A program made the position numbers and the translations under genes. A model generated the notes under the pieces. It had not been told where the DNA came from. It did no database searches and saw only the letters and a list, made by a program, of their open reading frames with translations. DNA of 64,000 nt from Caballeronia sordidicola (lineage in GTDB: Bacteria; Pseudomonadota; Gammaproteobacteria; Burkholderiales; Burkholderiaceae): NCBI RefSeq assembly GCF_000729995.1, contig NZ_JNFG01000011.1, positions 62,001-126,000 on the forward strand. The letters run 5' to 3'. Shown piece by piece: positions 1 to 64,000 of the stretch (the stretch's first letter is position 1; every line of letters starts with the position of its first letter).

Positions 1-49
1 TTATAAGGGTCAAGCGACTCGCGTTGCCGTTCCCCCTACGATGATCCAT

Positions 50-1591
50 TCAGCCCTTGACCGACGCCTCGAGCGCATCAAATTTTTCTCGCACAAAAGC
101 GGCCCGCTCGTCGCCCTTCAGCGTCTCGCTTTCCGTCAGGATCGCGACAATGCGCTTCGTCACATTACGGCGATTCGCCACCTCCTGTTCGACAGTCTCG
201 CCTTCCGGGATATCGAACACATTGCCCGAGCAATAACTATTCGGTGCGCCCGCATTGGCACGAAACCATTCAGCAAAGTTATCCGCCGACGCGGCCGGGT
301 TCGTACCCCGTACCGCGTCACGCAGCATCTTGCGGAACAGGAACAAGCCGGCGTCGAACTTCGTCGGATTCTCCAGCGCATGCACCGCGATCGGCCGCTG
401 GCTGATGATGGCTTCGTAATCACCCGGCGCGTACTGAGCGTCCTTGTAGTTCTCGCGTTCGCGATGATTCGTCGGGATGGGCGGCAAGTCCTCCAGCTTG
501 TATTGACCGAAGCGCTCAGGACGACGCATGGCGACTTGCCCTTCAAGGAAGTCGATCGACTCGTAGCCGACCAGCGATTTATCGCAAATACCGCGCGTAT
601 CGATGCCCGGCCCCATCACGCGCCAGCCGATCATCTTGCTGTTTTCATCGTCGACAGGAACCGTCCAGCGAATGATGTGGAAGCGGCTGAACAGCTTCTT
701 CTGCGAACCATCTTCGGACGTGTAGGCGTGCAAGCTCAGATTAGGCAAGACCTGATGCTGGACGCGCACGAAGAGCCTGTCTTTATCGACCCGGCGTGCT
801 CCCGCGCAGGCAAGACTGCGACCTTGCTGCACCGGCACGAAATGCATGTCGGGTGCAACTTCCATGGACTTCGCGCCGACCTCGTCGAACGTCGTGCCCT
901 GGAATTTGCCGTTCACCACGTTCTTGCCTGCGTGAAGCGCGGTCGGATGGTAGTTATCCGCGGCGTTGTCCTGAACTTGCAGCCAGTTGCAATGCTGGAA
1001 ATTGCTGTAGGCCACGAGTTCATCGCCGGGCGCAACCGTGAAGTCACCCTCCCATTCGGGGAACGGCGGCTCCTTGTCGGGCGGTCCCATGTACGCAAAC
1101 ACCAGGCCATTGCGCTCGACAGCCTTGTACGCGCCCTGCTGGATCGAGCACGCATATTTCTCGGCTTCCTTTTCTTCGCCGTTCGGAAACGGCACGTGAA
1201 GGCAGGTGCCGTCCACGTCGAAGACCATGCCGTGATAGCAGCACTTGATACCGTGCTCCTGGATCGCGCCATATTCAAGCGATGCTCCACGATGCACGCA
1301 ATGCGCGTGCAGCACGCCCACGCGCCCGCTGCCGTCGCGAAACGCGACCAGCTCTTCGCACAGGATCTTCAGGAAGCGCGGGGTATCGGTGAGTTCAATC
1401 GACATGCAGACAGGGTGCCAGAACGCCCGCATGTATTCACCCATCGGCGTGCCGGGGCCGGTTTCGGTCAACTCCGGATCGTGTCCCGGAACCTTGCTGG
1501 TGTAATAACCGCCGAACGGCACCAGCTTCTTCTGCACCGCGCCACCACCGGCGCTTTTCTGGGCTTCTGCTTTGTCTGACTTGATATTCAT
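50..1591 (-). CDS. Rieske [2Fe-2S] ring-hydroxylating oxygenase alpha subunit, phthalate-type
   Basis: This 513-residue protein is the terminal oxygenase of a non-haem iron dioxygenase or monooxygenase, which hydroxylates an aromatic ring with O2 and electrons from a separate reductase. The Rieske ligands are Cys98/His100 (CVHRG) and Cys117/His120 (CCYHG). The mononuclear iron site is visible as DNYHPTALH with His215 and His220. The N-terminal layout resembles phthalate 4,5-dioxygenase oxygenases, but the protein is longer than the usual 430-450 residues. The start is supported by AGAGGAT just upstream. No reductase or ferredoxin gene lies in the window, so the electron donor must be encoded elsewhere. 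It is divergent from a GntR regulator, which probably controls it. The family call is firm; the substrate is unknown. Confidence 0.9.
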   Translation of the reverse strand: MNIKSDKAEAQKSAGGGAVQKKLVPFGGYYTSKVPGHDPELTETGPGTPMGEYMRAFWHPVCMSIELTDTPRFLKILCEELVAFRDGSGRVGVLHAHCVHRGASLEYGAIQEHGIKCCYHGMVFDVDGTCLHVPFPNGEEKEAEKYACSIQQGAYKAVERNGLVFAYMGPPDKEPPFPEWEGDFTVAPGDELVAYSNFQHCNWLQVQDNAADNYHPTALHAGKNVVNGKFQGTTFDEVGAKSMEVAPDMHFVPVQQGRSLACAGARRVDKDRLFVRVQHQVLPNLSLHAYTSEDGSQKKLFSRFHIIRWTVPVDDENSKMIGWRVMGPGIDTRGICDKSLVGYESIDFLEGQVAMRRPERFGQYKLEDLPPIPTNHRERENYKDAQYAPGDYEAIISQRPIAVHALENPTKFDAGLFLFRKMLRDAVRGTNPAASADNFAEWFRANAGAPNSYCSGNVFDIPEGETVEQEVANRRNVTKRIVAILTESETLKGDERAAFVREKFDALEASVKG

Positions 1592-1690
1592 GGGGATCCT
1601 CTGCTGGGTTTATCCATCGTGCCGAGCCGGATTGTCGTCCTGTCATCCGACTCGCTTGTCTTCATTCTTTAGATTCTGAACTCCGAACTC

Positions 1691-1698
1691 TGTATACA
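1691..1698. promoter_or_regulatory. Candidate operator in divergent promoter region
   Basis: The 264-bp gap between the Rieske oxygenase gene and gntR contains the short palindrome TGTATACA, followed by AAGATAC; a related GTATCC occurs near 1831. GntR/FCD regulators usually bind short AT-rich dyads in such gaps. Arms this short could occur by chance, so this is only a candidate site. Confidence 0.25.
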
Positions 1699-1855
1699 AA
1701 GATACGATTCGGAATGCCGCCCTGTCTCTACAGGTAAACGCTTGGTGCCTCCCTTCCACGCTATCCGGTCAATCCGTTTGACGCTTTCCGGCACCAACCT
1801 GTAATCTGTCTAACTCAGCTGTTGAACTCAGTATCCAAACTTATCGAGAACCATC

Positions 1856-2542
1856 ATGGTCGCCAAACTTCTAAAGCTTCAGGCACGTACCGACTACGTC
1901 GATGAAGTCTACAAAGTGCTGCTCGACGCCATCAGCGAAGGATCCCTCGCACCTGGAACCCGCATCACGCAGGAAGAAATTGCCGACCAGCTTGCCGTGT
2001 CCCGCTCACCCGTCCTGCAGGCGCTGCGACTACTCAAGAAGGACGGACTGGTGCAAGACGCGCCGGGACGCGGACTTCTTGTCACCCCACTCGATCCCAC
2101 CTGGATCGCCCATCTGTACGAGATCCGCGGCGCGCTCGATTCCCTCGCCGCGAGTCTCGCGGCGCAACGCGGCGCGAAGCTCGATAAAGCGCTGATCACG
2201 CAGGGCCGCCGCGCGTCGAAGGGTGACGACGTCAAAGCGATGATCGACACAGACTGGGCTTTCCACTCCGCCATTTACCTTGCATCGGGCAATCCGTTGA
2301 TTGCGGAAACCGCGCATCTTCACTGGGTTCATCTGCGCCGCGTGATGGGCGCCGTGCTGCAATCGTCGGCTCAACGCAAATCCATCTGGGACGAGCACGC
2401 GGCAATTGCCGAGGCCATCGCCGCAGGCGACGCGCGCCGTGCCGCAGAACTCACCGACCTCCACACCAGCCGCGCCCGCGAGAACCTGGTGCGGCGGCTG
2501 GGTGAAGTGCTGGGGGAAGAAGTCGAAGACGCGGCGCAATAG
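1856..2542 (+). CDS. GntR-family (FadR/FCD) transcriptional regulator
   Basis: This 228-residue DNA-binding repressor has an N-terminal winged helix (about residues 12-75, with ITQEEIADQLAVSRSPVLQALRLL as helix-turn-helix). A C-terminal FCD ligand-binding domain (about 85-215) carries the usual metal or carboxylate-binding histidines (DTDWAFHSAIY, HTSRARENL). FCD regulators typically sense small organic acids. It is transcribed away from the Rieske oxygenase gene and ends close to an oppositely oriented MFS transporter gene, so it most likely regulates this aromatic-acid module. Length and architecture are normal for the family. The effector cannot be told from sequence. Confidence 0.9.
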   Translation: MVAKLLKLQARTDYVDEVYKVLLDAISEGSLAPGTRITQEEIADQLAVSRSPVLQALRLLKKDGLVQDAPGRGLLVTPLDPTWIAHLYEIRGALDSLAASLAAQRGAKLDKALITQGRRASKGDDVKAMIDTDWAFHSAIYLASGNPLIAETAHLHWVHLRRVMGAVLQSSAQRKSIWDEHAAIAEAIAAGDARRAAELTDLHTSRARENLVRRLGEVLGEEVEDAAQ

Positions 2543-2566
2543 GTGCATTAGGCTCGGGGTTCGTTT

Positions 2567-3928
2567 TCAAGCACGCGTCTGCACGCCGCCTTCCATCACC
2601 CGCTCAGCGTCTTTCGCCGCTTCGCGCTTGCGGCTATTCACGAGTTTCGCCGGCACCGTGAACACGAGCACACTGCCAATGATCAAGCTCACTGCAAGCC
2701 CGAGCACGCCGTTTCCTGTCGATCCCGTCGCGGTCTGGATCAATCCGATCACATAGGGGCTCACCACACCCGAGATGCTGCCGACCGAGTTCGCAACGGC
2801 CAGCCCGGCCGCCGCGGCCGCACCGCTCAGAATGGCCGGGGGCAGGACCCAGAACTGCGAGATCGTGGTCATCACGCCCATTGTGCCGAGGGTCAGCGCA
2901 ATCATTGCAATCGGCGTGGAATGTGCATACGAAACGCTGAAGTACAAACCCACGGCACCGGCAATGCCCGGCAACGCGAGGTGCCAGCGCCGCTCTCCGC
3001 TAGCGTCCGAACTGTGGCTGACGAGCACCATGGTGACGGCCGCCGCAGCATAGGGAATTGCGCTCAGCAATCCAATGTCCAGCGGATCGGATACGCCGCT
3101 CGCCTTGATCAGCGTAGGCAGCCAGAAGCTCACGCCGTAGAGGCCCATCGTGAAGAAGAAATAGATCAGGCTGAGCAGCAGGATCTTCGGATGCAGCAGG
3201 CCGTCCCTCACGGAATGCAGCACGTGCGCTGAACGTTCCTCAACCAACGCCGTTTCGAGAAAAGCTCGCTGTGGTGCGGAGAGCCATTTGGCGTCGCTGA
3301 CTTTGTCGTCGAGATAGACCAGCGCGATCAGCCCGAGGATTGCGGTCGGAATGCCTTCGAGCACGAACAACCATTGCCACCCCGCCAGCCCATGCGCGCC
3401 GCCCATATGGTTCATGATCCAGCCCGACAGCGGCCCACCGATTACACCTGACATGGGAATGCCCGTCATGAACAATGCCGTCACCTTGCTGCGTCGCGAC
3501 GAAGGAAACCAGTAGGTGAGATAGAAGAGGATTGCCGGGATGAAACCCGCTTCCGCCACGCCGAGCAGGAAGCGCATGATGTAGAAACTGGTTGGCGTGG
3601 TGACAAACATCATGCCGGTGGAGATGATGCCCCACGTGATCATGATCCGCGCGATCCAGCGCCGGGCGCCGACCTTCAACAACAGCAAATTGCTGGGCAC
3701 TTCGAACAACAGGTAGCCGACGAAGAACACGCCCGCGCCGGCGCCATAAACGGCATCGCTGAAATTGAGGTCCTTAAGCATTTGCAGCTTGGCAAACGCC
3801 ACGTTGATGCGGTCCAGATAAGCGCACAAATAACATAGGAACAGGAACGGCAATAGTCGCCACGTGATCCTGGAAAACGTGGACGCTTCGTCGCGTTTGC
3901 TCAATGAGGCCGGACTAGCGGGGTTCAT
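2567..3928 (-). CDS. MFS transporter, anion:cation symporter (ACS, phthalate/tartrate-like) family
   Basis: This 453-residue, 12-helix secondary transporter probably imports an organic acid anion by proton symport. The ACS hallmark after helix 1 is visible (LCYLCAYLDRINVAFAKLQM), as are the second-helix motif VFFVGYLLFEVPSNLLL and the cytoplasmic loop WFPSSRRSKVTALF. I place the start at MNPASPAS, preceded by AGGAGA, rather than at an upstream in-frame ATG that would add 24 hydrophilic residues. It lies in the same orientation as the class II aldolase gene 118 bp upstream. With the Rieske oxygenase this suggests uptake of an aromatic or dicarboxylic acid substrate for the module. Confidence 0.9.
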   Translation of the reverse strand: MNPASPASLSKRDEASTFSRITWRLLPFLFLCYLCAYLDRINVAFAKLQMLKDLNFSDAVYGAGAGVFFVGYLLFEVPSNLLLLKVGARRWIARIMITWGIISTGMMFVTTPTSFYIMRFLLGVAEAGFIPAILFYLTYWFPSSRRSKVTALFMTGIPMSGVIGGPLSGWIMNHMGGAHGLAGWQWLFVLEGIPTAILGLIALVYLDDKVSDAKWLSAPQRAFLETALVEERSAHVLHSVRDGLLHPKILLLSLIYFFFTMGLYGVSFWLPTLIKASGVSDPLDIGLLSAIPYAAAAVTMVLVSHSSDASGERRWHLALPGIAGAVGLYFSVSYAHSTPIAMIALTLGTMGVMTTISQFWVLPPAILSGAAAAAGLAVANSVGSISGVVSPYVIGLIQTATGSTGNGVLGLAVSLIIGSVLVFTVPAKLVNSRKREAAKDAERVMEGGVQTRA

Positions 3929-4046
3929 GTCTTGTCTCCTGGGGTCGGATGAAAGCGGGACGCCGGCCCTCTCTTGATGGTGGCTGTATCGTCCCTGCAT
4001 GGAGCGAAATGCGTGCTGCGCGAACAGCGTTCAGCGCATGACGAGA

Positions 4047-4898
4047 TCAGTCGAACATGTCAGGCTGCTTGGCAACGAGGTCATCCCAGATCGTCTGGAA
4101 ATGCAGCCAGCCGATATATTCGCTACCCACGTGCTCGCGGCTATAGCGGGCCCGGTCCGGTGTGACGAGCTTCGGCGTGATACCGGTTGCGTCGATCAGC
4201 AATTGCTGTTGGCAGCAACGTTCCAGCGCGATAAACCAGAATGCGGCGGCCTCTATGCTGTGACGGCTTGCGGTGAGCAAACCGTGATTCTGATGAATGG
4301 CGGCTTTCACGCCCGTGAACGCATGCGCGACTTTATGGCCCGCCTTGACTTCAACGGCGACCTGGCCGGCTTCATCGCCGATCACCACATGGTCTTCGAA
4401 AAACGCAGCGGCATCCTGCGTGATCGGTTCAAGCTTTTTGCCAAGCGCGGCGAACGCCGTGCCGTATATCGTGTGCGCATGGCACATCGCCACAATGTCC
4501 TGATGCATTTCGTGGACGGCTGCATGCAACACGAAACCGGCTCGATTGATCGCATGATTGCCTTCGACCACGCGGCCCTCGTGATCCGCGCAAATCAGGT
4601 TCGACACCTTCACTTGCGAGAAATGAATCGCCATTGGATTCGTCCAGTACAAGCCGGGATTCTCCGGATCGCGCACGGTCAGGTGACCGGCGAAACCGTA
4701 GTCGTAACTCTGTTGTGCGAACGCCCTGCACGCTCCGACCAGGCGTTCCTTCAAGTGCTGCCGCTGCGCTGCGGGGCTCGCGAATGTCGGCAATTCCGGG
4801 AAGATCAGCCCTTCCTGCTCCGGCTGATAAATCGATACCTTGCCGTCCTTCACCAGCTTTTCGGGTGCATCGGAATGCGCTTGCATGACAGCCACCAT
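4047..4898 (-). CDS. Class II aldolase/adducin family protein (possible decarboxylase)
   Basis: This 283-residue zinc-dependent lyase has the class II aldolase fold. The metal-binding HxH is seen in MCHAHTIYG, and a further conserved histidine in HQNHGLLTA. The family includes fuculose-phosphate aldolase and, more relevant here, decarboxylases acting on dihydroxylated aromatic acids such as 3,4-dihydroxyphthalate. The neighbouring Rieske oxygenase and ACS transporter make a role in aromatic-acid catabolism plausible, but that is inference. The start is supported by AGGAGATAAG. It is divergent from a LysR gene across a 148-bp promoter gap. Confidence 0.85.
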   Translation of the reverse strand: MVAVMQAHSDAPEKLVKDGKVSIYQPEQEGLIFPELPTFASPAAQRQHLKERLVGACRAFAQQSYDYGFAGHLTVRDPENPGLYWTNPMAIHFSQVKVSNLICADHEGRVVEGNHAINRAGFVLHAAVHEMHQDIVAMCHAHTIYGTAFAALGKKLEPITQDAAAFFEDHVVIGDEAGQVAVEVKAGHKVAHAFTGVKAAIHQNHGLLTASRHSIEAAAFWFIALERCCQQQLLIDATGITPKLVTPDRARYSREHVGSEYIGWLHFQTIWDDLVAKQPDMFD

Positions 4899-5046
4899 TT
4901 GCTTATCTCCTGTAGAACAAGCGGGATTGTTTTCAGGGCTTAATGGTCATCCACGCAACCCTCATTGACAAACGATGACTGTTCATAGAAAGATGAACAG
5001 GATTCATGCATCGGCAAAAAACATTCAAAACGGAGACGGCACGCGC

Positions 5047-5964
5047 ATGCGACGAATACCGAATTTCGTGCTGCTGCGCGCTTTCGAAGCGGCTGCGCGA
5101 CTTGAAAGCTTCACGCTGGCGGCGGAGGAATTGCATCTGTCGCAATCCGCGATCAGTCACCAGGTCAAGGAACTTGAAGCTTATTTCGGCTTGCCTTTAT
5201 TTCATCGACGCAACCGGCGCGTTGAAACCACGGCTGAAGGAAGAAGGCTTTTCGACAGCCTGGGGCGCGTATTCGACGTGATCGAGGCCGCGTGCAGTGA
5301 AGTGGCCTTATGGCCCCAGGCGCAGGTGCTGGCCGTTCATTGCTCACCGAGTCTCGCGGTGAAATGGCTGGGTCCGCGCCTGCCTAAATTCATGCAGGCA
5401 CATCCCGACATCACGATCCGGCTCTCATCGGGCGCGGAGCCGATCGACCTGACGCGCATGCATGAAGTCGATATCGCCATTTCTTACGGCATGGCGGTCG
5501 AGCGGCCCGGACTACATGTGTATGCGCTGGGCGCGGAGCGGATCGTGCCGATGTGTTCGCCCGGCATGTTGCGTGAAGGGATAGCGCTTGAGCAGCAGAT
5601 CGCCGACTTCACGCTGATCGATTCGCAGCTCAGCCGCGTGACATGGCGAGACTGGTTCACGCTCAATAGACTGGAGTTTCCGAACAAGCCGCGCCCTTCG
5701 TTTGATCGCGGCGCATTAGCGATATCCGCCGCGGTCGACGGCATGGGTATCGCACTGGAAACCACGCGGCTCGCCGAACGCGAATTCGCGCGCGGCGAAC
5801 TGATCGAGTTCGGTGAAGGGCGCTTCAAACCCTTCATGCGCGAGACGCACTTCCTGTCGTACCGGACGAACGAACGCAACCTCGAGAAGGTGAAGCTGTT
5901 CAGGCTCTGGCTCGCCGACATAGCCGGAATGACCGCGCAATGGGAAACGGATGCCGCGTTATAA
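5047..5964 (+). CDS. LysR-family transcriptional regulator (GcvA-like)
   Basis: This 305-residue regulator has an N-terminal helix-turn-helix (FTLAAEELHLSQSAISHQVKELE) and a LysR substrate-binding domain. The opening MRRIPNFVLLRAFEAAARLESF is typical of the GcvA subgroup. An in-frame ATG at 4975 would add 24 residues, but the internal ATG has GGAG about 10 nt upstream and matches family starts. It is divergent from the class II aldolase gene and is its likely regulator. The effector is not known. Confidence 0.88.
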   Translation: MRRIPNFVLLRAFEAAARLESFTLAAEELHLSQSAISHQVKELEAYFGLPLFHRRNRRVETTAEGRRLFDSLGRVFDVIEAACSEVALWPQAQVLAVHCSPSLAVKWLGPRLPKFMQAHPDITIRLSSGAEPIDLTRMHEVDIAISYGMAVERPGLHVYALGAERIVPMCSPGMLREGIALEQQIADFTLIDSQLSRVTWRDWFTLNRLEFPNKPRPSFDRGALAISAAVDGMGIALETTRLAEREFARGELIEFGEGRFKPFMRETHFLSYRTNERNLEKVKLFRLWLADIAGMTAQWETDAAL

Positions 5965-5981
5965 GCGGCTCTCGGCGAAAA

Positions 5982-6007
5982 TTGCATTTTTTAATATAAA
6001 AATGCAA
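5982..6007. promoter_or_regulatory. Perfect 10-bp inverted repeat abutting the aconitase start
   Basis: TTGCATTTTT at 5982-5991 and AAAAATGCAA at 5998-6007 form a perfect dyad with a 6-nt AT spacer. It ends one base before the first ATG of the aconitase gene and occupies the place of the ribosome-binding site. It fits an operator for the GntR regulator encoded downstream, or a -10-rich promoter producing a leaderless message. Confidence 0.55.
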
Positions 6008-6008
6008 A

Positions 6009-8663
6009 ATGCGTCGAATGGAAAATACTCGTGATTTCAATTCCGAAGCGCGGCTGACGGCCGGGGATGCGTCACTTCGTTTTGTGGACCTGCCGGGCAT
6101 GTTTGGCGAAACGCTCTACCGTCTGCCCGTCGTACTTCGCCTGTTGCTTGAAAACGTGATTCGAAATACGCACGGCGATGAGCGCCGGCTTGCGGTCGAA
6201 GGCATCGTCGAATGGCTGGAACATGGCACCAGCGAAGTCGAAATCGCTTTTCAACCTGACCGCGTGCTGATGCACGACACGACCAGTACGCCGGCGCTGG
6301 TCGACATCGCCGCCATGCGCGACGCGCTGGCCGAAGCCGGGGCGGACCCGGGCGCGCTCAACCCCGTTCTGCCAGTCGACGCATCGGTCGATCATTCCCT
6401 GGCAGTCGAGTATTTCGCCCGGCCTGACGCCGCGCCAATGAACCTGCAGCAGGAACTCCGCCGTAACGCGGAGCGCTACCGCTTCCTGCGCTGGGCGTCG
6501 CGCGCGTTGACCGGCGTGCGTATTCATCCTCCCGGCACCGGGATCATGCATACCATCAACCTCGAGCAACTGGCGACCGTCGTATCGGTCCGGGAACGCG
6601 ATGGTGAGCGTTGGGCTGCACCAGACACGCTGATTGGCACGGACAGCCACACGCCCATGATTAACGGCATTGGCGTGCTTGGTTGGGGTGTAGGTGGCCT
6701 GGAAGCGCAGACCGTGATGTTCTGCATGCCTGTCATGCAGCGTATCCCCGACGTGGTCGGTGTGCGGCTGACGGGTGCGCTCAAGCCTGGGGTGCTTGCC
6801 ACGGACCTGGCATTGACGGTGACGCAACGGCTGCGGGAGATCGGTGTTGCCGGTGAATTCGTCGAGTTCTTTGGCCCGGGTGTTAGCACGCTGACTGCCG
6901 GCGAACGTTCGGTCGTGGCGAACATGGCCCCGGAATACGGCGCCTCTACGGGCTTTTTCCCCGTCGATCACACCACGCTCGATTACTTGCGCGCGACCAA
7001 CCGCAACGCGGCTGCGATTACGCTGGTCGAAGTGTTCACCAAGCGCGCGGGCCTGTGGTTCGATCCTTCCGCCGAGCCGGTTTTCACGCGCACCATCGAG
7101 ATCGACCTGAACGCGATCGGCATGCATGTCGCCGGTCCACGGCGCCCTCAGGATCTGCTTGATTACTCGGCTACATCCACGGCACTCGACACGCTCGCAT
7201 TCACGCCGCAAGCCACCGCGCCCGGCATGCCGAAGCACCCTGTCGCTATCGCCGCCATCACGAGTTGCACGAACACATCGGACCCTGCCTTGCTCATCGC
7301 CGCCGGGCTCGTGGCCCGCAAAGCGCGCAAGCTGGGCTTGACGGTACCGTACTGGATCAAGACCTCGCTTGGGCCCGGCTCGCCCGCAGCGGCGTTGTAC
7401 CTGGAACGGGCAGGGCTCATCGACGATCTGTCGGCACTCGGCTTCGATATCGTGGGTTACGGCTGCACCACGTGCATCGGCAACTCAGGCCAGCTCACCG
7501 AACCCGTAAAAACCGCAATGGCAGCCAAGGCAATCTATCCAGTCGCGATGTTGTCCGGGAACCGGAATTTCCCCGGCCGCATTCATCCCGACCTTGATCT
7601 CGGTTTCATCATGTCGCCGCCGCTGGTGGTCGCATTTGCGTTGTCAGGCGATGCGCAAGCCGATCTCAGCCTCGACCCCGTGCAGATCGCGCCGGACGGC
7701 ACACCGGTCTTCCTGAGCGATCTATGGCCCACGCGAGAAGAGGTCGCCACGCTGCTTGAACAGGCGGTGGACCCGGCCGACTATCCGCGTGCATTTGCCA
7801 TCGCCAGCGACAACCCCGCGTGGCATGGCATCGATGCACCCGCCACCGCACAGTTCCCGTGGGACCCGCGGTCGAACGCGCTAAGGCGTCCGCCATTCGC
7901 TGCCGTGACCGAAGGCACGCAGTTGGGAACGTACAGCGCCTACCCATTGCTCGTCCTCGGCGACGACATCACGACCGACCATATCTCGCCCGCCAGCGCC
8001 ATACCGAAGGACAGCTTCGTCGCGGACTTTCTCGTGGCCCGAGGCGATGATCGCGATGACCTGAACGTTTTTGCATCGCGTCGCGGCAACTGGGAGGTCA
8101 TGATCCGCGCGGCGTTCTATAACAAGTCGCTGGTCAACCTCCTGCAACCCGGCGCACCGGTCGCTCATACGCTGCACGTTCCGAGCGGGGACATCTTGCC
8201 GATTCACGAAGTAGCCGCGCGGTATCGCGCGACAGGCGATGCTGTCGTGCTCGTCGCAGGCGAACGCTATGGCACGGGTTCTTCCCGCGACTGGGCGGCA
8301 AAGGGCCAGCGCCTGCTTGGCATTCGCGCCGTGCTGGCAGTCAGCTTTGAACGGATTCACCGGTCGAACCTGATCGGCATGGGTATCTTGCCGCTTCGAT
8401 GGCCGGCAGGTATCAGCCCCGCCACGCTGAACATTCGCCCGGGTGATAAGGTGGAAGTGAACGCGCCGCCCGATACGCTCGCGCCTCGTTGCAGGATCGA
8501 TGTAAAGATCGTACGGGCGGATGCAAGCGTCGAATCATACGAGGTGACGGCAGCGGTCGAAACACAACTCGAAGTCGCGTTGCTGCGCTGTGGCGGCGTT
8601 ATTCCGCTTATTTTGCAGAAGACCCTGGCCGCTCAAGGCACGAAAGAGAAGCATGAACGATAG
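6009..8663 (+). CDS. acnA: Aconitate hydratase (AcnA/IRP-like)
   Basis: This 884-residue cytoplasmic [4Fe-4S] enzyme interconverts citrate, cis-aconitate and isocitrate (or acts on a methylcitrate analogue). Cluster cysteines are Cys420 (SCTNTS), Cys486 and Cys489 (GCTTCIG). The swivelling C-terminal domain shows GDDITTDHISPA and the substrate-binding GTGSSRDWAAKG. Length matches AcnA (about 890). The sequence departs from housekeeping AcnA at several usually fixed spots (NVFASRRGNWEVM, RNFPGRIHPDLDLGF), suggesting a specialised paralogue. Starts are possible at 6009 and 6018; neither has a clear Shine-Dalgarno. It overlaps the gntR gene by 11 bp, so the two are an operon. Confidence 0.88.
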   Translation: MRRMENTRDFNSEARLTAGDASLRFVDLPGMFGETLYRLPVVLRLLLENVIRNTHGDERRLAVEGIVEWLEHGTSEVEIAFQPDRVLMHDTTSTPALVDIAAMRDALAEAGADPGALNPVLPVDASVDHSLAVEYFARPDAAPMNLQQELRRNAERYRFLRWASRALTGVRIHPPGTGIMHTINLEQLATVVSVRERDGERWAAPDTLIGTDSHTPMINGIGVLGWGVGGLEAQTVMFCMPVMQRIPDVVGVRLTGALKPGVLATDLALTVTQRLREIGVAGEFVEFFGPGVSTLTAGERSVVANMAPEYGASTGFFPVDHTTLDYLRATNRNAAAITLVEVFTKRAGLWFDPSAEPVFTRTIEIDLNAIGMHVAGPRRPQDLLDYSATSTALDTLAFTPQATAPGMPKHPVAIAAITSCTNTSDPALLIAAGLVARKARKLGLTVPYWIKTSLGPGSPAAALYLERAGLIDDLSALGFDIVGYGCTTCIGNSGQLTEPVKTAMAAKAIYPVAMLSGNRNFPGRIHPDLDLGFIMSPPLVVAFALSGDAQADLSLDPVQIAPDGTPVFLSDLWPTREEVATLLEQAVDPADYPRAFAIASDNPAWHGIDAPATAQFPWDPRSNALRRPPFAAVTEGTQLGTYSAYPLLVLGDDITTDHISPASAIPKDSFVADFLVARGDDRDDLNVFASRRGNWEVMIRAAFYNKSLVNLLQPGAPVAHTLHVPSGDILPIHEVAARYRATGDAVVLVAGERYGTGSSRDWAAKGQRLLGIRAVLAVSFERIHRSNLIGMGILPLRWPAGISPATLNIRPGDKVEVNAPPDTLAPRCRIDVKIVRADASVESYEVTAAVETQLEVALLRCGGVIPLILQKTLAAQGTKEKHER

Positions 8664-9546
8664 ATCGATAGCCGCCCAAATAGTCGAGTGGATCAGGACC
8701 GAAGAGATGGAGGTAGGCAGTCATCTGCCCGCGCAAAAGATAGCCGACCATCTTCGGCTATCCCGCTCGCCGGTCAACGAAGCCCTCTCGTTGCTGCATG
8801 AAAAGGGTGTGCTAAGCCGCGAGCGTAATCGCGGATTTTTCGTGGCGGACCCTTCGATTGAATGGGTGACGAAAGCTGCGGATTCGGTCGGATTGAGCGG
8901 CCCGGACGTGGTCACGAGCGCGTATTTCCGCATCGCCGATGATCGGCTGAAAAGTGCATTGCCCGACGAAGTGTCGGAGCAAATGCTGAAGACCCGCTAT
9001 GAACTCACGGCGACGCAACTCTCAGCCGTTCTGACGCGCATAGCTCAGGAAGGCTGGGCCGAGCGCAAACCTGGCTACGGGTGGCAATTCTCGGCCATGC
9101 TGACGACGCCCGACAGCTTGATGCAATCATACCGCCTTCGTCTGGCGCTTGAACCGGCGGCGCTTCTTGAACCTGGTTACCGGCTGGAGCCCAAGGTGAT
9201 CGAGCGCTGCCGTGCAGCGGAACGGCATTTGCTCGACGGCGGCATCGAAACAGATACGGCAGATCAATTGCACGACCGCGGCGTCCGTTTTCACGAGTCA
9301 CTCGTCGAGGCGTCCGGCAACGCGTTTTTCATCGACACGATCAAGCGTGTGAACCGCGTTCGCCGCCTGCTTTCCTACAGATCGATGCAGCATCGCGAAC
9401 GGTACAAGAAACATTGCAAGCAGCATCTGCACATCCTGGCGTTGCTTGAGAAGGAACGTAACGAAGAAGCCTCCAAGGCGCTGCGCGAACATCTTCAACA
9501 TACGCTAGACGCACTCTCGCGCATCGGCAACATTCTCAAATCTTAG
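8653..9546 (+). CDS. GntR/FCD regulator with an apparent second winged helix
   Basis: This 297-residue protein has an N-terminal GntR winged helix (about residues 5-66, HLPAQKIADHLRLSRSPVNEALSLL). It is followed at about 93-148 by a stretch that again reads as a winged helix (SEQMLKTRYELTATQLSAVL then IAQEGWAERKPGYGW). A C-terminal FCD ligand domain begins near residue 160. Ordinary FCD proteins are 220-250 residues with one DNA-binding domain. The ATG at 8653 overlaps the end of acnA and is the natural start. Being in the acnA operon, it probably autoregulates that operon via the dyad at the acnA start. Confidence 0.85.
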   Translation: MNDRSIAAQIVEWIRTEEMEVGSHLPAQKIADHLRLSRSPVNEALSLLHEKGVLSRERNRGFFVADPSIEWVTKAADSVGLSGPDVVTSAYFRIADDRLKSALPDEVSEQMLKTRYELTATQLSAVLTRIAQEGWAERKPGYGWQFSAMLTTPDSLMQSYRLRLALEPAALLEPGYRLEPKVIERCRAAERHLLDGGIETDTADQLHDRGVRFHESLVEASGNAFFIDTIKRVNRVRRLLSYRSMQHRERYKKHCKQHLHILALLEKERNEEASKALREHLQHTLDALSRIGNILKS

Positions 9547-9583
9547 GTTCGGTTTTTACCGACCTTCCATTGCTCAATACGCC

Positions 9584-10318
9584 ATGACGACCGACTCTTC
9601 CGTGCTCTCCGCTTTCGCGCCCACCGGCACGCTGCGCGCGTCCATCAACCTGGGCAATCCAATTCTCGCCAACACGGACGCCGTCACCGGCGAGCCGGTC
9701 GGGGTTTCTATCGACCTCGCGAGGGAACTCGGCCAGCGTCTGGATCTATCCGTCGATCTCGTGGTCTTCGATACCGCCGGAAAATCCGTCGAAGCGGTCA
9801 GCGACGAACGCGCGGATGTCGGCTTCTTCGCAATCGATCCGGCGCGCGGAGCGAGCATTGCGTTCACTGCGCCATATGTGCTGATCGAAGGCTTTTATAT
9901 GGTCCGCAACGATTCTCCGATGCAGCACAACAGCGAGGTCGATAGCGCCAACACGCGGGTCGCGGTCGGTAAAGGCAGCGCTTATGATCTGTTTCTATCG
10001 CGGGAACTCAAGCACGCACAGATCGTTCGCGCGCCATCATCGCCTGCCGTGGTACAGACGTTTCTTGAACAGGGGCTCGAAGTCGCCGCGGGCGTAAAAC
10101 AACAGCTCGAAAAAGACGCCGCGAAAACTATAGGCCTCAGATTGCTCGGCGAGCGCTTCATGGTGATCCAGCAAGCAATGGGGTTGCCGAAGAGCCGTGG
10201 GGATGCTGCGACTGCGTATCTCCGGCGTTTCGTGGAAGAGATGAAAGCGTCAGGCTTCGTTGCGGACTCGTTGCAGCGGCACAAGATTGGAGGGGCATCG
10301 GTGGCACCCGCGGCCTGA
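9584..10318 (+). CDS. Periplasmic-binding-protein-like (SBP_bac_3) protein lacking a signal peptide
   Basis: This 244-residue protein has the family 3 amino-acid-binding fold: N-terminal lobe PTGTLRASINLGNPI, hinge ADVGFFAIDPARGASIAFTAPYVLIEGFYMV, and the second lobe with VAVGKGSAYDLFL. The N-terminus (MTTDSSVLSAFAPTG) has no hydrophobic segment, so it should stay in the cytoplasm. No permease or ATPase is beside it. It follows gntR by 37 bp in the acnA operon. It could be a cytosolic sensor, or an enzyme built on a binding-protein fold as in cyclohexadienyl dehydratase. The function is not assignable. Confidence 0.75.
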   Translation: MTTDSSVLSAFAPTGTLRASINLGNPILANTDAVTGEPVGVSIDLARELGQRLDLSVDLVVFDTAGKSVEAVSDERADVGFFAIDPARGASIAFTAPYVLIEGFYMVRNDSPMQHNSEVDSANTRVAVGKGSAYDLFLSRELKHAQIVRAPSSPAVVQTFLEQGLEVAAGVKQQLEKDAAKTIGLRLLGERFMVIQQAMGLPKSRGDAATAYLRRFVEEMKASGFVADSLQRHKIGGASVAPAA

Positions 10319-10745
10319 TCACCGGGGCGCGCCGCCAAAGCATCACACAGCCACAGCGGAATACGCCCAACGCAATAGGTCTTCTTTTCACGGACTATCC
10401 AGATTTCAGGTGACAGTTGAAGACTAACAAAATCATTTTATTTCGATTTCCTAACTTTCCATTCAATATGCTTCCTGGCTGAGCATGTCATTTGATGGGG
10501 AACACTTCTGACGATCATGATCTACATGCCCGATACCCTGCTTTCCCTTACAGCATAACTCCTTTCGCGCAGACGAAAACCACATCAATAAGCCACTGTC
10601 TAGTGCTGTTTTCCCAGGTGATCCGAATATCGGCCGCCGATCGGCAGGACTGCTCTTCCCAACGCCAATATGAGCTTCTACGATCGCTTCCTATCCATTC
10701 ATCGCATGGTTAAGCGTTGTGCAATCCCCTCCCGAAGGACGTTTG
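10319..10745. other. Intergenic region, no gene supported
   Basis: This 427-bp stretch lies between the SBP-like gene and the peptide ABC operon. The middle (10420-10500) is noticeably richer in A and T than the flanks and probably holds the operon promoter. A short open frame at 10492-10713 has no ribosome-binding site or recognisable protein and is not called. Confidence 0.5.
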
Positions 10746-12377
10746 ATGGCAATTCCCGTGTCTCCCACCCCTCGCCGGCTTGCAGCGCGCTGCGTGGGAA
10801 ACCGCTGCGCTCCGGCCATGAAGCGCATAGCAATCAAAGGGGTGCTGGCGGTCACGGCGGCGCTGCCTGCCAGCGGATGGGCACAGCCAAGCGCCGTTGC
10901 CCCGGCGTTGCCCGAGATCCGTTTTGCCATCAACACCGACACGACCACGTCCATGCCGGGCAACGTGTTACGCAACACGTTTACCGACGAGATCCTCGCT
11001 AACGTAGTTGAGTCGCTGGTGGCGCTCAAGAGCGACTTGTCGGTCGCGCCCATGCTCGCAGACAGTTGGGACATCTCGCCGGACGGAAAGCAATATACGT
11101 TTCACTTGCGTCACGGCGTGCTGTTCCACAACGGCACGCCGTTCACCTCCGCCGATGTCAAATGGAGCTACGACTACTTCATGAAGCCGCAGTCCGGCTA
11201 CGTCTGCCGCGGCAACTATGACGGACACCGGGGTCCGAAGGTGCTTGCTGTGACCACACCCGATCCCTATACCGTGGTGTTCGAACTGGACCGGCCGTCC
11301 GCACTCTTTCTCACTCACATGACGGAACCACGGTGCCCGCTCGCCGTCCTCAGTCCTGCAAGCCTCGACAAGAACGGTGCGTGGCTGAAGCCGGTGGGAA
11401 CCGGTCCGTTCGTATTCAGCGAGTGGAAACAAGGGCAATACGTGCTGCTGAAACCCTTCGCCCAATATCAATCACGCACCGAGCCGCCGAGCGGACTCGC
11501 AGGCGCGAAGCATCCACGGGCGAACGTGCGCTTCGTCGCCATTCCGGACGAAGCGGCGCAGGTCTCCGCGCTCATGTCAGGACAGATAGACGAGATGAAC
11601 ATATCGGAGAACAACCTGCCACCCGCCGATCCTCACTGGCATGTGATCGCAGGACCCGGGGCCGATCCCGCCGCCGTGCTGATGCAAACACACGACCCGT
11701 TACTCGCCGACGTTCGCATCCGGCGCGCGATCGCGCTTGCGGTGGATCTGCCGGGCGTGGTGAACGCGGTCAGCGGCGGCCTGGCGCGCTACAACTCGTC
11801 GCTGACGGCAGATGCCGAGGCGTTCTATACCCCGGGCGATGCAGTGGGATACAAGCAGGACCTGCCCGAGGTCAAGCGTCTGCTCGCTGCCGCCGGTTAT
11901 GCCGGCCAGCCACTCACGCTCGAAACCAACCGCCGTTATCCGCACATGTACTCGACCGCGGTGTACATGCAATCGCTGCTTTCGCAGGCGGGTATCAACG
12001 CGAAATTGCAGGTGGTCGAATGGGGCACTCAGGTGAACGACTACCGCTCAGGACATTTCCAGCTGATGTCGTTTGGTTATTCGACGCGCATCGAGCCCGC
12101 GCTGATGTATGGCGACGTACTCGGTGACAAGTCCAAAAATCCCATGGTGCAGTGGGAGAACCCCAAGGCGCGCGCGCTGCTGCGCAGCATCGACGGCGTG
12201 ACCGACCCCGCCGCTCGAAAACAGGTCTTCGAACAGTTGCACCAGATGATGATGGACGACGTGCCCATGATCGTGCTGTACGACTCACCCGACCTGACGC
12301 TTGCGAGCAACCGGTTGCAGGGCGTGACGACCTGGCCCCTGCGCCTGAAGCGTTTTTCCAACGTGACGAAGAACTAG
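10746..12377 (+). CDS. ABC transporter substrate-binding protein, family 5 (peptide/opine type)
   Basis: This 543-residue periplasmic receptor is for a peptide-type ABC importer. The family 5 core is clear: SLVALKSDLSVAPMLADSWDISPDGKQYTF, HLRHGVLFHNGTPFTSADVKWSYD, and VRIRRAIALAVDLPGVV. The chosen ATG has GAAGGAC six bases upstream. The secretory signal then has a long n-region before the hydrophobic core IAIKGVLAVTAALPASGWA, so a start at 10818 (MKRIAIKG), which lacks a ribosome-binding site, is an alternative. It is the first gene of a five-gene operon with two permeases, a double ATPase and a LysR regulator. Confidence 0.92.
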   Translation: MAIPVSPTPRRLAARCVGNRCAPAMKRIAIKGVLAVTAALPASGWAQPSAVAPALPEIRFAINTDTTTSMPGNVLRNTFTDEILANVVESLVALKSDLSVAPMLADSWDISPDGKQYTFHLRHGVLFHNGTPFTSADVKWSYDYFMKPQSGYVCRGNYDGHRGPKVLAVTTPDPYTVVFELDRPSALFLTHMTEPRCPLAVLSPASLDKNGAWLKPVGTGPFVFSEWKQGQYVLLKPFAQYQSRTEPPSGLAGAKHPRANVRFVAIPDEAAQVSALMSGQIDEMNISENNLPPADPHWHVIAGPGADPAAVLMQTHDPLLADVRIRRAIALAVDLPGVVNAVSGGLARYNSSLTADAEAFYTPGDAVGYKQDLPEVKRLLAAAGYAGQPLTLETNRRYPHMYSTAVYMQSLLSQAGINAKLQVVEWGTQVNDYRSGHFQLMSFGYSTRIEPALMYGDVLGDKSKNPMVQWENPKARALLRSIDGVTDPAARKQVFEQLHQMMMDDVPMIVLYDSPDLTLASNRLQGVTTWPLRLKRFSNVTKN

Positions 12378-12385
12378 GCAAGCCG

Positions 12386-13327
12386 ATGCTCAGCTACATC
12401 ATCAAGCGTATTTCGATGGCGGTCCCGACAGTCTTCATCGTGACCCTGCTCGTATTCGGCATGATCCGCGCCATTCCCGGCGACCCGGCATCGCTCATGC
12501 TCGGCGACCTCAACGACCCGGTGCTGCTGCAGCAAATGCGTCACTCGTTTGGTCTCGATCAGTCCATCCCCGCGCAATTCGCGATCTGGGTATCGCATCT
12601 GCTCTCGGGTGACTTCGGCATGTCGATCGTGCGGCATCAGCCAGTGCTGGAACTGATCCGCGAGACCTTTCCCGTGACCGCCGAGATCGTGCTCGCGGCG
12701 ACTTTCCTCGCGTGCCTGATCGCCATTCCCGCAGGCTTGTTTGCTGCCTGGATGCAAAACCGCCGTGGCGATCTAGCCGTCGTCATGGGCAGCATCATGC
12801 TGGTCTCCATACCGAGTTTCTGGGTCGGCATCCTGCTCATCTGGTTGTTCGGCGTGAAGCTGCACCTGCTGCCGACCTTCGGCTACCAGCCGTTTTCGCA
12901 AGCAGGCTGGGCATCGTTCAAATACCTGGTTCTGCCGGTCATAGCCGTCACGCTGGGAGAAATCGCCGTCGTGACACGCATGATGCGGGCGAGCAGCATC
13001 GAGGTCTTGCGGCTGGAATATATCGCTCACGCCCGCGCCAAAGGTTTGTCGGAACGGCGCGTGCTGCTGCGCCATACGCTGCCCAATGCGTTCGGTCCTA
13101 CGCTCACCGTGATCGGTCTCGTGCTCGGTCACCTGCTCGCGGGAGGTGCCGTGATCGAGACCGTATTTACGCTGCCGGGCATGGGCCGCCTGCTCGTGGA
13201 AAGCATCTATTCGCGCGATTACCCCGTCGTGCAGGGATGCCTTCTTGTAATCGCGCTGCTGTATGTGCTGACCAATCTGGTTGTCGACCTGCTGTACCCG
13301 ATCTTCGATCCACGCCTCAAGCTCTGA
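12386..13327 (+). CDS. ABC transporter permease, DppB type
   Basis: This 313-residue inner-membrane permease is of the DppB/OppB class, with about six transmembrane helices. The N-terminus MLSYIIKRISMAVPTVFIVTLLVF and the phrase IPGDPASLMLG are diagnostic. The EAA loop that contacts the ATPase is YIAHARAKGLSERRVLLRHTLPNA. It starts 8 bp after the binding-protein gene, with AGGCA upstream, and pairs with the following DppC-type permease to form the channel. Confidence 0.93.
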   Translation: MLSYIIKRISMAVPTVFIVTLLVFGMIRAIPGDPASLMLGDLNDPVLLQQMRHSFGLDQSIPAQFAIWVSHLLSGDFGMSIVRHQPVLELIRETFPVTAEIVLAATFLACLIAIPAGLFAAWMQNRRGDLAVVMGSIMLVSIPSFWVGILLIWLFGVKLHLLPTFGYQPFSQAGWASFKYLVLPVIAVTLGEIAVVTRMMRASSIEVLRLEYIAHARAKGLSERRVLLRHTLPNAFGPTLTVIGLVLGHLLAGGAVIETVFTLPGMGRLLVESIYSRDYPVVQGCLLVIALLYVLTNLVVDLLYPIFDPRLKL

Positions 13328-13334
13328 CTCGCCC

Positions 13335-14168
13335 ATGCCCTCCTCTCCCAAGCACGCCCGGCGCGCCAACCTCGTGATCGGAGCCGTGCTCGTCGGCCTC
13401 CTGCTGCTCATCGCGGTGGTCAATCTTGTCTATACGCCCTACAGTCCCCTCGACGTGAATATTCATGCGCGTTATGCACCGCCATCGCTGCATCACTGGT
13501 TCGGCACCGACGAATTCGGCCGGGACATCCTGTCCCGAATCATGTCGGGCGCCGGTGTGAGTACTACCGTCAGCGTCTGCTCCGTACTGTTTGCCTTGCT
13601 CGCCGGAACGTCGATAGGCGCCGTCTGCGGTTACGCGGGCGGCTGGTTCGACCGGCTCGCGGCCATGCTGATCGATGCGCTGATGGCGTTCCCCGGCTTG
13701 CTGCTCGCACTTGGCATCATGACCGTGGTCGGGCCGTCGAAATGGGGCGTGGTGGTCGCGCTCGGCCTGGCTTATACGCCGTCAGTCAGCCGCATTGCGC
13801 GCGGCGCGGCACTGTCGCTGCGCCAGCGTGACTTCGTGGTCGCGTCGCAAACCATGGGCAATAGCGGGGCGTGGACGCTTCTTCGTCACGTCTTGCCGCA
13901 TTGCGTAGCGCCGCTGCTGGTGTTTTCCACTTCGCTGTTCGGCTCGGCGCTGCTTGCCGAAAGCGCGCTCAGTTTTCTCGGACTCGGCGTGCCCGCACCC
14001 GAGCCTACCTGGGGTGGCATGCTTGCCGACGGTCGCACAGCAATCGATCAGGCGATCTGGGTCGTGCTGTTCCCGGGTGCGGCTATCTCGCTTGCGTTGT
14101 TCGGCATCAATCTGTTCGGCGATGGGGTGCGCGATCTGCTCGACCCGCGCATGAAGGGGGGAATGTGA
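13335..14168 (+). CDS. ABC transporter permease, DppC type
   Basis: This 277-residue inner-membrane permease is of the DppC/OppC class. It shows the usual N-terminal helix, the periplasmic phrase HHWFGTDEFGRDILSRIMSGAG, the EAA loop RQRDFVVASQTMGNSGAWTLLRHVLPHC, and the ending GDGVRDLLDPRMKG. An upstream in-frame start at 13281 would overlap the DppB-type gene; the ATG at 13335 fits the family. Its stop overlaps the start of the ATPase gene (ATGA), indicating translational coupling. Confidence 0.93.
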   Translation: MPSSPKHARRANLVIGAVLVGLLLLIAVVNLVYTPYSPLDVNIHARYAPPSLHHWFGTDEFGRDILSRIMSGAGVSTTVSVCSVLFALLAGTSIGAVCGYAGGWFDRLAAMLIDALMAFPGLLLALGIMTVVGPSKWGVVVALGLAYTPSVSRIARGAALSLRQRDFVVASQTMGNSGAWTLLRHVLPHCVAPLLVFSTSLFGSALLAESALSFLGLGVPAPEPTWGGMLADGRTAIDQAIWVVLFPGAAISLALFGINLFGDGVRDLLDPRMKGGM

Positions 14169-15979
14169 TGAACGCTCCTGTGCAACATCCCTTGCTGAAG
14201 GTCAGCAACCTGACCATAGGCTTCCCCGACAAGACAGGCACGATCAAGCAGGTCACGCACGACGTGAACTTCACGTTGAAGGCAGGTGAGTCGCTTGCAA
14301 TCGTGGGCGAGTCCGGCAGCGGCAAGACCATGGTCGGCCGCGCATTGCTCGGCTTGTTGCCTGAGCGTGCGCAGATCGTCTCGGGGACTATCGGCTTCGA
14401 GGGTCGTGACGTCCTTGGCAATACGCCGGCGCAATGGCTGGCTACGCGCGGCACGGGCATCGGCATGGTGTTCCAGGAGCCGATGGTCTCGCTCAACCCG
14501 GCTATCCGCATTGGCGACCAGTTGACGGAGGCGCTCATGCGGCGGCGTTCCGTTGCGCGCGATGCTGCGCGTCTGCAGGCTATAGCAATGCTCGAACGGG
14601 TCCGTGTACGCGACCCGCTCGGCTGCATGAAGCGCTATCCGCACGAGTTTTCCGGCGGCATGCGGCAACGCATCCTGCTTGCCGCGGTAATGTTGCTGCG
14701 CCCGAAACTGCTAATCGCGGACGAGCCGACAACCGCCCTTGATTGCGTGGTGCAGAAGGAAGTGCTCGACCTGATGATCGAACTCACGCGCGAGGAAGGC
14801 ACCGCGCTGATCTTCATCAGCCACAATCTTGCGCTAGTAACGGCTTATACGGAACAGGTACTCGTGATGCGGCGCGGCCTGGTCGTGGAAACCGGCGCGG
14901 TAGGGACGGTACTGGCACGTCCCTCGCATGAATACACGCTGAACCTGCTCGAAGCACTGCCACGGCGTGCCGAGAACGATGACGCAGTGGGCTCGCCGAG
15001 TTCATCAGTCCAGCCGGTCATTGAAGTCAAGGATGTGGCAATCGATTACCGGGTGCCGGGTTTGTGGTTCAGGAAGATTCTCGCGCGGGCCGTGCATCCG
15101 ACATCGTTCAGCGTGCAGGCGGGTGAGACAGTGGCGATCGTCGGCGAATCGGGCAGCGGGAAAACAAGTATCGCCAAGGCGATACTCGGACTGGCGCCCA
15201 CCGCGCAAGGGCAGATCCTGCTCAACGGACGGCCTTTTCTCAACGCCGGGCATGACGCCATGCAAGCCGCGCGCCGCTCGGTCCAGATGGTGTTCCAGGA
15301 CCCCTACTCGTCACTCGACCCACGCATGCGGGTCGACGCGCTCATTGGCGAGGGGTTGAGGCTCGACAAGACCCTGAGCCGCGCGCAACGCGCCCAGCGG
15401 GTCGCAGACGCGCTGGATGACGTGGGCCTGAGTGCCTTTGCCGGTCGCCTCGTCCACCAGCTCTCCGGCGGCCAGCGCCAGCGTGTGGCGATTGCACGCG
15501 CGTTGGCAAGCAGACCCGCTGTGATCATCGCGGACGAGCCGGTGTCCGCACTCGATGTCACCGTGCAGAAGCAGATCCTCGACATGCTCGTTTCGCTGCA
15601 GCAGCGCTACCGGTTTGCGTGCCTGCTGATCTCGCATGATCTCGGCGTGGTCGAGCAGATTGCCGACCGCGTGCTGGTGATGTTCCGAGGCCATATTGTT
15701 GAAGAGGGAACGCGCGACGCCGTCTTCGATAACCCGAGCCATCCCTACACGCGCAGACTCCTGCAAGCCGTGCCCGAGCTGCGAGGAAATCGCGATGACG
15801 GCTTCAAGGTCATCACGCGCGCCGTGCCTGACGACATCGATCCGTCCCGCAAGTATTTCAACGCCGAGCTGGCCGGGCGCGACATGCCTGTGCTGGTCGA
15901 CGTGGCCGCGCGTACGCTCACGTCCGCGCCAGCTTTTGTGGATCACCGCATCGCGCTTGAAGCAGTCCATTCGTCATGA
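14168..15979 (+). CDS. Fused double ABC ATPase (DppD-DppF/GsiA type)
   Basis: This 603-residue cytoplasmic ATPase has two nucleotide-binding domains in one chain. The first has Walker A GESGSGKT, signature FSGGMRQR and Walker B LLIADEPTTALD. The second (from about residue 285) has GESGSGKT, LSGGQRQR and VIIADEPVSALD. Each half carries the C-terminal oligopeptide-transporter extension. Such fusions, like GsiA, replace the separate DppD and DppF subunits. It overlaps the upstream permease (ATGA) and the downstream LysR gene (ATGA), so the whole importer and its regulator are one transcript. The substrate is discussed with the deacylase and cyclodeaminase genes downstream. Confidence 0.93.
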   Translation: MNAPVQHPLLKVSNLTIGFPDKTGTIKQVTHDVNFTLKAGESLAIVGESGSGKTMVGRALLGLLPERAQIVSGTIGFEGRDVLGNTPAQWLATRGTGIGMVFQEPMVSLNPAIRIGDQLTEALMRRRSVARDAARLQAIAMLERVRVRDPLGCMKRYPHEFSGGMRQRILLAAVMLLRPKLLIADEPTTALDCVVQKEVLDLMIELTREEGTALIFISHNLALVTAYTEQVLVMRRGLVVETGAVGTVLARPSHEYTLNLLEALPRRAENDDAVGSPSSSVQPVIEVKDVAIDYRVPGLWFRKILARAVHPTSFSVQAGETVAIVGESGSGKTSIAKAILGLAPTAQGQILLNGRPFLNAGHDAMQAARRSVQMVFQDPYSSLDPRMRVDALIGEGLRLDKTLSRAQRAQRVADALDDVGLSAFAGRLVHQLSGGQRQRVAIARALASRPAVIIADEPVSALDVTVQKQILDMLVSLQQRYRFACLLISHDLGVVEQIADRVLVMFRGHIVEEGTRDAVFDNPSHPYTRRLLQAVPELRGNRDDGFKVITRAVPDDIDPSRKYFNAELAGRDMPVLVDVAARTLTSAPAFVDHRIALEAVHSS

Positions 15980-16899
15980 CACTCATCCAGCTCCGGGCGT
16001 TTTGTTCGGTCGTCGAGCAAGGCAGCTTTCGCGCGGCAGCAAGAGCGCTCGACATTGCTCAAAGCACGCTGACCCAGGCGATCCAAAGCCTCGAGGCGGA
16101 GCTGGGTGTCGTTCTGCTGAATCGGTCGCATCAAGGCATCAGCCTGACCGCCCTGGGTGAAAAGTTCCTGGTCCGCGCCAATGCGATCATCCGCGACTGT
16201 GAGCGTGCCACGCAGGACATGAGGCATTTAAAGGAGGAACCCGAAGGACGCATCGCCCTCGGCGTCACTTCCGAGCCGCTCGCGGAATTCCTGCTGCCGG
16301 TACTCAAGCGTTTCATCGAACGGTTTCCGCGCGTGCGGGTGCATGTGTCGAGCGGCTACGCGAAGATGCTGATCGAAAAGATTCGCGATGGCGCTCTCGA
16401 CTTCGCGCTGTGTCCGCTCGCACCCCACGTAAGCGATGTCGATCTCAACATCGAGCGGATGTACCGGTCGGACGCGGGCGTGATCGCGCGCAAGGGTCAC
16501 CCGCAAGCGCATGTCACGTCCGTGCGTGAACTGGTGGAGTGCGACTGGGTCAGCATCCGGCCCGCGGGCATCGCCGGTGGCGCGGAGAACCGGCTGATCA
16601 GTCTCTTCAAGGCGCAAGCGCTTGAAGCGCCACGCATCGTCTTCACGGCCGAGTCATTGCTGGAGACCCTGCACATTGTGTCCGAAACCGACTGCCTGAC
16701 CATCGAGCCGGCGGTACTCGCGCAGTTCAAGCTGTTTGCACCATCGCTCGTGACCATCCCGATTCGAGAAGCGTTCGATCCGCGTGACGTCTGCCTCATC
16801 AGCCGCCGCGCGTCGCCGTTGACAACGGTCGCGCATGAGCTGGTGAGCATGCTGTTGTCTTACTCGCGCCTTCTGCGGGGCGCGAGCGCCGGATCCTGA
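15976..16899 (+). CDS. LysR-family regulator, first of a paralogous pair
   Basis: This 307-residue regulator has the helix-turn-helix SFRAAARALDIAQSTLTQAIQSLE and a LysR effector domain. It is translationally coupled to the ABC ATPase (ATGA overlap). By eye about four fifths of its residues match the LysR protein encoded at 19434-20351, including long identical runs such as SSGYxKMLIEKIRDG and IPIREAFDPRDVCLISRR. The two genes bracket the deacylase and ornithine cyclodeaminase genes and probably arose by duplication. They are likely to recognise related operators and effectors. Confidence 0.9.
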   Translation: MTLIQLRAFCSVVEQGSFRAAARALDIAQSTLTQAIQSLEAELGVVLLNRSHQGISLTALGEKFLVRANAIIRDCERATQDMRHLKEEPEGRIALGVTSEPLAEFLLPVLKRFIERFPRVRVHVSSGYAKMLIEKIRDGALDFALCPLAPHVSDVDLNIERMYRSDAGVIARKGHPQAHVTSVRELVECDWVSIRPAGIAGGAENRLISLFKAQALEAPRIVFTAESLLETLHIVSETDCLTIEPAVLAQFKLFAPSLVTIPIREAFDPRDVCLISRRASPLTTVAHELVSMLLSYSRLLRGASAGS

Positions 16900-16999
16900 T
16901 CGCGATACAAACCCGACTCCAGGTTCGTGCGGCAGGCGATCTGCCAGGCTGATCCCGATCGGTCAGGCCGCCTTCTGCGCCGCATGAACTCCCCGTAAC

Positions 17000-18154
17000 A
17001 TGACCTTGCCGCTACTACGAGCCCCTTTTCTCCTCATGAACAGCACCTCTCATGCCTTGCCCCACGCGACCGCCGGCGCCGCGTACCATCTGACGAGTCA
17101 CGCGTTCGGCACGGGCGACTTTCGCAGGAAGGTGTACATCCAGGCCGGCCTGCATGCCGATGAAACGCCGGGCATGATGGTTGCACTCACGCTGCTCGAA
17201 CAGTTGCGCGGCCTTGAAGCCGCGGCCAAGCTTCGTAGTGAAATCGTGCTGGTCTGCAACGCCAATCCGCTTGGACTGAGCCAATGGTTGTTCGGCGCAC
17301 CCGTCGGCCGTTTCGACTTCGCGAGTGGCCGCAACTACAACCGCGACTTCCCCATGCTCGCCGGCAAGATCGCTGCGGTGCTCGAAGGCAAGCTCACGCA
17401 AGATGCAAACGAAAATCTCGTCGTCATTCGTCAAGCATGGAAAGCGGCACTGACGGCGCTTCAACCGGCCACGTTGTTCGACGGCTTGCAACGCCAGCTC
17501 ATGCTGTTGGCGCACGATGCGGACGTGGTGCTGGACCTGCATTGCTCGCGCGAAGCTGCCATGCATATCTACACCGGCCAGGCGATCTGGGCTAAGGCCG
17601 AGCCGCTTGCGCGGTATCTTGGTGCGGTGGCCTCGCTGCTCGCGTACGACTCCGGCGCAAGCTCCTTCGACGAAGCGCAGAGCCTCACATGGTGGCAACT
17701 GCAGCAGCAATTTGGCGCCTACTATCCGATTCCGACCGGCACGGTGTCTGTCACGGTCGAGCATCGCGGGCAGCGCGATGTGTCGTATGACATGGCGCAG
17801 CGGGACGCACAGGCGATCATCGACTACCTCACGCATCAAGGCTTCATAGACGGCATTGCGCCGCCGTTGCCCGAGCTTGCCGGCCCAGCAACCCCGCTTG
17901 CCGGCAGTGAACAGTTTCTCGCGCCCGCAAGTGGCATTCTCGTGCATCGCGCGCAGCTTGGCGACGTGATCGAAGTGGGCCAGCCGCTCTTCGACGTCAT
18001 CGATACAACGAGCGGCGTGACCACCACCGTTCACAGCAAAACCTGCGGCGTGTTCTACATGCGCCGCGACGTGCGATACGTTAAGCACGGCGATCCGCTT
18101 GGCCGCGTCACGGGCGCCACGTCTCAACGCACCGGCAAGCTGCTCGGCGCCTGA
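17000..18154 (+). CDS. Succinylglutamate desuccinylase/aspartoacylase-family deacylase
   Basis: This 384-residue zinc hydrolase is of the M14-like AstE/ASPA family, which cleaves the amide bond of N-acylated amino acids. The zinc ligands are in GLHADETPG (His, Glu) and VLDLHCS (His). The substrate-binding RNYNRDFP and the C-terminal beta-barrel (residues about 300-370, ASGILVHRAQLGDVIEVGQPLFDVID) are also present. The family includes DoeB, which deacetylates N-acetyl-diaminobutyrate. A second possible start is the ATG at 17036; neither has a strong Shine-Dalgarno. It sits between a peptide-type importer and ornithine cyclodeaminase, so an N-acyl-ornithine is an attractive but untested substrate. 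Confidence 0.85.
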   Translation: MTLPLLRAPFLLMNSTSHALPHATAGAAYHLTSHAFGTGDFRRKVYIQAGLHADETPGMMVALTLLEQLRGLEAAAKLRSEIVLVCNANPLGLSQWLFGAPVGRFDFASGRNYNRDFPMLAGKIAAVLEGKLTQDANENLVVIRQAWKAALTALQPATLFDGLQRQLMLLAHDADVVLDLHCSREAAMHIYTGQAIWAKAEPLARYLGAVASLLAYDSGASSFDEAQSLTWWQLQQQFGAYYPIPTGTVSVTVEHRGQRDVSYDMAQRDAQAIIDYLTHQGFIDGIAPPLPELAGPATPLAGSEQFLAPASGILVHRAQLGDVIEVGQPLFDVIDTTSGVTTTVHSKTCGVFYMRRDVRYVKHGDPLGRVTGATSQRTGKLLGA

Positions 18155-18234
18155 CTCCACTCCAGGTAAAACGCAACGCACACCAACACACCCATGTAGC
18201 CCCTCAAGTTCATTTCATCGTTCAGGAACGCACC

Positions 18235-19302
18235 ATGACTCGATATATCGACGTCAACGACATCAGGCAACTGCTTCGCACCATCGGCCCGGAAACCTTC
18301 ATCCACACCCTCGCGGACTACATCCGCGCCGATTACCTCCGCTGGCCTCAGTTCGACAAGTCACCCCGCACGGCGGCGCATTCACCCGAAGGTGTCATTG
18401 AGCTGATGCCTGTTGCGGACCATGCGCTCTACGGTTTCAAGTACGTCAACGGGCATCCCAACAACACCCGCGCCAACCTGCTGACCGTGATGGCATTCGG
18501 TGTTCTCGCCGACGTCGCCACCGGCGTCCCCTTGCTCCTCAGCGAGTTCACCATCATGACGGCGCTGCGTACGGCTGCTACCTCCGCGCTCGCCGCAAGC
18601 GTCCTTGCACGGCCGGGATCGAAGTCAATGGCGTTGATCGGCAACGGCGCGCAAAGCGAGTTCCAGGCGCTGGCGTTCAAGAATATGCTGGGCATCGAGC
18701 ATATTCGCGTGTTCGACACGGACCCCGCCGCCACTGACAAACTCATCCGCAACCTCTCCGGCGTCAAGGGGCTGGCGCTCACGCGCGCGGCGTCGATACG
18801 CGAGGCCGTGCAAGGCGCCGACATTGTCACCACCGTCACCGCGGATAAAACCAACGCGACCATTCTCACGCCCGACATGATTGAAGCGGGGATGCACATC
18901 AACGCCGTGGGCGGTGATTGTCCTGGCAAGACCGAGTTGCATGCCGACGTGCTGAACGGTGCACGCGTGATGGTGGAGTTCGAGCCGCAGACGCGCATGG
19001 AAGGCGATATCCAGCAACTTCCCGCCGACTCACCCGTGATCGAGTTCTGGCGCGTGCTGGCGGGTGAAGTGCAAGGACGCGAATCAGACGCACAGGTGAC
19101 GGTATTCGATTCAGTCGGGTTCGCGCTGGAAGACTTTTCGGCGCTGCGTTACCTGAACGATCTCGTGCGCACCGAGGGGATCGGCACGCGGATTGACCTG
19201 ATCGCGCAGCCGTCGAACTGCAAGGATCTCTACTCGCTCGTGGCATCGTCCGGCGCCGCTGAAAGCGACGAACGCGTACGAGGCCTCTTTCAGGCTGCCT
19301 GA
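18235..19302 (+). CDS. Ornithine cyclodeaminase
   Basis: This 355-residue NAD-dependent enzyme converts L-ornithine to L-proline and ammonia. It matches the true ornithine cyclodeaminase subgroup rather than the wider mu-crystallin family: FKYVNGHPNNTRANLLTVMAFG, LLSEFTIMTALRTAATSALAA, the nucleotide-binding MALIGNGAQSEFQALAF, and NAVGGDCPGKTELH. The start has AGGAACG upstream. It follows the deacylase gene by 80 bp in the same direction, and a LysR gene follows. The likely role is catabolism of ornithine released by the deacylase. Confidence 0.93.
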   Translation: MTRYIDVNDIRQLLRTIGPETFIHTLADYIRADYLRWPQFDKSPRTAAHSPEGVIELMPVADHALYGFKYVNGHPNNTRANLLTVMAFGVLADVATGVPLLLSEFTIMTALRTAATSALAASVLARPGSKSMALIGNGAQSEFQALAFKNMLGIEHIRVFDTDPAATDKLIRNLSGVKGLALTRAASIREAVQGADIVTTVTADKTNATILTPDMIEAGMHINAVGGDCPGKTELHADVLNGARVMVEFEPQTRMEGDIQQLPADSPVIEFWRVLAGEVQGRESDAQVTVFDSVGFALEDFSALRYLNDLVRTEGIGTRIDLIAQPSNCKDLYSLVASSGAAESDERVRGLFQAA

Positions 19303-19433
19303 GTCATCGCGGTTGGGCTTCGTTGATACACGTTGGCCTTCTGGAAGGCTATGCTTGCACAAGCCGAACGCATCGCTCCCGCCGGCATGGCATGGGACCG
19401 GGCGAGCGTTGCACTTATTCCAGAGGGTTTTTC

Positions 19434-20351
19434 ATGACGTTGATCCAGCTCCGGGTGTTTTGCGCAGTCGTGGAGCAAGGCAGTTTCCGGGGCGCTGCAC
19501 GAGCGCTCGACATCGGGCAAAGCACACTGACGCAAGCCATCCAGAGCCTTGAGGCCGAACTCGGCGTGACGCTATTGAACCGCTCGCATCAGGGTATCAG
19601 CGTGACCAGCCTGGGCGAGACCTTCCTCATTCGCGCGAACGCGATCATTATTGATTGCGAACGCGCGATGCAGGAGATGCAGCAGTCATTGGGAGAACCC
19701 GAAGGACAGATTACGCTCGGCGTTACGTCCGAGCCGTTAGCGGAATCCCTGCTGCCGGTACTCAAGCGTTTTATCGCACGCTTTCCGCGCGTGCGCGTGC
19801 ATGTGTCCAGCGGCTATACGAAGATGCTGATCGAGAAGATCCGCGATGGCCGGCTCGACTTCGCCCTGTGTCCGCTAGCGCCGCAGGTCAGCGACGTCGA
19901 TCTCGACATAGAACGCCTCTACCGGTCGGTGCCGGGCGTGATCGCGCGCAAGGGACACCCTCAAGCGCATGCCACCTCCGTTCTCGATCTGAAGGATTGC
20001 GAGTGGGTCAGCATCCGGCCTGCGGGAATTGTCGGTGGGGCGGAGAACCGCCTGACCAGCCTCTTTCGAGCAGAGGGACTGGGGGAGCCGAAGATTGTCA
20101 TCACGGCGGAGTCGCTGCTGGAGACGCTGCACATTGTTTGCGAATCCGATTACCTGACCATCGAGCCGCGCGTGCTGGTCGAGTTGAAGCTGTTCTCGAA
20201 TTCGATCGTCAATATCCCGATCCGTGAAGCGTTCGATCCTCGCGATGTCTGTCTGATCAGCCGGCGGTCTTCGCCGTTGACTACGGTCGCGCAGGAGCTC
20301 GCAAGTATGCTCGTGTCCTATTCACGCATGCTGCATGGCGCCGGTTCGTGA
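19434..20351 (+). CDS. LysR-family regulator, second of a paralogous pair
   Basis: This 305-residue regulator has the helix-turn-helix SFRGAARALDIGQSTLTQAIQSLE. It is closely similar along its whole length to the LysR protein encoded at 15976-16899. The start MTLIQLRVFCAVVEQG corresponds exactly to its paralogue's, so the longer frame from 19323 is not used. It stands 131 bp after the ornithine cyclodeaminase gene. Divergence is greatest in the C-terminal effector domain, which suggests slightly different ligands. Confidence 0.9.
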   Translation: MTLIQLRVFCAVVEQGSFRGAARALDIGQSTLTQAIQSLEAELGVTLLNRSHQGISVTSLGETFLIRANAIIIDCERAMQEMQQSLGEPEGQITLGVTSEPLAESLLPVLKRFIARFPRVRVHVSSGYTKMLIEKIRDGRLDFALCPLAPQVSDVDLDIERLYRSVPGVIARKGHPQAHATSVLDLKDCEWVSIRPAGIVGGAENRLTSLFRAEGLGEPKIVITAESLLETLHIVCESDYLTIEPRVLVELKLFSNSIVNIPIREAFDPRDVCLISRRSSPLTTVAQELASMLVSYSRMLHGAGS

Positions 20352-20388
20352 AGAGCGCCATGTGTTTGTTCTTCCTCCCGGTCCGTTT

Positions 20389-21930
20389 CTAAGTCTCAAT
20401 CGAGCCGGTCAGGTCATCATGCCGCAACGCGCCGCCGTTGATGTTCACTTCACGCTTGAACGTTATCGTCTTGCCCGAGAACTCGCAGATCACCGTGTCG
20501 CGGAACGCGGTCTCAGGGAAGATCCAGGTCATTTGCAGGCGCGTGTTATCCAGCCAGCATGCTCGCGCGACGACCGGACTGTTATCGAACTCGTAGCCGT
20601 GATGAAGATCGCTGCCGGGCATGTTGGTCCGGCCCTCCAGCCACCGCCCTAATCCGGCGGCAATGACATGTTCGCCTTGCACATCGGTAAGACGAAACAC
20701 GCAGGTCTCGCCGGTGAATTCGAATTGCAATGCGCTCACACCCTGGCGGTTGGGGTGCATCACGAAGCGCTGCGTCTGTCCGGGTGCACGTGCCCCATCC
20801 GTGGCTGCGCCGGCCCGTTGGAAAGGCTCTTTCCATGCTGCCGGGGCGTCAGGACTTTGCCAGTCGGCAAGTCTCGCTTTGAGCCGCGCGTCGGCGGCGG
20901 CGCCGTCTTCAATGTCATCACGAATCTGATCACGAATTTGATCACGAAACGCCGCCGGAAAATGCCGGTCGATATGCGACAACAGCTGCGCGCTGCCCTT
21001 GATCGCGCCGGTCACGGCGAGCGTTGCGCCGTGCAACGGGAACACCGTTGTCATCTGGACAAACTTGCCGATGGCGCTGTACGTGCCGTCAGGCCGCGTC
21101 CACCAGTGATAGCCGTATTTCACAGGCTCGCCGTGCGCGCTCGTTGCGGCGGCGACCCAGCTTTCGGGAAGCAGGCGTTTGCCCTCCCATACGCCGTTTT
21201 GCGCATGCAGCACGCCCAGTTTCAACAAATCCGCAGTTCGTGCGATGAGGCCGTTGCCACCCGGATTGATGCCGTCCGGACCGATATCCCAGGATTCGCC
21301 AACAATACCCATCGGCTCGAAGATTCGCGGCTTGAGGTATTCATGCAGCGTCACGCCCGCGGCGCGGCTGAGTATGGCCGACAACATGTAGCTGGCAGCG
21401 CTCGTGTACATGAAGGCCGTTCCCGGCTCATGCACAATTTTGATCTTGAAGAACTCCGCTATCCAGCTCGTGTTCAGCGATCGCCACTCTGCCCCGGATG
21501 TTTCGCCCGCGTGGCCCACGCGCATTGTCAGGAGGTCTTCTATGGTCATCGCCGTCAGCCAGCCCTGATTCGGTTCGACAGCGACCTCGGGGAAAAACGA
21601 CACCACCTTGTCGTCGAGCTTGAAGAGGCCTTCCTCCAGCGCCAGCCCGATCGCACATGCGGTGAAGCTCTTGACGACCGAGTGCAGGTTGCGCGGCCGG
21701 TCGGGCCGATATGGCCAGCGCCAGCCCTCGGCTACCACGCAGCCGTTACGATGAAGCATGAAGGCGTGAAGGTCGAGGCCGGCTGCTTCGACGTCGTTCA
21801 GGAATTCGACGATGGCATCGGCATCCACGCCGGCCGTGGACGGATCAGCGCGCGTCAGACCATCGGCTTGCTGGGCCGCGATGAGGTCTGCTGCAGGCGT
21901 AGCGCCGCATTCCACGAAAAGGTCCGACAT
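20389..21930 (-). CDS. Serine hydrolase, class C beta-lactamase/esterase fold, with C-terminal extension
   Basis: This 513-residue penicillin-binding-protein-like hydrolase has the nucleophile motif SxxK as SVVK (LHSVVKSFTACAIG), the second motif as YTSA, and PDGINPGGNGLIARTADLLKLG downstream. Residues beyond about 400 form an extra beta-rich domain. I see no signal peptide from the preferred start MSDLFVECG, which has CAGGAGAGACG upstream, so it is probably cytoplasmic. Members of this family act as esterases, amidases or D-amino-acid peptidases, so the substrate cannot be assigned. It lies 160 bp downstream of the mocR gene in the same orientation and may be its target. Confidence 0.85.
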   Translation of the reverse strand: MSDLFVECGATPAADLIAAQQADGLTRADPSTAGVDADAIVEFLNDVEAAGLDLHAFMLHRNGCVVAEGWRWPYRPDRPRNLHSVVKSFTACAIGLALEEGLFKLDDKVVSFFPEVAVEPNQGWLTAMTIEDLLTMRVGHAGETSGAEWRSLNTSWIAEFFKIKIVHEPGTAFMYTSAASYMLSAILSRAAGVTLHEYLKPRIFEPMGIVGESWDIGPDGINPGGNGLIARTADLLKLGVLHAQNGVWEGKRLLPESWVAAATSAHGEPVKYGYHWWTRPDGTYSAIGKFVQMTTVFPLHGATLAVTGAIKGSAQLLSHIDRHFPAAFRDQIRDQIRDDIEDGAAADARLKARLADWQSPDAPAAWKEPFQRAGAATDGARAPGQTQRFVMHPNRQGVSALQFEFTGETCVFRLTDVQGEHVIAAGLGRWLEGRTNMPGSDLHHGYEFDNSPVVARACWLDNTRLQMTWIFPETAFRDTVICEFSGKTITFKREVNINGGALRHDDLTGSIET

Positions 21931-22090
21931 CGTCTCTCCTGCTATTTGAAAAATGGGTCGTGGCTTTGATCGTCGGCCCGGTTCGCACCTGCAAACATAT
22001 CCGGCAGTGCGACAGCACGCGTCACACGATGCTAGGTGCAATAGCGCCCTCAAGGAAGCCCGTTTCGACGATCACACGCGGAAAATCAGA

Positions 22091-23506
22091 TCACCGCACA
22101 GTTGGGTCCGCTTGCCCCATATGCTCGAAGAACCGGATAGCACGCGCATCGTCGGTATGTGCCGTGTTGATCCGCACCCACGCGGACACCTCGCCGTTCG
22201 GACGGTAGTAGCTCCCCGGCGCAAGCGTGATGCCAAATTTCAGCGCGTGATCGACCAGGACCATCGAGTCGTCTATACCGGGCACGCGCGCCCAAATGAA
22301 ATTGCCGCCGGTGGGTTCGTCGAAGACTTCCCAGCCGTTTTCCTCAAGACGCTGAACTGCTGTTGACAGCGTGTCGTGAATGCGTCGCCGCAAGCGCTCG
22401 AGATATTTGCGGTACGTGCCGCGCTCAAGCAAGGCCGCCACCACGCATTCGCTAAAGCGCGAGCCGCCCAGGCTGGTGAGCACCTTTACATCGACCAGGT
22501 CCTTGATCAGGTCGCGCTTGGCCGCCAGATAACCAATCCGCAGCGACGACGACAGCGTCTTCGACAACCCGCCCACGTAGATCACATGATCGAGCTGATC
22601 GAGCGACGCAAGCCGTTGAGTCGGTGTTGCCTGGAAGTCTGCATAGATGTCATCTTCCACGATCATGAAGTCGTGCTGCTGCGCGAGTTGCAGCAGCTTG
22701 AACGCGACCTGCGGCGCGACATTCGTCGCGGTCGGGTTATGAAAGACGGTGTTGATGAAGAACAGTTTCGGCTTGATCGTCTTGAGCAAATGCTCGGCAA
22801 CATCGACATCCGGTCCGCTCGCCAGACGCGGTACGCCGACAATCCTGACGCCCTGCAACTTGAGCAAGCCGAACAGGTTGTAGTACCCGGGGTCTTCCAC
22901 GAACACGGTGTCTCCCGGCTTCAGCATGAACCGGACGACCAGATCGAGCGCCTGGCTCGCACCGCTGGTAGCAATGATGTTGGAAATGTCCGCCTCGATG
23001 CCGACCATCCCGAGGCGCATCTGGATCTGGTGCCTCAGGTTCGCGTCGCCGTGCGGCATGGCGTAGTCGATCACGCAGCTCGGGTCCATCCGCATGACCT
23101 GGCGCACGGTCTGGGCAATGCCCTCGATGTCTCGCCACGCTTCAGGCACGAAACCGCTGCTCAGCTTCAGGGACTCGCCGGGATAGTTGAACTGCTGCAG
23201 GATCTGATGCGATTCCTCCTCGGCAAGACGAGGATCCGAGCCGCCCGAAGCACTGCTCTCACTCCCCATGTGGTGCGCCACGTAGAAACCGGAACCATGC
23301 TTCGGCACGATAAAACCCAGCGACGAGAGCCGGTCATAGGCTTCGATAACCGGAAACCGGCTGATCTTCTGGGTGGCCGCGAGCTCCCGGATGGACGGCA
23401 GCTTCACGCCCGCCAGCATCTGCCGCGAGCGGATCAGGCCCGAGATACCGGTCACGAGTTGATCGGTCATGGGGACGCCATTATGGGGATCGATGACGAG
23501 GTTCAT
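22091..23506 (-). CDS. MocR-family regulator (GntR winged helix fused to a PLP aminotransferase-like domain)
   Basis: This 471-residue regulator has an N-terminal GntR helix-turn-helix (SIRELAATQKISRFPVIEAYDRL) and a fold-type I aminotransferase domain. The pyridoxal phosphate lysine is in GGLSKTLSSSLRIGYLA, and the cofactor-binding aspartate region is VEDDIYADFQ. MocR proteins usually sense an amino compound through PLP and control transport or catabolic genes. It is divergent from a DUF2917 gene across 145 bp containing a good dyad, and the serine hydrolase gene follows it on the same strand. Confidence 0.92.
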   Translation of the reverse strand: MNLVIDPHNGVPMTDQLVTGISGLIRSRQMLAGVKLPSIRELAATQKISRFPVIEAYDRLSSLGFIVPKHGSGFYVAHHMGSESSASGGSDPRLAEEESHQILQQFNYPGESLKLSSGFVPEAWRDIEGIAQTVRQVMRMDPSCVIDYAMPHGDANLRHQIQMRLGMVGIEADISNIIATSGASQALDLVVRFMLKPGDTVFVEDPGYYNLFGLLKLQGVRIVGVPRLASGPDVDVAEHLLKTIKPKLFFINTVFHNPTATNVAPQVAFKLLQLAQQHDFMIVEDDIYADFQATPTQRLASLDQLDHVIYVGGLSKTLSSSLRIGYLAAKRDLIKDLVDVKVLTSLGGSRFSECVVAALLERGTYRKYLERLRRRIHDTLSTAVQRLEENGWEVFDEPTGGNFIWARVPGIDDSMVLVDHALKFGITLAPGSYYRPNGEVSAWVRINTAHTDDARAIRFFEHMGQADPTVR

Positions 23507-23541
23507 CGCGTGATCTCATGAAGTGTGCAGGGAAAATCACT

Positions 23542-23563
23542 GAACAGTGCGGGGCAACTGTTC
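23542..23563. promoter_or_regulatory. 7-bp inverted repeat in the mocR/DUF2917 divergent promoter
   Basis: GAACAGT (23542-23548) and ACTGTTC (23557-23563) are perfect inverse complements separated by 8 bases, and a further ACTGT follows at 23567. It lies 36 bp upstream of the mocR start. It is a candidate MocR autoregulatory operator. Confidence 0.4.
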
Positions 23564-23651
23564 GCGACTGTACATTCCCAAGATTGGAGTTTAAATAAAT
23601 AATGCAGTCAAGAGGCCGTCTCTCTGTGAGCGGCCATGATGGGAGAAGGAC

Positions 23652-23960
23652 ATGCGAGAAATCCGGACCTTGGAGCAGGAACCCCATGATGCGCCAGCCT
23701 GCTGGCTCATCGATCGGCCACATACCCTGACGGTTTGCCGGGGTACGGTGTGGCTGACCATTGAAGGCGAATCTGACGACTGGTGGCTGCGGGAAGGCGA
23801 AACGCTTGAGCTTGCGCCGCGTTCGAAGGTCTGGATCAGCGCATCCGGCTCAAGTAGCCGTTTCGTTTTGGCCTCGGCACCGGTATTCTCCCCCACGCGG
23901 CGATTCGCTTTCTACTGGCTGCTGATCCGTTTTGGCCAACGCAGGACGCGGGCAATGTGA
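23652..23960 (+). CDS. DUF2917 domain-containing protein
   Basis: This 102-residue protein carries the DUF2917 pattern WLIDRPHTLTVCRGTVWLTIEGESDDWWLREGETLEL, a small cupin-like beta domain common in Burkholderiales. The C-terminus (RRFAFYWLLIRFGQRR) is basic and aromatic. The start is supported by GGGAGAAGGAC. Its function is unknown. It is divergent from mocR and precedes an aminotransferase gene by 61 bp. Confidence 0.85.
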   Translation: MREIRTLEQEPHDAPACWLIDRPHTLTVCRGTVWLTIEGESDDWWLREGETLELAPRSKVWISASGSSSRFVLASAPVFSPTRRFAFYWLLIRFGQRRTRAM

Positions 23961-24021
23961 GCGGGTCGCGGCTTAGCCACCCGCTTGAGCCACCCAATAT
24001 CGCTTTATTAAACGAGCCCTG

Positions 24022-25260
24022 ATGAACGACCGACATACCTTCTCCGCAGAATCCGGCACGCCGGATACGTTCAGCATCGCGTGTCCGACGGTCCTGCCGC
24101 TCTCTTCAATTCTTCCCGAAGAGCCTCTGCTGATGATGGGCGCCGGCCCCGTTCCAATTCCCGACGCCGTGGCCCGAGCCAACGGCGTCGTGATCAACCA
24201 TCTTGGCTCGACCATGGCCGCGGTTATCGGCCAGGTCAAGACAATGGCCCGGTACGTGTTTCAGACCGAATCGAAATGGGTGATGGGCGTGGCCGGGCCG
24301 GGGTCTGCCGCCATGGAAATGGCGATCACGAATCTCGCGTGGAAAGGCTCGCGCGTGCTCTGCATCTGCAACGGGTTCTTCAGCGAACGCATGGCGGAGA
24401 TGGCGAGGCGAACCGGCGCCCAGGTGGAAACGCTGAATGTGGTCGACGGTACCGCCGCGGACACGCAGCAAGTAGCGCAAGCCATCGACCGGTTTCGTCC
24501 GGAGATCGTGACTATCGTGCATGGCGAGACGTCCAACACCGTCTGGAATCGCAGCCTCGAATCGATCGCCTCTGTCGCCCGCGCCGCTGGCGCGCTGGTG
24601 ATCGTCGACGCGGTCTGCACGCTGAGCACCATGCCGCTGCCGATGGACGCATGGGGTATCGACGCCGTGATTACCGGGGGTCAGAAAGGGCTGTCATCAA
24701 TTCCCGGTGTCTCGCTGCTCGCGTTCTCTGAAACGGCCTGGCAACGCATCATGACGCGACCTGTGCCCCAGACACATTGGTGCCTCGATGCTTCGCTGGC
24801 AACCAACTTCTGGCATAACGCGTCCTACCATTACACGGCGCCGGTGTCGGGCGTGCTCGCGCTCCATGAGGCGCTGCGACTGGTTTGCGCGGAGACGCTC
24901 GAGCGCCGGTTCGCACGTCATCAGCGGTGTTCGAACGCGCTGCAATCGGGCATTGAAGCCCTCTCGCTGAAGCTCTATGTTTCGAAGCCGAGCCGGTTGA
25001 ATTCGGTCGTGGGTATCGCGTTGCCGCAGGGCATGAGCGGTTCGGATGTGTGCGCCCATATCTCGCGCCATCATCACGTCGAGATTGCAGGCTCATTCGG
25101 CGCGCCGATCGTACGGATCGGTCAGATGGGCGAGCAATGCCGGGAGCATCATCTCTTCAGGACCATCCATGCGCTCGGGCGGACCATGATCGACCTCGGC
25201 GTGCCGGTGGATCTTCCCGCGGGCGTGGCTGCGCTGGAGCGGTCGTTATCGGCGGCTTGA
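24022..25260 (+). CDS. Class V aminotransferase (alanine-glyoxylate/serine-pyruvate type)
   Basis: This 412-residue PLP enzyme is of the alanine-glyoxylate aminotransferase group. The N-terminal GAGPVPIPDAVARANG and the gate motif GPGSAAMEMAITNL are typical. The phosphate and ring contacts are VHGETSNTVWN and VDAVCTLSTM, and the catalytic lysine is in TGGQKGLSSIPG. The same fold serves serine-glyoxylate, 2-aminoethylphosphonate, pyridoxamine-pyruvate and ureidoglycine-glyoxylate (PucG) transaminases. Nearby guanine deaminase and PuuE-like genes make PucG worth considering, but no residue I can see decides it. The ribosome-binding site is weak (GAG). Confidence 0.85.
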   Translation: MNDRHTFSAESGTPDTFSIACPTVLPLSSILPEEPLLMMGAGPVPIPDAVARANGVVINHLGSTMAAVIGQVKTMARYVFQTESKWVMGVAGPGSAAMEMAITNLAWKGSRVLCICNGFFSERMAEMARRTGAQVETLNVVDGTAADTQQVAQAIDRFRPEIVTIVHGETSNTVWNRSLESIASVARAAGALVIVDAVCTLSTMPLPMDAWGIDAVITGGQKGLSSIPGVSLLAFSETAWQRIMTRPVPQTHWCLDASLATNFWHNASYHYTAPVSGVLALHEALRLVCAETLERRFARHQRCSNALQSGIEALSLKLYVSKPSRLNSVVGIALPQGMSGSDVCAHISRHHHVEIAGSFGAPIVRIGQMGEQCREHHLFRTIHALGRTMIDLGVPVDLPAGVAALERSLSAA

Positions 25261-25290
25261 TTAGCGCGAGGGCGCATGAGCTTCTCGCGG

Positions 25291-26202
25291 TCAGCCCGCA
25301 AGCGCCTTCGAACGTCGCCGACTCAGCCACTGCACCGTCAGCAGCCCCACCACCATCACCGTCAACGACAGCATCGTGGTCATCGTGCCAAGCGCATAGA
25401 TCACGGGCGTGGTGACGGAAGTCGTGAGCCCCTGCAATTCCAGCGGCAACGTGTTCTGGTCGCCGATCGCCTGCGACGTGCGCGCGATCTCGTCCCACGA
25501 CAGCGTGAAGCCGAACATCCCGACCCCAATCACCGACGGCCCGATGATCGGCAACACCACATGGCAAAAGCTCTGCCAGGGCGACGCGCCCAGGTCGCGA
25601 GCCGCCTCTTCGTACGCCGGGTTGAAGCGGTTGAAGACAGCGAACATCACGAGCAACCCGAAGGGCAGCGTCCACGTCAGGTGCGCGCCGAGTGCCGAAG
25701 TGTAAAGACCCATCGACGTGGTGTAGTTGTCGACGAATGATTGATGTCCCCACGCACCGGCCAGATACTTGACGCCGTTGTCCAGCAGCCGGAACGTCAG
25801 CCCGATTCCCAGCGACACGATGATCGACGGCATGATCAGGCTCGCGACGGACACATAGAACACAGCCGTGTCGCCGCGAAAGCGCTTGCGAAATGCGAGC
25901 CCTGCCGCGACCGAGAACAGCACGGTCAACACCGTGACGACAGCGGCAAGACGCACTGACCGTCCGAATGCGGCCCAGATGTCGATGTCCCCCACGCCTT
26001 GGCGCAACACCTCGAACCAGTGCAGCGAAACACCGCGCATGGGGAATGTGAGACCGCCTTCCGGTCCCTGGAACGACAGGATGAAGATTGTGATGACCGG
26101 TCCATAGAGGAACAGCACGAATAGCCCGAACACCAGCGCGAGCCAGTAAAAACTGGCGGGACGCCGCTCGCGGTGCTTCGGGTTCAAACTGGTCGCGGCC
26201 AT
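25291..26202 (-). CDS. ABC transporter permease, PotC type
   Basis: This 303-residue inner-membrane permease is of the polyamine/2-aminoethylphosphonate class. Helix 1 is FYWLALVFGLFVLFLYGPVITIFILSF. The EAA loop is NPAYEEAARDLGASPWQSFCHVVLPIIGPS, and the GFTLSWDEIARTSQAIG signature is typical of PotC-like proteins. It begins one base after the end of the partner permease gene, with AAGGAG upstream. It is the last gene of a minus-strand operon that runs ATPase, binding protein, permease B, permease C. Confidence 0.92.
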   Translation of the reverse strand: MAATSLNPKHRERRPASFYWLALVFGLFVLFLYGPVITIFILSFQGPEGGLTFPMRGVSLHWFEVLRQGVGDIDIWAAFGRSVRLAAVVTVLTVLFSVAAGLAFRKRFRGDTAVFYVSVASLIMPSIIVSLGIGLTFRLLDNGVKYLAGAWGHQSFVDNYTTSMGLYTSALGAHLTWTLPFGLLVMFAVFNRFNPAYEEAARDLGASPWQSFCHVVLPIIGPSVIGVGMFGFTLSWDEIARTSQAIGDQNTLPLELQGLTTSVTTPVIYALGTMTTMLSLTVMVVGLLTVQWLSRRRSKALAG

Positions 26203-26203
26203 G

Positions 26204-27118
26204 TCAAAGCTCCTTGCGGATATCGACTACGCGCGTGAGCGCCCAGACAATCATCAGCACGACGGCTAGCAGGATGATCGCGTTGGCCGCGGCAGCCGGA
26301 AACTGAAGATAGCCGGTCTGCACCTGGATGATCTTTCCGACCGACGCAATCTGCTGCCCACCCATCACGCCGACCGTCAGGAAATCGCCCATGACGATGG
26401 TGATCACGAAGATCGAGCCGATCACAATGCCCGTCTTCGACAGCGGCAACACCACCTCGCGGATCACCTGCCAGCCGCTCGCGCCAGCATCGCGCGCGGC
26501 TTCGAGCAACGACCGGTCGATGCGCATCATGGCATTGAAGATCGGTACGATCATGAAGAACGTATACAAATGCACGAACGCGAGCACGACGGAAAAGTTC
26601 GAATAGAGCAGCCATTCAAGCGGCTTGTCGATCATGTGCGATGAAAGCAGAGCCTGGTTGACCAGCCCGTTGCGGCCGAGCAGCGGTATCCACGAGATCA
26701 TCCGGATCACGTTCGACGTCCAGAACGGAATTGTGCAGACAAGGAATAATACCGTCTGCATACCTGATGACCGGACATGAAACGACAGGAAATACGCGAT
26801 CGTAAAACCGAGCACGAGCGTCACCGCCCAGACGATGGCGCAGAACTTAATCGTCGACCAGTAGGTCTTGAAGGTCACGCAGACATCGGTCATCGAAGAA
26901 CAGCCGTCGAAGATCGCCGCGTAGTTCTTGAACGTGAATGCGGGGATGATCTGGTATTCGTTGAAGTCCCAGAAACTCACGATCAGGGTGATGACAAGCG
27001 GCACGAGAAAGAACAGGACGAAGGTCAACGCGAGCGGCGTTGCCTGTAGCCATGCGGCCGCGCGCCGATGCTTGACAGTCGCCTCCAGCGGTTGGATGGG
27101 AAGCTCGATCGATGCCAT
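26204..27118 (-). CDS. ABC transporter permease, PotB type
   Basis: This 304-residue inner-membrane permease is the partner of the PotC-type protein. An N-terminal helix (PLALTFVLFFLVPLVITLIVSFWDF) is followed by a periplasmic segment (FKNYAAIF) and the core domain with the EAA loop LLEAARDAGASGWQVIREVVLPLS. Gene order and near-zero spacing make it co-transcribed with the other importer genes. A stem-loop precedes it on the transcript, between the binding-protein gene and this one. Confidence 0.92.
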   Translation of the reverse strand: MASIELPIQPLEATVKHRRAAAWLQATPLALTFVLFFLVPLVITLIVSFWDFNEYQIIPAFTFKNYAAIFDGCSSMTDVCVTFKTYWSTIKFCAIVWAVTLVLGFTIAYFLSFHVRSSGMQTVLFLVCTIPFWTSNVIRMISWIPLLGRNGLVNQALLSSHMIDKPLEWLLYSNFSVVLAFVHLYTFFMIVPIFNAMMRIDRSLLEAARDAGASGWQVIREVVLPLSKTGIVIGSIFVITIVMGDFLTVGVMGGQQIASVGKIIQVQTGYLQFPAAAANAIILLAVVLMIVWALTRVVDIRKEL

Positions 27119-27147
27119 CGCGGATTACCTGGTGGATAAATAAAGGT

Positions 27148-27167
27148 GGCCGGCGACCACGCCGGCC
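27148..27167 (-). terminator. Intra-operon stem-loop (attenuator or mRNA stabiliser)
   Basis: GGCCGGCG and CGCCGGCC form a perfect 8-bp stem closed by a 4-nt loop, in the 66-bp gap between the binding-protein stop and the permease start. On the minus-strand transcript it is followed by ACCTTTATTTAT. Such hairpins commonly lower permease expression relative to the binding protein, by partial termination or by protecting the upstream mRNA. Confidence 0.65.
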
Positions 27168-27184
27168 CTACGCGGTCAGCCACA

Positions 27185-28522
27185 TCAAGCCGCGATGAAC
27201 TCGTTCCACTTCTGGACCATGTAGATGTTCTCGTCCATCACCGCGTTCCAACAGGCTATAGCCCCCATGCGCTGGTTGTACGAACCGCCGTCGCGCACCG
27301 TGCCCACCTTTTCGAGCAACTGGCCGTCCGGGGCCTTGATATCTTGCGCGGCCGGCTTGCCTTCGATCCAGTAGTCCCATTCATACGGCTGCATATGGGT
27401 CTTGGCGGTCTCGAGCACACCCGCGTAATAGCCCTGGCGCATCAGGTAAGCACCGGCCCAGCCGTCCTGGAACCAGTTGATGAACTCGTAGGCTGCGTCG
27501 AGCTTGCGGCCCTGCAACGAACGCGGCAACCCGAAGCCCGACGCCCACGAACGATACCCCTCCTTGAGCGGCTGGAACTTGCACGCAACCCCCATGGTGC
27601 GGACCTTCGTGACAGCGGGCGACCACATCGACTGGATCACGACCTCGCCGGACGCCATCAGGTTCACACTTTCGTTGAAGTCCTTCCAGAACGCGCGGAA
27701 CTGACCGGCACGCTTGGCTTCGATCAGGATCTTGATGGTCTGGTCGATCTCAGCCTTGGTCATGTTGCCCTTGTCGCCGTACTTGACATGGCCCATTGCC
27801 TCGATCGCCATGGCCGAATCCATGATGCCGATGGCAGGAATGTTCAGGAGTGCGGCACGCCCCTTGAATTCAGGGTTAAGCAACTCTGCCCAGCTGTTGA
27901 TCGGGCGTTTGATCAGGTCGGGACGGATGCCGAGCGTATCGGCGTTATAGGTGGTCGGGATCAGCGTCATCCATTCGGTGGGCGTAGCCGAGAATTCGGT
28001 CGAGCGCGGGCCCGTCAGGAACATCACCTTCTTGGGCGCCGTGCCCTGGTCGCCGATCTTCTTGCCATCGACCTCACCGCGGGTGAGCACCGGCGTGATC
28101 TTGTCGGCGAGCTTGATCTTTTTCACATCCATGCCGGCCAGCGTGCCGGCGGGGATCAGCTTCTTCAGCGAGAAGTACTCGGTATCGACAATATCGAATG
28201 AATTCGGCTGCGTGATGATGCGCTTGGCGACGTCGTCGGTGGTGACCGGGATGTACTGGATCTGGATGCCGGTGTCTTCCTGGAATTTCTTCGCAATGTC
28301 CGAGCTCTGGTTCACGGCCGTGCCCAGGTAGCGAAGCGTGATCTTTTCCTGCGCATGCACGTACGGAAACCCTGCAATGCCGGCCGCGGCGACCGCGCCT
28401 TTGAGCAAGGTGCGGCGTGACATACCCTTGCCCTCGCCCGCTCCCAGGCTGGATTCGGTCGTGGCGCTTGCGGGTGTCTCGCTCGCGCCGGGATCGGACG
28501 GGTGTTCGTAACGCTCAGTCAT
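27185..28522 (-). CDS. ABC transporter substrate-binding protein, PotD-like, Tat-exported
   Basis: This 445-residue receptor is exported by the twin-arginine pathway. SRRTLLKGAVAAAGIAGFPYVHA begins at about residue 35 and ends in an AxA-like cleavage site, after a 34-residue hydrophilic leader. The mature part begins EKITLRYLGTAVNQSSDIAKKF and belongs to the extracellular solute-binding family 1/PotD group. The ATG chosen has GGGAGAT upstream. Family members bind polyamines, 2-aminoethylphosphonate, opines or other cationic compounds. The ligand here is not evident. Confidence 0.9.
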   Translation of the reverse strand: MTERYEHPSDPGASETPASATTESSLGAGEGKGMSRRTLLKGAVAAAGIAGFPYVHAQEKITLRYLGTAVNQSSDIAKKFQEDTGIQIQYIPVTTDDVAKRIITQPNSFDIVDTEYFSLKKLIPAGTLAGMDVKKIKLADKITPVLTRGEVDGKKIGDQGTAPKKVMFLTGPRSTEFSATPTEWMTLIPTTYNADTLGIRPDLIKRPINSWAELLNPEFKGRAALLNIPAIGIMDSAMAIEAMGHVKYGDKGNMTKAEIDQTIKILIEAKRAGQFRAFWKDFNESVNLMASGEVVIQSMWSPAVTKVRTMGVACKFQPLKEGYRSWASGFGLPRSLQGRKLDAAYEFINWFQDGWAGAYLMRQGYYAGVLETAKTHMQPYEWDYWIEGKPAAQDIKAPDGQLLEKVGTVRDGGSYNQRMGAIACWNAVMDENIYMVQKWNEFIAA

Positions 28523-28581
28523 TGCAATCTCCCTCGGTTGAAATTGTCGTTCGGTGCAACGTACAACGGATAAGCGGTCTC

Positions 28582-29637
28582 TTATGCCGCCAATGCATGT
28601 GCGTCCTGCTCGTTCCACCAGACCACGACACGCGCATCGGGTCCCAGTCGTAGCGGGTCGTATTCGTTATCGGGTAGTAGTGAAACGAGGTCAGGTGAAC
28701 CGTCGAGCGGTGCGAGCGTCATGCGCAAATGGGTACCCTGATATTCGGTTTCGCGAACCGTGCACGGGATGCCGCCGATCCGGCTGAAGCCGCTTTCGCT
28801 GGTGGGTGACTGGACGGGCGTGAACCCATGCGGTGCAATCCGCAGATGATCGGCGCGTACTGTGAACGCACGGCCGCTGGTACCGAGCACGTTATGCCCA
28901 CCGAGGAAACGCGCGACGAATTCCGTGCGCGGCCGGTTGAATACTTCGTGCGGCGAGCCGCTTTGCTCAATGCGCCCGTGGCTCATGACAACGACCATAT
29001 CCGCGAGCGCGAGTGCCTCTTCCTGCGAGTGCGTCACGTGCACGAACGTGATGCCCAGTTGCTTCTGCCAACGCTTGAGTTCGGCTCGCATCTGCACGCG
29101 CAGGAACGGATCGAGCGCGGACAAGGGTTCGTCGAGCAGCAGGCAGCGCGGCTCATTGAGCAGCGCGCGGGCGAGTGCGACACGCTGCTGCTGGCCACCC
29201 GACAGTTGCGACGGCTTGCGTTCGGCGTAAGCGCTCATCGCGACAAGTTCCAGCAGTTCACCCGCCCGCCGGCGGCGTACATCCTTGGCGACGCCGCGCA
29301 TCTTCAGGCTGAACGCGACATTATCGAGCGCCGACAAATGCGGGAACAACGCATAACTCTGGAAGACCATCGCTGTGCCGCGCGCGGCGGGTTGCACGCG
29401 CGTGACGTTGCGCTGGCCGATGAGGATGTCGCCGTCGCTGATCGACTCATGGCCGGCGATCATCCGCAACGTCGATGTCTTGCCACAGCCCGACGGCCCA
29501 AGCAGGCAACAGTATTGGCCGCCGGGAATCCGCAAGTCGATCGAATCGACAGCGAGCGAATCCCCATATTGCTTCGATACATGCACCAGTTCGATATCGG
29601 CAGGCTCGGTTTTAAGCACGGTAGTGGACGGACTCAT
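28582..29637 (-). CDS. ABC transporter ATPase, PotA type
   Basis: This 351-residue ATPase energises the PotBC-type permeases. It has Walker A GPSGCGKTS, Q-loop FQSYALFPHL, signature LSGGQQQR and Walker B CLLLDEPLSALD, with a C-terminal TOBE domain (about residues 270-345). An in-frame extension to 29820 has no supporting ribosome-binding site and does not resemble the family. It is the promoter-proximal gene of the operon, divergent from the deacetylase gene across 318 bp. Confidence 0.92.
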   Translation of the reverse strand: MSPSTTVLKTEPADIELVHVSKQYGDSLAVDSIDLRIPGGQYCCLLGPSGCGKTSTLRMIAGHESISDGDILIGQRNVTRVQPAARGTAMVFQSYALFPHLSALDNVAFSLKMRGVAKDVRRRRAGELLELVAMSAYAERKPSQLSGGQQQRVALARALLNEPRCLLLDEPLSALDPFLRVQMRAELKRWQKQLGITFVHVTHSQEEALALADMVVVMSHGRIEQSGSPHEVFNRPRTEFVARFLGGHNVLGTSGRAFTVRADHLRIAPHGFTPVQSPTSESGFSRIGGIPCTVRETEYQGTHLRMTLAPLDGSPDLVSLLPDNEYDPLRLGPDARVVVWWNEQDAHALAA

Positions 29638-29955
29638 GGGCACGAACTCATGCAGGGCGTTTCCTCGATAAAAGCGCGGCGAGCGGCAACCAATACGGTG
29701 GCAAGCTACTGGCAAGACTCTTAATGCAAGACATATGCCAATTTGCTCACATATCGAAGCCTTTATGCGCACCATCACCCCTATTGAACGCAGACGATAC
29801 GGCGTGTAAATTGCACACAATCCGAAATCGAACTATCGCCGACCAGCCCGCACAAGCGCGGTGCGCCCGGGGTTCGTCACGGGGCGCGATCCCCCAAAAA
29901 GGTTCACGCGCGGCACGTTGGTGCGCAGCGCGTTTGTCACTCAGGGCTTTTGCAC
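29638..29955. other. Divergent promoter region, potA-type operon/deacetylase operon
   Basis: This 318-bp gap feeds two divergent operons. The central part (29715-29830) is AT-rich and should hold both promoters. A weak dyad, GTGT-N7-ACAC at 29804-29818, could be the operator for the GntR protein encoded at 30939, but the arms are only 4 bp. No gene is supported here. Confidence 0.45.
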
Positions 29956-30942
29956 ATGGACACCATCCGCCACGCTCGCGCGTCGCACGATCCCGCGTTC
30001 GGTCCGCTCGCCACGCATGGCCGCTTTCCTTACCGGCCGATCACCGACACCGACTCGTTTCGTTGGCCGGGCGACACCGGCCTCGCCGTCTATCTCGGCT
30101 TCAACATCGAACACTTTGCGTTTGGCGAAGGACTGGGCGCGGCCCTCGGCCCGGTCTCGCCGCAGCCCGACGTGCTCAACTACAGCTGGCGCGAATACGG
30201 CAACCGCGTGGGTGTATGGCGCTGCATCGAGCTCTTCGATCAGCTCGATCTGCCGTCGGGCACGCTGATCAATACATCGCTGTATGACCACTGCCCGGAG
30301 GTCATCAACGCCTGTCTCGCACGCGGCGACGAACTGATCGCACACGGCCATACGAATGCGCACCGCCAGAGCGACCTGGACGAAAACAGCGAACGCGCGT
30401 TGTTGCTGCATTGCCGCGAACGCATCACCGCGCATGCCGGCACGCCGCCTTCGGGCTGGCTTTCGCCATGGATCTCCGAGTCCCGCGTCACGCCTGACCT
30501 GCTCGCGGAGACCGGCTACGGCTACACGCTCAACTGGTGCCACGACGACCGCCCGGTGCGCATGGCGACACGCGCCGGTTCGTTGTGGTCCATTCCCTAC
30601 CCGCAAGAACTCAACGACTTGCCGATGATGGTCGGCCGTCACCTCGACGCACGAGCCTTCGCTGACATGATCGTCGACCAGTTCGACGAAATGCTCGAAC
30701 AGGCGAACCACAGCCGTCATCCGCAAGCGCTTGTGATGGGCATCGCACTGCATCCGTATCTCGTCGGACAGCCCTACCGTTTGCGCCATTTGCGTCGCGC
30801 ACTGCAGCACATTGCCGCCGCCCGCGCGAACGGCGACGTGTGGATGACAACGCCCGGCGCCATCGCTCGCCATATGGACGAGATGGAGCGCGCGGGCCTC
30901 GCCGGTACGCGTCAACAGGCCCTCCTCCCGGCAGAAAAATGA
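29956..30942 (+). CDS. Polysaccharide deacetylase-family (CE4/PuuE-like) amidohydrolase
   Basis: This 328-residue NodB-fold metal hydrolase has FNIEHFAFGEG early, LIAHGHTNAH as the metal-binding histidine loop, SGWLSPWISESRVTPDLLAETGY, and ALHPYLVGQPYRLRHLRRAL near the end. It has no signal peptide, so it acts in the cytoplasm on a small amide rather than on cell-wall polymers. Cytoplasmic members include PuuE allantoinase and other small-molecule amidohydrolases. The start is the ATG at 29956, just inside a longer TTG-initiated frame. Its stop overlaps the GntR start (ATGA). Confidence 0.85.
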   Translation: MDTIRHARASHDPAFGPLATHGRFPYRPITDTDSFRWPGDTGLAVYLGFNIEHFAFGEGLGAALGPVSPQPDVLNYSWREYGNRVGVWRCIELFDQLDLPSGTLINTSLYDHCPEVINACLARGDELIAHGHTNAHRQSDLDENSERALLLHCRERITAHAGTPPSGWLSPWISESRVTPDLLAETGYGYTLNWCHDDRPVRMATRAGSLWSIPYPQELNDLPMMVGRHLDARAFADMIVDQFDEMLEQANHSRHPQALVMGIALHPYLVGQPYRLRHLRRALQHIAAARANGDVWMTTPGAIARHMDEMERAGLAGTRQQALLPAEK

Positions 30943-31670
30943 TGCCGAAACCCGCATTAAAAGCGGCTGCAAAGCCTCGCCGAGAAACTGCGCACGATGC
31001 AGCGCAGGACACCGATGCCCGCCTCTACCAGGCCATCTTCGACGGTGTACTCGATCATCGCCTGACGCCCGGCACCAAACTTCCAGAGCCAGAGTTGTGC
31101 CAGTTGTTCGGCGTCGGCCGCGCGGTCGTGCGGCGCGTGCTGGAGAGGCTTGCCTATGACGGCATCGTTGCACTGCGGCCGAACAAGGGCGCGGTGATCG
31201 CCGAGCCGACGCCCGCGGAGACACGCGAGATTTTCGAAGCGCGCCGCTCGATGGAGCGCGTGCTGGTGGAGCTCGCCGTACAACGTGTGACTGCCCGCGA
31301 CATCAAGGAACTGCGCCGTCAGCTAGCCGATGAACACGAAGCCATGCACCGCTTCGACCAGCCCTCCTGGGCGCGGCTTGCAAGCGACTTTCACCTGCGC
31401 ATTGCGGCGCTTGGCGGCAACTCGATCCTGCAACGCTACCTGACGGAACTGGTGTCGCGATGCTCACTGATCGTGGGTGTCTACGAGCCGCCGGGCCATG
31501 CGCCGTGCGAGCACGAGGAACATGCGGCGATCGTCGACTGCATAGAAGCACGGGATGCAGCCGGCGCCGTGACACGCATGGAAGCGCACCTTCGCGAGCT
31601 GGAAGAACGCATTGAGACGTCACGCATGCTGGGCGAGAAAAGCCTCGGGCAATTGCTCGGCATGACTTGA
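30939..31670 (+). CDS. GntR/FCD-family transcriptional regulator
   Basis: This 243-residue regulator has a winged helix at about residues 25-90 (LPEPELCQLFGVGRAVVRRVLERL) and an FCD domain with metal-binding histidines (ASDFHLRIAALGGN, EHEEHAAIVDCI, RMEAHLREL). It is translationally coupled to the deacetylase gene (ATGA), and the flavin reductase-like gene follows 53 bp downstream. It probably controls both this operon and the divergent importer. Confidence 0.9.
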   Translation: MMPKPALKAAAKPRRETAHDAAQDTDARLYQAIFDGVLDHRLTPGTKLPEPELCQLFGVGRAVVRRVLERLAYDGIVALRPNKGAVIAEPTPAETREIFEARRSMERVLVELAVQRVTARDIKELRRQLADEHEAMHRFDQPSWARLASDFHLRIAALGGNSILQRYLTELVSRCSLIVGVYEPPGHAPCEHEEHAAIVDCIEARDAAGAVTRMEAHLRELEERIETSRMLGEKSLGQLLGMT

Positions 31671-31723
31671 ATCCGGGTGCCAACCTCCGGGCGTCAATTC
31701 TGAGCCCACTGATCCAGGCCATC

Positions 31724-32314
31724 ATGGAAATCGACTTCGAAGCCATCACCGAATATCAGCGATACAAACTCATGGCGAGCCTGATCGTGCCGCGTCCGAT
31801 CGCGCTGGTGACAACCATGAGCGCGAGCGGCACGATCAACGCGGCACCCTTCTCGATGTTCAACATGCTGGGTGAAGAACCGCCCATTGTGATGATCAGC
31901 ATCAACCGCCTCGACGATGGCTCGCTCAAGGACACCGCCGTAAATATTGCGCGCAGCCGCGAGTTCGTCGTGCATCTCTGCGACGAAGCGATGGCCGAAA
32001 AAATGCATCGATGCGGGGAACGTCTGCCGCCCGATGTCAGCGAGCTCGAGAAGGTCGGACTGACGCCGACGCCAAGCTCGCGGGTCGCGCCGCCGCGAAT
32101 CGCAGAAGCGCCGGTCGCGTTCGAATGCACGTTGTGGGAGACACTGGAAACCACGAGCCGGCAGATCTTCATTGGTTGCGTTCACAGACTGCATGCACGC
32201 GACGAACTGATCGATACTGAAACATGGCGTGTACGGCTTCAGCACTACTTCCCGGTCGGACGGTTTGGCGCAAGCGACTATGTCACCACCCGCGAGCGCT
32301 TCACGCTCGGCTGA
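31724..32314 (+). CDS. Flavin reductase-like (FMN-binding split-barrel) protein
   Basis: This 196-residue protein has the flavoredoxin/flavin reductase domain: RYKLMASLIVPRPIALVTTMSASGTINAAPFSMFN, then VMISINR and NIARSREFVVHLCDEAMAEKMH. Members bind FMN and either reduce flavin for a monooxygenase or act on small substrates. No flavin monooxygenase gene is adjacent. It lies between the GntR gene and the gamma-glutamyltransferase-fold gene with short gaps, so it is part of that operon. Confidence 0.85.
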   Translation: MEIDFEAITEYQRYKLMASLIVPRPIALVTTMSASGTINAAPFSMFNMLGEEPPIVMISINRLDDGSLKDTAVNIARSREFVVHLCDEAMAEKMHRCGERLPPDVSELEKVGLTPTPSSRVAPPRIAEAPVAFECTLWETLETTSRQIFIGCVHRLHARDELIDTETWRVRLQHYFPVGRFGASDYVTTRERFTLG

Positions 32315-32331
32315 CCGACTTCGGAGACTCT

Positions 32332-33918
32332 ATGCACAACGCGATCCTCGCCACGTCCACCGAAGGCATGGTCACCAGCCCCCACGCTATCGCAAGCGAG
32401 GCGGGCCTCGACGTGCTGCGCGCGGGCGGCAACGCCATTGAAGCGGCCATTGCGATCGGCGCTGCGCTGAGCGTGACGTATCCGCATTTCACCGGTCTTG
32501 GCGGCGATGCGTTCTGGGTGATCGGCGACCGGACCGGCATGCTGCGGACGTTATCGGGCATCGGACAAGCAGCGCAGACATTGCCCGCTTTCTCCGCCGC
32601 GATCCCATTGCGCGGCGCCGGCTCGACGCTGACTACCGCAGCAACGGTCGATACCTGGCATCAGGCGTATGCGATCAGCCAGACGTCCTGGGGCGGCCAA
32701 CGCACGTGGTCGTCCCTGTTCGATCGCGCGATTGGCTACGCGTCGGAGGGATTCCCGGTCACACCATCGCAACACTTTTGGCAGCACCTTCGTGCCGGCG
32801 AATTGCGCGCAATGCCGGGCTTTTCGGCGGTATTTTCACCCAACGGACATGCGCCCGCCATTGGCGAGCGCTTCGTTCAACCAGCACTCGCGCGCAGTCT
32901 TGAACGCATCGCCACCTACGGCGCGCGCGAATTCTACGAAGGCGAACTCGCGGAGCGCATTGCCCGCGGCCTGCAGCAGGCCGGCTCGCCGCTGACGCAA
33001 GCCGACCTTGCGAAGACCCGCGCTCGCGATGAGGCATCGCTGCGCGTGACGTATCGAGGCGGAGAGCTCGTGAGCCTGCAACCGCCCACGCAAGGCGTCA
33101 CCACGCTGCAGATCATGGGTACGCTCGCACGATTCGATCTGTCGTCCATCGCGGAGGGAAGCGCCGACTACTATCACCTGCTCGTGGAGGCAGTGAAATG
33201 CGCGTTCGTGGACCGGGACCGCCTGGTCTCGGACCCGGAGTTCAATCGCGTGCCCGTCGACGAGATGCTTTCGACCGACACACTCGATACCCATGCACGC
33301 TCGATCAACCTTCACAAAGCGCGCGCCTGGCCGCACGTATTCCGCCCCGGCGATACGGTGTTCATCGGTGCATCGGACGGGCAAGGCCGCAGCGTCAGTC
33401 TGCTGCAAACCGTCTACTTCGATTGGGGCAGCGGTGTTGTGGCAGGAGACACCGGGATTCTCTGGCACAACCGCGGCGCGTCGTTCAGCGTTGATCCGGC
33501 GCATCACAATGTCGTGCAGCCGGGCAAGCGGCCATTTCATACGCTCAATCCCGGCATGTACCTGAAGGATGGGCAGCCGCATCTGCTGTTCGGCACGCAG
33601 GGCGCGGACGGCCAGCCCCAGACGCTGGCAGCGGTGCTGACGCGGCTGATCGACTACGGGATGGACCCGTTGAGCGCGTTGGCTCGTCCGCGTTTCCTGC
33701 TTGGCAAGACCTTCTCAGATACCCGCGACGCGCTCAAGCTGGAGGAAGACGCCGGCGCCGACGTGCTCGCCGCCTTAGCCGCACGCGGGCATGAAGTAAG
33801 CGCTATTGCCGCGCAGAGTCCGCTTGCGGGTCATCCGGGGGTGATTCGAATTGGATCGGATGGCACGCTGTCCGGGGCACACGATCCGCGTAGCGACGGC
33901 CAGGCCATGGGACTTTAA
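32332..33918 (+). CDS. Gamma-glutamyltransferase-family Ntn hydrolase (possible oxamate amidohydrolase-like)
   Basis: This 528-residue protein is an autoprocessing Ntn hydrolase of the GGT family: ATSTEGMVTSPHAIASEAGLDVLRAGGNA, FTGLGGDAFWV, and the C-terminal GTQGADGQPQTLAAVLTRLIDYGMDP. The expected nucleophile is Thr342 in GDTVFIGASDGQG. Classical GGTs read TTH at this point, whereas here it is TVF, so the residues that shape the gamma-glutamyl site differ. There is no signal peptide. The family also contains oxamate amidohydrolase (HpxW) of purine catabolism, which is of similar length, and guanine deaminase is encoded nearby. I therefore do not name it ggt. Confidence 0.82.
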   Translation: MHNAILATSTEGMVTSPHAIASEAGLDVLRAGGNAIEAAIAIGAALSVTYPHFTGLGGDAFWVIGDRTGMLRTLSGIGQAAQTLPAFSAAIPLRGAGSTLTTAATVDTWHQAYAISQTSWGGQRTWSSLFDRAIGYASEGFPVTPSQHFWQHLRAGELRAMPGFSAVFSPNGHAPAIGERFVQPALARSLERIATYGAREFYEGELAERIARGLQQAGSPLTQADLAKTRARDEASLRVTYRGGELVSLQPPTQGVTTLQIMGTLARFDLSSIAEGSADYYHLLVEAVKCAFVDRDRLVSDPEFNRVPVDEMLSTDTLDTHARSINLHKARAWPHVFRPGDTVFIGASDGQGRSVSLLQTVYFDWGSGVVAGDTGILWHNRGASFSVDPAHHNVVQPGKRPFHTLNPGMYLKDGQPHLLFGTQGADGQPQTLAAVLTRLIDYGMDPLSALARPRFLLGKTFSDTRDALKLEEDAGADVLAALAARGHEVSAIAAQSPLAGHPGVIRIGSDGTLSGAHDPRSDGQAMGL

Positions 33919-34452
33919 ACTCACGAAACGCATCGTCGGAACCGATATGGCTTTTCGCGGCGCGTGGGTAGCATCATTGAAATGTCCTGCCACTTTGTTC
34001 CTGATCCGGCTTCGCTCAATTCGAAACCTGATTATTCAACCAAATCAAAACGACTATACCGATATTTCTATAAATCATCGAGTCGGATAGTCCATTTCTC
34101 CTGGCGTTAATAAATCCATTGCGTCTTCTCGAATTAAACATGCTATTCGGACGAATCGGTAAACCCGCAAATTAAAGACTTGTCGAAATCAATGTCAATT
34201 GTTAAGTTGACGGAATTCTCGATACGCGCAACATGCCGTACATAGCCAAGCCAGCCGGTCATTGTGAAGCGTTCTTACGAATTTCGATCTCAACAGAGCC
34301 GTGCGAATTGCAGCTGAATTCATACCGCATATTCCCGCAATAGATCTCGCTCAATCCATTGCATCGGCGACCCGACGTTCCGGGAAGTTTTATTTCTTAT
34401 TTTAAAACGCGATCATTCGATCGCGGGGTTGCACTCGCCTGGAGAAAATCCT
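33919..34452. other. AT-rich intergenic region
   Basis: This 534-bp stretch separates the GGT-family gene from the MFS gene. Base composition drops clearly below its surroundings from about 33990 to 34420. There is a short dyad GTCAA-N8-TTGAC at 34194-34211. I see no credible coding frame, terminator or RNA gene. It probably carries the promoter of the MFS-guaD unit and may mark an old insertion or deletion boundary. Confidence 0.5.
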
Positions 34453-35733
34453 ATGAACACTGTTTCTTCGAAGCAAACCCAAATCCGGTCCTTTCAGCTC
34501 GGTGGTCCGCGAGCGTGGTGGATCTGGGCGCTTTCCGTGGCCTTCGTCATTTATCTGTTCAGCGTCCAGACGGGATATTCAATCGTCAATGCCGATGTGC
34601 AGAAAAGTGCGTCACTGAGCGTCGAACAGGTCGCCACCGTGGCGGCCGTTTATACGTGGGTATTTGCCATTTGCCAGTTCTTCGGCGGTGCTTTGCTCGA
34701 CCGCCTGGGCGCACACAAGGTATTGCCGATTTCGGTGGTACTGGTGACAGCCGGTGTATTCCTGTTCGCCAATGCAGAAAGCTACGGCACGCTGCTTGCC
34801 TCCCAGTTCGTCATGGCGGTCGGCGCATGCACGGGTTTTGTCGGTGCCGGATACATAGGCGGCCAATGGTTCGGCATGTCCCGCTTCAACTTCATGTTCG
34901 GACTCGTCCAATTCTGCGCGTCGCTATCTTCGGCGTTCTCGGTCAATGCACTGCAGCTCGGACTGAATGCAATCCCATGGAGGGAACTGTTCAACATGGT
35001 GGGCGTTGCCGGAATCGCGCTGTCGATTCTCGCCTTCTTCTTCCTCAAGAATCCGAAACCGGTCGAATCAACAGGTGCAGGCGGTGTCGGAACGTTCGTG
35101 CATTCGGTGCTGGACGCGCTGCTGCAAGTGATCAAGATTGCGCATGTGTGGTTGTCCGCGTTGATATGCGCCGCGTTGTTCGGCAGCATGCTCGCGGCAG
35201 GCGTGGTCTGGACACCCAAGCTCATGGAAATCCGAGGGGCTTCCCCCGCTACGGCAGCATTCAGTTCCTCACTCCTCTGGCTTGGTCTTGCGGCGGGCTG
35301 CCTCGTGATTCCCGCTCTCTCCGACAAGATCGAACGGCGCAAGATGCCCATCGTGATCGGCATCGCCGTCCAGCTCGCGAGCGCGGGCGCATTGCTTTAT
35401 CTGCCGTCCGTATCGATTCCCTTTGCGATGGCGCTCAACTTCCTGTTTGGCTTCGCCAACGCGTCGCATATGCTCACGTTCAGTAGTGCCGCAGATGTGG
35501 TGCCGCCACAATTGATCGGTACGTCAGCCGCTTTCGTCAACGGCCTCGCGTTTATTGCTGGCGGGATCATGATCGCCGCGCCCGGCTCGCGAGTTGTATC
35601 CGCAGTCGGTGCAGGCCTCACGGACCATACGCTGGCGGTCGCGGAATATGCGGCACAGCCCATCATGTTCGCGCTGGTGGCAGCGTTCACCATCTCTCTC
35701 ATCATGAAGGAATCGCATCCGGCGCGCCGCTGA
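34453..35733 (+). CDS. MFS transporter
   Basis: This 426-residue major facilitator has 12 predicted helices, beginning WWIWALSVAFVIYLFSVQTGYSIVNADVQ. The helix 2-3 loop is GGALLDRLGAHKVLP. The ATG at 34453 has GGAGAA six bases upstream; a TTG eight codons earlier is less likely. It lies 72 bp upstream of guanine deaminase on the same strand, so uptake of a purine or related compound is plausible, although classical purine permeases belong to other families. Confidence 0.88.
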   Translation: MNTVSSKQTQIRSFQLGGPRAWWIWALSVAFVIYLFSVQTGYSIVNADVQKSASLSVEQVATVAAVYTWVFAICQFFGGALLDRLGAHKVLPISVVLVTAGVFLFANAESYGTLLASQFVMAVGACTGFVGAGYIGGQWFGMSRFNFMFGLVQFCASLSSAFSVNALQLGLNAIPWRELFNMVGVAGIALSILAFFFLKNPKPVESTGAGGVGTFVHSVLDALLQVIKIAHVWLSALICAALFGSMLAAGVVWTPKLMEIRGASPATAAFSSSLLWLGLAAGCLVIPALSDKIERRKMPIVIGIAVQLASAGALLYLPSVSIPFAMALNFLFGFANASHMLTFSSAADVVPPQLIGTSAAFVNGLAFIAGGIMIAAPGSRVVSAVGAGLTDHTLAVAEYAAQPIMFALVAAFTISLIMKESHPARR

Positions 35734-35805
35734 TTCTTCGCGCTCCTCAGATTATCGTGGCCTCGGGGCCGCGCATCAGAACACGTAACTATCCGGAAGA
35801 TTGAC

Positions 35806-37152
35806 ATGACACACTTGAAAGCTTTGCGCGCCGACGTGGTTACCTTTAGCGGCGACCCCTTTCTCGAAGCCGCCGAGAAATGCCTGGTCCACATTCCCGA
35901 CGCAATCGTCGTCATCGACGGCGGTCACATTGTCGACGTCGGGCCTGCATCGGAAGTGGCCGCACGGCTGCCCCCAGGCGTTAAAGTCCAGCACTATCCC
36001 GATGCGATCATCTCAGCCGGCTTCATCGATACGCACATCCACTATCCGCAGACAGAAATGATCGGTGCGTACGGCCAGCAACTCCTCGAGTGGCTCAACA
36101 CCTATACGTTCGTCGCGGAGCAAAATTTCGCAGATGAGCTGCATGCGCAGAAAATTGCGAAAGTCTTCCTACGCGAGCTGTTGCGTTGCGGCACGACGAC
36201 TGCCGCTGTGTACTGCACGGTTCATCCGGGATCGGTAGACGCATTCTTCGAGGAGTCGGCGCGTTTCAACACGCGCATGATCGCGGGCAAGGTTCTGATG
36301 GACCGCAATGCGCCGGCAGCGTTGCTCGATACCGCCGAACTCGCGCACACCATGAGCTCGGACTTGATCGCAAAGTGGCATAAGCGCGGAAGGCAGCTGT
36401 ATTGCATTACGCCGCGCTTCGCCCCCACCAGTACCGAGGCTCAGCTCGATGTGTGCGGTACGTTGCTCAAGGAGAATCCGGATGCTTACGTGCAGACTCA
36501 CCTGTGCGAAAACGTGGATGAGATCGCCTGGGTGATGGAGCTGTTCCCGAAGCGCAAAAGCTATCTGGACGTCTATGCGCACGCGGGTATCGTGGGCCCA
36601 CGCTCGATCTATGGCCACGGTGTTCACCTGACCGAGGAAGATCTTTGTACGTGCCACCAGACGGGTGCGGCTCTCGCGCATTGTCCGACGTCGAACCTGT
36701 TCCTCGGCAGCGGCCTGTTCCGCCTGTTCGACGTCAAGAATCCAAAGCGCCCGGTGCGTGTCGGACTGGGAACAGACGTGGGCGCGGGCACGAGCTTTTC
36801 GCAATTGCAATCGCTCAATGAGGCTTACAAGGTCGCGCAAATGAACCAGACGAAGCTCAACGCAATCCAGGCGTTCTATCTGGCAACGCGCGGCGGTGCA
36901 GAGGCGCTCTACCTGCAGGACAGGATAGGGACGGTCGCGAAAGGGTATGAGGCCGATCTCGTCATACTCGACCGCAAGGCGACGCCGCTGATGTCGTTGC
37001 GATCGGAATACTGCAAGGACATCGTCGAACAGCTTTTCGTCCTCATGACGCTTGGCGATGATCGTGCAATCAAGGCGACCTACGTGGCCGGCGAGCAGGT
37101 GTATGAGCGCAACTCCTCGGGAGATGGCTTCCAATATCCAGCGGCTGCATAG
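35806..37152 (+). CDS. guaD: Guanine deaminase
   Basis: This 448-residue zinc amidohydrolase converts guanine to xanthine and ammonia. Zinc ligands are visible in FIDTHIHYPQ, QTHLCEN, YGHGVHL and GLGTDVGAG. The guanine deaminase-specific phrases YGQQLLEWLNTYTF, CGTTTAAVYCTVHPGS and CPTSNLFLGSGLFRLFD make the assignment firm. It is probably co-transcribed with the MFS gene upstream. A fragment of an unrelated transporter gene follows. Confidence 0.95.
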   Translation: MTHLKALRADVVTFSGDPFLEAAEKCLVHIPDAIVVIDGGHIVDVGPASEVAARLPPGVKVQHYPDAIISAGFIDTHIHYPQTEMIGAYGQQLLEWLNTYTFVAEQNFADELHAQKIAKVFLRELLRCGTTTAAVYCTVHPGSVDAFFEESARFNTRMIAGKVLMDRNAPAALLDTAELAHTMSSDLIAKWHKRGRQLYCITPRFAPTSTEAQLDVCGTLLKENPDAYVQTHLCENVDEIAWVMELFPKRKSYLDVYAHAGIVGPRSIYGHGVHLTEEDLCTCHQTGAALAHCPTSNLFLGSGLFRLFDVKNPKRPVRVGLGTDVGAGTSFSQLQSLNEAYKVAQMNQTKLNAIQAFYLATRGGAEALYLQDRIGTVAKGYEADLVILDRKATPLMSLRSEYCKDIVEQLFVLMTLGDDRAIKATYVAGEQVYERNSSGDGFQYPAAA

Positions 37153-37276
37153 TTGCACGGGATGAACGGCGCGCGTAAGCCATCCGGCGCCGGTTGCCAC
37201 TGAACCGCGCGTCAGGTCTCGCGCAACGTCGCACGCAGAAAGTCCCTCACCGGTTCGCTGTCGCGCGGCAGTCCGG

Positions 37277-37728
37277 TTGCTTTCGACCGGTATCGCATTC
37301 ATCTTGACGAAGGCGGCGGCGCCCGGCGGCGAAGCGTTGTCGCATGTGCTGGCCGCCTTTTTCGTATCGGTCTCGTCACATGCATCGTTCCCCGCCGTGA
37401 TGGGCGCGTACTCCGCACTACTCGGCTTCTTCGTCCCGTCAGGCGGCGGCAAGTGGATCATCGAAGCACCGTACGTGATGCAGGCGGCCAACGATCTGCG
37501 GGTGCATCTGGGCTGGGCTGGGCCGTGCAGGTTTATAACGCTGCCGAAGCACTGCCGAACCTGATCAATCCGTTCTGGATGTTGCCGCTGCTCGGCGTAC
37601 TGGGTTTGCGGGCCCGCGATGTCGTCGGCTTCACGTTCACGCAGTTGATCGTGCATGTGCCGCTAGTGCTGATTCTTCTTACGGTGCTGGCGGGCACGCT
37701 CGAGTTCGTGCCGCCGGTCATGCCCTAG
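37277..37728 (+). pseudogene. Broken short-chain fatty acid transporter (AtoE-like) remnant
   Basis: Two overlapping frames encode the C-terminal third of an AtoE-type short-chain fatty acid permease. The first gives SHASFPAVMGAYSALLGFFVPSGGGKW and the second NLINPFWMLPLLGVLGLRARDVVGF. Reading passes from one to the other inside three tandem copies of TGGGC at 37509-37523; removing one copy restores LGWAVQVYN in a single frame. The N-terminal two thirds are missing altogether, since upstream sequence gives no matching helices. The gene is therefore both truncated and frameshifted. Confidence 0.82.
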
Positions 37729-37738
37729 CATGTCGTTC

Positions 37739-37790
37739 GCCTGCCTTGCGGTAGCCTGCCTTGCGGTGGCCTGCATTAAGGCAGCCTGCC
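37739..37790. repeat. 15-bp tandem repeat, about 3.5 copies
   Basis: GCCTGCCTTGCGGTA and GCCTGCCTTGCGGTG are followed by the degenerate copy GCCTGCATTAAGGCA and a partial GCCTGCC. The third copy contains the stop codon of the GYD-domain gene, so the last codons of that gene are repeat-derived. It lies between the transporter pseudogene and the GYD gene. Confidence 0.8.
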
Positions 37791-38069
37791 CAGAACCGCG
37801 CCAATTTCGTCCTTCGTGAAAGCACGCAGCGCCTGCGTGCGGACATTGCCGGCAGAGCCGAGCGCGCAGCCAAATGCCGCGAAGCTCTGATCGTCGGGCG
37901 CCTCGACAATCACGACAAGGTCGTGGTGGCCCAACGTCCAGTAGATCTCTTTCATTTCGCAGCCAAAGCCCTTGGCCAATTCCGCCGCCTGACCTGCGCG
38001 TTGCGCGGTGTTTTTGACGGAACGAATTCCCTGGTCAGTGAAGTTTGCAAGAACCACATAAGTCGCCAT
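37776..38069 (-). CDS. GYD domain-containing protein
   Basis: This 97-residue protein matches the GYD (dimeric alpha-beta barrel) family: MATYVVLANFTDQGIRSVKNT, CEMKEIYWTLGHHDLVVIVEAPDD and FTKDEIGAVLGRLP. The name-giving G-Y-D is G-H-H-D here. The ATG has GGGAGAAT upstream, and a longer in-frame extension is not family-like. The function of the family is unknown. It is divergent from a CBS-domain gene. Confidence 0.85.
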   Translation of the reverse strand: MATYVVLANFTDQGIRSVKNTAQRAGQAAELAKGFGCEMKEIYWTLGHHDLVVIVEAPDDQSFAAFGCALGSAGNVRTQALRAFTKDEIGAVLGRLP

Positions 38070-38350
38070 GACAATTCTCCCTACGATTGAAACGTATCGG
38101 GATACCTCCGCGCGAGCGGCACCGTTTGCGCGTAACTTGATTTTAGGCAATGAAATCGAGCACGATCGGCCGTTTTCCCAAGGCCTGCCTGCATCGCATC
38201 GTGGCGCTGTGCGAGTCCCAGGTGGAAAGTGGAAAGGGGAAAACGCTGCCTTCGCCGCGCATCCAGGCCACCTATACTGAAAGCGGTGGTCCTTCACGGC
38301 AACGCGTCACGAGTTGTCATCGGGCTGCCAGTGCGAAATGGAGCCACTCC

Positions 38351-38791
38351 ATGACAAGCGTTGCGCAAATCCTCAAGTCGAAACCGAACCAGAGCGTCTA
38401 TACGATCACGGCGTCGGAAAGCGTCTACGACGCGATCAAGCTCATGGCGGTGAAACAAATCGGTGCACTCGTCGTCACCGACGGCGACAGCATTGCCGGA
38501 ATCATCACGGAGCGTGACTATGCGCGAAAAGTGGTGCTGATGGACCGCTCGTCGAAGGTGACGCCGGTGCGTGACATCATGACCCAAGCAGTGCGTTGTG
38601 TGCGGCCTGATCAGTCAAGCGACGAGTGCATGGCGCTGATGACCCATCACCGTATGCGCCATCTGCCGGTGCTTGATCGGGATCGGCTGGTCGGCATGGT
38701 CTCGATCGGCGACCTGGTGAAGAACATCATCGCGGAACAGGAATTCACGATCCAGCAGCTCGAGTACTACATTACGGGCGAGCGGGCCTGA
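38351..38791 (+). CDS. Two-CBS-domain protein
   Basis: This 146-residue protein consists of two tandem CBS motifs (about residues 8-65 and 76-130), including GIITERDYARKVVLMDRSSK and DRLVGMVSIGDLVKNIIAEQ. Such stand-alone proteins bind adenine nucleotides and serve as energy sensors. GGAG lies upstream of the ATG. It converges with the cox accessory genes (42-bp gap), so it is probably not part of that operon. Confidence 0.9.
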   Translation: MTSVAQILKSKPNQSVYTITASESVYDAIKLMAVKQIGALVVTDGDSIAGIITERDYARKVVLMDRSSKVTPVRDIMTQAVRCVRPDQSSDECMALMTHHRMRHLPVLDRDRLVGMVSIGDLVKNIIAEQEFTIQQLEYYITGERA

Positions 38792-38833
38792 GCCGGTGGC
38801 ATCGCTGGAAATCAAAACGCCACGGCATAGGCT

Positions 38834-39493
38834 TCATCTTTGCACGGCGTCCGCGACCGTGGCGGGCGTGTGCCCCAAGCGCGCCAGAATGCGTGCGTAG
38901 TCCTGCGGCGTGTCCATATCGACGACGAAACGATCATGCGCGGCTTCGTGGATGAACACCTCGTCCGGATGCTCGGCGATCAACTTGCGGCACCCGGGAT
39001 TGACGTGTCCGCTGATGACCTCGGCGGCGTAGCTGGAGGAAAAAGCCACGGGGTTACCGCGCTGTCCGTTGAACATGGGAATCAGGATCGACCCGCGCGG
39101 CATCGCGGCAAAGGCGTTCACCACTTCCCGATAGTCGGCGGCTTCCAGCAGCACCTGATCGGCAAGACAGACCAGCACGATGCTGCACGGCGCGCGGAGT
39201 GCGGCAACACCCGCCGCGACCGACGTCATCTGCCCTTGCTCATAGCGCGGGTTGCCCTGGAACGTGACCTGCAAGCCGTCCAGCGCCTCCATCACGGCCC
39301 GCCCCTTGAAGCCGGTCACCACCACGATCTCCTCAGGCTCCGCAGCAGTCAGTGCGCTCACAGAGCGCCTGACTGCCGGCTGCCCATCGACAGGAAGCAG
39401 CAACTTGTGCGAGCCCTCCATCCTCGATGACAGGCCCGCAGCCAGAACGACGGCCGAAAACTTCGGCGCAGCTGTGTTATGAACATCGTTCAT
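38834..39493 (-). CDS. MobA-like nucleotidyltransferase (molybdenum cofactor cytidylyltransferase-type)
   Basis: This 219-residue NTP-transferase has the signature VVLAAGLSSRMEGSHKLLLPVDG and VCLADQVLLEAADYREVV. The MocA/MobA-like branch transfers CMP to molybdopterin, forming the MCD cofactor used by CO dehydrogenase-type hydroxylases. It is the last gene of the cox cluster and overlaps the preceding xdhC/coxF gene by 4 bp (ATGA), so it most likely supplies the cofactor for CoxL. Confidence 0.85.
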   Translation of the reverse strand: MNDVHNTAAPKFSAVVLAAGLSSRMEGSHKLLLPVDGQPAVRRSVSALTAAEPEEIVVVTGFKGRAVMEALDGLQVTFQGNPRYEQGQMTSVAAGVAALRAPCSIVLVCLADQVLLEAADYREVVNAFAAMPRGSILIPMFNGQRGNPVAFSSSYAAEVISGHVNPGCRKLIAEHPDEVFIHEAAHDRFVVDMDTPQDYARILARLGHTPATVADAVQR

Positions 39494-40569
39494 GTCTTCT
39501 CCCGTTCCCGCCTGCCCTGCGCAATCGCAAGATATTTATCGGGCGAATGTTCGAACTCGATCTTGCATCCATCGCAGCAAAAATAGACACGCTGCCCGCC
39601 GTGGTCGACAACATACTTCGCCAACGCGATATCAACAGGCATGCCGCACACCGGATTGATATAACGGGCGACCGCGGGCTCGACCGATGCCATCGACTCG
39701 CATGGCGGCACTCTCGGCACGGCGTCGTCGCCAGCGCCGACGTCGGCTCCGGCAATACCCGGTGCGCAGGCGTCCGCTGCCGCTCGTTCGAGTTCGCGGC
39801 GCAACGTCACCAGCCCCGCGACGGCGCCCAGCGCGATCTCCAGCGGCGTATGGGCATGAATATGCGGACCAGCGGGCGCATGCAATGCCTTGAGGCGCTC
39901 CGGTGCGATGCCGCGCAAGAGCATGGCGTCGCGCAATTTCTCCGCCTTGCGCGCGCTTGCCACAAGCAACACGGCCGCCGCCGATGTACGCAAAGCAGCC
40001 TCGAGCGCGTCCTCGTCGCAATCGCCTTGCGTCGCGACCAGAATCATTTGCGGCTTAACTTGGCTCAATGCGTCGATATTGAAACCTTGAATGACGTGGT
40101 CAAGGCCGAGCGCAACAAGCGGCGTGCTCACATTCGCCGCAGCACAAACGCGCAGCCCCACGCGTTGCGCCAGCACGCACGCTTCGAGCGCTGTCGGCGT
40201 CGAGCCCAGGACGAGTACCAACGGCGCAGGCAGCGTCGGCTGAATGAAAAGTTCGAGCGTGCCGTTGCTCGCGCAAGGCATGGTGTGCAGTTCAACGTCG
40301 GAATCGGACATGACCGGTTCGTTGCTGATGCGAACGCGCTTGGGACTTCCCGAACGAATGGCTTGCAGCGCGGCCTGGATCACGATGGTTCGCGAACAAC
40401 CGCCGCCAATCCAGCCGTGCAGCACGCCCTCGCCGTCGACCAGCGCCTGCGCGCCGACCCACGCGGACGTAGGGGGCCCGGCCCTGATCACGGTGACCAC
40501 CGCAAACGGCTGTGCTGCTTCAATCAGCCGTTGCTCGAGTTGCAGGAGGGTATCGATATTGGCGCTCAT
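39490..40569 (-). CDS. coxF: XdhC/CoxF-family molybdoenzyme maturation protein with C-terminal YHS domain
   Basis: This 359-residue protein begins with the XdhC/CoxI domain (VVTVIRAGPPTSAWVGAQALV, GWIGGGCSRTIVIQAAL). It continues with the XdhC Rossmann domain (LVLVLGSTPTALEACVLAQRVGL), which inserts or sulfurates the molybdenum cofactor. The C-terminus (about residues 305-350) adds a YHS metal-binding motif, INPVCGMPVDIALAKY ending in CCDGCKIEFEHSPDKYL. It is coupled by ATGA overlaps to coxE upstream and to the MobA-like gene downstream. I assign CoxF from gene order. Confidence 0.85.
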   Translation of the reverse strand: MSANIDTLLQLEQRLIEAAQPFAVVTVIRAGPPTSAWVGAQALVDGEGVLHGWIGGGCSRTIVIQAALQAIRSGSPKRVRISNEPVMSDSDVELHTMPCASNGTLELFIQPTLPAPLVLVLGSTPTALEACVLAQRVGLRVCAAANVSTPLVALGLDHVIQGFNIDALSQVKPQMILVATQGDCDEDALEAALRTSAAAVLLVASARKAEKLRDAMLLRGIAPERLKALHAPAGPHIHAHTPLEIALGAVAGLVTLRRELERAAADACAPGIAGADVGAGDDAVPRVPPCESMASVEPAVARYINPVCGMPVDIALAKYVVDHGGQRVYFCCDGCKIEFEHSPDKYLAIAQGRREREKT

Positions 40570-41768
40570 TGCAGTGTGGACAGCACTTGGGGCAGCACAC
40601 GCTCGAGACTCGCCAGATCGCGTGCGCCTGCCAGCAGATCGATATAAGGCATCGCAGCCTGCATGCCGACGCTGGACGGTGTGAAGTCGGCCCGGTCCGC
40701 GAGCGGATTGAGCCAGACCAGACGGCGGCAACGCCGCCGGATCGTGGCGAGCGCTTGTTGCAAGCTATCGGGCTCGCCGGCATCGTAGCCGTCACTGACG
40801 ATTACGACAGCAGTGCGCGAATGCAGCAGCCGGGTTGCGTGCTGCTCAATGAATTCATCGAGACTCTCGCCAATGCGCGTGCCTCCCGCCCATCCCGCCG
40901 ACAGCATGTGCAGCCGCTCCTGCGAACGTCGCGGGTCAGGGTCACGCAACGCTTGCGCGACACTCACGAGCCGCGTGTGGAAAATAAAGCAGTGAACGTC
41001 TGTTACTCGCGCGCTCAGAACCCGCGCCAGCCGCAGATAGAAAAAGCTGTACAGGCTCATGGAACGGCTGACGTCGAGCAACAGCACAATGCGCGGACGC
41101 AGACGCCGCTTCCTGCGCCAGCCAAGGTCGATCGGCAGTCCGCCGCGCGAGACACTGCGACGGATCGTCCACGCCATATCGATCACACGACCGGCGTTCG
41201 CGCGGCGTTCACGGCGAATCTGGATGCCTCGCAGCCGAAGAGCGAAACGCCGGATGGCGTCATCGATTGCAAATAGTTCGTCCGGTTCGTTGAGATGGCG
41301 GAAGTCCGCATGCGAGATGGAGGTTTCGCCTGAGGCGCCCTGGTCGGCCGCGCTGCCGTCTGCATGCATCGGGTCCGCGCCGCGTCCGGCCAGGGACAAT
41401 GGCATGCCTTCGCTGTCGTCACGCTGGCCGAGGTCCTTGTCCCGCTCGATCCGGCCAGTGCCACCGGCATGCGTTTCGGTCAGCACCCGCCGATTCGGTA
41501 TCAGGAAGTATGCGTCGAACAGGTCATCAAAGCGTCGCCATTCTTCTGCACGCGAGCACAGCACGGCACGCAGGCTCCAGCGCAAGAGCTGGCTGTTTGT
41601 CTGGCCCGTGAGCTGCGCGACTTCCATTGTTGCCGCGATGTCGCTTGTCGTCACACGAAAATCATTCGCGCGCAGCCACCCGGCAAACCCGGCGTAGCGG
41701 GCGACCAGAACGTCCTCAACGTTCGATGGAAGCGCACGATCATCGGTTCCACTATTCACGCTCAACAT
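40566..41768 (-). CDS. coxE: VWA-domain protein CoxE
   Basis: This 400-residue protein has a C-terminal von Willebrand A domain with the metal-ion-dependent adhesion motif DVSRSMS (DxSxS) and a matching VIVSDGYDAGEPDSL. The N-terminal helical part is typical of CoxE. With the MoxR ATPase CoxD it forms the AAA+/VWA pair needed to mature the Cu-S-Mo site of CO dehydrogenase. It overlaps coxD by 7 bp and coxF by 4 bp. Confidence 0.9.
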   Translation of the reverse strand: MLSVNSGTDDRALPSNVEDVLVARYAGFAGWLRANDFRVTTSDIAATMEVAQLTGQTNSQLLRWSLRAVLCSRAEEWRRFDDLFDAYFLIPNRRVLTETHAGGTGRIERDKDLGQRDDSEGMPLSLAGRGADPMHADGSAADQGASGETSISHADFRHLNEPDELFAIDDAIRRFALRLRGIQIRRERRANAGRVIDMAWTIRRSVSRGGLPIDLGWRRKRRLRPRIVLLLDVSRSMSLYSFFYLRLARVLSARVTDVHCFIFHTRLVSVAQALRDPDPRRSQERLHMLSAGWAGGTRIGESLDEFIEQHATRLLHSRTAVVIVSDGYDAGEPDSLQQALATIRRRCRRLVWLNPLADRADFTPSSVGMQAAMPYIDLLAGARDLASLERVLPQVLSTLQ

Positions 41769-42655
41769 GCGGCCACCAGTTTCTCGACGACCGGCCGTGT
41801 CAGGCCGGCCTGATCCTCGCGCGTTTTCACGAGCGCGGACAGCGAATCCATGATCTGTTCAACGCCATCCGTATCGATCACGCTCACCCCCAGACGTAGC
41901 AACGCGGACACCCAGTCCAGCGTCTCGGCCAGACCCGGTTTCTTCTGCAAATCCATCTGCCTGACCGACTGCACGAATTCGACCATCTGCCGCGCCAGTT
42001 TCTCCGGCACTTCCGGAATCTGCGTACGCACGATCAGCAGCTCCTTTTCGAAGCCCGGATAGTCGATGTACTGATATAAGCATCGGCGGCGCAACGCATC
42101 GGAGATCTCGCGCGTTCCATTAGAAGTCAGGATGACGAAAGGCCTTTCGGTGGCGCGTATCACACCGAGTTCCGGAATCGACATCTGAAAGTCGGACAGC
42201 AACTCCAGCAAATAAGCTTCGAACGCTTCATCAGTACGGTCGATCTCGTCGATCAGCAAGACAGGCGCCGGCGTCGTCGTGATCGCTTCGAGCAGCGGCC
42301 GCTTGAGCAGATAGCGTTCGGAGAAAATATCCTGCTCCTTGTCGAGAACCGATCGCTCGTCCTGTTCAAGCAACTTGATCGCGAGCAGTTGATGCTGGTA
42401 GTTCCACTCGTACAGCGCGGAGTGCGCGTCCAGGCCTTCGTAGCATTGCAGCCGGATCAGCCGTGTATCAAGGAGCCGCGCAAGCGCTTTCGCCACCTCG
42501 GTCTTGCCGACACCGGCCTCACCCTCAAGCAACAAGGGCCGGCGCATTTCCATCGTCAGCAGGAGGGTTGCCGCAAAGCTGCGCTCGGCAATGAAACCAT
42601 GACCCTCCAGCCTCTGCTGCAGGCTCACGACTTCGCTCATCCTGTCCGTCGCCAT
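41762..42655 (-). CDS. coxD: MoxR-type AAA+ ATPase CoxD
   Basis: This 297-residue ATPase has Walker A GEAGVGKTEV, Walker B VLLIDEIDRTDE, and the sensor motif FVILTSNGTREISDALRRRC. In the Oligotropha system CoxD is needed to build the bimetallic CO dehydrogenase active site, acting with CoxE. Gene order (coxG, coxD, coxE, coxF) and overlapping ends support the assignment. Confidence 0.92.
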   Translation of the reverse strand: MATDRMSEVVSLQQRLEGHGFIAERSFAATLLLTMEMRRPLLLEGEAGVGKTEVAKALARLLDTRLIRLQCYEGLDAHSALYEWNYQHQLLAIKLLEQDERSVLDKEQDIFSERYLLKRPLLEAITTTPAPVLLIDEIDRTDEAFEAYLLELLSDFQMSIPELGVIRATERPFVILTSNGTREISDALRRRCLYQYIDYPGFEKELLIVRTQIPEVPEKLARQMVEFVQSVRQMDLQKKPGLAETLDWVSALLRLGVSVIDTDGVEQIMDSLSALVKTREDQAGLTRPVVEKLVAAC

Positions 42656-42673
42656 GACTGCCCCTGTCCGGTC

Positions 42674-43279
42674 TCAGACCGGCTTGCGGGTGAAAAGCCC
42701 GCGTAACCATTCGCGCATGACGGCCCACGCCAGCGCAAGGCCGTTCAGTTCGGAGGACGGGGCATGAGCGGCTAGGGGTGCGCTCGTGGACACTTCCGGT
42801 GTCATTGGCGTCGTTTGCGGGCTCGAAGAAGCCTCTAGTCGTGCCGCAAAGTTGGCGACGAACTGCTTGAGCATCTGGTCCGCCACCGGACCCATCAGCC
42901 GGCTGCCGAGCGCGGCGGCCTTGCCGCTCATCGTCACCTCGCTCCTGCCCGTCAGTTCGCACGCATCGCCGGCGGCCTGCACGCTCGCGACCAGATCCAT
43001 TGATGCGGCCGAGCTGCCCGTGGAGTCCGTGCCCTTGCCCACAAGGTGCAAACTGCGCGCCGTTGCGTCGAGGTTCAACACCTCGATATCGCCTTTGAAC
43101 GACATCGTGGCCGGACCGAGCCGCACGGTAATCGTGCCTTTGTAGTGGGTGGCATCCACGCGTTCAGTGATCTTCGCGCCGGGCATGCATCCAGCCACTG
43201 CCTCGATATCCTGCAACAATTGCCAGGCGGTATCCGACGAAGCGGCTAGTGGAAACACCTTTTCGAGTACGACTTTCAT
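42674..43279 (-). CDS. coxG: CoxG-like SRPBCC protein
   Basis: This 201-residue protein consists of a CoxG/SRPBCC ligand-binding fold (about residues 1-150, MKVVLEKVFPLAASSDTAWQLLQDIEAVAGCMPGAKI) followed by a proline- and serine-rich linker and a short amphipathic C-terminus (LALAWAVMREWLRGLF). CoxG has been proposed to carry quinone or recruit CO dehydrogenase to the membrane; the C-terminal tail fits a membrane-anchoring role. The ATG has AGGATGATC upstream, 43 bp after coxL. Confidence 0.9.
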   Translation of the reverse strand: MKVVLEKVFPLAASSDTAWQLLQDIEAVAGCMPGAKITERVDATHYKGTITVRLGPATMSFKGDIEVLNLDATARSLHLVGKGTDSTGSSAASMDLVASVQAAGDACELTGRSEVTMSGKAAALGSRLMGPVADQMLKQFVANFAARLEASSSPQTTPMTPEVSTSAPLAAHAPSSELNGLALAWAVMREWLRGLFTRKPV

Positions 43280-43322
43280 TCGATCATCCTTGGCGTCTTC
43301 AGGTTCGTTCCCGGGCAAGCCG

Positions 43323-45734
43323 CTACTGCCTCGTCAGCCCCAACGAGTGGCACTGCTGCCACACGCGATACGCGTTGTGCGGCATGTTCATATGCGTCAC
43401 GCCCAGGTGCGCGAACGCATCGACCATGGCCGACGTAAAGCACGGAATCGATCCAACGTGCGGCGATTCAGCCACGCCCTTCGCGCCAATCGGATGATGC
43501 GGCGACGGCGTGACGGTGAAATCGGTTTCCCAGTGGGGCGTCTCGACCGAGGTCGGTATGAAGTAATCCAGCAACGTCGCGCCCAGCAGATTCCCCGCTT
43601 CGTCGTAGGGCATTTCCTGGCCCATCGCAACGGCGAACCCTTCCGTCAAGCCGCCGTGGATCTGCCCTTCGATGATCATCGGATTGATCCGCGTGCCGCA
43701 ATCGTCGAGTGCATAGAAGCGGCGCACACGCGTTTCCCCTGTATACCGATTCACGTCGAGCACGCAGACATACGCACCGAACGGAAACGTGAAGTTGGGC
43801 GGGTCGTAATAGTCGACGGCCTCGAGCCCCATCTCCATGCCATTGGGAACGTTGTTGTAAGCGGCCCAGGCCACTTCCTTGATGGTCTTGAACTGGTCGG
43901 GCGAGCCCTTCAGTACGAAACGGTCGAGATCAAACTCGACGTCGTTCGGACTGGCTTCCAGCAAGTGCGCGGCAATCTGCCGGGCCTTCTCGCGAATCTT
44001 GCGCGATGCCCGCGCGATTGCGGCGCCCGCTACTGGGGTGGAACGCGAACCATAGGTGCCGAGTCCGTAGGGCGCGGTGGAGGTATCGCCCTCCTCCACC
44101 GTGATCACCGACGCGGGAATACCAGCCTCTGAAGCGATGATCTGAGCATAGGTCGTCTGATGCCCCTGCCCTTGCGTGATCGTGCCCATGCGCGCAATGG
44201 CCGACCCGTCGGGATGCACCCGTATCTCGCAGGAATCGAACATGCCGACGCCCAGGATGTCGCACATCTTCGACGGCCCCGCCCCCACGATCTCGGTGAA
44301 GTTCACAAGGCCGATACCCATCAGCCACTCGGCGTTCGGATCGGCACGCCGCGCGGTCTGCTCGGCGCGCAACGCCGGGTAGTCGACAGCCGCGAGCACC
44401 TTCTTGAGCGCCGGCTCATAGTCGCCCGAGTCGTATTCAAGTCCGAGCGGCGTGGTGTACGGAAACTGCTCCTTGTGGATGAAATTGCGCAAGCGTATTT
44501 CGGCCTTGTCGATGCCGAGTTTCTGCGCCAGCACGTCGACCATCCGCTCGATCAGATAGACCGCCTCCGTCACCCTGAACGAACATCGGTAAGCAACACC
44601 GCCGGGAAACTTGTTCGTATATACCCCATCGACCGATACAAATGCATTGGGGATGGCATAGGACCCCGTGCAGACATGGAACATGCCCGCGGGCCATTTG
44701 GTGGGATCGGCGCAGGCGTCGAACGCACCGTGATCCGCCGTGACATGTACCCGCAGCGCCTTGATCCGGCCGTCGTTATCTGCGGCCAGTTCGCCGGTCA
44801 TGTGATAGTCGCGAGCGAAAGCCGTCGAGCTCAGGTTCTCGATGCGCGATTCGATCCACTTGACGGGCCTCCCAAGCACGATTGAAGCAACGATCGCGGT
44901 GACATAGCCCGGATACACACCTACCTTGTTACCAAAACCGCCGCCAATGTCCGGCGAGATGATGCGGATCTTCGACTCGGGAATGGACGACAGCAAGCCC
45001 ACCACCGTGCGTACCACGTGCGGCGCCTGAGACGTGATGTAGACCGTCAGGTCGCCTCGCGCCTTATCGAAGGAAGCCACGCAACCGCAGGTTTCAAGCG
45101 GACACGGATGCACGCGCGGATACAGCATGTCCTGCACGACGGTGACGTCCGCGTTATCGAACACACGATCAGTCTTGTCCTTGTCGCCAATGTTCCACGT
45201 AAAGATATGATTTGGATGCGTGCGCGCACCGTGTGCGCCGGTCTGCTTGTCGCGGATGTCCTCGCGGATCACCGGGGCATCAGGCGCGAGGGCGGCGAAC
45301 GGATCGACCACCGCCGGCAGTTCTTCGTACTCGACTTCCACCAGTTCCGCCGCGTCGGCGGCGACATAACGATCGTCGGCCACGACGAACGCCACTTCCT
45401 GATTCTGGAAGCAGACCTTTTCATCGGCGAGCACGGCCTGCACGTCGCCCGCGAGTGTCGGCATCCAGTGGAGCTTGAGCGGCTTCAGGTCGTCGGCGGT
45501 CAGCACCGCGTACACGCCTGGATGAGCGAGCGCACGCGACTTGTCGATGCTCTTGATTCGCGCATGAGCGTAGGGACTACGAACCATTATTCCGAATAAC
45601 ATGCCCGGCATCTTGATGTCGTCGACGTACGTGCCCTTCCCCTGGATGAACCGCGGGTCCTCGCGGCGTTTGCGCGAGCAGCCCATGCCTTCCAGCGCGG
45701 CGAGACGGTCGAAATTGGAGTCGATATTTCCCAT
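43323..45734 (-). CDS. coxL: Aerobic carbon monoxide dehydrogenase large subunit, form I
   Basis: This 803-residue molybdenum hydroxylase subunit oxidises CO to CO2 at a Mo-Cu centre. The form I active-site loop AYRCSFR is at residues 381-387, with the copper-binding cysteine at 384; form II enzymes read AYRGAGR here. Other cofactor motifs are GGGFGNK (264-270), GQGHQTTYAQI and GAKGVAES with the catalytic-base glutamate. Length matches the Oligotropha CoxL (809). The ATG at 45734 has AGGAGAACC upstream; a GTG one codon earlier is unlikely. It is the third gene of the coxMSL operon. Confidence 0.96.
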   Translation of the reverse strand: MGNIDSNFDRLAALEGMGCSRKRREDPRFIQGKGTYVDDIKMPGMLFGIMVRSPYAHARIKSIDKSRALAHPGVYAVLTADDLKPLKLHWMPTLAGDVQAVLADEKVCFQNQEVAFVVADDRYVAADAAELVEVEYEELPAVVDPFAALAPDAPVIREDIRDKQTGAHGARTHPNHIFTWNIGDKDKTDRVFDNADVTVVQDMLYPRVHPCPLETCGCVASFDKARGDLTVYITSQAPHVVRTVVGLLSSIPESKIRIISPDIGGGFGNKVGVYPGYVTAIVASIVLGRPVKWIESRIENLSSTAFARDYHMTGELAADNDGRIKALRVHVTADHGAFDACADPTKWPAGMFHVCTGSYAIPNAFVSVDGVYTNKFPGGVAYRCSFRVTEAVYLIERMVDVLAQKLGIDKAEIRLRNFIHKEQFPYTTPLGLEYDSGDYEPALKKVLAAVDYPALRAEQTARRADPNAEWLMGIGLVNFTEIVGAGPSKMCDILGVGMFDSCEIRVHPDGSAIARMGTITQGQGHQTTYAQIIASEAGIPASVITVEEGDTSTAPYGLGTYGSRSTPVAGAAIARASRKIREKARQIAAHLLEASPNDVEFDLDRFVLKGSPDQFKTIKEVAWAAYNNVPNGMEMGLEAVDYYDPPNFTFPFGAYVCVLDVNRYTGETRVRRFYALDDCGTRINPMIIEGQIHGGLTEGFAVAMGQEMPYDEAGNLLGATLLDYFIPTSVETPHWETDFTVTPSPHHPIGAKGVAESPHVGSIPCFTSAMVDAFAHLGVTHMNMPHNAYRVWQQCHSLGLTRQ

Positions 45735-45750
45735 CACGGTTCTCCTGGTG

Positions 45751-46272
45751 TCAGTGCGCGTGCGCCGGCATCAGCGGATGCGAGGTCTCGACCGTTTCGC
45801 CGCGTAGCTTGCGCGCGGCATATTGCACGGCCTTCACGATGTTCTGATAACCCGTGCATCGGCACAGGTTGCCCGCCATCCAGTAACGGATTTCCTCCTC
45901 GCTCGGGTCGGGGTTCTCCTGCAACAGGCGATAGGCACGCATCAGCATGCCCGGCGTACAGAAACCGCATTGCAGGCCATGCTCCTGCATGAACCCTTCC
46001 TGTAACGCGTGCAGTTCACCGCCCGGCGCAAGACCCTCCACGGTCAACACCTGCGCGCCTTCGGCCTGCACCGTCAGCATCGTGCATGACTTGACCGACA
46101 TGCCGTCGAAATCGACCGTACATGCACCGCAATGCGATGTCTCGCAACCGATATGCGGCCCGGTATGCAGGCACTTTTCGCGCAGCGTGTGAATCAGCAA
46201 TTCGCGCGCTTCGACCACCACATCGGTCTCCTTGCCGTTCAGCGTGAACGACACCATGACTTTCTTGTTCAT
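45751..46272 (-). CDS. coxS: CO dehydrogenase small subunit (two [2Fe-2S] clusters)
   Basis: This 173-residue iron-sulfur subunit passes electrons from molybdenum to FAD. The plant-type [2Fe-2S] cysteines are in [12 protein letters not shown] with a distal cysteine in SCTML, and the second cluster in CGFCTPG and CRCTGY. The start [18 protein letters not shown] is typical. It lies between coxM and coxL with short gaps (55 and 16 bp). Confidence 0.95.
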
Positions 46273-46327
46273 GTGTTTGTCTCCGAGAAACCCCGCCGCT
46301 CAATGAACCATGCTTAATGAACCATAC

Positions 46328-47194
46328 TCAGTGAACCGCGCGCGAAAACGCGGTGGCAAGCGCGCGCCGCGTCATTTCGCCCGCCATCGCCGTCTTGTAT
46401 TCAACGTCGCCACGCAGATCCGCAACCGGCGCGCAGGCGGCCATGACCTGGCGCGCAGCTTCGGCTACCGTTTGTTCATCGAAAGGATTGCCGCGCAGCG
46501 ACTGCTCCGCAACGCTCGCCCGGAAGGCAGTGTCCGCGACATTCGTCAGAGCAATGCGCACATCGGCTACTACGCCGCCGTTCATGCGCAGCGTCACGGC
46601 CGCGGCCGCGGTCGCGAAATCACCCGTCTTGCGCTTCAGCTTCGCGTAGCAATAGCCGCTTCCTGCTGCGGGCACGGGTATGCGAATCTCGGTCAGGATC
46701 TCGCCGGGTTCGAGCAGCGTCATATAAGTGCCGAGAAAGAACTCGCCGGCGGCCACGACACGTTCGCCGCTTTCGCCCACCAGCACGAACGATGCATCGA
46801 GCGCCAGCATCAGCGCGGGGTGATCGTTGCCGGGATCGCCGTGAGAAATATCGCCACCCAGCGTGCCCCGGTAGCGGACCTGCGGATCCGAGATCTGGCG
46901 CGCGCCTTCCACGATCAACGGGCATTTTGTTTGCAGCAGTTCGGACCAGATCAGTTCGTTCTCGGTAGTCATCGCGCCGATACGAATTTCGCTGCCCGCC
47001 TCCCGGATACCCTTGAGTTCCGCCAGCTTGCCGAGGTCGATCAGATGACCGGGTTCGGCCATGCGCAGCTTCATCATCGGCAACAGGCTGTGGCCGCCTG
47101 CAAGCAGCTTCGCGGTGTCGCCGTGCTCGCCCAGCAGCGCGATGGCCTCCGGCAAGGAACGTGGAACGTGATAGTCAAATGGACGGGGGATCAC
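46328..47194 (-). CDS. coxM: CO dehydrogenase medium subunit (FAD-binding)
   Basis: This 288-residue flavoprotein subunit opens with IPRPFDYHVPRSLPEAIALLGEHGDTAKLLAGGHSLLPMMKLRMAEP, containing the AGGHS FAD-binding motif. The second motif is TLGGDISHGDPGNDHPALMLAL. It transfers electrons from CoxS to the quinone pool. It is first in the cox operon and divergent from rcoM, whose product should activate it when CO is present. Confidence 0.95.
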   Translation of the reverse strand: MIPRPFDYHVPRSLPEAIALLGEHGDTAKLLAGGHSLLPMMKLRMAEPGHLIDLGKLAELKGIREAGSEIRIGAMTTENELIWSELLQTKCPLIVEGARQISDPQVRYRGTLGGDISHGDPGNDHPALMLALDASFVLVGESGERVVAAGEFFLGTYMTLLEPGEILTEIRIPVPAAGSGYCYAKLKRKTGDFATAAAAVTLRMNGGVVADVRIALTNVADTAFRASVAEQSLRGNPFDEQTVAEAARQVMAACAPVADLRGDVEYKTAMAGEMTRRALATAFSRAVH

Positions 47195-47573
47195 AGTGGT
47201 CTCCTTCGGGTTTCATCCGCCGGCGAACTAACGCGTAGCTGAAGCGTTATTGCATCAACCTCCAATCAGCATTTCACATTCGGGCGCCACCATTCAACGC
47301 GATTTCCCGAACGGCAGTTCGCTTGCGCCAATTAACGGAAAACGGGCATGAAACCCGAAACGCGCCGGGTGAGCCCGTCAGGTGCGGCGCTTTGCCGATC
47401 CGCCCTGAAAAATTACGATTTCACGACGCAGCGCAACAGTTCAGGAGGATTTCCTGAATGGCGGGTTTACCTGCGCGAACGGCGCGAAAACTTGCACGAA
47501 TTTCGGAAAAGACATACAACAAAGAACCATCGCCGGAGAGCGATGATCGCTTTTTCAGGGCAGGAGGCCTTGG
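47195..47573. promoter_or_regulatory. Divergent coxM/rcoM promoter region
   Basis: This 379-bp gap should contain the CO-induced cox promoter. A perfect 7-bp dyad, TTCAGGA-N5-TCCTGAA, lies at 47440-47458. A cluster of related purine-rich direct repeats (AAACGGG, AAACCCG, AAACGCG) lies around 47338-47366; LytTR-domain regulators usually bind spaced direct repeats. AGGAGG lies just before rcoM. A short open frame at 47348-47587 overlaps rcoM and is not called. Confidence 0.5.
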
Positions 47574-48380
47574 ATGAAACCGCTTGAACACGCTGGGCCG
47601 CCGGCGTCGGAGCATCGTCGAAACGAGACCTTCCAGCACAAGCTGGAGCAGTTCAATCCGGGGATGGTCTGGCTCGACGAGCAAGGGCACGTGACGGCCT
47701 TTAACGACGTCGCGCTGCAGATTCTCGGGCCGGCCGGCGAGCAATCCCTGGGGGTCAGTCAGGACAAATTGTTCGGCATCGACGTGGTGCAGTTGCATCC
47801 GGAGAAGAGCCGCGACAAGCTGCGCTTCCTGCTGCAATCGAAGGACGCGGGCGGCTGCCCGATCAAGTCGCCGCCACCGGTGGCGATGATGATCAATATC
47901 CCCGACCGGATCCTGATGATCAAGGTGTCGAAAATGACGGGCGCCCAGGGAGCCTGCGGCACCTGCATGATTTTCTACGATGTCACCGATCTCACGACCG
48001 AACCATCCGGGCAGCAGTCCGGCGGACATGCTGCATTGCCGCGCCGGTTGTTCAAGATTCCCGTCTACCGGAAGAACCGCGTCATCCTGATCGATCTCAA
48101 GGACATCGTCCGCTTTCAGGGCGACGGCCACTACACGACCATTGTCACCCGGGACGACCGGTATCTTTCCAATCTTTCGCTAGCGGATCTGGAGCTGCGA
48201 CTCGACGACAGCATCTATTTGCGCGTGCACCGCAGTCATATCGTGAGCCTTCCGTACGCACTCGAGCTGGTCAAGTCGGACGAGAGCGTCAACCTTGTGA
48301 TGGACGACGCGGATCATACGCAGGTTCCGGTAAGCCGGTCGAGAACCGCGCAATTGAAGGAGTTGCTTGGGGTGGTTTAG
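47574..48380 (+). CDS. rcoM: RcoM, haem-based CO-sensing PAS-LytTR transcriptional activator
   Basis: This 268-residue single-component sensor has an N-terminal PAS domain (about residues 20-140) that binds haem, and a C-terminal LytTR DNA-binding domain (about 160-265, IPVYRKNRVILIDLKDIVRFQGDGHYTTIV). Known haem ligands of RcoM (His74 with Met104, and Cys94 in the oxidised state) have counterparts at His75, Met105 and Cys95. The protein closely resembles the Burkholderia xenovorans RcoM as I remember it. AGGAGG precedes the ATG. It is divergent from coxM and activates cox transcription on binding CO. Confidence 0.95.
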   Translation: MKPLEHAGPPASEHRRNETFQHKLEQFNPGMVWLDEQGHVTAFNDVALQILGPAGEQSLGVSQDKLFGIDVVQLHPEKSRDKLRFLLQSKDAGGCPIKSPPPVAMMINIPDRILMIKVSKMTGAQGACGTCMIFYDVTDLTTEPSGQQSGGHAALPRRLFKIPVYRKNRVILIDLKDIVRFQGDGHYTTIVTRDDRYLSNLSLADLELRLDDSIYLRVHRSHIVSLPYALELVKSDESVNLVMDDADHTQVPVSRSRTAQLKELLGVV

Positions 48381-48573
48381 AAGGGATGGGATGGGTGAGA
48401 AAGCAGCATTCGCCATGGTGATGCACAGCTTCTCTTTGGCGTTTTTCTACACCAGTGGAACAGTGAGTTTCCGGGTGATTGATCTGCTCTGGATGCTACC
48501 CAAAAAATGTCCGCCGGACTTCCTTGCAACCATCAGGGTTCGGCGGCATTGCGACTCACTTTGCCGAGCCAGC

Positions 48574-49662
48574 TCACGCCAGCATCGCCCATGCTGCCAG
48601 TGCACCGTTATAGCTCGTGTAAAAGCCGTACGCGTCGTACACCGCACTGCCCCAATTGCCCTGGGCCTTCGCAGGCAGCGCAGCGTTCTGAACAGGATCG
48701 GACACGTTCCTGACAAACCCGAACTGCGTGGCGGTCCCCTTGCATGCCTCGCCGATAACCGCGTCGTCCATCTCGATCGACGTAAAGGCTTGATAGGTCC
48801 CCGCTGTTGTTCCCACGACGAACGTCGATGTGGTCAGCAAGGACGCGCTACCACCGGTTTGATCGTCGATTTGCGGCGTTGGGTCGCCAAGGTTCAATCC
48901 ATTGGGATCGAGCTGCGCGAGCGTGTAGTGGGTACCGTACTGCTGGCTGAACTGCGACGCCAATGCCTGGAGATCGCTGGTCTTCGTCGGCACCGGAAAC
49001 AGAAGTTGCTTGAAGTTCGCATTGGCAAGGGTCGAATCGTTCGCCTTCCATGCACACTCGTACACCGGCCAGTTCTGCGATGGTTGGCCAGCCTCGAATA
49101 ACGTCCCCGCGCTGACGGCGCGCACAGTACCGATGTGGTCCCCCGTCTTCGCGCCTCCCGCCGTCCCGATAGACAAGATGACGGCCGGCTGCACCTGCGT
49201 GATCATCAGTTTGATCAGGTCTATCAAATACGCTGCACCTGGCCAGTCCAGATGCGTATTCGATTTGAACAGCAACACATTCTTTCCGCTGACTTCGACC
49301 AGCCTGTATTCGCCCCAGTAGGTCCAGCTCGAAGCCGCGCCTGAAGGCATATTCTTTGAATATTGCTGCCAGTCCGCCCACGTGCCCCGCGACCTGTCGC
49401 TGTAGGGCATGGTGGTGCCGCCCGCGCAGAAAACGTGTTGCAGTGCTGCCCATTCTGCTTCAGCCCACGTGATCACCACCGCCGACGCCCTGGGCAATGC
49501 GCCCGCTGGTGCGGACAGCAAGCCCGGTGCTTGCTTGCCCACCAGCGCGTAGTTCACGACCGGGAGTGCCGGTGCGTCCGCAATGCCCGAGTGGCCCGAC
49601 GACTGCCTTGCCTGCTCAAGGGACATGCCAAAACGCAGCTTTGGATTGTGGCCGTTGTCCAT
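48574..49662 (-). CDS. Phosphorylase-superfamily (nucleosidase-like) protein, copy 1
   Basis: This 362-residue protein of unknown role resembles the purine nucleoside phosphorylase/MTA-SAH nucleosidase fold: AVVITWAEAEWAALQHVF, VLLFKSNTHLDWPG, ILSIGTAGG, and FTSIEMDDAVIGEAC followed by FGFVRNVSDPVQ. The RNxSDP stretch corresponds to the base-contacting RxxSD of nucleosidases. The usual EME ribose motif reads EMDD. About 60 N-terminal residues precede the fold, and there is no signal peptide. AGGAGGGAT precedes the ATG. It is divergent from a related gene at 50406; the conserved order of motifs shows they are homologues. Confidence 0.75.
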   Translation of the reverse strand: MDNGHNPKLRFGMSLEQARQSSGHSGIADAPALPVVNYALVGKQAPGLLSAPAGALPRASAVVITWAEAEWAALQHVFCAGGTTMPYSDRSRGTWADWQQYSKNMPSGAASSWTYWGEYRLVEVSGKNVLLFKSNTHLDWPGAAYLIDLIKLMITQVQPAVILSIGTAGGAKTGDHIGTVRAVSAGTLFEAGQPSQNWPVYECAWKANDSTLANANFKQLLFPVPTKTSDLQALASQFSQQYGTHYTLAQLDPNGLNLGDPTPQIDDQTGGSASLLTTSTFVVGTTAGTYQAFTSIEMDDAVIGEACKGTATQFGFVRNVSDPVQNAALPAKAQGNWGSAVYDAYGFYTSYNGALAAWAMLA

Positions 49663-50405
49663 GATCCCTCCTAATACGATGCACAATGGTTTTAAAGCGC
49701 GCCCGTCACGGCACCCCTCACTGCCTGGGCGACGTGACCAATTTGACTTCCAATAGCGTTGCGACCGACCCGGCCTCGCCATGATGGGACCCATGCAACG
49801 ACCCGCTGCAAGGGGTGTTTCCACACACCAAGGTTAGTGCAGAACATGGCAATTCACCAGCGTGATTTGCGGTGCAAAACAGTCATTCAGAAAGCCTTCA
49901 ATTCGCTTATGTTCCTATCGATTTGCTATTCATGACAGCGGGTTGCCAAGCCGTTTCGACAAGAATCAGAAAGCGAAGAGCAAGGCGAAAAATGACGAAC
50001 ACGTGGCGTCGAACCACTATCACGATAGAGCGGAAAATCGACTCACACCGGTTCATCCGTATACAAAATAAAGCGCGATTATTTGTTGGGCTTCATGCGC
50101 TTGACACACTTTATCGCGGCTCGATTTGCGAGCGCTTTTGCAAGATCCGTCCCTCAAGAACTATGTGTGCTCGGCCTCATTTCCGGCTAATTCTGCCTTA
50201 CGATCATTTGGATTACTGACGTATCCTCAAGTTGCCGTTGATGCCTTTTCGCGACCGATTTTCTCTTGCGAAGAAGCATACTCAGGCAGGAAAATTTGCG
50301 TCCGGACGCGCAAACGTTCAACTGTTAAGCGACTTCCGAGTCCGGATATTAAAAACAACACAACCGCCCGCCGGTTGGTTGTTTTGGACTCAGGGAAACT
50401 CGATC
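49663..50405. other. Long divergent intergenic region between the two nucleosidase-like genes
   Basis: This 743-bp region is lower in GC from about 49860. It contains no supportable gene; short frames here lack ribosome-binding sites. The most evident structure is the inverted repeat at 50352-50385, close to the second gene. It should contain at least two promoters and is long enough for a small RNA, though I see no terminator. Confidence 0.5.
50352..50385 (+). promoter_or_regulatory. Near-perfect inverted repeat in the leader of the second nucleosidase-like gene
   Basis: AAAACAACACAACCG (50352-50366) pairs with CGGTTGGTTGTTTT (50372-50385) apart from one bulge, leaving a 5-nt loop. It ends 20 nt before the ATG at 50406, just upstream of the AGGGA ribosome-binding site. 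It could be an operator or an RNA hairpin that controls translation. Confidence 0.55.
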
Positions 50406-51488
50406 ATGACAGGTGCAATCGACGTCGACGACGTCATCCTAAACTTCGATCCCGCCCGCGTGCAGAGCCGCTTTCGCATGGCCGGCACCGGGCTTGAACT
50501 CGTGTCCGCCGAGGCGGCCTTGCCGGGCGCCGTTCCATGGCCGAGCGGCACGGCTCCGAAACCGGCGCCGCTCGGCGCCGCGCCCGCTGAAACCGACGAC
50601 CTGTCGCGCTTTCACGGCTACGACGCCGTCGTCGTGACATGGACCGCGGCTGAAGCGTCCGCGCTCGCTGCGCTGTTCACACCGGGATATCCGGTGTCGG
50701 CGTGGTACGAATATCGTCATCAAATCGATACCTACATTCCGCTCGTCACCGGTGCGAAAGCGCCCTTCAAAAGTAGCGAGCCGGACATGGCTCGCTACTA
50801 TCACAGTCTCGGCCTCTACTTCCCCTGCACCATCGGCACCAAACGCGTACTGCTTTTCAAGTCCGGGCTTCATCTGGACTACGACGGACCCGCTACGCCG
50901 GTCCAGCGGCTAATGGGCGAGATCGCGACGGCCGTGGCGCCCCGGATTTTCGTGACCACAGGTACCGGCGGAGGTATCGGCGCGGATGTGCATCTTGGCG
51001 ACGTCGTGATCGCCGGCACGGTCCGGTTCGACTGCCAGACGCAATTCCGCGAAAAACCTTTCGCCAATAGGCAATACAAAGCCAGTGCCGTTTCGTCGGG
51101 TGCGCTGAAGGCCATGACACCTGCGCTCATGAGCGTCAATGCCGCGCGCATCCCGGGCGCGCTAGCTGTGCCAGACATTTTCTCGTCAAGCGCGGATGCC
51201 GTCGTCACTACCGACTTTTTTGCTTTTGACGACTCGACGAACCACTACAAGTTGCAGGGACTCGGGCGCGCGTGTGACATGGGCGATGCGATGGTTGCCG
51301 ATGCGCTGCAATCAGCGCCGCATATCTCGTGGTATTCAATCCGCAACGCGTCGGATCCACAAATTCCCAACCCTGATAACAACATTCACTCGGCCTCACA
51401 GCAGGCCGCATTGATCTATGCAAAATACGGCGGCCTGACGACCGCCGCGAGCGTCATCGCCACCTGGGCGGTCATCAGCAACGCCTGA
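50406..51488 (+). CDS. Phosphorylase-superfamily (nucleosidase-like) protein, copy 2
   Basis: This 360-residue homologue of the protein encoded at 48574-49662 has AVVVTWTAAEASALAALF, VLLFKSGLHLDYDGPA, IFVTTGTGGGIGADVHLGDVVIAG, and ACDMGDAMVADAL with WYSIRNASDPQIPN. The RNxSDP site is kept, but the ribose-binding EME region reads DMGD. The N-terminal 70 residues are variable between the two proteins. The stretch VHLGDVVIAGTVRFDCQTQF is characteristic of phosphorylase-superfamily proteins. A papain-like gene follows by 43 bp in the same direction. The function is unknown; hydrolysis of a nucleoside or nucleotide is the parsimonious guess. Confidence 0.75.
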   Translation: MTGAIDVDDVILNFDPARVQSRFRMAGTGLELVSAEAALPGAVPWPSGTAPKPAPLGAAPAETDDLSRFHGYDAVVVTWTAAEASALAALFTPGYPVSAWYEYRHQIDTYIPLVTGAKAPFKSSEPDMARYYHSLGLYFPCTIGTKRVLLFKSGLHLDYDGPATPVQRLMGEIATAVAPRIFVTTGTGGGIGADVHLGDVVIAGTVRFDCQTQFREKPFANRQYKASAVSSGALKAMTPALMSVNAARIPGALAVPDIFSSSADAVVTTDFFAFDDSTNHYKLQGLGRACDMGDAMVADALQSAPHISWYSIRNASDPQIPNPDNNIHSASQQAALIYAKYGGLTTAASVIATWAVISNA

Positions 51489-51531
51489 TCGTGGCGAATG
51501 ATGGGAGCGCTTCAACCTGAGGAGAAGTCAA

Positions 51532-52311
51532 ATGAATGCTTATAAGCTTGGCCGCCAGCATCGCACCTACGATCCCCGGATACCCCACATGAGCGCGCTG
51601 CTCGCCGGGCAGACACCTGCGCCACCACCGGCGGCAATCGACTACACGAAAGGCATGCCGGCGAACCTCGGCATGATGCTCAATGACACGCTCGGGGACT
51701 GCACGTGCGCTGCGTTCTATCACGCGTTGCAAGTGTGGAGCTTCAACGCCGCGTCGAAGATCGACACGGAGCCCGACAAGGATGTCGAAGAACTCTATGT
51801 TCTCGGCTGCGGCTACAACCCGAAGGAAGGTGGCGAGGGCCCGGGTGGCAACGAGCAGCATCTGCTTACCTATTTGCTCAGGACCGGGGCGCCAATGGGC
51901 AATAGCGAAACCCCAAAAAAGATCACCGCTTTCGTCGAGGTGGATCCGCGTAACGTGGACGACGTGAAGCGCGCCATCGTCGACTGCGGTGTCGCCTACA
52001 TTGGGTTCAATGTGCCGCAATACATCGTTCCCGCACCGCCCGCGGTGCCGCCAAAGGTGTGGGACGTGGAGAACAGCAATCAGGCGATCGTCGGCGGCCA
52101 TGCCGTCGTGCTGGCCGGATACGACAACTCAGGCGCGCACCTCATATCGTGGGGCAGCTACTACACCATGACGTGGGCCTTCTTCGCGAAGTACGTCGAC
52201 GAAGCCTACGCCATTGCTGACTCCACATGGTTCACGACTAAGAAAACGACTCTTGGCGGCTTGACCCTGGCTCAGCTGGAAGAGCAGATGAAGGCCCTGA
52301 AGGGAAACTGA
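51532..52311 (+). CDS. Papain-like cysteine-peptidase-fold protein
   Basis: This 259-residue cytoplasmic protein (no signal peptide) has the order of motifs of a C1/C39-like peptidase. Cys57 or Cys59 lies in NDTLGDCTCAAFYHALQ, His190 in VGGHAVVLAGYD, and ISWGSYYTMTW follows, where papain has NSWG. The third catalytic position is thus Ile205 instead of Asn, so activity is uncertain. The segment GGEGPGGNEQHLLTYLLRTG suggests an insertion before the second half. GGAGAAG precedes the ATG. It is co-directional with the nucleosidase-like gene 43 bp upstream and a strong stem-loop follows it. Confidence 0.75.
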   Translation: MNAYKLGRQHRTYDPRIPHMSALLAGQTPAPPPAAIDYTKGMPANLGMMLNDTLGDCTCAAFYHALQVWSFNAASKIDTEPDKDVEELYVLGCGYNPKEGGEGPGGNEQHLLTYLLRTGAPMGNSETPKKITAFVEVDPRNVDDVKRAIVDCGVAYIGFNVPQYIVPAPPAVPPKVWDVENSNQAIVGGHAVVLAGYDNSGAHLISWGSYYTMTWAFFAKYVDEAYAIADSTWFTTKKTTLGGLTLAQLEEQMKALKGN

Positions 52312-52328
52312 CCGATCCACCGCGAGAT

Positions 52329-52357
52329 GCCGGCGGCCCTGCCTCGGGGCCGCCGGC
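52329..52357 (+). terminator. Strong stem-loop after the papain-like gene
   Basis: GCCGGCGGCC (52329-52338) and GGCCGCCGGC (52348-52357) form a perfect 10-bp GC stem with a 9-nt loop, 17 nt after the stop codon. No U-tract follows, so it may stop transcription with help or protect the mRNA end. Confidence 0.6.
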
Positions 52358-52386
52358 GTCGATGAACGAGTGGAACGAGTGCGGAC

Positions 52387-52623
52387 GTGCCGACTGCAAA
52401 CCTGTTTGGCACGCCCGGACAACCGAGGCGTCCGCTGTACATATCGAAGAAGGTCAGGCAAAACGATTTATTCAAGCATGCCGGCTATGTGGCAGGCATT
52501 CCGGTCATATGCAGTAGCCGGGATTGCCCGCCACGCTCCTACTCGGAAGCGGATTTCCTGAAGGCTATTCTTCCCCTTGCGCAAAAGCGTGCGTCGAAGA
52601 AGGGGCAAGCAACCGTCCCGTGA
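52387..52623 (+). CDS. Small hypothetical protein
   Basis: This 78-residue frame starts at GTG with GGAACGAG about 10 nt upstream. The product is basic (ISKKVRQNDLFKHAGYVAG, QKRASKKGQ) and has two nearby cysteines (VICSSRDCPP). I do not recognise a family. It follows the stem-loop after the papain-like gene, so it may be a separate unit or a read-through partner. Coding potential is uncertain. Confidence 0.4.
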   Translation: MPTANLFGTPGQPRRPLYISKKVRQNDLFKHAGYVAGIPVICSSRDCPPRSYSEADFLKAILPLAQKRASKKGQATVP

Positions 52624-52831
52624 GTTCGGCGCTGTGAATCCGCGGGCTCCGGCGAGCAGTGCTGTCGCCGGCGGTCAGGGTGAAGCTGCGGCAAGCCCCG
52701 GCATCTTTACCCTGAACGGACCAGCCCAAATATGACGGATCAGCCGTGTCAAGCCGGCTTGATCCTCCATGTCCTGCAGCGCATAGTCACGCTGCTGGAC
52801 AGGCCCCAACATCTGATAACAGCCGGATGTC

Positions 52832-53164
52832 CTACTGCCCCTTGTAAATTGATTGCATATCGACAGGGACTTGTGCCCGGCCTGCTTCCGAGGTACCGCT
52901 GGACGACGTACCGTATTCGCTGTTTTGCGGAGCCGCCTGCATTTGCGCTTGTGCCTGGTTTTGCGCAGACACGCGCGCCAACGCTGCTTGCAAGTTAGCG
53001 GGATAGGTCGTATCGCTGGCGTTTGCGTCATAGCCGGCCTGTTGAAGCTGGACGAGTTCGGCGCGCACTTGCTCGCGAGTGATCGATCCGCTCTGCTGAG
53101 CAAACGAAGCGATGGGAGCAGCCAGGAACGAGGCCGCGAGAACTACATAGATCGACGATTTCAT
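52832..53164 (-). CDS. DUF4148 domain-containing exported protein
   Basis: This 110-residue periplasmic protein has a clear signal peptide (MKSSIYVVLAASFLAAPIASFAQ). The DUF4148 core ITREQVRAELVQLQQAGYDANASDTTYPANLQAA is a family abundant in Burkholderiaceae, and a Gln/Ala-rich tail follows. GGAGATAAC precedes the ATG. The function is unknown. It stands alone on the minus strand. Confidence 0.9.
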   Translation of the reverse strand: MKSSIYVVLAASFLAAPIASFAQQSGSITREQVRAELVQLQQAGYDANASDTTYPANLQAALARVSAQNQAQAQMQAAPQNSEYGTSSSGTSEAGRAQVPVDMQSIYKGQ

Positions 53165-53849
53165 GTTATCTCCAGAAAGAGTTTCCCGCGCCTGAAAGCC
53201 AGTTCGCAGGCTGTTTCCCCGGTTTGATTGAGAGGTAGTCGCCGGTGTCACACACGATTAGGAATATTTATTAAGTGCCATGTAACGCCGTCACAAAACT
53301 CGACCGATAAAAGCAATCTTGAAGGGTGTTTATAAACTTCGTTCTGGCTTCAGCATTGTCTTGGCGAGGGACTGCTATCGATCGGTCAACGTAGTGTCGT
53401 CGCCAACCGGCCTGGCCGAAACCGTACACATGGAGGATAAGCCCGGATTTTTTGGAGGGACCGGAGCCCCGCGAAAGGAGGGTAGTACTGCCAGTGCGGA
53501 AGCGGCCAGCCGGCGATCGAGCCAACCTATCTTTTCCCGTTGCCGGGCGAGTAAAGGACTTTCACCTTCAAGCAAGTGCGCCCTGCCGGGCGCACACAAA
53601 AAAAAGGCACCCGAGGGTGCCTTAAAGTGAATCTGAGTGAATCTGGTTATTGTTTTTGGTCTCTCTCGCACCGGCCCCAAATGCCGACGGCGCCCCAATA
53701 AGTGAATTGAAGCCATTACAGTGGAAACTTGGATGCTCCGATACGTGAGAGTACTAACGGCACGAATTGGTCAAACTTGAGGCGATTAGGGAATCTACTA
53801 ATCCCAACGAAGCATGCCTGATCATCGACCAATGGAGTCAACACTCCCT
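53165..53849. other. Intergenic region with a terminator and possible small RNA
   Basis: This 685-bp stretch lies between the DUF4148 and Usp genes. It contains a strong minus-strand terminator at 53597-53623, about 230 bp beyond the Usp stop, so the transcript ending there may include an independent small RNA between about 53624 and 53800. AGTGAATCTG is repeated in tandem at 53626-53645. A frame at 53319-53630 runs through the terminator and is not called. Confidence 0.45.
53597..53623 (-). terminator. Rho-independent terminator, minus strand
   Basis: AAGGCACCC and GGGTGCCTT form a 9-bp stem with a 2-nt spacer in the sequence, so the terminal pairs probably open into a slightly larger loop. 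On the minus strand it is followed by a run of eight T. It ends the Usp transcript or a small RNA encoded just upstream of it. Confidence 0.85.
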
Positions 53850-54284
53850 TCAGGCCACCTCGAAGAGAACCCCGCACGACACGCGGTCCAGCAGCAACGC
53901 ATGGTTTTCCCCGGTCCACCAGCGCGCAAAAAATCCTTCAGGGTGATGCCCGATGACAATCAAGTCCACCTTCAAAGAATTGGCGAGGCGCGGAATCTGA
54001 TCAACGGGATTGCCAGTCGCAAAATGGCCCGTTGCGTCGACGTCCCACTCCCGGAGCTTGTCCACGCCCTCCTGGAGAATCTCGCGGGCAACCTGTTCGT
54101 CGAGGTCGAAGCTGATCGCGGACAAGACATCGAACCCGCGCGTCCAATACGAGCAGTCGGGAATAGAAAGCAGGTGAGTCTCGGCATGCAGTTGCTTCGC
54201 AAGCATTGCACCGCAGCGTAACGCGGTCCTGCCCTCCGGCGTTGCGTCGTAACACAGCAGAAACCGATTGAACGGGGACATCAT
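53850..54284 (-). CDS. Universal stress protein (UspA family)
   Basis: This 144-residue single-domain Usp begins MMSPFNRFLLCYDATPEGRTALRCGAMLAKQLHAETHLLSI. The nucleotide-binding region is VDLIVIGHHPEGFFARWWTGENHALLLDRVSCGVLFEV, close to the ATP-binding GxxG-N9-G(S/T) pattern but with GEN in place of the usual GS. AAGGAAACG precedes the ATG at 54284. Upstream, at 54407-54425, lies one of three copies of a MarR-like operator, shared with the divergent HPP gene. Confidence 0.9.
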   Translation of the reverse strand: MMSPFNRFLLCYDATPEGRTALRCGAMLAKQLHAETHLLSIPDCSYWTRGFDVLSAISFDLDEQVAREILQEGVDKLREWDVDATGHFATGNPVDQIPRLANSLKVDLIVIGHHPEGFFARWWTGENHALLLDRVSCGVLFEVA

Positions 54285-54608
54285 CGTTTCCTTTACGGAA
54301 AGTCCGGCGGGGATCCAGCCGAAGGCCGTCCGTCCAGCGTGGTTCCGTGTAAGCGCCGGTAAGCTCGTTGCAGGCACGCACCCTTAGCAGTTCCTTGCTC
54401 TAAGTTTATATCACTTTGTGATATATAAAACGACAATTTACACGATGGCCTGACTCACAACCGAGCTGCCATGACGGCCCGAAGCCGCTCCGACGAACAC
54501 CTTGATATATGTCATAATCACATACTTTTTTACACTATGTTTGGCAGGAGACACTGCCTGACGGTGAGGACGCCCGACATAAGGTCGCTCACACTATCTT
54601 CCAAGCTT
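54285..54608. promoter_or_regulatory. Divergent usp/HPP promoter region
   Basis: This 324-bp AT-rich gap separates the Usp and HPP genes. It contains the MarR-like palindrome at 54407-54425. If the HPP protein starts at an earlier in-frame ATG (54471 or 54537) the gap shortens accordingly. Confidence 0.5.
54407..54425. promoter_or_regulatory. MarR-like operator, copy A
   Basis: TATATCAC-TTT-GTGATATA is a perfect 8-bp palindrome with a 3-bp centre. Identical arms occur at 57276-57294 and 60657-60675. It lies between the divergent Usp and HPP genes and overlaps AT-rich -10-like sequence on both strands, which suits a repressor site. Confidence 0.8.
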
Positions 54609-55748
54609 ATGGTCCGATCCGCTCTCGCACGTTGGCTTCTCAGCTTCTCCCCTTCACCCGTCGCACTTGCGTGGCCCGAACGATTCAGGTCCTGTCTCGG
54701 CGCCCTGCTCGGCATATCCTTCACCGCAGGGGTGATGCACGTTTTCCTGGGCGACAACGCGTTCATCCCTCTGCTGGTTGCGCCAATGGGGGCCTCCGCA
54801 GTGCTGCTGTTCGCTGTGCCCGCGAGCCCTCTCGCGCAACCCTGGTCGATCGTCGGCGGCAATATCGTTTCCGCGATTATCGGCGTGGCGTGTGCAACCT
54901 GGATCACGAACCCGATCGACGCCGCGCCGATTGCAGTGGCACTGTCGATTGGTGCGATGTTCGCGTTCAGGTGCGTGCATCCTCCCTCGGGCGCGGTCGC
55001 GCTCACTGCCGTGCTCGGCGGGCCAGCCGTGCATGCGCTCGGATTCGGATTTGTCATTGCGCCAATAGCAGCGCAGTCGTTTGCACTGCTGGCGGTCGCG
55101 ATCGTGTTCCACGCGTCGACAGGGCATCGCTATCCTCATGCAGCGCGCTCAGCGAAGGAGACCGGCGTCCGTGCGCCGGCGGCCAGTCCTGGCTTCACAC
55201 GAGAAGACCTCGAGGCGGTGCTCGGCCGTCGCAACGAATTGCTGGACATCGACCCATCGGATCTCGAATCGCTGCTGCTGGAAATACAGCTGCAATCGTA
55301 TGCGCGCAGTTTCAGCGGACTGAGCTGCGCGGACATCATGTCCAGCCCCGTCGTTTCGATCGCATCCGGCACGACGATTACCACTGCCGCCGCCATGCTC
55401 AAGCGTCATGGCATCAAAGCGCTTCCTGTCATTGATGACCGCGCGTTCGTGGTCGGCATCGTCACTCAGGCCGACGTCGCGAGAAACATGGCGGCCGGAA
55501 AGCTCAGGGTGTTGGCGACATTGATCGACAGATGGTTCGCCGGGCCCGGTTCAGCACTCACGGTCGCGTCCATCATGACGACCCACGTGTCCACAGTCAG
55601 CGCCACGACATCGATTGCCAAGCTCGTGCCACTATTCGCCGCCTATGGCCACCACCATATTCCGGTGCTCGATACGCAGGAAAAACTCGCCGGCATGATC
55701 ACGCAGGCCGACCTGATACTGGGCCTCTACCGGCAAACGCACACCTAG
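54609..55748 (+). CDS. HPP-family integral membrane protein with two CBS domains
   Basis: This 379-residue protein has four hydrophobic helices (about residues 20-160) containing the name-giving motif RCVHPPSGAVALTAVLGG, and two CBS domains (about 235-290 and 310-365; TTITTAAAMLKRHGIKALPVID, GHHHIPVLDTQEKLAGMITQADLIL). HPP proteins have been linked to nitrite transport in plastids and cyanobacteria; the bacterial CBS-fused forms are uncharacterised. The start is uncertain: MVRSALARWLLSFSP fits homologues but lacks a clear ribosome-binding site, and ATGs at 54471 and 54537 are in frame. It is probably controlled by MarR through operator A. Confidence 0.87.
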   Translation: MVRSALARWLLSFSPSPVALAWPERFRSCLGALLGISFTAGVMHVFLGDNAFIPLLVAPMGASAVLLFAVPASPLAQPWSIVGGNIVSAIIGVACATWITNPIDAAPIAVALSIGAMFAFRCVHPPSGAVALTAVLGGPAVHALGFGFVIAPIAAQSFALLAVAIVFHASTGHRYPHAARSAKETGVRAPAASPGFTREDLEAVLGRRNELLDIDPSDLESLLLEIQLQSYARSFSGLSCADIMSSPVVSIASGTTITTAAAMLKRHGIKALPVIDDRAFVVGIVTQADVARNMAAGKLRVLATLIDRWFAGPGSALTVASIMTTHVSTVSATTSIAKLVPLFAAYGHHHIPVLDTQEKLAGMITQADLILGLYRQTHT

Positions 55749-55806
55749 CCGAGGCGAGAAACGCGAAGCTGGCACTTGGGGACACAGCCGCCGGCACGGC
55801 TTACTG

Positions 55807-56028
55807 CTATCCGGCCTGACTACGCAGGTGGGCCAATCTCGACGCCGCCGCCTTGACTGGCTTACCGGTAATTTCGTCATGGCTGTCGGCGCTTAGTCCT
55901 GCAAATCGTCCATTGGCCTGCGCGTGCTGCAGCACGTCCTGCGGAATCAGCGACGCCAACACGAACGTCACGCCGGCTCCTGCCGCCATCAAGGCGATTG
56001 TGCCGGCTATCCATAGTGCGATGCCCAT
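55807..56028 (-). CDS. Small single-pass membrane protein
   Basis: This 73-residue protein begins with one transmembrane helix (MGIALWIAGTIALMAAGAGVTFVLASLI), followed by a hydrophilic tail (HAQANGRFAGLSADSHDEITGKPV). AAGGAG lies upstream of the ATG, so it is likely to be real. I do not recognise a family. It converges with the HPP-CBS gene and is followed by no clear terminator. Confidence 0.65.
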   Translation of the reverse strand: MGIALWIAGTIALMAAGAGVTFVLASLIPQDVLQHAQANGRFAGLSADSHDEITGKPVKAAASRLAHLRSQAG

Positions 56029-56296
56029 TTTCGACTCCTTCGCTTGATCGTTCGTTGTTGGATCTCTTCAGCATCTGTCGGGCCTTCATGGGCGCGACAT
56101 CGAAAATATCTCAATCCGATTTCATTTAAGCATCCGTATCGCATGGCAACAAGTTAAATATATTGCTGTTTACATGCAATAATTTTGAATATAAAAAGCG
56201 CTTGAAGCGATAGTCAGGCAGGTGGCTGATGGTTGCAGTTGATCCACGGTGCAGAACTCCCGCCCTTTCAAATCAAACTATTTGCATGCAGGCCCC

Positions 56297-57160
56297 ATGG
56301 ACGTCGAACTCGCGCGCACGTTTCTTCAGGTGGTCAGATCGGGAAGTCTGGTCTCGGCAGCCGCACACCTGCACGTCACCCAGACCGCGGTGACCGCACG
56401 AATCAAAAACCTCGAAGCGCAACTGAAGTGCCGCCTGTTCGAACGCAACAAAGCGGGCGCGCGGCTCACCACAGATGGTGAAAAATTTCTCGGCTACGCC
56501 AGCCAGCTCGTCCAGACGTGGGAGGCGGCGTGCCGCGATCTGCCATTGCCAAGCGGCTACGACGACATGTTCACGTTCGGTGCGGACGCGAGTCTCGCGA
56601 ATCCACTCGTGCTGCATTGGGCCGCCCGGTTGCGCCAGGATCTATCTACCCATGCAGTGCGCGCGGAGTTGGGAGACGGTGCTGTGCTCCAGCAAAAAGT
56701 GCGCGGTGGCGTACTCGATGCGGCGCTCGTATACGGACCGGAGTATGTCGCGGGCATTCAGGTCGAGGAGATAGTGGAGGAAAAGCTGGTGCTGATCCGG
56801 ACATCACAAAAAGCGGGACCGTATGTCTACGTCGACTGGGGTCCCGAATACAGGCGACAGCACGACATATCGCTGCCCGAGCACGCGAAGTCGTCGCTGT
56901 ATTTCAACCTCGGCCCGCTGGCTCTGCAATACATCCTTCAGTTTGGAGGCTCGGGCTATTTCAGAACCCGCGTCGTCAAGTCTTACCTCGATCATGGCGT
57001 CCTCGAACGAATCGTCGAGGCACCTGAGTTCTCCTATCCCGTGTACGTGGTCTATCCGCGATCGTCGAGCAGAACCGGCTTGCAAGCGGCGCTGACCATC
57101 TTGCGACAAGTAGTGAAGGAGGACGCCGACTGGTCGCAGCGATGGGACTTCCTCGTCTAG
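56297..57160 (+). CDS. LysR-family transcriptional regulator
   Basis: This 287-residue regulator begins MDVELARTFLQVVRSGSLVSAAAHLHVTQTAVTARIKNLE, with the LysR helix-turn-helix. The effector domain is divergent (GADASLANPLVLHWAARLRQD, SSLYFNLGPLALQYILQFGGSGYFRTRVV). A longer frame from 56249 would add 16 unlikely residues. The 268-bp AT-rich gap upstream separates it from the small membrane protein gene and holds its promoter. The target is unknown. Confidence 0.88.
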   Translation: MDVELARTFLQVVRSGSLVSAAAHLHVTQTAVTARIKNLEAQLKCRLFERNKAGARLTTDGEKFLGYASQLVQTWEAACRDLPLPSGYDDMFTFGADASLANPLVLHWAARLRQDLSTHAVRAELGDGAVLQQKVRGGVLDAALVYGPEYVAGIQVEEIVEEKLVLIRTSQKAGPYVYVDWGPEYRRQHDISLPEHAKSSLYFNLGPLALQYILQFGGSGYFRTRVVKSYLDHGVLERIVEAPEFSYPVYVVYPRSSSRTGLQAALTILRQVVKEDADWSQRWDFLV

Positions 57161-57275
57161 CGTTGCACCGGGCTCTCGCGCGCTTGACCGGTCGTCTGTG
57201 CTCTTTACAGTTCCATCAGCCCAAGTGCGCGTCACACCAAGCTTCCCGGTCCTGCGCATGCAGGACTCTTCCATA

Positions 57276-57294
57276 TATATCACCATGTGATATA
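57276..57294. promoter_or_regulatory. MarR-like operator, copy B (marR promoter)
   Basis: TATATCAC-CAT-GTGATATA lies 36 bp upstream of marR. Its right arm runs into TATAAT (57291-57296), a perfect -10 hexamer, so a bound regulator would block RNA polymerase. This is the expected autoregulatory site. Confidence 0.82.
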
Positions 57295-57330
57295 ATTTAA
57301 ATGTAGGTTCGTGACAGGACTTTTCCCCCC

Positions 57331-57744
57331 ATGAAAGAAGCTTCCCGCACACTCAGCAAAGAAAACTTTGAACAGCTGTCCGAGTTCCGCTACCAGATGC
57401 GGCGATTCGAGCGGTTCTCCGAGCAAGCCGCTCAGGATGAAGGCATTACGCCGCTGCAGTATTTGCTGTTGTTGCATATCAAGGGGTATCCGGACCGCGA
57501 TTGGGCAACGGTGGGCGAACTCGCTGAGCGTCTTCAGGCACATCACCATGGCGTAGTTGCGCTCGTGTCGCGGTGTGAAGCGTTGGATCTGGTCAAGAGA
57601 AAGCCTAGCGAAACTGATCGCCGCCAGGTCGAGGTTCATCTGCTGAAACCCGGAGAAAAAATCCTCTCGCGGCTAGCCGAATTGCATCGGGCAGAACTGA
57701 AGTCGCTCGCGGGGACCTTCCGCGTTCCGCAGGTCGATCTTTAG
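57331..57744 (+). CDS. MarR-family transcriptional regulator
   Basis: This 137-residue winged-helix dimer has the recognition segment TVGELAERLQAHHHGVVALVSRCEALDLV and the wing KRKPSETDRRQVEVHLLKPGEK, containing the conserved D-R region. Residues 10-40 and 110-137 form the dimerising helices. Its promoter carries a perfect palindrome that recurs upstream of the Usp/HPP and DUF1840 genes. It is followed by the ClC gene (51-bp gap), which is probably in the same transcript. The signal it senses is not known. Confidence 0.93.
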   Translation: MKEASRTLSKENFEQLSEFRYQMRRFERFSEQAAQDEGITPLQYLLLLHIKGYPDRDWATVGELAERLQAHHHGVVALVSRCEALDLVKRKPSETDRRQVEVHLLKPGEKILSRLAELHRAELKSLAGTFRVPQVDL

Positions 57745-57794
57745 ATCGATGCATGCGGATGCAATAAACAAATCCGAATTGTTCAGGAGTTAAT

Positions 57795-59585
57795 GTGCAC
57801 GAAAACGCTTCACGAGGTGATTTTGCAGCGAATGCTCATCTGCCGCGCATCACGGCCATTGCGGTAGTAATCGGCGCGTTGAGCACGGTCACGGCCTATG
57901 TCCTGCTCCACCTGATCAATTTCTTCACCAACCTTTTCTTCTTCCAGTCCCTGTCGTTTGAGAATCACTCGCCCGCGGGAAATACCCTCGGTCTTTGGGT
58001 GATCGTAATTCCCGTGATCGGTGGCCTGGTGATCGGACTGATCGCGCGCTATGGCAGCGAAGCCATCCGCGGACACGGCATTCCTGAAGCGATCGAAGCC
58101 ATCCTGTTCGGCAAGAGCAAGATGTCGCCGAAGGTCGCGGTGCTCAAGCCCCTGTCCTCCGCAATAGCCATCGGCAGCGGCGGCCCGTTCGGTGCGGAAG
58201 GGCCAATCATCATGACGGGTGGCGCCATCGGGTCGCTGATCGCACAGTATTTCCACCTGACCGCCGGTGAACGCAAGACGCTGCTCGTCGCCGGTGCCGT
58301 AGCCGGGATGACGGCGGTGTTCGGTACACCTGTCGCGGCGGTCCTGCTCGCGGTCGAGTTGCTGCTGTTCGAACTGCGCCCGCGTAGCCTGCTGCCCGTT
58401 GCGGTGGCGTGCGCGGTGGCTGGGTTCACGCGGCCCCTTCTGATCGGCAGCGGCGCCCTGTTCCCGTTGCAAACCCTCCCACTGGGTCCGCTCGGCCTCA
58501 TTTCATGCGTGGTCGCGGGACTCGTGGCGGGCGCCATGTCCTGGGGTTTGTCATCGGCCTTATACAAGGTCGAGGACCTCTTCGGCAAATTGCCGATTCA
58601 CTGGATGTGGTGGCCGGCGCTGGGCGGCATTGCGGTCGGCATCGGCGGATATTTTGAGCCGCGTGCGCTCGGCGTGGGCTATGACGTCATCGGTGATCTG
58701 CTGCATAACCATCTTGCGATCAGCGTCGTGGCCGGTCTGATACTGGTGAAGGCGATCATGTGGGTCATCGCCCTCGGTTCCGGCACATCCGGAGGCGTAC
58801 TCGCGCCGCTGCTGATGATGGGCGCGGCCATGGGAACCATCTTCGGACCGTTCCTGCCTGGCGGGGAACCCGCAGTATGGCCGCTGGTATTCATGGCGGC
58901 GACGCTCGGCGGAATGATGCGCGCACCGATCATGGCAACCGTGTTCGCGTTCGAACTTACCCATGACGCCAACGTGCTGCTGCCTCTCCTCATGGCGTCG
59001 GCTGTTGCGTACGGATTCACGGTGCTGCTGATGCGGCGCTCCATCCTGACCGAGAAGATCGCGCGCCGCGGTTATCACATCTATCGGGAATACGGCATCG
59101 ATCCTCTTGAACGCCATTTCGTCGAAGAGGTGATGACGCGCAAGGTCGAGACGATCGATGCGGATATGCCGGTCGCCGAGGTGCTCGCAAAATACTTTGG
59201 TGAGAAGCAAATCCATCGCGCGTTTCCGGTGACGCGAGACGGCGCCCTGGTAGGGATGATCGAGCGTGACGGATTTATCGCGCGAACCGGCAATCCAGCC
59301 ATCCAGGTCATGAGCAACCTGTTCGGCGCAAACACACCCATCATGGCGTTGCCCGGCGAAACCTGCCGGATCGCGTCCAACCGGTTGGCCGTGCATGGGC
59401 TCGAGCGCTTGCCCGTGGTCTCTGATCCGCAGTCGCGTCATCTCGTGGGCTTGATAAGCCGTAGCGATCTGGTGAAACCGTCGCTCGCTTTCTTCGAGGA
59501 AGAGGAACATCGCGAGATGTTCCGGCGCTCTCCCCTGCACCATTTGAAAAAGCGGTTTTCACCGGTGCCCAGGCATAAAGACTAA
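57795..59585 (+). CDS. ClC-family chloride channel/antiporter with C-terminal CBS pair
   Basis: This 596-residue membrane protein has about 10-12 helical segments with ClC selectivity motifs: GSGGPFGAEGPII (gating glutamate kept in GAEGP), and GSGTSGGVLAPLLMMGAAMG. Two CBS domains occupy about residues 440-495 and 505-570. Translation begins at GTG with AGGAG upstream; the overlapping ATG at 57793 is out of frame. It probably moves chloride or fluoride-like anions, with nucleotide sensing by the CBS pair. It is likely to be co-transcribed with marR. Confidence 0.92.
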   Translation: MHENASRGDFAANAHLPRITAIAVVIGALSTVTAYVLLHLINFFTNLFFFQSLSFENHSPAGNTLGLWVIVIPVIGGLVIGLIARYGSEAIRGHGIPEAIEAILFGKSKMSPKVAVLKPLSSAIAIGSGGPFGAEGPIIMTGGAIGSLIAQYFHLTAGERKTLLVAGAVAGMTAVFGTPVAAVLLAVELLLFELRPRSLLPVAVACAVAGFTRPLLIGSGALFPLQTLPLGPLGLISCVVAGLVAGAMSWGLSSALYKVEDLFGKLPIHWMWWPALGGIAVGIGGYFEPRALGVGYDVIGDLLHNHLAISVVAGLILVKAIMWVIALGSGTSGGVLAPLLMMGAAMGTIFGPFLPGGEPAVWPLVFMAATLGGMMRAPIMATVFAFELTHDANVLLPLLMASAVAYGFTVLLMRRSILTEKIARRGYHIYREYGIDPLERHFVEEVMTRKVETIDADMPVAEVLAKYFGEKQIHRAFPVTRDGALVGMIERDGFIARTGNPAIQVMSNLFGANTPIMALPGETCRIASNRLAVHGLERLPVVSDPQSRHLVGLISRSDLVKPSLAFFEEEEHREMFRRSPLHHLKKRFSPVPRHKD

Positions 59586-59671
59586 GCAACCCGCGAGCGC
59601 CCGTAGGCCGCTCCCAAGGCTGTAGCGTCCGACGCCTGGCGGCTCATCGCGTCGACCGATTGGAAAACGTC

Positions 59672-60574
59672 ATGTCTTACAAAACGATCGAAGACACCAT
59701 CGGCAACACGCCGCTGGTCCAGCTCCAGCGCATCCCTGATGACGGCACAGTCAAGCGGGGCACCGTGATCCTCGGCAAGCTCGAGGGACACAACCCCGCG
59801 GGCTCGGTGAAGGACCGGCCTGCGCTGTCGATGATCAAGCACGCGGAAGCCCGTGGGCACATCAAGCCGGGCGACACGTTGATCGAATCCACGAGCGGCA
59901 ATACCGGGATCGCGCTCGCGATGGTGGCGGCAATCCGTGGCTACAGGATGGTCCTGATCACGCCGGAAGATATCTCGGTAGAACGCCGCCAGAGCATGGC
60001 GGCCTTCGGCGCGCAAATAATCCTGACGCCGGCAACCGGTGGTATGGAATACGCTCGCGATCTGGCCGAAAAAATGCAACAGGAGGGCCAGGGCGTGATC
60101 CTCGACCAGTTCGCCAATCCCGACAATCCGTTGGCTCACTACGAGACCACCGGACCCGAGATCTGGCGTGACACGGCGGGACGCATTACCCATTTCGTCT
60201 CCGCGATGGGGACCACCGGCACAATCATGGGTGTATCGCGCTTTCTGAAGGAACAGAGCGGGAGCGTGGAAATTGTCGGCGTGCAGCCGGAGGATGGTTC
60301 GCGCATTCCCGGCATCCGTAGGTGGCCGGAATCGCATACGCCAAGGATTTTCGAGCGAAGCCGCATAGATCGGATCGAGACCGTCAGTCAGGCGGCGTCA
60401 GAAGCCATGGTGCAACGCCTGGCTGCCGAAGAAGGCATCTTTTGCGGCGTCTCGGCAGCGGGCGCGTGCGAAGTCGCTTTACGGATCGCCCGTCAGGTTG
60501 AAAATGCGACGATTGTCTTTGTAGTGTGCGATCGCGGTGACCGGTATCTGTCGACGGGACTATTTCCGGCGTAG
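59672..60574 (+). CDS. cysM: Cysteine synthase B (O-acetylserine sulfhydrylase, CysM type)
   Basis: This 300-residue PLP enzyme makes cysteine from O-acetylserine (or O-phosphoserine) and sulfide or thiosulfate. The catalytic lysine is in NPAGSVKDRPA, the phosphate- and substrate-binding loops are ESTSGNTGIA and MGTTGTIMGVSRFL, and VQPEDGSRIPGIRRWP is typical of CysM. The ATG at 59672 is preferred over a TTG at 59660. It lies 86 bp after the ClC gene in the same direction and may belong to the MarR-controlled transcript. Confidence 0.92.
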   Translation: MSYKTIEDTIGNTPLVQLQRIPDDGTVKRGTVILGKLEGHNPAGSVKDRPALSMIKHAEARGHIKPGDTLIESTSGNTGIALAMVAAIRGYRMVLITPEDISVERRQSMAAFGAQIILTPATGGMEYARDLAEKMQQEGQGVILDQFANPDNPLAHYETTGPEIWRDTAGRITHFVSAMGTTGTIMGVSRFLKEQSGSVEIVGVQPEDGSRIPGIRRWPESHTPRIFERSRIDRIETVSQAASEAMVQRLAAEEGIFCGVSAAGACEVALRIARQVENATIVFVVCDRGDRYLSTGLFPA

Positions 60575-60656
60575 GAAACTCGGCTTTTCGTCGATGGCGC
60601 CATGCGGTGTGTAATGCCGCTTCCGCGTGACTAATACCTCCTGGTCCGATTCATTC

Positions 60657-60675
60657 TATATCACATCGTGATATA
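60657..60675. promoter_or_regulatory. MarR-like operator, copy C
   Basis: TATATCAC-ATC-GTGATATA lies 58 bp upstream of the DUF1840 gene. The right arm again runs into a perfect TATAAT (60672-60677), the same architecture as at marR. Confidence 0.82.
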
Positions 60676-60732
60676 ATATTGATGTCGCGTTATTTCACGC
60701 GAAGGGCTTCAGTGAACAGGAGGTGGTCTGCC

Positions 60733-61053
60733 ATGTTGATCACATTCAAATCGCGAGCATCACCCGACGTGTTGATGCTTGCCGACCTCGCAACTTACCT
60801 TCTTGGTATTGTTGGCAAACGACTTAGCCCGCGTGGAGTTATCGCACGCGATGAGTTATCAAATGTCATTGGCCGGATGGAAAACGCCATCGCGGAAGAC
60901 CAGAGAACGTCTGATGCACACGATGAGATGCACTACGGAACACAAACGGGTGTACATGAGCGCAGTGCAGGACTCGCACAGCGCGCGTATCCTTTTTTGG
61001 GCATGCTTCGTGAAGCTCGAAAAGAGGATGCAGACATTATCTGGGGCCTGTAG
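60733..61053 (+). CDS. DUF1840 domain-containing protein
   Basis: This 106-residue protein matches DUF1840: MLITFKSRASPDVLMLADLATYLLGIVGK, then a helical region and the C-terminal RAYPFLGMLREARKEDADIIWGL. AGGAGG precedes the ATG; the longer frame from 60679 starts inside the promoter. The function is unknown. An exact copy of the MarR-like operator overlaps its promoter. Confidence 0.88.
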   Translation: MLITFKSRASPDVLMLADLATYLLGIVGKRLSPRGVIARDELSNVIGRMENAIAEDQRTSDAHDEMHYGTQTGVHERSAGLAQRAYPFLGMLREARKEDADIIWGL

Positions 61054-61491
61054 AGACGCGCTTGGACGAGCCGTTTGAGAAAGAATATTCGCTGTCTTCT
61101 CCGGGCCGACGTCGCCGCAGATGATCATCGGCCCGGCACCATCGTGACGGGCTTGACGACCTTGCCGGCCGAATCAACCGAGACACACTTCAGACACAAC
61201 GGCGCCCTGGCTGGGGCGCGCCTCAGCTATTGATCAGATCCAACAAGATCAGCGACTACCCCTCGATTACTCCGCGATTACCCCAATAAGCACGCACGGA
61301 AACCCATACGACGTCTGTGCGGCTATTCCGGCATTTCGTTTGCGCATCCCCGCATTTCCTGTCGCTCCTTTAATTAAATCAACGACTTGACCCTCTGGTT
61401 TCATCGCCATGCCGGTTGGCATAGCCATTGCAATGATGAAACCACAATGTTGCGCGCCGGCCACGGTCGCGAAACAACAAGAGGAGACACG
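61054..61491. other. Intergenic region with a 9-bp inverted repeat
   Basis: This 438-bp region contains CCGGGCCGA (61101-61109) and TCGGCCCGG (61128-61136), a perfect 9-bp inverted repeat with an 18-nt loop. It lies about 50 bp after the DUF1840 stop and could act as a terminator without a U-tract. I see no gene; the remainder should include the promoter of the downstream unit. Confidence 0.5.
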
Positions 61492-61812
61492 ATGAACGCC
61501 AACGCCGACCTCGATCCGCTCGAGACCGCTGAGTTCTTGCATGCCCTAACTCCGGTTCAGGCGCATAACTGCATTCAGCTCCCCCCCGATCTTGGCAACC
61601 GTCCAGCGGACCCGTCACAGCGCGAGCGTGCGTACGCGCCAGACTCGCTAACGGCGGCGACATCGGCGTCGACCACTTCTCGCATGCATCGGCTGACAAG
61701 CGCGGCCACGGCCGGATTCAAAGGAACACCACACCTGACGCTGCCACTCACGAGGGCATCGCCGGCCGGACTCGCACCATCACGCCTAGAAGACACCGCA
61801 ATGCCTTTCTGA
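61492..61812 (+). CDS. Short open frame, possible remnant of a pyruvate dehydrogenase E1 N-terminus
   Basis: This 106-codon frame has a good ribosome-binding site (GGAGACACG). Its opening MNANADLDPLETAEFLHAL resembles the N-terminus of AceE-type pyruvate dehydrogenase (DxDPxETxEWLxAL). After about residue 25 the likeness stops and the sequence becomes low-complexity Ala/Thr/Ser/Pro. The stop is 12 bp before the next ATG. It could be the decayed stub of an aceE paralogue or a translated leader. The aceE likeness is short and from memory. Confidence 0.35.
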   Translation: MNANADLDPLETAEFLHALTPVQAHNCIQLPPDLGNRPADPSQRERAYAPDSLTAATSASTTSRMHRLTSAATAGFKGTPHLTLPLTRASPAGLAPSRLEDTAMPF

Positions 61813-61824
61813 AAGGGGCTCACC

Positions 61825-63111
61825 ATGCAAGTCACCGGTATGCTGCACGGAGCCAAGATGCTCCAGTTCGTCGATTTCCCCACTACCGAGGTATTGGGAC
61901 CCGACGCCAGCGAGGAAGAGATCAAGGCGCTGATCGACAGACATGGCCTGATCTTCATCAAGCCCGTGTTCAAGGGCGGCGTTGGCAAGAAGGGCAAGGC
62001 CGGCCTGATCGGCAAGGCGACCGACCTGAAGACCGCGCTGAAAGAAAAGGAACGTTTGTACTTTGTCGAGCACCGGGTCGGACACACGGTGGCCAAGGCC
62101 AACGGCGTGACCTTCGAAGCCGGCGTGCCCGCCGAGCACGAAGTCTACTTTTCGATCACTGACTCGACGCATTACCGCGCGCCGACGATGACGCTCACCC
62201 ATCACGGCGGCATGGACATCGAAGAGCTCGACAGGAGCCAGGTCGCGCAAATACCTTTTGACCCGCTCACCGGGTTGAAGGCTTTTGTGGTCGCCAACGC
62301 GCTGTCCGCGCTAGGCGCGCCCAAGCAGATCATCTCGCCGTTGGTGCAGCATCTGCCCAAGCTGTGGGAGCTGTATCACGACTACGGCATGTCCACGCTC
62401 GAGTTGAACCCTATCCGCATGCGCGTGGACAAGAAGGGGCGCATGACACCCGTGGCCTGCGATTTCAAATGCGGCTTCGACCGCGACGATCCGCGCTGGC
62501 GGCGGCTGAATTTGCCCGCAAGCCTGTTCGCGGTCGACTACTCCGACTTCGAGCAAGAGATCAATCAACTGCGCACATACCAGGGCCAAAGCGACGTCTA
62601 TGTGATCAACGCGGGCGGCACCATCCTCGCGCCGACCTTCGGCGGCGGCGCCAATTCACTCGTCACCCAGATGCTCGGCGACGACGCCATCATCTCCTCG
62701 GATTTCGGCGGCAACCCGCCTTACGAAAAGATGAAAGAGGTAGCACGTATCTGCTTCAAACACTGGATCAAGCAGAGCAACGTGCTGTTCATCATCGGCG
62801 GCAAGTCGAACAACACCGACATCTTCGAGACCTTCCGTGCGATGGCCGATGCGCTGCGCGAGCACTTCAGCCGGCACGGCGCCACGCCGCTGTACGTGGT
62901 GATCGGCCGCGGCGGCCCGAACTTGGTGCGCGGCATGGGCGCGATGCGCGACACGCTCGATGCACTCGGACTGCCCTATCGATTCTTCGGTTTCGACTCG
63001 GACATGAGCGAGGTCGTGCTGCACGCGAAGAAAGTCGATGCATGGATGAAGTCCGGCGGCCGCGAGCAGGTAGCGGCCCGGCTCGGCATAGCGTCCAGCC
63101 AGGCAGCCTGA
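61825..63111 (+). CDS. ATP-citrate lyase/succinyl-CoA synthetase beta-like acyl-CoA synthetase subunit
   Basis: This 428-residue protein has an N-terminal ATP-grasp region (about 1-210, IFIKPVFKGGVGKKGKAGLIG, STLELNPIRMRV). A C-terminal ligase/citrate-binding half follows (about 250-425): NAGGTILAPTFGGGANSLVTQMLG, IGGKSNNTDIFETFRAMADAL and VIGRGGPNLVRGMGAMRDTLDALG. Size and order match the small subunit of two-subunit ATP-citrate lyases (about 423 residues) and the large subunit of citryl-CoA synthetase, rather than SucC. AAGGGGCTCACC precedes the ATG. The following gene encodes the CoA-binding partner. Confidence 0.8.
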   Translation: MQVTGMLHGAKMLQFVDFPTTEVLGPDASEEEIKALIDRHGLIFIKPVFKGGVGKKGKAGLIGKATDLKTALKEKERLYFVEHRVGHTVAKANGVTFEAGVPAEHEVYFSITDSTHYRAPTMTLTHHGGMDIEELDRSQVAQIPFDPLTGLKAFVVANALSALGAPKQIISPLVQHLPKLWELYHDYGMSTLELNPIRMRVDKKGRMTPVACDFKCGFDRDDPRWRRLNLPASLFAVDYSDFEQEINQLRTYQGQSDVYVINAGGTILAPTFGGGANSLVTQMLGDDAIISSDFGGNPPYEKMKEVARICFKHWIKQSNVLFIIGGKSNNTDIFETFRAMADALREHFSRHGATPLYVVIGRGGPNLVRGMGAMRDTLDALGLPYRFFGFDSDMSEVVLHAKKVDAWMKSGGREQVAARLGIASSQAA

Positions 63112-63140
63112 AGCTTAGCCCCTCGCATAAGGAGAGTGTC

Positions 63141-64000
63141 ATGTACAAGCAAGGTGTAGGCGATTTCAAGTATTTCGTCGGTACCAGTTCGCTGGCCCAC
63201 GTGGCCACGCGCGAAGATCGGGTCTGCGTGCTCAACATCCTTGGCGGCGAGTCGAGCGACGTGACGCCGGTCGGTCATGTGTATTCAGGCGGCAACGTCG
63301 TGTTCGGCACGGCCCCGGGCAAACGAGGCCAGGTGCTGGAAACGGCGCTTGGCGCAGTGCCCGTTTACAACAACGTACTTGAAGGCATCAACGCCGGCCA
63401 TCGCTTCAACTGCGGCGTGATCTACCTGCCGCCGGCAGCGGCGCGTGATGGTGTGGCTGAACTGATCCGGGTTAATCCGGAGTTGAAGAAGATCTTCATC
63501 GTCACCGAGAAGCTCGCCGTGCACGACTCGCGCGAGATCCGCGCGATGGGTCAGGCCAATGGCATCGACATCTTCGGTGGCAACAGCCTGGGTGTAGCCG
63601 ATGCGTGGAATCAGGTTCGTATCGGCGGTGCACTGGGTGGGGACCATCCGGAGGAAGCGCTGCGTAAAGGATCCATCGCGATCTTCTCCAACTCAGGGAA
63701 TTTCACTACCACGATTGCAACCTATCTGCGCATGGCCGGCTGGGGCACTACCACTTCCATCTCCAGCGGCAAGGATGTCTATGTCCACTTCGCGGCGCCC
63801 GAGTTTGCGTTCGCCCTGTCAAACGACGCCCGTAGTAAAGCTGCTGTGCTCTACGTCGAACCCGGCGGCTACTACGAGCTCGACGCGACCTTCACCAAGC
63901 CCGTGGTCGCTTGCGTGGTCGGGCGCTGGAAGTCCCAGCTGACCCGCTCGGTCGGGCATGCCGGCGCCATGGCCGGTGGCGCCGACGACGCGCTCAGCAA
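63141..64000 (+). CDS. CoA-binding/ligase alpha-like subunit (succinyl-CoA ligase/ATP-citrate lyase family), partial
   Basis: The frame begins with ATG after AAGGAGAG and is open to the window end, giving 286 residues without a stop. It has a CoA-binding Rossmann start (CVLNILGG, GGNVVFGTAPGK) and RFNCGVIYLPPAAARDGVAELIRVNPELKKIFIVTEKLAVHD. The ligase phosphohistidine motif GHAGAMAGG lies near residue 273, equivalent to His246 of SucD. It pairs with the preceding ATP-grasp protein, 29 bp upstream. Whether it ends near 300 residues (SucD/CcsB-like) or continues into a citrate synthase domain (ATP-citrate lyase) cannot be seen. Confidence 0.82.
   Translation, partial: MYKQGVGDFKYFVGTSSLAHVATREDRVCVLNILGGESSDVTPVGHVYSGGNVVFGTAPGKRGQVLETALGAVPVYNNVLEGINAGHRFNCGVIYLPPAAARDGVAELIRVNPELKKIFIVTEKLAVHDSREIRAMGQANGIDIFGGNSLGVADAWNQVRIGGALGGDHPEEALRKGSIAIFSNSGNFTTTIATYLRMAGWGTTTSISSGKDVYVHFAAPEFAFALSNDARSKAAVLYVEPGGYYELDATFTKPVVACVVGRWKSQLTRSVGHAGAMAGGADDALS

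Follow-up and report, generated by a model that had tools for sequence, protein, structure and literature searches.

A conserved palindrome upstream of marR predicts a MarR-linked regulon with an anoxia and nitrogen-oxide theme in Caballeronia sordidicola

Results

Genes and palindromes of the locus

The window, the whole 64,000-nucleotide stretch of Caballeronia sordidicola DNA that was analysed, contains genes for a universal stress protein (USP), an HPP-CBS membrane protein, a LysR-type regulator, a MarR-family regulator, a ClC-CBS anion transporter, a cysteine synthase and a DUF1840 protein (Table 1). The ClC gene is probably in one operon with marR, and cysM probably belongs to the same operon. 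The open frame of the HPP-CBS protein, which falls into TM_HPP by its Pfam profile, begins at 54471; because the frames of relatives at two other loci (L179 and L191) start with MV[RQ]SALARW, position 54609 is its most likely start. When the ClC protein was aligned to 1kpl, GHGIP was found to replace GSGIP, and the gating glutamate was kept in GAEGP. The ClC filter has serine in its chloride form and proline in its nitrate form; GHGIP matches neither.

Table 1. Genes and predicted regulatory elements of the locus
Feature	Position	Strand	Context	Evidence
Universal stress protein (USP)	53850..54284	-		Pfam Usp 2.7e-14
Extended -10-like element TGATATAAA (predicted)	54405..54413	-	inside operator 1, towards USP gene	
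Predicted operator 1	54407..54425		between divergent USP (-) and HPP-CBS (+) genes	exact palindrome
HPP transmembrane + CBS protein	54609..55748	+		Pfam TM_HPP 5.5e-46, CBS 4.6e-26 (2 stretches)
LysR-type regulator	56249..57160	+	upstream of marR; judged outside the regulon	Pfam
Predicted operator 2	57276..57294		ends 37 bp before marR start	exact palindrome; position conserved in marR loci
Extended -10 element TGATATAAT (predicted)	57288..57296	+	overlaps operator 2	
MarR-family regulator, candidate site binder	57331..57744	+		Pfam MarR_2 1.2e-14; orthologues, co-occurrence
ClC anion transporter with CBS region	57795..59585	+		Pfam Voltage_CLC 1.9e-77, CBS 1.7e-15
Cysteine synthase CysM	59672..60574	+		NCBIfam cysteine synthase CysM 1e-154, above cut-off
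Predicted operator 3	60657..60675		58 bp before DUF1840 start	exact palindrome
Extended -10 element TGATATAAT (predicted)	60669..60677	+	overlaps operator 3	
DUF1840 protein	60733..61053	+		Pfam DUF1840 4.6e-26

The 19-bp palindrome TATATCAC-N3-GTGATATA occurs in the window as three exact copies, the centres of which differ (TTT, CAT and ATC for sites 1, 2 and 3, respectively). Besides these copies the window holds no match at ≤3 mismatches; dinucleotide shuffles of the window yielded a mean of 0.02 matches at this threshold, and 0/100 shuffles contained three. These exact matches, and the low number expected, bear out the original prediction of three identical palindromes, and the TATAAT that it described as continuing the right arm of two copies was found at 57291-57296 and 60672-60677.

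Distribution of the sites in the genome

At ≤2 mismatches the genome contains 11 sites: three in the window, seven gathered within 31 kb of contig C214, and one on contig C199. The genes downstream of the sites outside the window are two PNPOx-narGHJI operons, a second marR-ClC-cysM-DUF1840 block and a cyclopropane synthase gene. C214 has three further, weaker sites (3 mismatches to the original pattern), which stand ahead of genes for HiPIP, flavohaemoglobin and a second DUF1840 protein, and the pattern TATATCAYNNNRTGATATA at ≤1 mismatch gave 10 genome sites versus 0 control sites. The genome-wide placement of the motif is not random, as 10 of the 11 sites at ≤2 mismatches are clustered on two contigs, near gene starts. 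The MarR-linked regulon originally proposed was retained with respect to the autoregulatory site and the USP, HPP-CBS, marR-ClC(-cysM) and DUF1840 genes, whereas its description as local, and as served by a single MarR, had to be abandoned; 8 of the 11 sites lie beyond the window, and the genome has two MarR copies, 95% identical, the second of which is on C214.

A 3.78-kb block running from marR-ClC-cysM to DUF1840 is duplicated on C214 with 93.3% DNA identity, which explains the near-copies of sites 2 and 3 there; these site pairs are therefore not mutually independent. That the duplication carries sites 2 and 3 along would suit an origin of the palindromes by chance, as a structural DNA element or as a repeat without a regulator, an origin which is next to impossible in view of the 0.02 matches expected in the window, the occurrence of the site upstream of marR in distant bacteria where the flanks are unrelated, and the tracking of MarR presence by the motif.

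Conservation of the site with marR

A site (≤3 mismatches) was present within 260 bp upstream of marR in 70/80 orthologue loci, from Caballeronia to Thiobacillus, compared with 7/2365 random windows having a site at the same threshold; as in MarR regulators, this is a palindromic site at the regulator's own promoter, a predicted operator. No site at ≤3 mismatches was found within 260 bp in 10/80 loci. At three of these (L074, L075 and L094) a site lies approximately 780 bp upstream of marR, with a yip1 gene intervening in L074.

Co-occurrence was surveyed in 200 genomes of the order, 39 of them MarR-positive and 161 MarR-negative; of the 25 genomes having both, 18 had the site immediately ahead of marR. 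Without correction for phylogeny, the exact motif occurred in 10/39 MarR-positive versus 0/161 MarR-negative genomes, and the motif at ≤1 mismatch in 25/39 versus 12/161 (p 2e-13, likewise uncorrected); a reversed-pattern control was found in 1/39 versus 8/161, respectively. The motif was absent at ≤1 mismatch from 14/39 MarR-positive genomes. Sites also accompany transporter genes away from marR: a ClC gene with a site is 336 kb from marR in G178 (L133), a site at a ClC gene divergent from an Rrf2 gene is on another contig than marR in G082 (L142), and in G122 (L146) an HPP-CBS gene with a site is on a separate 3-kb contig, possibly still linked to marR. Neither ClC nor HPP adjoins marR in any of 27 distant loci.

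The window MarR scored 54.6 bits with the MarR_2 profile (cut-off 27) and 22.7 bits with PF01047, slightly below the cut-off of 24.6. MgrA is among its PDB relatives, and no named NCBIfam MarR equivalog was reached, the best scores being 30.4 bits versus 200 (Saro_0803) and 27.3 versus 125 (BilQ). Its recognition region, LQAHHHGVVALVSRCE, is almost invariant among aligned MarR relatives. Eleven paralogue loci were compared; in those with APNGTA replacing HHHGVV, 10/10 had no site at ≤3 mismatches, and the single locus with ASNGAG had one site with 2 mismatches. Because of the upstream sites, the co-occurrence and these altered-helix paralogues without a site, MarR appears, on sequence comparison, to be the best candidate binder of the palindromes. 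Cys82, the sole cysteine of the window MarR, does not vary in alignments of 23 and of 28 relatives, nor does His73 across 28 sequences, which is only a hint of ligand or redox control.

The lysR gene, which immediately precedes marR in the window and also stands beside it in the close relative G231 (L175 and L179), raises the alternative that its product (56249) or another LysR protein binds the sites; LysR sites follow a T-N11-A dyad rule, and the palindrome fits it. Such binding is very unlikely, as strong relatives of this protein occurred in 2/200 genomes, one of them MarR-negative, among the candidates scored (11 in many genomes), and the 80 marR loci held only one LysR match, a distant one (38%, 9.4 kb away, L033), although the motif is retained. 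Despite its accompanying marR in G231, the LysR protein was rejected as the binder because of its distribution among the candidates scored.

Overlap of the operator with promoter elements

In 49 of 49 Burkholderiaceae and Oxalobacteraceae marR promoters a conserved T completes the -10 box, while at the mirror position these promoters have either A or T. This suggests that the Burkholderiaceae operator arm also serves as an extended -10 box and, in turn, that repression works by occlusion. An ordinary -35/-10 scan found no promoter at the sites, a result that fits extended -10 promoters without proving them. A weak terminator-like stem overlaps site 3; the region has 2 terminator-like calls, versus 5.2 in shuffles.

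Nitrate-related genes near the sites and near marR

In three further genomes marR is found with nitrate genes: narGHJI adjoins it in L062, narI, a response regulator and a kinase adjoin it in L097, and narK/narG are near it in L223, together with a PilJ-type kinase of the same make-up as that of L097. The marR neighbours in distant relatives include nar, NnrS, DsrC and Yip1, with NnrS near marR in separate lineages; NarG was present in 23/39 MarR-positive versus 40/161 MarR-negative genomes, and MarR presence was also associated with NnrS. The theme extends beyond the nucleotide sensing and cysteine synthesis first proposed; narGHJI, flavohaemoglobin and HiPIP, along with the neighbours in relatives, point instead to anoxia and nitrogen oxides.

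Alternatively, the same MarR operator could serve a regulon for general stress or for redox changes, with organic hydroperoxide, thiol state or membrane stress as the trigger, to which nitrate genes were recruited in some lineages only. The nar sites are weak (2 and 1 mismatches, with a poor match to the -10 box) and have decayed to 3 mismatches in G231, and the third narG of the genome, on contig C38, has no site; non-nitrate genes (USP, CysM, CMAS, DUF1840, Yip1 and DsrC) are included, four Burkholderia genomes retain just 1-5 sites at ≤1 mismatch, and OsbR of Chromobacterium, a MarR affecting nar, responds to oxidants according to the part of that report covered here (PMC8567585). Set against the adjacency of marR to nar and the nearby NnrS in separate lineages, and against the association of MarR with NarG and NnrS, a general stress regulon is a serious yet somewhat unlikely explanation.

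Target genes shared with known NsrR and DNR regulons, in the portion of the source covered (PMC1274295), would speak for the palindromes being an operator of FNR/DNR, NsrR or another known nitrogen-oxide regulator. This is extremely unlikely: the consensus sequences given there, TTGATnnnnATCAA for DNR and ctTTGcgnnnncgCAAag for NnrR, are unlike the palindrome, and both nar promoters carry a separate exact FNR-type box. FNR/DNR was rejected as the binder on account of its other consensus, TTGAT-N4-ATCAA being in none of the three palindromes. Among the sites, only those of the two nar promoters have exact FNR-type boxes (TTGAYNNNNRTCAA) near by; the C199 nar site is approximately 140 bp upstream of PNPOx, with the box TTGACATAGGTCAA standing between site and gene. 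One-mismatch boxes by sites 2 and 3 (57469 and 60736) fall within coding sequence. Site 1 has one in non-coding DNA ahead of HPP-CBS (54502), which may be genuine. In 53 nearer orthologue loci, an FNR box within 250 bp was found for 0/51 HPP-side sites, and for 8/124 sites of all kinds versus 76/2480 random positions.

Discussion

We consider it likely, from comparative sequence evidence, that the window MarR is a repressor controlling both its own gene and a stress regulon concerned with anoxia, nitrate and NO, and that the palindrome is its predicted operator. The regulon is real and conserved, yet of a familiar type. Both the MarR encoded at 57331 and the C214 copy, 95% identical to it, would have the palindrome as their operator; a MarR dimer would repress its own operon, marR-ClC-cysM, and dispersed targets assigned by position, namely the USP, HPP-CBS and DUF1840 proteins, cyclopropane synthase, HiPIP, flavohaemoglobin and the two PNPOx-narGHJI operons. 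In several of the promoters, the arm nearer the gene (TGATATA plus AT) would itself be the extended -10 box, and a bound dimer would therefore mask the RNA polymerase contact. The signal that releases the dimer may be low oxygen, NO, nitrite or some linked redox change.

A more far-reaching version, which is speculative and rather improbable, holds that this widespread and conserved betaproteobacterial MarR family is an undescribed nitrogen-oxide or anoxia sensor, acting via the invariant Cys82 beside the recognition helix. Through an operator doubling as an extended -10 box, it would couple NO defence and nitrate respiration with a module that handles nitrate and nitrite anions, made up of an HPP-CBS nitrite carrier and a ClC-CBS antiporter whose filter reads GHGIP.

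With the autoregulated MarR repressor, the poorly understood HPP-CBS, ClC-CBS, DUF1840, Yip1 and universal stress proteins would gain an operator, a common theme and a candidate for their regulator, the genes concerned being conserved in Burkholderiaceae and other betaproteobacteria. The cargo of bacterial HPP-CBS and CBS-fused ClC proteins becomes a testable question, with nitrite and nitrate as first candidates. If true, the scheme would add a MarR layer on top of known FNR/DNR/NsrR nitrogen-oxide control.

A search of open-access literature, judged by titles and abstract starts, found OsbR and CioR and no description of a MarR-ClC-HPP-nar regulon; among the matches listed for TATATCAC/GTGATATA with MarR, nothing was relevant by title. 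A word search of a micro-oxia study of Burkholderia cenocepacia found no MarR, HPP or chloride (PMC3759415). The NsrR, DNR and NnrR regulons share hmp and nitrogen-oxide targets with the predicted MarR regulon, but their regulator families and operators are other than those of MarR, and neither ClC nor chloride occurs in the part of the text covered (PMC1274295).

OsbR (CV_3905), a MarR of Chromobacterium violaceum, bound its own, the narX and the CV_3659 promoters in EMSA and represses narXL and narK1K2GHJI (PMC8567585, in part). By description, it resembles the window MarR, for which control of nar genes is predicted, as a betaproteobacterial MarR acting on nar genes; it differs, again by description, in having Cys55 and Cys133 instead of Cys82 alone, and the covered parts of its Results text have no operator motif and no HPP/ClC/USP theme. 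CioR of the same species, likewise compared by description only, is a MarR repressor within the operon that it controls and shares the respiration and NO-resistance theme proposed here, but controls cytochrome bd, unlike the window regulon; the words motif and palindrome are absent from the portion of its text covered (PMC11837568). The low-oxygen-activated (lxa) locus of B. cenocepacia, which includes several universal stress proteins and is raised at low oxygen according to the sections covered (PMC6127331), resembles the regulon predicted here in both respects. The HPP nitrite transporter AtNITR2;1 (Maeda 2014, via part of PMC4137279) is of the same family as the window HPP protein, a putative transporter which adds CBS domains.

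Palindromes inside and beyond the window

The three 19-bp palindromes of the original prediction are exact and differ in their centres, and nothing else in the window matches the pattern with 3 or fewer mismatches (0.02 matches expected); in two copies the right arm reaches TATAAT, as claimed. A search of the source genome, a 10.26-Mb draft, gave 21 places with 3 or fewer mismatches, versus 5 with a reversed control pattern. The 11 sites at up to 2 mismatches comprise 3 in the window, 7 on contig C214 (149616 to 181061) and 1 on contig C199; thus, the regulon proposed as local has 8 of its 11 sites outside the window. Nor is there a single MarR, since C214 encodes a second, 94.9% identical copy, and the 3.78-kb window stretch from marR-ClC-cysM to DUF1840 is duplicated there at 93.3% DNA identity. 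Genes were assigned by position to 14 of the 21 places, namely the 11 sites and three 3-mismatch sites on C214.

Palindrome sites and genes; targets outside the window are given by position
Location	Mismatches	Feature or target
Window 53850..54284 (-)		USP
Window 54407-54425	0	Site
Window 54609..55748 (probable start)		HPP-CBS
Window 56249..57160		LysR
Window 57276-57294	0	Site
Window 57331..57744		MarR
Window 57795..59585		ClC-CBS
Window 59672..60574		CysM
Window 60657-60675	0	Site
Window 60733..61053		DUF1840
Window 61825-63111		ATP-grasp/ATP-citrate-lyase-like protein (beyond motif cluster)
C214 149616	up to 2	PNPOx-narGHJI
C199 245428	up to 2	Second PNPOx-narGHJI
C214 165877, 175758	up to 2	Small frame each
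C214 166929	up to 2	Second marR-ClC-cysM
C214 170331	up to 2	DUF1840, product 91.5% identical to window protein
C214 172443	up to 2	Cyclopropane synthase
C214 181043	up to 2	Chemoreceptor
C214 176021	3	HiPIP
C214 178713	3	Flavohaemoglobin
C214 179614	3	Another DUF1840

Judging by its 408-aa relatives (L180 and L220), the flavohaemoglobin probably starts 49 codons inside the open frame. The NnrS gene is not behind the nar site, ending immediately before it, and the PNPOx start codon of the C199 copy is ACG in the C214 copy. A small frame, its product resembling MIINNDFEIGY at the N-terminus, repeatedly lies directly 3' of the operator (L017:5960-6155 and L017:15451-15750 in the source genome; L175; L186). 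Part of the C214 cluster (L017:13649-15532) looks as if it were decaying; fragments resembling an ABC transporter (Pfam) and a universal stress protein (by eye) lie there between operator sites. In Caballeronia sordidicola L023, a 98% identical match to the ATP-grasp/ATP-citrate-lyase-like protein lies 3 kb away from marR.

MarR and the palindrome occur together

Among named orthologues, those closest to this MarR (92-95% identity) belong to Caballeronia or to a record labelled Burkholderia sp., so the source is probably a Caballeronia-like member of the Burkholderiaceae; MarR reaches the cut-off of no NCBIfam model. Among the best 80 of 94 loci encoding a MarR relative, 70 have a site with up to 3 mismatches in the 260 bp preceding marR, versus 7 of 2365 random windows from the same loci. 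The exceptions were L058, where the upstream site has 4 mismatches, L074, L075 and L094, where it lies about 780 bp upstream (in L074 with a yip1 gene intervening), and L068, L069, L070, L079, L082 and L083. A survey of 200 genomes from the order found MarR in 39 (at E up to 1e-25), the motif (up to 1 mismatch) in 37 and both in 25, 18 of which carry the motif just upstream of marR by survey coordinates. Genomes lacking MarR had the motif in 12 of 161 cases, near the control-pattern background (9 of 200 genomes), and the exact motif occurred in 10/39 genomes with MarR versus 0/161 without. The window LysR was rejected as binder, with strong relatives, among the candidates scored, in only 2 of the 200 genomes.

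The MarR recognition region LQAHHHGVVALVSRCE is nearly invariant. Alignments of 23 and of 28 sequences show no change at His73 or Cys82. Paralogues from the same genus (54-62% identity; 11 loci taken from 22 places) served as a natural control: ten, in which APNGTA replaces HHHGVV, lacked a site even when 3 mismatches were allowed, and L218 (ASNGAG) had one, with 2 mismatches. In 5/5 loci scanned (L210, L212, L213, L215 and L217), APNGTA-clade marR adjoins a ClC gene that gave no CBS match; MarR is therefore paired with ClC in both clades, whether or not the operator is present.

Promoter architecture

In 49 Burkholderiaceae and Oxalobacteraceae marR promoters, many from close relatives, the right-arm TG and a T two bases past the palindrome never vary, whereas the mirror position is A in some and T in others; the 21 distant sites do not show this asymmetry. 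The extended -10 consensus is TGnTATAAT, and from its sequence TG-A-TATA(A/T)T of the right arm is a predicted extended -10 element; a promoter scan called no promoter with a -35 box at the sites. A candidate operator arm doubling as a -10 box would fit repression by occlusion. Of 15 site orientations examined in the genome, 4 have a perfect TGATATAAT, those of marR1, HiPIP, the DUF1840 gene in the window and its counterpart on C214. The palindromes at both nar promoters resemble the -10 box poorly, and the interval between each of them and its gene contains an exact FNR-type box, TTGACATAGGTCAA (L016:6617-6814, L019:7286-7447); control of nar would thus be more elaborate, perhaps with a repressor layer over an FNR-type activator.

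Transporters and nitrate genes in other genomes

Sites also accompany transporters: a ClC gene 336 kb from marR (G178), a ClC gene transcribed divergently from an Rrf2 gene (matching NsrR best among NCBIfam models, under cut-off) on a contig other than marR's (G082), and HPP-CBS on a separate 3-kb contig, where linkage to marR is possible (G122). The window ClC filter is GHGIP. The HPP protein AtNITR2;1 is reported to be a nitrite transporter candidate (PMC4137279), making nitrite a sensible candidate HPP cargo. The motif cluster of a close relative, G231, contains a SLAC1-type gene after HiPIP (L175:8061-8807), a third anion-channel family.

Near marR in L223 are a radical-SAM gene, a PilJ-type histidine kinase, narK genes, NnrS (3 kb) and the NarG start (7 kb); in a Thauera MAG (L097), a response regulator, a kinase with the same domains and narI; and in P. 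adhaesiva (L062), narGHJI-PpiC-NarK. In G062 a site precedes yip1 on a contig where narK, narG and genes for a CRP-type regulator and a response regulator also lie, all in a stretch of about 10 kb; in Thiobacillus (L077) yip1 and a DsrC gene are divergent from marR, close to DUF2249 and hemerythrin genes. In counts that ignore phylogeny, NarG occurs in 23/39 genomes with MarR versus 40/161 without, and NnrS in 30/39 versus 72/161.

Against this nitrate theme stands a general redox or stress regulon, which we consider a serious though less likely alternative: USP, CysM, CMAS and DUF1840 are not by themselves nitrate indicators, and the nar sites are weak, that of G231 having decayed to 3 mismatches and the third narG (C38, L221) having neither palindrome nor FNR-type box within the surrounding 10.5 kb. 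Sites without an interpretable target exist (e.g. in G158 and G162), four Burkholderia genomes have just 1-5 sites each at up to 1 mismatch, and by word search a study of B. cenocepacia under micro-oxia (PMC3759415) makes no mention of MarR, HPP or chloride.

Comparison with known systems

We conclude that the MarR-linked regulon is real and conserved, with MarR binding predicted from sequence; a search of open-access papers, judged by titles and the beginnings of abstracts, recognised no description of this motif or gene set. Its kind is familiar. OsbR of C. violaceum belongs to the MarR proteins, is sensitive to oxidants and represses both narXL and nar genes (PMC8567585); its two cysteines, compared by reported position rather than by alignment, are placed differently from the cysteine of the window MarR family.
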